DNA from: Jaapia argillacea MUCL 33604
Taxonomy: Eukaryota > Basidiomycota > Agaricomycetes > Jaapiales > Jaapiaceae
DNA length: 34,102 nt
Direction: 5' to 3'
Assembly (NCBI GenBank): GCA_000697665.1
Contig: KL197790.1
Location: forward strand, 29,559-63,660
Below, piece after piece: positions 1 through 34,102 of the stretch. Positions within the stretch are counted from its first letter, which is position 1, and each line of letters begins with the position of its first letter. The position numbers and the translations under genes are program-made. The notes beneath the pieces were generated by a model that was not told where the DNA came from, did not search any database, and saw only the letters and a program-made list of their open reading frames with translations.

Positions 1-735
1 GGCCATGGCTATGTGAAATCCATACAGATTTCACCATCAGGTAGGCCATGGCTAATTGAAATCCATACAGATTTCACCATCAGGTAGGCCGTGGCTAAGT
101 GAAATCCATACAGATTTCACCGTCGGGTAGGCCGTGGCTAATTGAAATCCGTACAGATTATTGGGTAGGCTGTGGCTAATTGAAATCAGTACAGATTTCA
201 CTATCGGGTAGGCCATGGCTAATTGAAATCTGTACAGATTTCACCATCAGGTAGGCAGTGGCTAAGTAAAATCCGTACAGATTTCACTGTCAGGTAGGCC
301 GTGGCTACTTGAAATCCGTACAGATTATTGGGTAGGCCGTGGCTAATTGAAATCCATACAGATTTCACCATTGGGTAGGCTGTGGCTAATTGAAATCTGC
401 ACAGATTTCACCATCAGGTAGGCCGTGGCTAATTGAAATCTGTACAGATTTCACCATCGGGTGGCTAATTGAAATCCGTACAGATTTCACCATCGGGTAG
501 GCCGTGGCTAATTGAAATCCGTACAGATTTCACCATCAGGTAGGCCATGGCTAATTGAAATCCATACAGATTTCACCATCAGGTAGGCCATGGCTAATTG
601 AAATCTGTACAGATTTCACCATCAGGTAGGCAGTGGCTAAGTAAAATCTGTACAGATTCACTGTCGGGTAGACCAAGGGTATGTGAAATCTGTACAGATT
701 CCACTGTCGGGTAGGGTGAGCATATATGACATCTG
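1..735. repeat. 43-bp minisatellite with palindromic core
   Basis: About 17 head-to-tail units. Unit starts at 1, 44, 87 and 130 give a 43-bp period; a few units (for example 130-167 and 297-334) are 38 bp because part of the TTTCACCATC segment is missing. Each unit reads roughly GGTAGGCCRTGGCTAATT followed by a dyad. The dyad is a perfect 18-bp palindrome, GAAATCTGTACAGATTTC, at 225-242, 435-452 and 600-617, and carries one or two mismatches elsewhere. The array runs off the left edge of the window, so its length is unknown. Short open frames inside it are by-products of the repetition. Confidence 0.95.
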
Positions 736-1010
736 TACTCAATGTCTCACCAGGTACACCATCTCTTAAGTGATATCTGTACAGATTTGACCCCTGGGTA
801 GACCACTCTCACAAGAGATCTGTATTGGGTGTCTTATCGGTTACACCATCTCTCAAGTCATATTTGTACAGATTCTACCTTTGGGTATACCACTCCCACA
901 CAGAATCTGTACCTCAGGTACACTGTGTCTTAGGCAATACAGATACCTCAGGTGGCTGTCGGGTACACCATCTCTATGGGAAATCTGTACACTCAGGTAT
1001 ACCTTAAGTT
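736..1010. repeat. Degenerate tail of the 43-bp array
   Basis: The motif TCTGTACAGATT and the spacer GGGTA(G/C)ACC recur here at irregular spacing and with many substitutions, for example around 775-790 and 865-880, with later variants near 907, 940 and 983. It looks like the decayed edge of the same array, as expected where array homogenisation fades. No gene is seen between 1010 and the start of transposase similarity near 1066. Confidence 0.75.
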
Positions 1011-2442
1011 AAGCAAAAAAGCGCTGAAGGGGCTCATCATGCCACATCCCCAACAGCCACTCCTCCACCTAAAGGGCTTGCATTGACTGCAATTGAACAA
1101 ATCATTGTAGATACCCCCTCTGAACCTGAACCTGAGCCCAAATCCACTCCCCCCGATCCTAGCTGACACATCAAAGCAACCTGTGAGGAGGTTGAAGACG
1201 AAGGTGACAGCCCATACAGTGTACGCTATGTAGATCCTTGTCCAATATCATGTGGGGTGAGGATCAGACCAGAGGAAACAAACTTTGATTTACTCCGAAA
1301 TGAAGAGGAGAGGACAGGTGCAGATATTTGGGCACCCTTTGCAGATGAAGATGAGTGGAAATTGGCTGAATGGTTGTTGAAGAATGTTGGTCAGAAGCAG
1401 ACTGATGCTGTCTTGAAGCTGCCTATCATGAATGCCCTGTGTTTTTCGTACCCAAACAGGTATTCATCTGGAGATTTATGTAGGTGTCATATCAAATGCA
1501 TCTGTCATATTCCAACAACCACTCTTTCTTGAAGAAAATTGATGGACTGCTCACACAGTCAATGCAGTGGATCCATGAAGTTGTCACCGTTGCTGGGGAT
1601 CAGGTTAGCAAGGACAGGAGGACATTGATGTCAGAGGAGCTTGAGTTATGGTGGCGAGATCCAGTTGAAGGTATTTGGGAGTTGATTGGGAACCCTATGT
1701 TCAAAGATCACCTTGCTTTCATTCCTGAGAGGGTATACCATGATCCAGAAGGGAAAGTTCACATCTTTGATGAGATGTGGATGGGTTACTGGTGGTGGGA
1801 TGTCCAGGTGAACTTGCTTCCTATCAGCCTCCTTCAACTCATGTCTGATTGGTTGGTCCAGCATAAATTGCCCCCAGGGACAACAGTAGCCCTGGTGATT
1901 CTTGCCTCAGACAAGACCAGGCTCACCCTTCTCCAAGAGGATCAGTCAGCATGGCCTGTCTATCTCAGTATTGGCAACATCGAGAAAGCTACTTGACGGA
2001 CTATCTCATCACAAGCAATGGTTCTTATCAGTTATCTCCCTGTTGCAAAGCTGGACTGCTTTACCTCAGACCACACCTGCCAGATTGTTGGTTACCACAT
2101 TTTTCATTACTGTATGCAGCAGCTTCTTCAGCCTCTCATTGAAGCTGGAACCAATGGTGTTGAGATGGTTTGTGCTGATGGGTGGGTTCACAGGGTGTTT
2201 CCGATCCTCACTGCATATGTCACAGATCACCCAGAGCAGTGTCTTGTTGCATGCTGCAAAGAAAACTTCTGTCCTGGATGTCCAGAACATCCAACAAAGT
2301 CTGGGGAGATTAACTTCAGCTTGGATTTCCATGAGCAGGAGTGCACATTTCACATCATTGAACACAAGATCAGTGGACGCTGGGTTGCTGCCTTCAAACA
2401 TGAAGGCCTATGTGCTGTTGATCATCCCTTCTGGTCTGATCT

Positions 2443-2452
2443 TCCACTTTGT
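2443..2452 (+). other. Internal deletion junction in the transposase
   Basis: Frame 2 follows the family up to FWSDLPLC, then homology continues in frame 0 at FVQWC. About 17-20 residues usual at this point are missing, and the missing length is not a multiple of three. In relatives this gap holds the DILHQ block with a probable catalytic Asp. That part is family knowledge and is not visible here. Confidence 0.6.
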
Positions 2453-3516
2453 CCAGTGGTGTATCTCCATAGCTGGAGCTGAAGAAATTGACGCTCGATT
2501 CCGAACTATGACCAACTATCCATCACTCCACCATTTCACTCATGGTATCTCCACTGTGACCCAATGGACTGGCCATGAGTTCAAGGAGATGGAGAGGATT
2601 TTTGTGAGCATCCTCTCAGGATGTGTCCATCCTGATGTTGTTTCTGCTGCTTGTGCACTGCTAGATTTCATCTACTATGCCGAGTTTGAGACTCATACAT
2701 CAGACACTCTCCACTTGATGGACAAGGCCCTTTGTGACTTTCATGAGAAGAAATTCTTTGTCCACCTTGGTATTTGCGATCACTTCAATATTCCTAAGCT
2801 TCACTATATGCAGCACTATATCGATCTTATCAAATCCCAGGGTTCTGCTGATGGTTTTACAACTGAAATCCCTCAGCACCTTCACATTGACTATGCAAAA
2901 AAGGCCTACCGAGCATCAAATCACAAAAACTATGTCATACAGATGACAAGGTGGCTTCAGCGACAAGAGAGCGCACATCAGTTTTCAGCATATCTTGAAT
3001 GCCAAGGTGTTATTGCAGAACAAGAGTCTCTGGGAGTGGGTAATCATGATGGGGGTAGTAATGAGAGTGATGTTGATGATGTTGACAGTGATGATGGTAT
3101 CGAGAGGCCTCCAGAAGTTCCAGCACATCCTGAATCCCCAACTTTTGAAGATGGTACCCTTCACCTCCCTCAAGCACCAACTCACCAGAATGTGTTTGTT
3201 ACAACACTTGTCTCAGACTATGGAGCAGAAGGGTTTCTCCCAGCTCTGACAACATACCTTTGTACCTCATCACACACCTCCTCCACCCCCTTCATTCAGC
3301 CCAATAGTTATAATCAGTTTGGAGTTTACTCCAAGATTACAGTCAAGCTTCCAAGAATACCAGTTGTCCATGATCAGAAAACCACTGCACTGATATGTGC
3401 AACTCCAAGAATTCCAGACACTTCACATAAAAAAGGTTCTCTAGCACAATTTGATACTATCCTTGTCAAGATAGATGGTCCTTTTGATGAGTGCATCAAA
3501 AATACTTGGCTTGAAG

Positions 3517-3568
3517 GTAGACTCTCTTTCATTTGATCAGATTGTTCCTAACAGCTATAAAACTTCAG
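3517..3568 (+). other. Intron in the transposase pseudogene (52 nt)
   Basis: A GT at 3517-3518 and AG at 3567-3568 splice the frame-0 exon ending NTWLE to the frame-1 exon starting LCVAQVKVIFDLP with one Gly codon across the junction. This restores the pattern expected in Plavaka proteins. A branch-point-like CTAAC lies at 3548-3552. Frame, length and branch site agree, so I read this as an intron and not a frameshift. Confidence 0.75.
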
Positions 3569-3925
3569 GACTCTGTGTTGCCCAAGTCAAGGTTATCTTT
3601 GACCTACCCCATCAACTGCAATCAACTCCAGAATGCCCACCTTTGGCCTACGTAGAGTGGTTCACTCCATTCCACTCTTATGACCCTTGGTCAGATCTAT
3701 TCTTTGTTTCACCATCTACACGGAACCATAGACATCATGCTGAAATTATTTCACTTGAGCATATTGTATGCAATTGTAATCTGGCTCCCTGGCCAGGTAC
3801 AAAGATCAATAGAGCATGGACAGCCCACAACATATTCAATGAGTGCCAATCCTTCTATCTGAATGTTTGGATAGACTTGTTTATGTTTTACTTCCTGTGC
3901 TGCGCTCACAATACAGTTATTTGAG

Positions 3926-4116
3926 TTTTGATGGAGGCTTCTCAATTTCTAGCCATGTTGGTCCAGATAGTTTCTCTAGGATTGTATGGGAATTCTGCAC
4001 AGATTCTGTAGCATAGATAGACCTACTGTGTGGTAGTCCTGCTCTATCATGCCTATCAAGTCAATATTGATGTTGCTTTCTTCTACAATACCAACATTAG
4101 CTATCTCCAGCTACAG
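3926..4116. other. Non-coding 3' flank of the Plavaka-like element
   Basis: No credible gene. At 3991-4010 the sequence AATTCTGCACAGATTCTGTA resembles the dyad core of the 1-1010 array, and a GATAGACC string follows at 4015-4022. It may be a remnant of the same repeat on the other side of the transposase. Confidence 0.35.
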
Positions 4117-4735
4117 TGTAAGGACCTTCTTATATCATATTCATGTTTTCCAGATGGTCTGTCCATCATCCCTCCACCTGTGAATGTCTTCCGCAATGCT
4201 AATCGAAGATAACCGACCATTTTCATCAGCCGAAACTTCAGATCCCTGCAATCCGCCCAAGATCCTGTCGAAATCCAATGGCACCTGGATGCAGAGGCTC
4301 AATTCTATAATTGTCTGCAGTGGAACATCAGCATCATTGCCATCATTGTTCTTGGGGCCATATCCTTTCTCACCAGTGTCTTCTACTGAGCCCAGGATTG
4401 GTCCAATTTTTGCCTCAATTTTGCCTCAAAACTGTGGGCAGGTCTTCAGGTATATCCTAGGAGCAACGGAGGTAACTTCGGTTGTTGTGAACGTGTCCGG
4501 TCCCTACCAGAACCCATCCTGACCCCACATTCCTTACTGACTCAGCACCTTTCTAATCCGTCTCAAGTGGCTGAAATGCTGTATTACTTGATATCTCTAT
4601 TCAGTCGCTCCTTATGCCTTACAGACCATGCAGGGCTCCTCTATCTATGCCCACAACCCTATGCTATGTGTATAAAGTCCTTACTGTGTTGTATACTTGA
4701 GTTCCTTAGTCTACCGTGAACAGAGAGAGCTTACA
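4117..4735 (+). repeat. Putative 5' LTR of gypsy element 1
   Basis: The segment starts TGTAAG and ends CTTACA, a perfect 6-bp terminal inverted repeat with the canonical TG...CA ends. It contains a TATA-like box and lies directly upstream of gag. No matching 3' LTR is seen in the window and no primer-binding site was recognised, so the boundaries are proposals. A short open frame at 4184-4522 falls inside and shows no recognisable domain. Confidence 0.45.
4671..4677 (+). promoter_or_regulatory. TATA-like box in the putative LTR
   Basis: TATAAAG, 64 bp before the proposed LTR end and upstream of the gag reading frame. Its position suits a U3 promoter. Confidence 0.45.
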
Positions 4736-4903
4736 CTGGTTCTTTCATTCGTGTGAAGACTACCTATTCTGGCTAGTGTTGCATGCCCAGGTTATTCCCT
4801 TGCCATGACATATTTTGAACCCTATCTGAATTCTCTGTTTTTGATTTAATCTCTGCTTCTTTGCTCTCATGCATCTCTGGGATTGTCTTCAGTCTGATCA
4901 ACC

Positions 4904-5734
4904 TTGGCAACTGTGATGTCTAAGAGCACCCACCCCCCAGCTTGCACCACCGCTTGTACTACTGCCCCCATCGCACTCAGTATGTGTTCCTGTGTAACGT
5001 GGGTTAGAAGTAAGTCCCTCACTTCCACTGTAGACATGCACCATGTCCAGGTGCCTACCCCTGAAGGTGGTCATTCCAATGACGAGAACTTACACTCTGA
5101 GCCTACCATGAGCCCTCGGCGTTCATTTGCTGAGGTAGTAACAGAGGGTGTGAATCCTCCTGCTTCCTGCAGGTTGGATAGAGTAGCTGCCATTGTCCCT
5201 CCTCGGGATGATGGCGCTATTGTAATTCTCAATAGTAATAATAAAAATAATGATTTATCTATTATTGCTGAGGGATCAGTGGGCACCAAGCCCATAAGTG
5301 AGTTTGAGAGGGCCTGTGATGATGATCACGGATGGACGCCTGTCAAATGAAAGGCCTGGAAGGCCAAATCACTCAAATCTTTGATAAGAGCTGGGAAGCC
5401 TTCCTCAGGAAATGAAATGAATAATGACCTTACCCAAAAAGGGAAAAAGGTCAAGAAGCCTCCCACTCCTCCCATCAATTACCAAAAACAAGTGATAGCC
5501 AAGGCTAATGCTTGTTTGAGTAAGGAGGAATTGAGTCGCATGAAATGGCACAAGGCCCAGAAAATGCAAATGCCTGATAATGGGGCTGAGACTGCCTCCT
5601 TCAGAGGGGAGGGACCTTCTGGAAAGAATAAAGGTCCGGACCCCTGTAACTTGGGAAACACCAATCTCAGTGACAGTGATTTGGACATTGAGGCACAGAA
5701 AGTCACCATGGCCAATTGGAAACTGAGAGGCTAA
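4904..5734 (+). pseudogene. Gag N-terminal region, gypsy element 1
   Basis: One frame with a single TGA at 5348-5350 (K-stop-K, where Arg would fit). It contains SFAEVV and GWTPVK, then a Lys-rich segment, RGEGPSGKNK, and DSDLDIEAQ near the end. I recognise this series of low-complexity blocks from the N-terminal part of gag in basidiomycete gypsy elements. The next gag portion is in a different frame, so there is an indel between 5734 and 5916. There is no domain with a known catalytic role; the region would be structural, upstream of the capsid-like part. Confidence 0.6.
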
Positions 5735-5889
5735 TCAGAAATTTGAATTCACTTTGGAGGATGAACCAGAGCGAGGATCTGCTGCAGATCACTCATCTCC
5801 TGTGCAATGAAACACTCAGGGATTTTGGCTTGACCCAGTATCTATTGAACTCCAGAAAGAACTGGATGAGGCAAACATTGTAGAGCTAG

Positions 5890-7943
5890 ATTGGCCCAAT
5901 TACTGAGGAACCATCATGTGTTGGGCAGGGAAATCTGACTTTGATAAGAAGCCTTCCATAAATGGTAACTCATCTGCTGATAAAGCAGCTGCTGTATCTG
6001 TTGTGTCGGTTCCTCAGCATTCGAAGCTGAAATCCAAGTGTCCTCGAGCTCCAGCTAAATCCGTCCCCCCTCCTAGCAATAGTGAGGAGGAGGATAATTT
6101 TATTAATCAATCTGAGAGTGAACCTATCTGCCCTAAGAAGCGGAAGGAGCATCTGGGGAAAGCAAGTGGAGGGCGACGTTCTGGAAGTAAGAATCCAGAA
6201 CCCCCTAGCAAATGATCTGTATTGAGATTGTTATTCCCTCAAAACCGGGGTGATTTGCCTTTGGACTCCCCCTCCTCCACCAATCTGTTGGTTTCAGGGT
6301 CGGATTCCAGTGATTCAAGTGATGGATCTGATGATCCTGATCCTAAACCCCGGAAGCACAGTAAAAAGTGCAAATCTAAGAAGAAGACCCATAGTAGGAT
6401 TAAGCCTCATGAGCCCACTGTCTATAACGGTGCGGCTGATGCTACGATCTATGTGAAATTTGTTCACGACTCCTGGGACTACTGCTCAGATAGGGAAATT
6501 GAGAAATCTAAGCGAGTTAGATATGTATCTCATTTCTTATCTGGCACTGCACTCAAATACTACACTGTTGTGGTGTCGAGATCAAGCAGTGAATGGTCCC
6601 TTTTGAAGTTTTTCAAGGGATTATTTGATTATTGCTTCTCTAAGAATTTTAGGCAGATGCAAAGGACTGAGTTGAGGAGGTGTAATCAAGGATCTTTGTC
6701 AGTCCGTGAATACGCCCATAAACTACTGGTCTACTTCAAAATAATTGGTATGATTGGGAAAAGCAAGCAGGTTGACAAGCTATGGAATGGCTTGTGTCAT
6801 GATATCCAGTCTCAATTATGGAAAGCCTACCTCAATCCCGAAACGGCATCTTGGGAGAAGGTAGTTGAGGTAGCTGAAATTATTGAGAAGGCTGAATCCG
6901 TTGATCACGGCAGTAGAAGTCATAACAATAATATTGGACCATCAAACCCTAAGCCTAGAGGGCCAGGGGGCAGCAGAAATGGGCAGAGTTCGTTCAGACT
7001 GAAGCCCAGTAATGAGCATTCCAGAAAAGGCAACCATTCTGTCAATTCTGGTAATGCGCATCATCAGAACCAGGGGAGTGGTAACAGGACTGCTAACAGA
7101 GGCAATTCATCCCATCAATCTGGTTCTCGCATGTTGACTAGTAAACCTTCGCTCTCAGACAAAGAGAAGAAGGAATTCATGGCCTCTGGGAAATGCTTTA
7201 AGTGCAGACACGAGGGCCACTTGGCTCGCAACTGTACTCAAGATAATTATGTGAAGTCTGCTACTGCAACCATCAATGAGGTTGAATTAAATGCTGTCTA
7301 CATCCTTGAGGATGAGTGGGTTAAGAATTCTAGATATGCCTACTCGCATTTGGCACCTAGAGAGTCTTGGAAGAATCGAAGATTGACTCCAGTGCCCATA
7401 GGCAGACCATTAGCTGTTAGAGCCGCCCATATTCTCTCTCGCGAATCTCCCTACCTGGGGGATGAGGGGAATGGGGTTAGGTTTCCTGGCGAAATGGAGT
7501 CCCTGGATCGATTCTTAGTCTACAGAGTCTTTCTGGGGGACACTTTCTGTATTATTGATACTACCAATCACATGGATACAATAATTAAGGAAGAACTGCT
7601 ACTCAATCTGGATTTTCCCCTCGCTATCTGGTATGGAGAGCATAGGACTGGGGAGTACAAGTGTACCAGTTGGTGGATTGGACCTACTGATAATCACTTC
7701 CCAAGGGATAGCCTTATGGGGACCCCTGTACAGGATAGAGTGGAAATGCTTCTACAAAAGCACGCACCTTATGTGGGGGACCCTTATTCATGGTGGGGCC
7801 ACCAGGAATATAATCAGTTCCGATGCCATATAGAAAATGGTCAGTTTTTGGTACAGGACAGATTCTGGGATCAGGTTATTCCCCTTCCCCTGGAAATCAC
7901 CTATTGCCTGAAATATGACATAGTAGGGTGGTTAAACACTTAA
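5890..7943 (+). pseudogene. Gag (capsid and zinc knuckle), gypsy element 1
   Basis: The frame is interrupted by a TGA at 6213-6215. An acidic and basic linker (Ser/Asp run, then a Lys/Arg-rich stretch) precedes a retrotransposon-gag-type helical domain at about 6425-6900, with FLSGTALKYY and SVREYAHKLL. A CCHC knuckle CFKCRHEGHLARNC follows at about 7195-7236. Its spacing is C-x2-C-x4-H-x4-C, the usual nucleic-acid-binding form. After the knuckle the frame continues about 235 residues without a domain I can name and ends at TAA 7941-7943, in what is otherwise the same frame as pol. Gag would package element RNA into cytoplasmic particles. Confidence 0.85.
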
Positions 7944-10565
7944 TATTAGGAAACCTGGAGACTTCCTGTGTATTGGGAAGGTCCTATGCATATTGATGCA
8001 TTATTCTACCCCAAGGAGAACTTACCTTCAGTAGGGGAATCCGCTCATCCCTCAAGAATGCGGGAGAGACCTAATATTTGGGGACACAGTCTGGTTGAGC
8101 TAGTAATTGAATTAAGTTTGGTGAATATCGAACCTACCTCCTACAAGGCCCTGGAATGAAACTCCTCATCGACTCAGGATTTTCGAAGGGTGATTCTGAG
8201 TCCCCTCATCATAGTAGTACAAATTGAGGGGTCTCCAGCATGTGCCTTGCTGGATTCGGGATCACTAACGGATTTTATGGCTACCCATTTAGTGGATCAA
8301 TTAAAGATTCGCAAAAAGGAGTTGGAGAAACCCTTACCTGTTCAATTGGCTGCTCAAGGCTCCAGGATGAAAGTCAACTGGGGTGCTACAGCCAATTTCA
8401 GCTATCAGGGAATTAACTGTGAATGATACTTTGATGTGGTGAACATCCAGAATTATGATTTAATCCTGGGAACACTGTTTCTGTTTCAGTTTAAAGTCTC
8501 AATAGGATTAAATCCCCCGAGTGTGATAGTGGGTAGTAACTCATCTTTACCTCTGAAGGGGATGTCCATCAGAGTCCTGGAATTGAGAGTGGCAGATATT
8601 TACCATGAATCACTGGATCAAGTCTGGAAGGACTTGATGCAGTATGCTCTTCTGGTGTGCCTGGATGGAAAGGAGGCCCCCCTCCCACCATTCAGGGATA
8701 TTAACCATGAGATTCCATTGAAAACCAAGAATGCTGCTTACCATTGGAGGCCTGCTAAATGTCCAGATGCCCATAGGGCTAATTGGATTGAGAAGCGGGA
8801 CTCTTACCTTTGTAGTGGTCGGTGGGAGGTGTCAAATGCCTGGAATGCGAGTCCTATGCTTCTATTAACAAAGCCTGGGACTGGAGTGAAGGGTATACCA
8901 CCCCAGCTACATATAGCAGTCGATTTGAGGGAGAGGAATGCCAATACTGAGAAGCTTACTACCCTGCTTCCCAATATAGAAGGCATACTTCGGCGTGTTG
9001 TGTGGAAGAAGTACCAATCAATCCTTGATCAAAAAGATGCTTACAAGCAGGTTCGTATTGTCCCCAAACATGTTGATTGGATGGCAATGATGACACTGGA
9101 TGGAAATATGGTTTCCTTGGTTGTGCAGCAAGGGGATTGTAATGCCCCTGCTACCTTCCAATCCTTAATGAACTATATATTTGCACCCCATCTGGCTGTA
9201 TTTATGGACATTTATTTAGATGATATTATTGTCTACACAGACACACTCGAGGAGCATGTCCAGGTAATACATATTATTATAGACATACTTAAGAAAGAGA
9301 AACTGTACCTCAGTTCTTTGAAGATCCACTTCCTCTGCAAGGAACTAAAGATCTTGGGCCAAATTGTCAACGATGAGGGGATTTGTATGGACCCTAATAA
9401 GGTTGACAATGTGTTAGCATGGAAAACCCCAACGAACCAGGACCTCTTGCAAGGTTTCCTTGGGTTGGTAGGATATTTGGTGGAGGACTTACCTTCCATG
9501 TGGATTCCTATGGGTACTCTGTCAGCTCTGACAGGGGATGCTTCTTCATTTCGATGGGGACCTACTGAGCAAAGGGCTTTCGAGGAGGTTAAATCATTAG
9601 TCCATGCATGTTGGGAACACTGCTGGAAACCTTTGGATTACTCACCTGAGGCCAATCCTATTTGGCTTGTCACTGGCTGGTTGCATGGGGGGTTGTCCAG
9701 GGTGGTGAGCCAGCGGAAGGATTTTAAAAGTGCTCGGGTAGCGGCTTTTTACTCTGCCAAGCTGAATACAACTCAGTTGAATTATCCAGTTCATGAAATT
9801 GAGATGCTCGCTGGAGTAGAGGCGATGCTGAGACATTGCAACATACTCCAGGGAGCCTCCTTCACCTGGTTAACAGATCACAAAGGGCTAACTCACCTGA
9901 TGACCCAATTGAAGCTTTCGGGACAGCAGGTTTGTTGGCTTGAGAAGATCACTGAGTTTGATTTTACTGTGAAGTATGTCCCCAGGACTGAGAATGTCCT
10001 GGCAGATGCTCTTTTGAGGATCTACACAAATGATGCCCCAGGCACCGTTAGATCGCAGAGTGAATACACTTACCATGATGAGGACCTTAACTCTGGTCTG
10101 GAGGGCGTGAGGATTTCAATCCTTCTCATAGTAGGAGTGGAGGCTATGGTGATTGTGCCAGTATTGCCCCCTGAATCGGGTTGCCTGGAGACTGCCAAGG
10201 AGTTTGCCAAGTGTATAAAGTGTGTGCATCTGCGGGTTACCCCAAAAGATGCACAGGAGGGTGCAAGGGTACAACCCAAAAGCACAGAGTCTGAATCTGT
10301 GAAGTCAAAACCAACAAAGGTTAAAGACACGCAAGACACAGATCAGTTAGCCGATCATATCACCAAAGTCCAAAATGAAATCGCGGGAATTTTAGAAGCC
10401 GTGCCAAAGGCTGATAAGATATCCAATGCGGATTTGGGACTTGTTAGCCTGGTGATGTCAATTACTGGCATTGATCTAATCTCTGAGATAAAGGGCCGCT
10501 ACGGCGAGGACCCATTCTTCAAGATTATACTAGCAGATTCTCCCATTACAAGAACTTCAGTGTGA
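7944..10565 (+). pseudogene. Protease, reverse transcriptase, RNase H, gypsy element 1
   Basis: Frame 0 continues from gag. Stops are TAG just after gag, TGA at 8157-8159 and TGA at 8424-8426; the latter two sit where relatives have Arg. Aspartic protease motif ALLDSGS has its Asp at 8253-8255. RT shows WEVSNAWNASPMLLL, DLRERN, QQGDCNAPATFQ and the catalytic YLDDI at 9213-9227. RNase H keeps HEIEMLAG and TDHKGL, but the first catalytic Asp (VTDG in relatives) reads VTGW, with GGC at 9675-9677. Activity is therefore doubtful even without the stops. A Lys/Glu-rich spacer follows, and the frame closes at 10563-10565. Confidence 0.9.
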
Positions 10566-11785
10566 CTGAAGGACTAGTACATATGCAGTTACCTGATCAG
10601 ACTCTTTTATGTGTTCCTGATCTTATGGTAAATGGGTGTAAGGTGAGGGAAATTGTTGTACAACAAGCCCATACCTTGTTAGCTCATTTGGGAGCAATCA
10701 AGACCCTAGAATTTTTAAGGGATCATGTGTGATGGAAGGGAATGGTCCCTTATGTGAAGGCTTATTGCAAATTGTGCACAACTTGTGCCACATGTAAGCC
10801 TAGCCATCCACGGCCTTACAGCCTTCTTAACTCACCCAAGGTTCCTACTAGACCTTGGGAGGTTATTGGAATAGATTTCATCAGACCGTTTCCTGAGTTC
10901 TCTAACAGGGATGGAACTTTTGATATGATCACAGTGGTAATTGATTTATTCACCGTGATGGTGCACCTTATTCCCAGCCACAATAACTACAAGGCCTGGG
11001 AGGTAGTGGAATCATTCTACTCTGAAATATTCAGGCATCATGGTCTCCCCACCACCATAATCAGTGACAGAGATGTGCTATTTACTAGCACTTTCTGGGA
11101 GAGACTCCATCAATTAACTGGTGTTGATCTCAGGATGTCCAGTACTCATCAACCCAACACGGATGGATCCACTGAGTGAACAAATAAGGTTGTGGGACAG
11201 ATGTGTTGACAGATCATCAGTCCCAAGCAGACCAATTGGGTCACTCAGCTTCCCTCGATCGAGTTTGCCATTAATTTGGCTCAATCTTCTTTGACCGGCT
11301 TTGCCCCATTCTTTCTTAATACAGGTCAAATGCCTCAGGCAATTGACTGGCAAGATCCTGGTCCAGCTGAATATCCTGGTATCTGCACCTTCACCAGCAA
11401 ATGAAGCTGGCCATTATGAGTGCTCATGATAGTATTATATCTGCCTGGGTTAAGCAGACCTGGGGGGCTAATAGAAAGCATTGTCCCTCTCCCTTCAAGG
11501 AGTAGGACTTCATTTACTTGTCCACTAAGAATATTTCCTACCCAAAGGGGCTAGCTAGGAAACTAGTACCTAAGTGGATTGGACCTTACAGAATCACGTG
11601 GGACTTTGGTAATAATTCCTACAAGGTTGATTTGTCTGCAGATCTGAAGCAATGGGGAGTTCACAACATTTTCCACATGTCCCTCCTCTGAGTTTTTCAT
11701 CCCAATGATGATCGACTGTTCCCTGGGCAATTAGATGCTCAGATAATTAATCCTGAGGCTCAATCTACACTTCCATAGCTTGGTT
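10566..11785 (+). pseudogene. Integrase N-terminal and core domains, gypsy element 1
   Basis: Frame 2 from about 10548: an HHCC zinc-binding motif (HTLLAH ... CKLCTTC), broken by TGA at 10730-10732 in place of a Trp. The DDE core follows with GIDFIRPF (Asp), IISDRD (Asp) and HQPNTDGSTE (Glu). TGA codons at 11177-11179 and 11207-11209 sit at Arg positions. After a frame change near 11400, frame 1 carries YLSTKN, PKWIGPYRI and HNIFHMSLL, with another TGA at 11689-11691 where Arg is usual, then PNDDRLFPG. Homology stops at about 11780 and resumes at 12637 beyond an insertion. Confidence 0.85.
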
Positions 11786-12632
11786 TGTGCTCGCGATAAT
11801 TTGAGTCAAATCGTGCCAAATTCGAATGCGAGATGTGCTGAGCCTGATTCCGGCACATGCTGGGATTGAAATCCAGACTGTCACGCATTGGTGACATCCT
11901 GGTGTCAAACTTGTGCTCAGCACAACATCGTTTCCATCATCAACACAAATTCGCCTCTGCCCCAGCGGCATTCTTGCATTCAAATATTACACGTTGAGTT
12001 CGCCGTGTGGCTGTGGCACTCTCCACCAACTATACAGTTGATTCTTCAAAAGCCTGCTCCAAAAAATTTAACAAGTCCCTCTGCCCCTTCTCCTCTCCTC
12101 TCACCACCCCCATTCCCTCTTCCTCTCTGCTGCCCCTTGGCTCCTCGTCATGGCAGCTTGCTGTGATGTCCATCCCACCTCAACTTCCTCTTGCTGGTAA
12201 GAGGTCACAGCAGCCTGGGGTGAGCCTTTCGTTTTCTTCGTGATTCTACTGGGAGCTGATAGCCACATTACAAATGGGTCAGGTGGTTTCAGTCTTGGTT
12301 GGGAGGGCATTTGTAGGAAACAGGGTACAGGTGATGGGTTCACTAGACATACTATAGATGATAGTGTTCACTGTACAACCTGTAGCTACTGACAAATATA
12401 ATCTACCTCCCCCCCAAACAATGCGAATGTTCCCAAAAATCCAACAATGCTCAAAAATTTGAGGAAGCATTTTGGCGCAGCTAACAGTGTTATGGCAAGG
12501 GAATCTGTGCCCAGCACAATTCCGGCGCCAGTACTGGTCACATCATGAAGCGAGGGTGCTGAGCACGAATTCGCCAAACATCAGCACATTTTGTGCTGGA
12601 CCTGGTGCTGGTCACATTTACAGCTGAGCACA
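11786..12632. mobile_element. 847-bp insertion splitting the integrase
   Basis: The gypsy protein stops at PEAQSTLP and resumes at VHIPEW beyond this block. The block begins TGTGCTC and ends GAGCACA, a perfect 7-bp inverted repeat. Both end regions are crowded with GTGCTGAGCAC-like motifs (for example near 11835, 11912, 12507, 12557 and 12591), the look of subterminal transposase-binding repeats. It encodes nothing recognisable, so it would be non-autonomous. No target-site duplication is evident, so the exact ends are uncertain. It could also be a decayed LTR. Confidence 0.6.
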
Positions 12633-12634
12633 TC

Positions 12635-12960
12635 AGGAGTACATATTCCTGAATGGATGTGTATTGAATGGGCAGCTGATAAGATTTTATCACACTCCAG
12701 ATTGAAGTCTGAAGCTATTTTTGAGGTTCTATGGAAGTCTGGGGATGTCTCCTGGATGGCATACTCCTGAGTTGATGGTCTGAAGGCCTTAGACGTTTAT
12801 TTTGAGGTCTTAGGGATCGACAAAATTCAGGATCTACCTATTGGGAAGGGTACCCCCCCGAATACTGACCCCCATATATTTCTGGGGTTAGTTTCAATCG
12901 ATTCAGAGGTGTTATTTGGGGGAAGGGGATATTCATTCCTCCCCCCCCTAATTTCAATAC
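12635..12960 (+). pseudogene. Chromodomain (integrase C-terminus), gypsy element 1
   Basis: Downstream of the insertion the frame reads IPEWMCIEWAADKILSH, then FEVLWKSGDVSWM, then YFEVLGIDKIQDLPIG and PHIFLGLVSID. Aromatic and acidic residues around WKSGDVSW match the chromo-like fold at the end of fungal gypsy integrases, which targets insertion to marked chromatin. One stop (TGA) lies inside at about 12769. Placing this piece against the upstream integrase is what reveals the 847-bp insertion. Confidence 0.8.
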
Positions 12961-12979
12961 CCTTGCTCTCTGGTTAATT

Positions 12980-13267
12980 ATGGCCCCTCCTACCAAGGAG
13001 GAGTACTGTGTTTCTGGATCTCAGTTCATTACTGTCCACGCTTGGGACAACTTCTCACTTATCTTCCACCCTGTAATGATCAAGGGCTTTGTCAAGTTTG
13101 ATGGCATGCTCAGATCTGGGGAAGTCACTGCAGATGGTCTTGTCCTTCCAGCATCTTATCTTAACTGGGCAGAAATTTACAATCGACTTGATTTCCCTGG
13201 CAAATTCTCTACTCTCGATGTGGCTACTGCTAAAGTACACATCCATGGTGTTAAAATAATCCAGTGA
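12980..13267 (+). CDS. Small 3' ORF of gypsy element 1
   Basis: An uninterrupted 95-residue frame starting MAPPTKEEYCVSG, 20 bp after the end of chromodomain similarity and in the element's orientation. It contains VHAWDNFSLIF and LPASYLNWAEIYNRLDF. Basidiomycete gypsy elements often carry a small variable ORF after the chromodomain, and composition and position fit that, but I do not recognise a domain. It is one of the few unbroken frames in the window. It may be a separate protein or the decayed C-terminal extension of pol. Confidence 0.5.
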   Translation: MAPPTKEEYCVSGSQFITVHAWDNFSLIFHPVMIKGFVKFDGMLRSGEVTADGLVLPASYLNWAEIYNRLDFPGKFSTLDVATAKVHIHGVKIIQ

Positions 13268-13537
13268 ACATTGCATTTGGCATAGGACTCAAGTGCAAAT
13301 GCATGAGGTACATCAAGTAACTACAGTCAATATATACCACATCCCAGTTCTGATTCACTCCTGACAACAGTGTTCCATAGCCTCGAGCTCCCGAACGCTC
13401 GCAAACTATTTGATATTCCAACACATGGCCCTGCCCCCATCCTCTCTGACATTATTGATCTCTCTTGAGTCCCTGCACTCCATCACTGACCCCCTCCTGC
13501 TCCGACACCCGCTCCTACTACTCCAGCTCCATGTGTT

Positions 13538-13756
13538 TTGCCCGAGATGGCACTCTTGAGGGATTACGAAGGACAGTTATTGAAGCATTATATCAAGAAG
13601 GAGGATAGAGAGGTGAAGTGGCAGGGGGAGAAGGAGGAGAGGAAGGCAGCTTGCTTGTTGAAGAAGAGGAAGGTTGAGAAGGATGATGTGGGGGTGGCTG
13701 TTATGATTCCTGAGGTACGAGGAAAAGAATCGTTATTCCCTGGTTCAGAGCTGTGA
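13538..13756 (+). CDS. Lys/Glu-rich small ORF, probable 3' end of gypsy element 1
   Basis: A 72-residue frame with a charged helical stretch (KKEDREVK ... EEKEERKAACLLKKRK, then KVEKDD). Highly charged coiled-coil-like tails occur at the end of such polyproteins, so I place it with the element; function unknown. It is preceded by a Pro-rich stretch (about 13450-13530) that is not open in one frame. Confidence 0.4.
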   Translation: MPEMALLRDYEGQLLKHYIKKEDREVKWQGEKEERKAACLLKKRKVEKDDVGVAVMIPEVRGKESLFPGSEL

Positions 13757-14007
13757 CACCTTACTGTGTCAAAAGTTCTCATGGACTTTGTCTCACGGTT
13801 TCAATTTCATTGAGCGTGCGACCGTTCTTTAATATTGCTGACGTCAGGGTGTCTGTTCCCACACTCAGTCGGGATCACTGATTTTCGCTGCACGTCGCCT
13901 CACTTATGATTTTCCGTGCATGTCACGCCGGTAACACTTCAAGTCACCATTCATTTCGCGATACACTTCACTATCGCTCCCCATTCTCAACGGTAACTTG
14001 CAAGAAC
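13757..14007. other. Upstream region of the orphan gene
   Basis: No open frame with support. Low-purine sequence with repeated TTCATTT and CACTTCA strings. It may hold the promoter of the gene at 14008, but no TATA box or other defined site was identified. Confidence 0.3.
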
Positions 14008-14666
14008 ATGGCTCATCCATCTAATCCAGTTGGATTGCCTGTGGATTGGGATGTTATGTTTGACGATGGTGTTGTTTCACCCACCTATCATCGACTCACT
14101 CAATATCAGATTCCTGTATGTGTTCTTCATATCTGTCAAACAGACCATACAAAATTGATTGTCTCCATAGACTTCTTGGAATGCATCTCCAGATGATGAG
14201 GAGAATCAAGCTGGCATTTTAGATGTGCCTTTAGATGATCTTCAAGAACATGATCTTCTACTTGCCTTACGTTTCTCCTCCACCATCGTGAATTTCGACA
14301 GTGGTTCAATACTTCCTGATAATGTTGATGGTGCTGTATATGTTTATGGGATTCACAGCACTAATGAGGTATTTCTTTTTGAAAAAAACTTTCTGTTGTG
14401 CTTGTTATTGAATGTGATTTTAGGCTGGAACTGCAGCTAATCCTCGTTGTCAGTGCAAAGGCATTGCTTTGACTGGAAGGTGTCACATGAGTGGTCAAGA
14501 AAAGTGTTGGGAAGCATATGTTCCTATCTGTGAGACCAAGGAGGAACTGGATGAAAATTATGTGGCTTTGAGGATTCATCATCAGTTTGATGTTCCTCAC
14601 GAGATGCACATCATGACAGAGATTACATTGGTTGTTTTAACTAGTATTCAGGACTCTGTCTTCTGA
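14008..14666 (+). CDS. Three-exon orphan gene, 182 residues
   Basis: Exons 14008-14115, 14171-14368 and 14424-14666. The two 55-nt introns use GTATGT...TCCATAG and GTATTT...TTTTAG. The joined frame is open and starts MAHPSNPVG. Exon 2 carries TSWNASPDDEENQ and an acidic DVPLDDLQEHDLLLAL segment. Exon 3 carries a Cys cluster (RCQCKG, GRCHMSG, EKCW) and PICETKEELDENYVAL. There is no signal peptide or membrane segment. I do not recognise the family. Clean splice sites and continuity in a region where almost everything else is broken argue for a real, recently functional gene. It might instead be the first exons of a larger gene cut short. Confidence 0.55.
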
Positions 14667-15480
14667 TTTGGTATCAGGCACTGTAAATGTTGTACAATTG
14701 GTTGCTTTCCTCAGTTTTTGTATAGTGTCTGCATTTATGAAAGTTGAATGCTGGCCTGGGAGAAATCTATGTGGTGTTGGATGTCATGAGCTTGTTTATA
14801 GAGTGATATTGCAATTGAGGAGTAGTATAATCTTTGGATTCTTCCTTACTTTATAGATATTACAATGGGTATGGAACTGGGGTTTCAAATAGATAGACTA
14901 GATGTAAGATGCAGTAGATACTGCAACAGGTGATAGAACAATTACCTGAGCTAACAGATAATAAGATGGTCTTTGGGAAAGGAAGGTAGCACTAACCCTA
15001 GGTAGCACAATGAATGAAGACTTATTCCAAGCGATTAGAGTGAGTGTAGGAATAAATCTTTGATTTTCGGAGATTTTAGTGAAATTCCCAATTGGGAGAA
15101 CTAACCGGACAGAATAGACTTCACATACTTACTCAAATGTTTACAATGATAGCCGAAAGATACTGCAATGTCTGGGAGATATTTGTAACCTCGACTGGTG
15201 CTGTATGCATGGTCTAATACTGAGGACTACCAGGATCCTAAACTAATACTGTATGTAGTTAGTCAGGAATCATTTTAGTTGGTTGATCGAGGTGTGTAGG
15301 CTACTCTCAGAGATTTCACATGGTGGTGGTGGCTGGTATGCAAGTTGATTGGTACTCTACAGCTTTGTACCGACAGGTATTTATATGTACTTGAGGCTGT
15401 AACTCATAGAATGCTACAGAAAGACCAAAAAATCAGTTATAGGGACTGAGTAAGCGGCTAAAGTACAAGTAGGAAAATTT
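14667..15480. other. Gene-free stretch
   Basis: More than 800 bp with no supported gene on either strand. The only long open frame (14668-14856) starts right after the orphan gene's stop and has no recognisable domain. No LTR, inverted repeat or satellite was seen. Confidence 0.5.
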
Positions 15481-15910
15481 TACAAGAGTCCTAGAATATC
15501 ATGGAAGTAAGGGGAACAAGTTCGGGCATGCTACGTATGGCCGAGTGGCTCAGAGAGTGCAAGGCAGCGTCTCACGAAGCTTCAGCCACAGTTCCTGTAT
15601 TGAGCAAACATCACGTGCTGCGACTTCTGTTTAAGGAAGGTGAGTGGCTGAACCTTCCTTGTACGGAAACAAGTGGCTGAGACATTCTCTTAGTCATTTG
15701 GGGCGCACTCAGACTTGAATAGGTGGTGCCACACGACTCCTCATGACTTCCTGTAACTTGCGTCATTTTAGTATACTACTAATGTACTTGGATCTGGATT
15801 GGTAAGTTATTTGACATTCTGTGAAGTGTGCTGGAGTGAAGTAAGTATTGTTACAACTACTTTGAGTCGGACATTGGATACTTTGGATAATTCTACACTT
15901 GAGGAACAGC
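15481..15910. repeat. Diverged direct repeat, copy A
   Basis: Begins TACAAGAGTCCTAGAAT and matches 16088-16495 over its length, with shared blocks such as TTGAGCAAACATCAC, GACTTGAATAG and ACAACTACT(T/C)TGAGT. Offset is 607 bp. Non-coding. It includes an A-box-like TGGCCGAGTGG at 15538-15548. Confidence 0.8.
15633..15660. other. Perfect 9-bp hairpin
   Basis: AAGGAAGGT (15633-15641) and ACCTTCCTT (15652-15660) are exact inverted repeats around a 10-nt loop. In copy B the stem has decayed. It may be a structural feature of an RNA or a chance dyad. Confidence 0.6.
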
Positions 15911-16087
15911 AATGCAGTCACACATAGTAGGTAATAATTTACTCTAATAGATGACAATATTGTCCTGGTAGAAATCCATGAGGAGATGGACTGTGAAAGT
16001 TGCTATGACTTGTAGAAACTCTATATAAACACTGGAAATTGTGGTATAGGGTTTGTACAAACTGCTTAATTATGAGCATGAACACTC

Positions 16088-16495
16088 TACAAGAGCCCTG
16101 GAATTTTATGGCCGAAAGGTAAATCTTTTTGGGCCACAATGAATTCTTGAGGGGCTCAAGCGCATTTATACACCATTTCGCATTGCTTCACCCACAGTTG
16201 CCTCATTGAGCAAACATCACATGGTTCGATTTGTAGTTAAGAATGGTCAGTTGCTAAGTCCTTATGTGGAAATGGGTGCCTGAGGCTTCTCTTGGTTATG
16301 CAAGGTGCACTCTGACTTGAATAGATAGTGCTACATGACTTGATTGTGACACATTGTCTTAGAATGTTCTTAGATTATTTGGATCCACTTTTATAAATTG
16401 CTTGACGATTCGTAAGGCATACTAGACCAAGGTATGTGTTTGAACAACTACTCTGAGTTAGACTTTGAGTACTTGAGATGCTTCTATCCCTAAGG
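16088..16495. repeat. Diverged direct repeat, copy B
   Basis: Counterpart of 15481-15910, starting TACAAGAGCCCTGGAAT. It carries a B-box-like GGTTCGATTT at 16223-16232, at the place where copy A has CTGCGACTT. Non-coding. Confidence 0.8.
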
Positions 16496-17209
16496 GTTGG
16501 TAGCTTAATCATTTATAGGATAGTTGTCCTCCGCCATCTTGCATTTGGACAAAATTCCCAAAACTCTTCGTAATGTCGACGGGAGTGTGTTGATTTGCAA
16601 ACTTTACCAGTTTAATGGGTTCAATTTTCCGCATTTTGTGAATATGGTTGCATTGATCTGTACAAATAATATTTTGTATCCAGATCTGGCTCGTTGTGTG
16701 CATCAGGATTCCCACAAAACTCTGGCAGCTCTGGACCAGGGCTGTCAGAGCCCATCAGAGCCTGCCAGTGCTGTCAGTGGCCAGTCGCCAGCCAGGTCCA
16801 AAAACGCGCCAGAAGGATTTTTTTTTAAATTCTTGTACATCCTGCCAGTGCTCCAGTGCTGACAGTGGCTGTCAGACCATGAATCCAATAAATAATGATT
16901 TTTCTACAGAACTTGCAGACAGGGATTGAATTCAATGAGGATCATCGACTACGAGATGGGTGTGAAGATATAAATGTACAGGCAGATTGGAAACAACCTA
17001 AATATCCTACAGAAACACATTTGCTATTGAAGCGAGACACAACCACTGGTGTGCGATCTCGCCAGCTGGGTAGCGTGGACGGTAGCGTGAACTAAAGATA
17101 ACTCCCTCGACAAAGCATCAGCATATGAGAGGCAGGGGGGGGGGTTGAGGGGAGATCGGGAGGAGGGGGTGCAAACAGTAAAAATTAGAATGAAAGTGAT
17201 GGCTCAATG
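16496..17209. other. Unassigned region with a short GC-rich insertion
   Basis: Open frames exist (16524-16720 and 16895-17095, plus strand), but neither has a recognisable motif and they are separated by the block at 16721-16876. A poly-G run lies at about 17134-17144. No gene call is made. Confidence 0.35.
16721..16876. mobile_element. Possible 156-bp MITE-like insertion
   Basis: Starts TCTGGCAGC and ends GCTGTCAGA, inverted repeats matching at 8 of 9 positions. It is much richer in G+C than its flanks and full of CTGNCAG and CCAGTGCT motifs at both ends. No target-site duplication is evident. Confidence 0.3.
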
Positions 17210-17905
17210 AGCGCATCAGGTTCGCATGAGGTGTAGGTAGTGGAAATTAAGCAGAAATAACCAATCACAAACGCTCTTGCAGCAATCGTGATGGTTCAGA
17301 GAGAGAGGGAGGTGGAGTGGTGGTTGCGATGGGTTGTGGGCTGGTTCAGATGTTGCGAACGGGCAGGTGGGTGACAAGGCTGCCTTGCAGCATGTTGGAA
17401 TCATTAGGGGGGGTGGAGATAGGGTTGCAGGGTCGATAGAAAGACCTGAAAGCAAAAATAAGCGAATTAGTCAATATAATATTTGGAATTGATTTTTTCA
17501 CTGACCTGTGGCCCGTATCCATGTACTCTAACCCCATTTACCCCTCGCTACATCCCTATGATGAACACATTTCGTTTTGGACGAGAGCGAACACACTTGA
17601 GGCGAAGAGGGGTGGCATGGGGTGGGCGGGCATGGATAGAACAAAACTGACACTTCTCTGAGAGAGCTGGTTCATATGAGTCATAGATGGTGATAGAAAG
17701 GGAAGAGAACCAGTCACAATCGCGATTATGCTGATTGTGACGGTTGTAGGTGAGAGGGAGGGAGGAGGGGGACTTTGGTGAATCAAGACGAACCCAGTGA
17801 ATGGGTGGACCAGTGGTAGGGCAGCACTCCGTTGTCCAGGAGTGGCAGATGGAGGTGGAGGTGGGGTTGTTGAGCTAGTAGAGAGACCTAAAATACAAAA
17901 AGTGA
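17210..17905. repeat. Diverged tandem pair of CT-rich segments
   Basis: About 17225-17470 and 17690-17905 align. Each has an A-rich stretch beside AGA(A/G)AGACCT, then GGTGGAGRTRGGG (minus-strand Pro codons), a CACCCA-type block, and a GTGA(C/T)GGTT motif followed by GAGAGAGGGAGG. On the minus strand each reads as an AG acceptor followed by a Pro/Ser-rich frame, but the two frames share little protein similarity. I treat them as non-coding or regulatory repeats upstream of LRR gene 1. Confidence 0.5.
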
Positions 17906-18059
17906 TTGAGTCAAAAATAAACAAAGAATCAATTGGCTTTAACATTTTGCAAACATTCCCGAACTTGTGGAGTGTGTTCTTGATATGGTACCCTCTCAAA
18001 CAATCAATCATTGTAGAGACAATTACCTTGAAGCTTGGGACTGGCATTACACCCTCTGA

Positions 18060-19306
18060 ATTGCAAACATACTCCGTCTTGTCAGCAAGAAGTTCAATGA
18101 TATTTTCTCTCCACATACATTTCGGAAGGTTGTTATTGGACAGGTAGGGAAAGGAATAAAGGGATCAAGGGTGGAGGAGATAAAGGAAGATGTGTGGTAA
18201 AATCAGGTTAAGAGTTGTATTCAGCCCAGGATATGAGGTCACAGATGGGTTCTTGGAGAGTATTGGTTTTATGGAAGGATCACAGGTACTGCATTTGCAT
18301 GGAGATGCATATCGGATTCAAGAAGCACTTCAGATCATACCCTTTGATCAATTGCAGGGCTTGCGAGTTGTAACGTTGGAGGCAATTGATTTCTTGGAAG
18401 GAATTGGGAGAGTAAGGGAGGCAATAGGATTGAAGGAATTGAAGATTCAGTATGTGGGGATTGCAGGTGTGGAGGTGGACAGTGCAGCCTTTTTTCCAAC
18501 GACTGGCAGTTATTTGGAAAATTTGGAATCATTGACAATTGTGGATAGGTATCACGAGCCCTGGCATTATGGCTTAAATGTCCGAGCACTCAAAGCACAT
18601 CTCAACACCAGCGGATCATCCTTGTGGAGTCTGACGAAGTTGTCAGTGAATGAAATCACCAACTGGAGAATCATGGTACCTGTGTTGAAGCATCTTCCAC
18701 AGTTGATTGCTTTGACTGTGATATTTGGCAAACCACCTGAGCCAAAAAACATGGATCCGACATTACTTCCACAGTTGGAGTATATGGATGGGCCCATAGA
18801 TTTGATTTTGTGGTTCTTAGATGGGTGATGCAATTGCAGGGATTTATTCAATTGTCATCATCCCTTGCAGCTTTGCTTCCTTTGTCGAGTCCATCATTTA
18901 TCAACAGGATTCCACATGGGTTAAAGTCAATCAGATTTTGGATTGACAAGCCAGGCACTTTGCCACACATTATCCTCAAGGTTATGGATCGATGTGTTGA
19001 GTTGGAAGAGATTAGTGTGGACATAGTCGATGGTACCTATGACAAATTTACAAGTGATATTATCAAGGTCAGCTAATTTTAATGTTTGTTTCACCAATAT
19101 TAACGTTTGTACTGCAGGACTGGGTCGCGGCAATGTTGCTTCCATTCAATCAATACGGAATTCAAGACATACACTCGTTGCAGATCACTGGACTCATCAT
19201 AAATTCAGCATTCAGGATTGAAGATCACATTTACGTATCACAACCCCCTTCTCAAGTTCAGAACATGATCGTGGAGGCATTTCAAGAACATCCGACATTA
19301 AATTGA
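18060..19306 (+). pseudogene. LRR/F-box-like gene 1, with frame breaks
   Basis: The first recognisable part, ILRLVSKKFNDIFSPHTF (18069-18122), resembles the end of an F-box followed by its hinge. Such proteins are substrate adaptors of SCF ubiquitin ligases. A leucine-rich region follows (18190-18828: LRVVTLEAIDFLEG, GLKELKIQYVGIAG, LENLESLTIV, LPQLIALTVIF), then 18838-19067 (LKSIRFWID, CVELEEISVDIV). An intron lies at 19068-19117, and the last exon runs 19118-19306 (IHSLQITGL). Frame changes near 18144-18200 and 18815-18840 have no convincing intron and are probably one-base indels. The start codon is not identified. The same intron position, before (D/E)W, occurs in LRR gene 2. Confidence 0.6.
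19068..19117 (+). other. Intron of LRR gene 1 (50 nt)
   Basis: GTCAGC...CTGCAG with a CTAAT-type branch site near the donor side. It joins SDIIK to DWVAAMLLPF in phase 0. Confidence 0.7.
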
Positions 19307-20133
19307 TGGTTACTGATCACATGGTGTGGCATTGGAATGGATGCGAACTGGTGTGGAGCATAAATCCAGGTCCAGTTTATCCTAAAGATAGTCTTGTAGA
19401 TCCGCAAGGAGTGGATGCATGGATGTCATTTCCAGGACAGGTTGGTTTGCAATATGTACAACAGTAGATTAATAGGTTGTTTGAAAGGTTGGCTGGCGGT
19501 TTAGTAGTCTCTATGGTCATTAGTTGTCAATGTTTGTCGATGCAAGTATTGATAGGCATTATATATATATTCTCGTAACATGTGAAATTTGACAAGAATA
19601 TAAATAGAATGTTCAGGTATACTATAGTCAATGACTTTTGATTAGTTCTGATACCATTTTACGAACTCCACACAGTCTTGGCTTTTGAGACACATTCTAC
19701 AATATACACCAATACTTACTGTACCATTTTGATCACTTCAGCAGGGCATGTGACCTGTGACCACGATGTTTCAATTCATCATTTTGGCACTTTGCATTGA
19801 GGCCTGTGACAAAACAAAAATTTCAGCACTCAGTGGGTGAAAATTGTATTTTTTCAATGTCATACCACTTTAGCACGATGCTATTAGTACCAACGAGCCC
19901 AGTTAGCATGAAAGCTGCATGAAACAGCCCCAAAAGCGCCAAAACCAAGCCCAGAAATGCACTTGAGTGATTTTTGAAATGTCGGCCCTGTGACAACCAA
20001 ATTTTCGATTAGTCACCTGTGACCAACCAACAAAATTCGTCTGGCAGAGGGCCTTGTGACATGTGATACACTGAATTGATTGAAATGGTTCGATTCTGAT
20101 CATGAGAAATACAGAGGATGAATTTCAATCTCC
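19307..20133. other. Non-coding stretch with a CTGTGAC motif cluster
   Basis: No gene. Exact CTGTGAC occurs at 19755-19761, 19804-19810, 19988-19994 and 20017-20023, with near copies at 20053 and 20060, all in one orientation within about 310 bp. It may be part of an insertion lying between LRR gene 1 and the duplicated segment. Confidence 0.5.
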
Positions 20134-20260
20134 GTATGGAATGGGTGTTGCCAAGATTCGTGATGTTTATCACAAAGAGATGCCTACATTCGGAAGATTC
20201 ATTATTGACGAGTATTTACTTATTTGTGGTCGTCATAGGATTTGTGTGGACTTGGGGTAA
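20134..20260 (+). pseudogene. C-terminal remnant of an LRR gene
   Basis: Frame YGMGVAKIRDVYHKEMP ... EEYLLIC-like ... CVDLG then TAA. It corresponds to the end of LRR gene 2 (30561-30687). Only the end of the last exon is present, and the sequence upstream is unrelated, so it cannot be a complete gene. Confidence 0.75.
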
Positions 20261-20462
20261 GATTCTGATATGAATTGTTTGTTGAATCAGATGAAACTCG
20301 TATATTCAGTCCTTCTCATTGTGTTTGGCAATGTTTAAAAAAAACTGCAGTGTGTGGAATACATGAATGTACACCTACAGCTTGGTATACAAACTGTGAT
20401 TGCGATAATCCGTGAATCATATGTTGTGATCAGAAAAAATTGAATAGCTTTGGTTGATTACC

Positions 20463-20944
20463 CTAAAGCACATCCGAACCATGTTGAAAGCCATCAATAT
20501 CTTCATTGCTTTACTCAATGGGCGACTTACCGCCTCTCCCACGTGACTTTCCTCTCTTGAATGGTACTGAGAACACTTTACTGGGCAATTTGATTGGACG
20601 AAGAGTTGAATCTGTTTTGATTGTTGAGTATTGAATTGTTAATTGAATGTTCCTGTGTCAAATATTTCTTACCCATTGGGATGTAAGTATGCAAGTTGGC
20701 TGTGACATGAGCACCGGAACTTCCCAATCCCGAAGCATTCATTTGATCTGTTGGATAACTTGAGCTTGATGTGTTCCCAGAGCTGTCACAATGCCAGTTG
20801 CACCAACGTGTATATTTGCCTAATATTTGCAGTTTTGCACCCAATAAATTGCTAATCTCATTACATTCCAGTCCAAATTACTCACTCTCATCACCGCAGG
20901 CAGATGAATTATCTGTAGCAAGTGAAGAATGTGTGCTGTCAGCA
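20463..20944 (-). pseudogene. 3' exons of the protease-like gene, truncated copy
   Basis: Homologous exons lie at 20886-20944 (cut by the junction), 20673-20819 and 20531-20611. They keep the splice sites and phase seen in the full-length copy, and exon 20531-20611 still reads STLRPIKLPSKVF ... RGRG. The last acceptor is changed from CAG to CGG (plus-strand 20474-20476), so the terminal exon could not be spliced as in the other copy. With no 5' part it is a dead fragment. Confidence 0.7.
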
Positions 20945-20969
20945 AAATCTTATCTTATCTTATCTTAGA

Positions 20970-21398
20970 TGTTTATCTTATCTTGGATGTTTATCTTATC
21001 ACAGACTTATACTATTATTAGCACACAATAACTCGTTGCGTACAGCCTCATCATTGTTCTCTGTTTGATTGTTCTATCTTCATTGTTCATCGTCATTATC
21101 TTAAACCTTAACTCACTTGCCATTGTCCCTAGACATTGTCTCATTTGTTATTGTCCATAGTACATTGTTCGATATTCCATTGTTCTCTTAGTATATAAGG
21201 ACACCTAGCTACTCTGTATTTGGTAGCTTGTCCACTTGAACAATATGCACTTTCAGCTGTATCCTTCAACTGGTTCGCTCATCCTCATCATCCTCTATCA
21301 CCTCAAGATTGTAGCCTGAGTACTTGTTAGCAAGAAGTATCCAAAAGACTTACAGGCCTTACTCACGACTCTATGCTAACGCTAGAGCACTCGTAACA
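20970..21398 (+). mobile_element. Solo-LTR-like element at a junction
   Basis: Starts TGTTTATC (or at the second copy, 20988), has TATATAAG at 21192-21199, a pyrimidine-rich downstream part, and ends CGTAACA: the layout of a plus-oriented LTR. It is preceded by short TTATC repeats at 20949-20966. The left neighbour is the truncated duplication; the right neighbour is integrase of gypsy element 2 cut in mid-domain. Flanking 5-mers differ (GCAAT on the right, not on the left). Confidence 0.5.
21192..21199 (+). promoter_or_regulatory. TATA box in LTR-like element
   Basis: TATATAAG, about 200 bp before the element's end, as in fungal LTR promoters. Confidence 0.45.
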
Positions 21399-22480
21399 GC
21401 AATTGGGAGAAGCAATGGCCAATTGTTCTGATTTTGGTTACAGAATGTTTGAAGATAGACTTCTGTTTCTTGATTGACTTTCTCTGTAGCTCCATCAGTT
21501 TGTGGGTGGAAGGCTGTACTGAGTGCTGATCACACTCCAAACCAATCAAGAAGGGTTTTGAGTACTGCTGATGTGAACTGGGGTCCTCTATCAGATATCA
21601 ATTTGTCTGGGAATCCATAACACCAGAAGGCGTTGTTATAGAGAATTTCTGCAGTGCCTTCAGAGTCTACCGTTTTGTGGCAGGGTGTGATGATAGCAGT
21701 TTTGGTGGATGTGTCCATGGCTATGTGTATAGCATCGTATCCATCAGCTGCTGGTAATCCTGTGAGGAAGTCATTGGTGACAGTTCCAAATGGTCATTCT
21801 GGAATTTCCGTGGGGTGGAGTGGTTCCTGGGTCAGGTGTGTTTGAGGTTTCATTGTGATGAAGATCTAATGAAGCGACTGGTTAGAAGCACACAGGCGGT
21901 GAACTCAACATCTGTTCAAAGAGATAAATCCTCAGACAAGGCTTGTAAGACTTGATCTATTAGAAAGGTAAATACCTGTACAAAGAGATAAATTACAAGA
22001 CAGGTTAGTCCAGGAAGTACATAGGATCATACAAGAGACTTACTCCTCAGACAAGGCTTGTAAGACTTGATCTGAGGAGCTGAGGACGCAACCCACACAG
22101 TTTATATAGACCACAGAGGATAGCATGACGTCATAGAAAGAAATGCATAGAAAAGGGTAGAAACTGTGATCACACAATACTGAGCAAGGATGATACAAGG
22201 ATGGGCAAAGGATTGCTCTATCTACTGACTAACTATCTTACTCAGCTACCTACCAGCTGACATCACACTGACTGAGACTGTGCAAGTCGCATTCTAGCAA
22301 GTTCCGTCAAGGACAAGCAGCATGTCTGTGACTGTGACATCACATGATGGTGACATCACACTGCTTCAACACATTGATTGACAGATAGCGCATCCATCAA
22401 CATATTCCTTGATGAAGATCAACATTGCAGGCCACCAATAGTCTCTTTGCACAATCTCCAGTGTTTTGTATCGTCCTGGA
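21399..22480 (-). pseudogene. Integrase, gypsy element 2, interrupted
   Basis: Starting at the high-coordinate end, the zinc-binding part (DYWWPAML and YVDGCAIC, about 22380-22460) is followed by the nested LTR. The core then resumes: GLPAADGYDAIHIAMD, LISDRGPQFTSA and, after a TGA near 21528, [14 protein letters not shown]. The three acidic residues of the DDE core are still readable. The end of the protein is missing at 21399. It would join element cDNA to the chromosome if intact. Confidence 0.8.
21856..22371 (-). mobile_element. Nested solo LTR with 5-bp target duplication
   Basis: 516 bp, minus orientation: starts TGTTGAAG, ends CTTCATCA (7 of 8 inverted match). It is flanked on both sides by CATTG (21851-21855 and 22372-22376), a perfect 5-bp target-site duplication. 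A TATATAAA box lies at 22102-22109 on the minus strand. A 29-bp direct repeat (21930-21958 and 22045-22073) is internal. The host integrase frame can be followed up to both flanks. An LTR without an internal region is the product of LTR-LTR recombination. Confidence 0.88.
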
Positions 22481-23398
22481 TGTCCTCTGATTGGTGGATC
22501 ATGGCATGATCAAATGATTTTTTGTTGTAGGTTGTGATTTTTCAGAACATAGATTTTTCCTTGGTAGAGGATTAATCCATCTTCCAAATTCCATTTTACT
22601 TAAGGATTAAGGTCCTTGTTTCTTGATGACTTGGATCGCTGTTGTTACTTTGTCGTCAAATTCCATACTCTTTTGGATTTCTTCTTTCAACTCCTGATCT
22701 CCAGTAAGTGTTGTATGGGTTAATATCTGTTGAATATTAAGTTTGATTTGTCGAGTAATAGATGGGTTTTTGGTTGTGGTGTTCCCTCTTCAAACGGGAT
22801 TCGTGCAAAACAGTGATTTTGCATTGATTGATTGTGAGAAAGGTTGGGGTCCTAAAAGTATGCAATCTTTATTGTCAGTTTCTACCCCCTCTTTATGGTC
22901 GATTCGTCTTGAGAGACCATCTGATTTGTTCGTCTTTCCAGCCTTGTGTATCAATGTGAAGTTGAAACGAGTCAAAAACTGGGCCCATCTGGCTTGGTGC
23001 CGACTAAGTTTCTGGGCAGTCGTGAAGTATTCCAGGTTTCAATGATCTGTGTAAATCTTGATGATATGTTTGCATCCTTCGAGATCATGTCACCATGCAT
23101 CCATGGCTTGTATGGTTGCGACAAGTTCTTTATCATAGATGTTGTAGTTTCATTCAGCATTGGATAGCGATTTCGATAGATAGGCCACAGGATGGTATTT
23201 GTTGTCAGATTCTAGTTGAGTCAAAACAGCTCCTGTAGCGTAGTTGGATACATCACATTCAATACAGAATGGTTTGTCAGGGTTTGGCATGACAAGGGTG
23301 GGTGAGGAGGTGAATAATTTCTTCAATTCTTGAAATGTGGATTTGCATCTGTTTGTCCAATCCCAGGAGTGGGCTTTCTTCGTGAGTTCGAATAATGG
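22481..23398 (-). pseudogene. RNase H and linker, gypsy element 2
   Basis: Includes FLTRFNFTLIHKAGKTNKSDGLSRR (the typical end of gypsy RNase H, about 22905-22980) and the linker to integrase with HPGRYKTLE-type remnants. Several frame changes and stops. The region 23060-23330 carries further RNase H similarity on the minus strand in short fragments. Confidence 0.75.
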
Positions 23399-24151
23399 TC
23401 ATGTGCAGAATCCTACAAACGATTGGACCTCTTTGACTGCCTTTGGTGTGGGCCAATCAATTATATTGGAAACTTTGATGGGATCCATCTCCACAAGGTT
23501 GTGAGAGACAATTACTCCCAGGTACTTGACTTTCAATGTCTTGAAAGTACATTTTTCTGGTTTGAGGAAAAGATCGTTTTCCTCCGAAATATGGAGAACT
23601 TCATACATTATTTTCTTGTGTTCTTCCAGTGTGTCCATGAAGATGAGAATATCATCCAGGTATACAATGACAACTCCTCGATCAATGAGATCTTTGAATA
23701 GTTTGTTCATCATGGTTTGGAATGTGGTGGGTGAATTGGTGAGTCCGAAGAACATGACCATGGGTTCGAATAATCCATGATTTGTTTTGAATGCTGCTTT
23801 CCACTGGTCTCCATCCTTGATACGAACATTGTTCTATCCCCATCGTAAATCCAATTTCAAATAAACTTTAGCATGTTTGAGTTTATCGATTAATTCGGAT
23901 ATCAGAGGAATAGGGTATTTGTTTTTGACAGTTTATGAATTGAGATAACGATAATCCTGTGTGGGGCAGAGTTTTCCATCCTTCTTATCGACAAAGAAGA
24001 ATGGTGATGAGAGTGGTGACTTGGAAGGACGTCTAGAAATGCATCGAGTTCTTTTTGTTCCGTAGGGGAGAGCGGATAGGTTTATGGGTCTAGTGGTTCT
24101 AGTTGTTCCATTGACCATGAGGATGGAATGTTTTGTCTGGATGCTTTTCAT
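23399..24151 (-). pseudogene. Reverse transcriptase, gypsy element 2
   Basis: Blocks in order: [37 protein letters not shown], then a stop near 23836, GLFEPMVMFFGLTNSPTTFQ, and the catalytic YLDDI (about 23648-23664). LGVIVS and VQSFVGF follow. All are hallmark gypsy RT motifs. At least two frame changes split the domain, so it cannot be active. Confidence 0.88.
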
Positions 24152-24700
24152 GAGGCTTGTCCCTTTTTCTTCATGGTTTGTTGTGATACATAGGATGTAT
24201 CTTGGACCAATTGTGGAGTAGACTCCTGGTCTGCAACGGTGTATGACGCCCCCTGCTTTGCTGTGTATGACACATGGACAGGTTCGGTTTCTTGCAACGT
24301 AGTGGCGGGTCGATCAGATGGTTTTGCATGGATAGCGCATAGTCCTTGTATGCGACAGGTATTGGGGCAATGTGTGAACTTCAGATTGAAGTTTTGCCAT
24401 TTGACCTCTGGATTGTGTTCATGTAACCAATCAGTTCCTAGGACAATGTTTTCCTGTCCAAGGTCAGTGATATAGAATCGATTGGTTTTGATATGAGAAG
24501 TATTTTTGGATTCTTTGACCTTCATGTCAAGTTCCACAAAATACTTGATTTTTCCATCTTGATTTTCCATGTCGTCAATATTGTAAACTGGAATAGGTCG
24601 TTCCAATTTCTGAATGTTCATGCAATGTTTTTTGGCGAATCAGGTATTGATTAAATTTCAAGTGGCTCCACTGTTGAGTAGAGTTTTTGTTACAGTGCTT
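24148..24700 (-). pseudogene. Aspartic protease region, gypsy element 2
   Basis: The active-site block reads LLNSGAT where the family has LLDSGAT: the catalytic Asp codon is AAC (plus-strand 24673-24675). Two TGA codons follow within 20 residues. Downstream, FYITDLGQENIVLGTDWLHEHNP is the characteristic second half of the fold. Protease would process gag-pol; here it is inactive on two counts. Confidence 0.82.
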
Positions 24701-24869
24701 TGGTTCTTTCCAATGAGTTCCACTTCAAATCATAAGGAAGGAATTCCATTTTTCTTCAGAGTGGATACACGAATTGAGTCAGGAATGTCCATTTGTAATA
24801 TAGCATATCTATTGTCCAATGAAAGAACCTTAGTCTGTGCCTTCACATCTGCTGTCGATGCTAGGCACT

Positions 24870-25945
24870 TTAAAAACCCGATTTGGAGAACTCATCTTTC
24901 ATAGCCATGAAGAGTTCCCCTTGGTCATCTTCTGGGATCTGAGTGACCAGCTTCTTGATCTGGTTGATGATAGAACTGGGCTGTGCGTTTTCTTCAGTCG
25001 CATCAGCTGTTCTGGCCTGAAAGGATTTGCCCTTTTTCAAGGGACATTGTCCAGAGAAGTGGCCTGGTTTGCAACAAAAGAAACAAGCTCCTTTCTTTTG
25101 AAGGTCAAGTCGTTCTTCAGGAGTGAGTTTCTTGAATTGCTTCTTGGATCCAGTTTTGGCTGCATCAACATCCATAGGAACTCCTTGACTATAGTCCCTA
25201 GATGGAGCCCACCAATTGGTCTGGAAAGCTGAGGGATAAATTGGTCCTTTCCCTTTTCCTTCTTGCCAAGTTTTCTCTGCTGCTGCTGCTTCTCCTAATA
25301 ATTCAAATTTGGCAGCCATGTCCTGAAGAGATGCTAAGTTTTTGGGTGGGTTTGGTAGTTTAATGATTTGTTCGAGGATTTCCCACTTGAGCCCACATTT
25401 GTAGGCTTCTATGAGTCCTATATCATTAAACCCAGTGTGCCTTGCTAACTCGTTGAAGGCGGCAGTAAAGGAGTCAGCCAAAAACCTTCCTTGTTTAAGG
25501 TTTTGGATTTGTGTGTGAGCAGATCGTCTTTTATTGATTTCTGCAAAATCTTTTTCCAGAGTTTTATAGAATTCTTTGACGTCTAGAAGCGATTCTGTGT
25601 CTGGGTCATATTTGTTAACCCAATTCATTGCCCATGATCCTGCTGGTCTGTCTTTCATATAAGACAGAATGAAGGCGATTTTGGAGAATTCGGTGGGGAA
25701 GTCTTTTGGTTTGGCCTCGATGAACAATTTGACTTCAGAGACAAATTTAGCTGTCTTTTTTGTATCTCCAGTAAATGGAGTAGGAGGAGACAATTGTGGT
25801 CCTTTCAAATCTCCTGCCATATCATTGTCTGAGTCGTCTGGTTGGTTACCAGGATTAGGGTCGGGAGATCCTCTAGGTGGATCAGGAGATGGGATTGGGC
25901 AGGTGGGGGATGATACAATCCAAAGTGATGAGGGATTGACATAAC
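24870..25945 (-). pseudogene. Gag, gypsy element 2
   Basis: A continuous 316-residue frame from Met at 25820, with in-frame Pro-rich sequence upstream to about 25945 (PDPPRGSPDPNPGNQPDD). The capsid-like domain includes FTGDTKKTAKFVSEV, ILSYMKDRPAGSWAMNW and LARHTGFNDIGLIEAYK. The zinc knuckle is CFFCCKPGHFSGQC at about 25075-25116. This gag frame is intact, unlike the rest of the element, but its N-terminal extension continues in another frame. Confidence 0.82.
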
Positions 25946-26548
25946 AATAGGTATACCAGTTGGATACTGTGGGACTGATTCTTGGATTTGTGGAACAAAT
26001 ATAGCAGATGGTCCTGTTACCGGTATTTGTTCTGCTGTTGCAACAGGTGTAAGTGGGAATGCTTCAAATGTAGGTACAATTGGTGTTGGAGATATTCCAA
26101 AGATGGAGAGGTAGATTGCAGAACTTTGAGGGAAAGTGGGTTTGGAGTTCGTGGAGGTCGAGGGGTTTTGCTGATTCCCCTTCTAGATTTTTCCCAAGTG
26201 AGTTGTGGGACTGAGGGCCCTGGCTTAGTGAGCTGGTCTAAATAATCTCATAGTTTGGGTAATCCTTGGTGTGGTGGATATTTGTCTGCTGGAAGGAGAT
26301 TATATCCTGTATCTTTTTCTCCAGTCCAGACTGCAATAGGATTACCACAGAGGCACGGAGTGTTGTAAATGTGATTGTATGTGAGATTTTCTTTGAATGC
26401 AGCTAAATCCTGTAAATCTTGTTGTAAGGATGGAAGTGTCCACCTGTAAGGTAGGGTGAGGAATCTGCTGGATGGGGGTAGTCCCTCTGTGGCGACGTGA
26501 AGAGGTTATCTCATAAGAGATAACCAATTTATAGGTTCTGAGTGACAT
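25946..26548 (-). pseudogene. Gag N-terminal extension, frame-broken
   Basis: Minus-strand fragments: a frame starting MSLRTYKLVISYE at 26548, an overlapping frame with RFLTLPYRWTLPSLQQDL and GYNLLPADKYPPHQGLP, then a Pro/Thr/Val-rich stretch near 26000-26100. These resemble the poorly conserved N-terminal gag portion of the same element class. Two or more indels separate the pieces. Confidence 0.5.
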
Positions 26549-26569
26549 ATTCTTCCTCTAGTCATCATA

Positions 26570-27323
26570 CTATTTTGCTAAGGGTGATGAAGTGCGTGAA
26601 GGGGAGGATGAATATGTTGTGGATAACAAGGGATAGTCCAATTTTTTGGATGGTAGTCCAAAACAGTAGATCAATGATGAAGTCGATGATGATGATGTTA
26701 AGATCGTTACTTCAATGAAGTATATGATAAAAGACTTTGATACTTCTCTGATGATACCTACGCTACAGCCACAGAAGTAGGATGACAAGAGGATGAGAGA
26801 CCATCAGAGGTTTTTAGACAGATGATCAGACAGGGACCAAGTTGGAATGATGTGAATAGAGATAACGATCTGTATTGACAAAGTGAACAAGATGGGGAAT
26901 ACTAGCGAATACAGGGAAGTATTTATACTAAGGTGAAGCACAGTCTGTCGTCCGTAGTAGTGATAAGTAAGACAGTAGTAAGCATGAGTCGAAGTGAGTC
27001 AGAAAGATAGGAGTCCATAGTTAGGGGTCCGTAGTTTGTAGTCCACAGTCGATGGTCTGATCTGTGAGTCAGAGACATAGGGGTCTGTAGTCCATGGCCC
27101 AGGTCGTACTGGAAGGTGGAGTGTCGATGTAGCAAAGAGTCAGAGTGACGGGGGTTGGGTACAATGGGGTTGAGTGTGCAGATATGCACTAGAGGTTGGA
27201 TGGTCAGGAATGAGGATGTACTGGAGGGATGTCAAAGGGATATGAACCCGTCCCTTGTGTTCAGGAGGAATATGATTGTAATGCTTGATGATCCCATATA
27301 TGGAAGGATCAGATATCACCACA
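26570..27323 (-). repeat. Probable 5' LTR and leader of gypsy element 2
   Basis: Upstream of gag on the minus strand. The sequence starts TGTGGTGATATC at 27323 and has a TATAAAT box at 26921-26927. A CCACA end lies near 26616, but the boundary is unsettled. A GGTATCATCAGAG string (minus, near 26755) loosely resembles a primer-binding site. No second LTR copy is in the window for comparison. Confidence 0.4.
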
Positions 27324-27348
27324 CGACCTTTCCCTGTGCTTGTGCTCA

Positions 27349-27763
27349 TTGCTTTGTGTCCTTTCTTCCAAGCTTGCTAGAGATCAAGGTTTCAACCAGC
27401 CCGACTGTCAGTGGCAGCACATTCAAACTTGACTTGACTACCCGATCAAAGCATACAAATCTGATGCCTTGCTCTCCATGTCCTTGGAGTTGATTCACTA
27501 CCTCCCATACCACTATTGCCCTAAGATCTTGTCATCCATACTTGGTTCAACTATGCTGCCAAGGCTCTGTCATCACATGGTGGATTTTGACTGTCTCGCT
27601 TTCCCTCCACTCGTACCCACAAGTTCATCAGGTTCACCTTTTGCACCATTCACAACTAGTGCTCATGGTACTTGACCCACATATTTCCCATGGGAGCCCT
27701 GGTTCACAGGGGGGCAGAGTTCTCAATGTCATGTTTGCTTGCCTGTTTTGTATCTTCACACCA
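27349..27763 (+). pseudogene. Decayed ORF resembling a gypsy 3' small ORF
   Basis: Overlapping plus-strand frames contain SLELIHYLPYHYCPKILSSI, LGSTMLPRLCHHMVDFDC, FPPLVP and, after a stop, PWEPWFTGG. I dimly recognise this string of motifs from small ORFs at the 3' end of basidiomycete gypsy elements. It lies just beyond the start of element 2, in the opposite orientation, so it would belong to another, mostly lost element. Low certainty. Confidence 0.35.
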
Positions 27764-28214
27764 TAGCTGTTCTTCGTTACTAGTTCTCATTTCTTAAGTA
27801 TTCTCAATGTATGTACTGTAATTTACTTTTACAATCTGCAACCCATTTTGTATCATGATGGTTGGGAGTGATATGGGCTATATAAGCCAGGTAAAGGGAT
27901 ATGTTATAGCTTGTAGCAAAATTGACTTGGATTGACGGCCCTGAGAGTGCTTGCAAGACGAGGGGTCACGCTTGACAAGAGGGAGCCTGTGCTTGACGGC
28001 GCTAGGCAAGCACTTGAGAGAAGCGGCACTTTTTGATGGGTGGTGTCAAAATGGGGGGTAGCCAGTTGCTGCTTGGTGTGCTTGAGACACTGGACAACAC
28101 TATCAATCTCTGTCAAAATTTCTGGGGTTTGCTGATGTTGTGCATGCCAACACTCGACATTTCCAGCATCTGTGCTGGTGCTTCTGTGTTGTGGATTGCT
28201 AGGTACAACCCTCA
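27764..28214. other. Non-coding stretch with TATA and inverted repeat
   Basis: CTATATAAG lies at about 27878-27886. AGTGCTTGC (27946-27954) and GCAAGCACT (28006-28014) form an exact inverted repeat around 51 bp that also holds CTTGAC repeats. It could be an LTR remnant or a promoter; nothing decides. Confidence 0.4.
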
Positions 28215-29450
28215 GTAAGTAATGTCCTTCCTCCTGCTACTATCTAAGCTCAAGTTCTTCCTGTGGCAACACTCTTCAACAAGCAAACTGACTATGCTCA
28301 CCAACAAACACCCACAACAAAGACTACGCACGGCGCCCTCCAATAACAGCAACCACATTCCCCAACAAACGCCAATAACGGAGTCCTCTGACAATAGCAA
28401 CCACATCCCTGAACAAATGACAACAACGGCGCTGTCACTGTGTGTTGATTCAACAACTCAACAATTGTTGTGTGTTCTGGTGAATGCTTAGAGTTGTGGG
28501 GTCATCGTCACAGAGGTCTTATCAGGGTGAGTCTGTCTTTCTTGTAACTACTCCTTGAACCTGAGCTCCTTGCTGACACTGTTGCAGGCCTGTTTTCTAC
28601 TGCATCAAGTACCCTCCTTCCCATTTCCATTTCCTCTCAGCACATGAGGTCCACACAACATTGTCATTAACCCTCATCCCTCTCAATGCCCTTGCCAGTG
28701 ACTCCTTATCACTGACACTTCTTTGTGTCGATGTTCCTTTGCATCGAGCTTCTTGCTGCACCAGATGTTTACTTTCTGGAGGGATACGCATACTCTTTGG
28801 GTTTCGAGGGATCTTTACTGAGTCCTCTAGAAGTTGCTGTGAATGTAGACTGCTGGGCACCTGTGGATTTGTTGAGTCTACTCTTGGTAAGCAATATCCT
28901 CCTCCTGCTGAATTCCAAGCTCAAGTTTGTGCTGAGCATGCCTTTCCTTACCATAGTGACAACAGCTCTCATTGACAAGCACATCTACCCTGCCCTCCAA
29001 CAAACGCCCACAACAATGACAATGAACTGCACCCTCTGACATTAACAACCACATCCTTCAATGTACCTTTGCACCAACGTTCCCTTGCGCCATACCAGAC
29101 GTTCACTTTGGGTTTTGAGGGTTCATTACCATAGCTACTATTTTCTGGGAAGTTTGCTTTCTTTCCCTCACAGTCGTTGGATCCCCAGAATGTCCTTCCC
29201 TTTTGTCCTCTCCCTCACCCATCATTCCTCTCAGCACACAAGCTCTGCACAACATTGTTGTTAACCCTCTTCCCTCTCAACTCACTTGCCAGTGACTCCT
29301 CACTGCCTATGTTTCTGTGCATCGACATTTCTGTAGTGGGTACTAGGAGAAGGGAAGTGTCATTTTGCCTTTGGGCTGCTGCCTGATTGACTGATCTGCT
29401 CATTTTCATGTCTCCACTCTGTTTCATCACTCCCTCATGATCCTAGGCAT
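28215..29450. repeat. Array of diverged direct repeats
   Basis: Blocks recur: TCCTCCTGCT...AAGCTCAAGTT at 28228 and 28898; CAACAAACRCCCACAACAA at 28303 and 28999; CCTCTCAGCACA...ACAACATTGT at 28632 and 29225; CTTGCCAGTGACTCCT at about 28690 and 29287. The peptide frames LASDSLSLTLLCVDV and LASDSSLPMFLCIDI lie at equivalent places, but no complete gene can be built. Confidence 0.55.
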
Positions 29451-29622
29451 CATCCCTGCCATTACCAGTATCCCATTTTTCTTAATACACAGTCATTATA
29501 AAGTAGATCCTAGCTAGCCTAATTCAATTCATTTTTGGAGCCTCTATAACGAGAGAACCTCTCTATGGCTGCTATAAGTGGACTCTTTGGGATGCCCCTC
29601 TCTAAGCCTTCAACAATGAGGT

Positions 29623-30687
29623 GATGAAAATAATTTCACTATAGAACTCTTCCATGAATCTGGGGAAGCTATAGAATCTTCTTCTGGAAATGGCAGTGCT
29701 ATTATAGTATTTTTTAAGGGGCACCCTTGGTATAATGACTTTGAGTTCTATTATGTCTACTTACATGCTTCTAGGTGCTCCAAGTTCCAAACCTTTTTTC
29801 CTGATGCCGTTGATTTTGGTCAATATCTTCCACTTGTACCTTGGACATATCTGCAGGAGTTGTCAATCACAAAGCTAGTGATTCCATGGAGACTGGTGGA
29901 AGGTTATTTGAGTGGTATTACAGGGGTAATACTGCAGCTGAAGAAACTCGAAGTCACAGAAATTGTCAATTTCACAAGCTTCATCGGCATACTTGAATCA
30001 TGTCCTTGGATTCACACTCTTTCCATAGGCAAATCTCCTGTTTACACGCTCAGCATGCCCTCATTTCCTGTCCTCATCCATCTGAAGCATCTGACAGCCC
30101 CTGCCCATCTCCTTGCAACAATTTGTGTATTGCCAGGAGTCAATGCAATTTCGATACCCTCCAGTTTATCTCCTAAGGGCTGACTTGATGATTATGATGT
30201 CTGTCTTCCATCTCATCACCCTTATGACACTCAAATTGCATTATCTGATATACCTACTGCCACGTCTCAAGAACTTGTTCATTTTGCATATACTTCATTT
30301 GATCATGGAGTAAATTGTCCAAGATTCCTGGGCGATGTAGTACTTGTTGTTGCTACATTCCCTCTATTACCCTCACTGGAAATTTTGTGGCCACGTTTTG
30401 GCAATGCGACAATTACTTGTGAGGTAAATGGATATTCTAAATTGAATAGATTTTACACTGATCAAACATTCTAGGAGTGGATTATGGCAGCACTTCTGCA
30501 TCTGAAGCAGCTTTCCTTACTGGAGAGTTTGGTTGTTTTGGGTAGCAACAACAGCAACATGTATGGAATGGGTGTTGCCAACATTTGTGATGTTTATCAC
30601 AAAGAGATGCCCACATTAGGAAGATTCGTTATTGAGGAGTATTTATTGATTTGTCGTGGTCAGAGGATTCATGTAGACTTGGAGTAA
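29623..30687 (+). pseudogene. LRR-type gene 2 with one in-frame stop
   Basis: One frame runs from about 29623 to 30687 with an intron at 30424-30474 and a single TGA at 30181-30183. LRR-like lines: PWTYLQELSITKLVIPW, LQLKKLEVTEIV, VLIHLKHLTAP, FPLLPSLEILWPRFG. The last exon starts EWIMAALLHLKQLSLLESL. These resemble the variable leucine-rich parts of basidiomycete F-box/LRR proteins; no F-box is seen at the 5' end, which is poorly defined. The final 127 bp (30561-30687) are part of the 811-bp duplication. It ends 202 bp from the end of the convergent gene. Confidence 0.65.
30424..30474 (+). other. Intron of LRR gene 2 (51 nt)
   Basis: GTAAAT...TTCTAG, joining ATITCE to EWIMAALLHL in phase 0. 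The position matches the intron of LRR gene 1, directly before the (D/E)W pair. Confidence 0.7.
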
Positions 30688-31371
30688 GATTCTGATACCA
30701 ATTGTTTGTTGAATCAAATGAAACTCATATATTCAGTCCTTCTCATTGTGTTTGGCAGTGTTTAAAAAAAACTGCAATGTGTGGAATACATGAATGTACA
30801 ATTACAACTTGGTATACAAACTGTGATTTTGATAATCTGTGAATCATATGTTGTGATCAGAAGAAATTGCATAGCTTTGGTTGATTACCCTAAACCACAT
30901 CTGAACCATGTTTAAAGCAATCGATATCTTCGTTGCTTTGCTCAATCGGCAACTTACCGCCTCTCCCAACCAACTTTCCTCTCTTGAATGGTATGGAGAA
31001 GACTGTCCTGGGCAATTTGATTGGACAAAGAGTTGAATCTGTTTTGATTATTGAGTATTGAATTGTTAATCTAATGTTCCTGTGTCAAATATTTCTTACC
31101 CGTTGGAATGTAAGTATGCAAGTTGGCTGTGACGTTAGCACCAGAACTTCCCGATCCCAAAGCATTTGTTTGATCTGTTGGATAACTTGAGCTTGATGTG
31201 TTCCCAGAGCTGTCACGATGCCAGTTGCACCAGCATGTGTATTTACCTAATATTTGCAGTTTTGCACCCAATAAATTGCTAATCTCATTACATTCCGGTC
31301 CAAATTACTCACTCTCATCACTGTGGACAGATGAATCATCTGTAACATGTGAAGATTGTGTGCTGTCAGCA
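30561..31371. repeat. 811-bp segmental duplication, copy 2
   Basis: Counterpart of 20134-20944, same length, same orientation, 10,427 bp away. Here both genes continue beyond the duplicated block, so this is the source-like copy. Confidence 0.92.
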
Positions 31372-31497
31372 TAACTGGCTGCAAGAGATGTATAAGCATT
31401 CTGTAGGGTGTAAACCATTTAAATTATACCCCCATCATCATTATCTGAATATGTATCTCAATTTTTAAAATTGCTGACAAGATCACATGAATCCACA

Positions 31498-31735
31498 TAC
31501 CTCTGTTGTAAAAGTCATTGTGCTCAGTGTGGGTATCCACAGCAGTTATGGCAGCTGCCAAACAGGTGTAAAACTTTTCTGTTTAGCATATATTGGTACA
31601 AGTCGTTGAAATTGATTACCTCTGTTGTAATAACCATTGTTCTCGGCATCGAGATTCACAGCAATTATGGCAGCTGCTAAACGGGTGTGAAATTCGGCTG
31701 TTTAGTATATATTGGTATGAGTCGTTGAAATTATT
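31498..31735 (-). repeat. Two 119-bp exon-plus-intron modules
   Basis: TACCTCTGTTGTAA recurs at 31498 and 31617. Each module has a 78-nt exon (31697-31620 and 31578-31501). The intron between the two exons is 41 nt and contains a TGCTAAACAG branch/acceptor segment. The peptides align: FHTRLAAAIIAVNLDAENN and FYTCLAAAITAVDTHTEHN. Borders are phase 1 on both sides. The next exon (31400-31313) encodes AYTSLAASYADSTQ and looks like an older third copy, now one base out of frame. Confidence 0.85.
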
Positions 31736-32440
31736 GTAGTTGGTGTATTCACCTGATTCTCTGGCAATGTGTTCTTCATCTTTGCATCTGTCATCAGAAT
31801 GCTTGTGAAATAGGTTGAAAGGATCAGTTTGTGGTCCATTGCTTCCAAACAAATTTGTGTTTCCGTCTGCTGACGGATCCTTGTCCATTGTGTGGTCAGA
31901 GTCTTGTTCTTGAGATGGACTTCTATTTTGAAGATGGGACTGAGATGGTGACATTATGAACCCATCAGATGTATTTGATGTGTCTGTTAAATTTTTATTG
32001 ATTGATTTTATGAGAATATATATATTATTTTGCAACACACCGACTGCATGAGGTTGATCAAGGATCGACTCAACATCTCGAGTCTCAATTGTAGCATGTG
32101 GTGGTTGCAATTCAATTGCAGGTGGAATAAATGGATGGAATATGTTGTGGCCAATAGAACCTTGTGAAAGATCTGATGAAATGAGTCTTCTAGGCCATCC
32201 AGCGATACGCTCAAGAATGATTCTATCTGGCACTACACGATCTGGGAAAGGAAAAGGTTGATCGACTTTTGACCATATACATAAAGATTGATCCATTACA
32301 TTGAATTACGGATTTAACTCCAGCATTCTTGTCTATCGGGGAGTGGATATGGCTTTTCTTAATCGATACCTCTGCTTCTGTGTCATGAATTAACATTTTC
32401 TTTTGATGTGATAGGGTGCTGTTCAATTGAGAAGGCATTA

Positions 32441-32824
32441 CTCACCACTTGATTTGGTAGGTTCATCTTCCTCACCTTTAGCAGGAACAGATTTGGCCGT
32501 GGATGTTTTGGCAACAATATCATTGAAACATAGCATAAGCTTGAACTGTTACATTGAAAATGTCATTGCTCACCACTAGTTTCGGCAAGTTCATCTACCT
32601 CATCTGTAGAAGTAACAGACTTGACCTAAGACTTCTTGCCAACTACATCATTGAAACATAGGATAAGCTTAAATTGATGAATTGAATATGTTGTTACTCA
32701 CCACTCGTTTCGGCGAGCTTGTTTACCTTATCTTTCGAAGGAAGGGACTTGGCCATTGACTTTCTCACCCCTATATCATCAAAATGTAATGTAAGCTTGA
32801 GTCAGGCATCCTAGCAAAGATTAG
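32441..32824 (-). repeat. Three 128-bp exon-plus-intron modules
   Basis: CTCACCACT (the donor, minus strand AGTG-GTGAG) recurs at 32441, 32569 and 32697, exactly 128 bp apart. Each unit holds a 69-nt exon encoding a (K/S/T)-rich peptide (for example MAKSLPSKDKVNKLAETS and KSVPAKGEEDEPTKSS). The two introns between units are 59 nt each. All have phase-1 borders, so gain or loss of a unit keeps the frame. The middle exon has a TAG stop. The acceptor before the lowest-coordinate exon reads TTG for TAG. Confidence 0.88.
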
Positions 32825-34102
32825 GGGCTCTACCTTTTTTTCACTTGGTTGCAGGAATTGGCTTGCATATGATTTGACCTGGAGGGATCACTACTTCTTC
32901 GTCATCCGTGTCTCTCTCATGTTTTTTCCATTGTGTCTTCTGCTTGGTTACCGGTGTGTATTCTTCATCCTCCTCAACATAAGTACTAGTCAGGGAGTGG
33001 GCCACCGTGTGGCGTGGCATGAACGATTCCCAAAACACTGTTTCACTTCCATCTTGTATAAATTAGAGCAGTTGCATGTTTATTGTTCTTGTATTTCAAA
33101 GAGGTATTATTTAATGTTGATTTGTGTCCTTCATAAATTGAGTTCTCCCCAGGGAGAATACCATCATTGAACCATATATCTCCATTAGCTTGAATAATCC
33201 TTGCATTGTAGTGAAAGTCACCAAAGTATACTACACCTCTAAGACTCATTACATCATCATCAGCTACATCAATGTCTTTTTCAATCACAGTATGATCAGG
33301 AGTGTCATTTAAGGCCCAGAACCATTATGTCTGGAATCTTATGATAGTCTAGTATAACTGATGTGTTACCTGTGCATCTTCTTTTAATGCAAGGTGTTGT
33401 ACTTTGCTGAAATATAGTTTGTATGAACGATGTCGTAGACAGATCACCATTATCTGCATTGTTTACTAAAGGATTACAAGTTAGCACTCCATCAGAAAAA
33501 TTTGCATTAATCCAATTATGATTGCAAGTATTGCATTTGAATAACATAGGTGCAGCAGATTTTTTTGTATGGAGAATGTGTTTGCATACATTGATAAAGT
33601 TGTAACCATTGCCAGTATCATCTGTATGTTCATGTAGGGTGTTTCTTACAGTTTCTAGGTTGCTTTCTTGATTGTCTATTTCTTGAAACCCATGAAATAA
33701 TCTTTTCATTGCTAAATTCACAGGTAGCTTTTGTGTGGTAGTCCAGTCATCTTTGTGATCATTCCATATAGAATGCAGTATAACTATTGCAGCATCAAAT
33801 GCACAGCTGTTGTTGTTCCACATCACTGATAATGGTTGTGAAGGTACTCTTTCTTTTTTACGTGGCTGATTGTCATCATCTGGATCTAATTTTCTCTTTT
33901 TTCATTTTGTGTGTGCATGGTTTTCAGTTTTTTTCTTGGTCTGTTCTCTGATTCATCATTACATTTTCTTTTTGTTTTGAGTTCATGTGAAGAAGTTGTA
34001 TTGCATTTGACTTTAGAATTCATACTTTCTACATTTTTGGGTTTGAGATTGTCTTTATTATTTTGTTCTTTCAATTGAGTTTTAGTTGGTTTGTTCTTCT
34101 GC

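Follow-up and report, generated by a model that had tools for sequence, protein, structure and literature searches.

Tandem duplication is an established source of new exon-intron structure, and the parts of PMC2891723 drawn on here deal mainly with introns created by duplications within coding exons. The array described below resembles this class in having head-to-tail copies of an exon with its intron and a frame kept by matching intron phases. Relative to the cases treated in those parts of PMC2891723, which lie mostly within exons, its breakpoints appear intronic, its units number three and its gene is a fungal orphan. The LRR genes of Tetrahymena provide a second close system. The sections of PMC6564038 used here describe arrays of 90-bp exons with phase 2 introns and propose unequal crossing-over as their origin. 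According to those sections, fixed-length symmetric exons were multiplied together with their introns and their number varies among members, as in our case, and a retroelement adjoins many of the youngest arrays, which we list as a further likeness. The Tetrahymena system differs in scale and kind: it runs to thousands of genes with as many as 51 exons, and has phase 2 introns and an LRR domain (PMC6564038, same sections), whereas the array here has three units, phase 1 borders, a linker without a domain match and only a handful of loci. Overall, the array is a well-documented case of a known process, tandem exon duplication, within a decaying gene family restricted to one lineage.

The window, that is, the whole stretch of 34,102 nucleotides that we analyzed, is the end of contig C82 (KL197790.1, bases 29559-63660), and its right edge at position 34102 is the contig end. 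It belongs to the 43.7-Mb assembly of Jaapia argillacea MUCL 33604, which comprises 95 contigs labeled here by C-numbers. J. argillacea is an agaricomycete and a wood-decay fungus. An Rfam search of the whole window returned nothing at gathering scores. At its left end, the window holds a separate tandem array (1-715) with a 43-bp unit, 17 copies and a 167-bp higher-order period. Retroelement genes occupy 6222-10565 and 24870-25820, with a weak gag and zinc knuckle, reverse transcriptase and RNase H; a Ty3-type capsid gene on the minus strand stands apart from these. Plus-strand frames at 29620-30684 are convergent to the array gene and appear F-box/LRR-like by eye, and the two pieces scanned had no Pfam match. 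Dispersed copies of the overlapping block at 29803-30853 share about 92-93% identity. Pieces of it recur in the window at 18270-21404, where they match C12 and C22.

An earlier note, made from the letters of this DNA, had proposed that an exon was tandemly multiplied with its intron into three exact 128-bp units. The repeat was confirmed. Tandem Repeats Finder reported a period of 128 at 32425-32714 and 32425-32751, and identity at a lag of 128 was 0.731 over 32446-32770, as compared with a mean of 0.255 over the 139 remaining lags between 60 and 199. In 1000 dinucleotide-preserving shuffles, the highest identity at any lag from 60 to 199 was 0.418, and 0/1000 reached the observed value. The description "exact" holds for the period, which is 128 throughout, but not for the sequence, since the units compared pairwise in fixed register are identical at 97, 78 and 73 of 128 positions (57-76%). 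Likewise, the count of three is correct for the exons, but only two whole introns are present. The array therefore spans 325 bp, consisting of three exons and two whole introns, and the outer introns are not full copies of the unit.

The array and its gene lie on the minus strand. Exon U1 (GVRKSMAKSLPSKDKVNKLAETS; 32702..32770) is 69 nt long with phase 1-1 borders and is followed by intron I1 (32643..32701; 59 nt, GT...AG). Exon U2 (32574..32642; 69 nt) contains an in-frame TAG at 32628-32626, and intron I2 (32515..32573; 59 nt) has lost its acceptor, which reads TTG at 32517-32515. Exon U3 (VAKTSTAKSVPAKGEEDEPTKSS; 32446..32514) is again 69 nt, with its 3' border placed by alignment with the other units. 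The array is flanked upstream by a 63-bp intron, I0 (32771..32833), and downstream by I3 (32378..32445), which is unit-like only near its 5' end. Before I0 lies the remaining 3' part of exon E_b (32834..32984), which carries a TGA at 32843-32841, is cut off by a Helitron and is homologous to the interior of L005:4322-4846, an extract of C49, and to the C1 extract L006. Downstream, homology with C49 defines the 78-nt exon E_c (32300..32377), followed by a 58-nt intron (32242..32299) and exon E_d (VPDRIILERIAGWPRR...; 32029..32241), which has homologues in C1, C49, C22 and C12 and a 3' border that is not fixed.

The closer family is found at seven places in the assembly: the window on C82, C49, C1, C54, C45, C22 and C12. 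Comparison of unit number among these relatives, as the earlier note had suggested, revealed that it varies. The copies in C82, C49 and C1 each have three units, C22 and C12 have one, and the cut-off copy in C54 has two (U1 and U2, with no U3). The C45 copy is without the array, and the family match there stops before the array position. Every one of the 11 array units has a GT donor, and all but one, U3 of the window, have an AG acceptor (10 of 11). All 11 array exons and both exons of the one-unit copies are whole-codon and phase 1-1 as bordered, although the left border of U1 in C54 was placed by alignment and the DNA flanking it is unrelated. Because the units are whole-codon and phase-symmetric, each adds 23 residues without a frame shift, as had been claimed.

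The C54 copy ends where a high-copy repeat starts at the array edge: the match to another locus ends at 4816 of the C54 extract L007, and the array match starts at 4815. This repeat has at least 40 matches in the genome (of 76 candidates, 40 received a score and all of these matched) and, as a guess, could be an LTR. We had considered a mobile unit at the AACAG edge that the window intron shares with the C54 fragment, and discarded it because the C54 edge is itself reached by the high-copy repeat. The same extract contains about 14 copies of a 129-bp unit in tandem (L007 1-1769). Despite the close period, this is an uninterrupted repeat that looks WD40-like by eye and that we took as unrelated.

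The gene itself had few points of reference. Pfam scans of pieces of the array family gave nothing above the curated cut-off, and a PDB sequence search with the upstream domain of the family gave no match. Protein relatives were found only in Jaapia (1, 2 and 3 matches, within the reach of a word-based search). One of these searches matched two proteins, from C49 and C1, and the window copy matched none deposited. A further Jaapia protein among the relatives agrees in sequence with C45. In the open-access literature, we found no description of the family or of a comparable fungal exon array. Within the reach of these searches, the gene is an orphan of J. argillacea and belongs to a lineage-restricted decaying fungal family.

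The copy in C49 offers the clearest view of the gene. When its exons are joined at GT/AG borders, no stop interrupts the frame across seven exons, the three units included, before a TGA in E_d. The six introns measure 58-64 nt, and the first exon is taken to begin where its frame opens, which is not a mapped start. The deposited models for C49 (JAAARDRAFT_199787) and C1 (JAAARDRAFT_187419) both include the three units. Each model splices at every unit acceptor (U1, U2 and U3) and at the donors of the first two units, so that five of the six predicted borders are used and the U3 donor is not. In the C49 model, U3 is left through an earlier donor and the next exon is read in a different frame, while the C1 model exits the preceding exon early and then meets a stop after U3. 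From these models, we infer that the units are spliced at the predicted borders, the last donor apart.

The window copy is in a different state. It is interrupted by the Helitron and carries the TGA before the array, the TAG in U2 and the lost acceptor before U3; taken together, these defects mark it as a pseudogene fragment. The suggestion that individual units are decaying separately was upheld, as the TAG and the lost acceptor are both real and the other copies are intact there: the U2 stop is absent from C49, C1 and C54, and the U3 acceptor is AG in C49 and C1. C1 shares the TGA of the window but has neither its TAG nor its lost acceptor. C49 is free of these three defects and has its own stop farther downstream.

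We next considered how the array arose. The ancestral gene would have had a single 69-nt, phase 1-1 exon coding for a lysine/serine/acidic linker. Two rounds of tandem duplication, with breakpoints in the introns on either side, would have generated three units separated by new introns. These introns would be hybrids, taking their 3' halves from the upstream intron and their 5' halves from the downstream intron. Phase symmetry of the exon, and the charged linker that it encodes, would have made the duplication tolerable. The three-unit gene would then have been copied to several places, where copies diverged unit by unit, and the window copy would later have lost function through the Helitron in the preceding exon, the stop in a unit and the lost acceptor. 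We consider tandem exon duplication with breakpoints in the flanking introns, followed by dispersal and decay, to be the probable history of the locus (probability of roughly 0.83). The order of these events, unequal exchange or replication slippage as their cause, and a longer linker as their effect on the protein are what we infer within that history.

The introns retain traces consistent with hybrid origins. The 3' halves of internal introns resemble I0 of the same locus in 6 of 6 cases (p = 0.0005-0.028), and their 5' halves resemble the downstream intron of the one-unit copy in C22 in 5 of 7 cases (p = 0.003-0.015), where p values derive from simple shuffles, are from non-independent tests and are uncorrected for their number. 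The remaining two comparisons gave fewer resemblances on the same terms: 5' halves resemble the locus's own I3 in 1 of 6 cases, and 3' halves resemble the upstream intron (I0) of C22 in 1 of 7 (p < 0.05). Of the first 24 bases of the array introns, 14-20 agree with the downstream intron of C22 and 6 with its upstream intron.

The relationships among units indicate when triplication took place. Exons at the same position in different loci are 83-91% identical, as compared with 61-72% for different units within a locus (U1 of C1 excluded, which has a 6-nt deletion that is the sole length change among array exons). In a tree of the units, U1 was split from the rest with support of 100/98 and U3 formed a group with 84.5/72; U2 units had no supported group, and a neighbor-joining bootstrap gave no usable clades. 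As units group by position rather than by locus, triplication therefore preceded the dispersal of copies. C22 and C12 have a single 69-nt exon at the same position in the gene. Its homology to the array exons is drawn mainly from gene position, length and phase because the exons are only 49-58% identical. The one-unit state could also be a loss rather than the ancestral condition.

The 128-bp array is not the only in-frame duplication in the family. A second array lies downstream on the minus strand of the window, where exons X1 (31620..31697) and X2 (31501..31578), each 78 nt and phase 1-1, are separated by a 41-nt GT...AG intron (31579..31619). Identity at a lag of 119, the length of this unit (78 + 41), was 0.756, and 0/1000 shuffles reached it. 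The 119-bp duplication also occurs in C1 (L006 5938-6162), and C22 and C12, read by eye, appear to have the 78-nt exon once. In C49, and in that copy only, the exon before the array contains an internal tandem duplication (L005 4351-4527 versus 4555-4755; 74% identical, unit of about 204-228 bp) within which the frame is open. Finally, a distant relative in C14, 25% identical in the upstream domain, has an independent 198-bp tandem copy with a whole intron and breakpoints inside exons (L032, about 3662-4059), which adds 46 residues in frame as bordered. Tandem Repeats Finder missed this duplication, and its silence on C11 and C13 is hence weakly informative.

Such cases raise the idea that the linker and tail are hot spots of independent in-frame duplications, in which length is tuned by exon number and unit exons outpace introns. 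This reading takes in the threefold 128-bp, twofold 119-bp, in-exon 204-228-bp (approximate) and twofold 198-bp duplications, with or without an intron, and we hold it only tentatively, as rather unlikely. A stronger version is that selection on linker length and charge drives repeated duplication, which would make it adaptive and not merely tolerated. The four separate in-frame duplications in the linker or tail speak for selection, as does the comparison of C82 with C49, in which array exons diverged about twice as fast as introns (26/207 versus 7/118 differences, p = 0.059). Furthermore, dN was about equal to or above dS in three of four unit comparisons (dN/dS of 0.95, 1.9 and undefined with dS of zero). 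However, the fourth gave 0.43, the compared sequences were only 66-132 nt, and exon and intron divergence in the other five locus pairs gave p values of 0.09-1.0. Moreover, the window copy, at least, is a pseudogene and others carry stops. We therefore regard selection for linker length as an unlikely driver. The units look weakly constrained on these comparisons; for the upstream domain of C49 versus C45, dN was 0.117 and dS 0.342. Separately, we looked for a deamination signature between C82 and C1, where CpG-type transitions make up 63 of 311 differences, and make no claim from it because CpG depletion is general in the window.

A rival reading of the array is a coding-neutral minisatellite, a 128-bp repeat that merely resembles an exon and intron. 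Differences between units at the same position are spread about equally over the three codon positions (30, 40 and 36 of 276 each in 12 same-position pairs), the window copy is broken, and the U3 donor goes unused in both deposited models, all of which would suit a neutral repeat. However, a minisatellite would not account for the conservation of donors and acceptors across the units or for the restriction of length change to one 6-nt deletion in U1 of C1. It also conflicts with the one-unit homologue at the same gene position, and with a C49 copy that is open throughout and gene models that splice five of six unit borders. Hence, we consider the neutral repeat very unlikely and retain tandem exon duplication as the better reading of the array.

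The earlier note further interpreted the array as a linker between a protease-like domain and the C-terminal part of one protein. The two lie on the same strand with close spacing in the window, and a frame at 32844-33062 spans their junction. Nevertheless, the frames that had been called protease-like (33308-33901 and 33046-33324) fall in a segment that matches C46 at 93.8% identity over 32985-34102, and the match stops at 32985. A genome search with the last 160 bases of the segment gave 11 matches, including the window, of which 8 were full-length and 3 covered only the last 47 nt, the latter perhaps representing non-autonomous elements. In 10 of 10 loci examined, the window included, the segment ends in CTAG followed by T, with an end of the type (C/T)(C/G)ACTAG, and the 60 bases beyond CTAG|T are unrelated (8-26 of 60 identical over 45 pairs). 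As the 160-base matches end at the end of the query, the element edge rests on the C46 match stop and the flanks of these 10 loci. A weaker match in C12 (75%) passes the junction by 23 bp under permissive scoring, but its flank is unlike that of the window (21 of 60 positions identical). On these boundaries, a Helitron has been inserted in the gene, and its 3' end makes up the DNA upstream of 32985 (minus strand, 32986..34102, running beyond the contig end), with the terminus ...CTGACTAG at 32986.

Other features of this segment fit the assignment unevenly. The protease-like frame recalls a deubiquitinase, which we take to be a resemblance only, and a PDB sequence search with it gave a single chance-level match (E 0.39). 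Deubiquitinase domains are known from animal Helitrons, as stated in the portion of PMC9741609 used here. A subterminal hairpin (GCCAC/GTGGC; 5-bp stem, 3-nt loop) lies 11 nt before CTAG. Upstream in C11, a distant relative that is 40% identical, there is a PIF1 helicase frame (E 2.5e-14); the pieces of C46 scanned with Pfam contained no helicase. Fungal Helitrons such as HELPO1 and HELPO2 of Pleurotus ostreatus have a CT[A/T]G 3' end and an AT insertion site in the part of PMC4289320 drawn on here. The likeness to them consists of this end and site and concerns the neighbor at 32986-34102, not the array. In contrast to HELPO1 and HELPO2 as covered there, the window hairpin folds no better than shuffles (z = -0.04), the 5' end falls outside the contig, and a helicase was seen only in the distant relative in C11.

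With the junction at 32985 being the Helitron end, the proposed protease-linker protein does not stand. Its protease-like frame hits a stop before the junction, and the arrays in C49 and C1 are preceded by a different upstream domain, unlike the protease-like frames of the window, that we leave unnamed. A single gene joining all three parts is accordingly extremely improbable. Equally improbable is repeated insertion of a mobile, introner-like 59-nt intron into an already repeated coding stretch, which could explain why the two internal introns within a locus are 80-85% alike when the exons are 61-72% alike, but which is contradicted by genome searches with I1 of the window and I2 of C49 (6 and 7 matches among the best candidates, all in arrays) and by the similarity, described above, between the starts of the array introns and one intron of the one-unit copy in C22.

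These results matter in two ways. The end of a transposon beside a gene can pass for one of that gene's domains. In the family itself, the presence of one-unit and three-unit relatives in one fungal genome allows the breakpoints, phases and age order of a tandem exon duplication to be read directly. If the linker and tail are indeed hot spots of in-frame duplication, the family would offer a compact setting in which to ask whether linker length is under selection.
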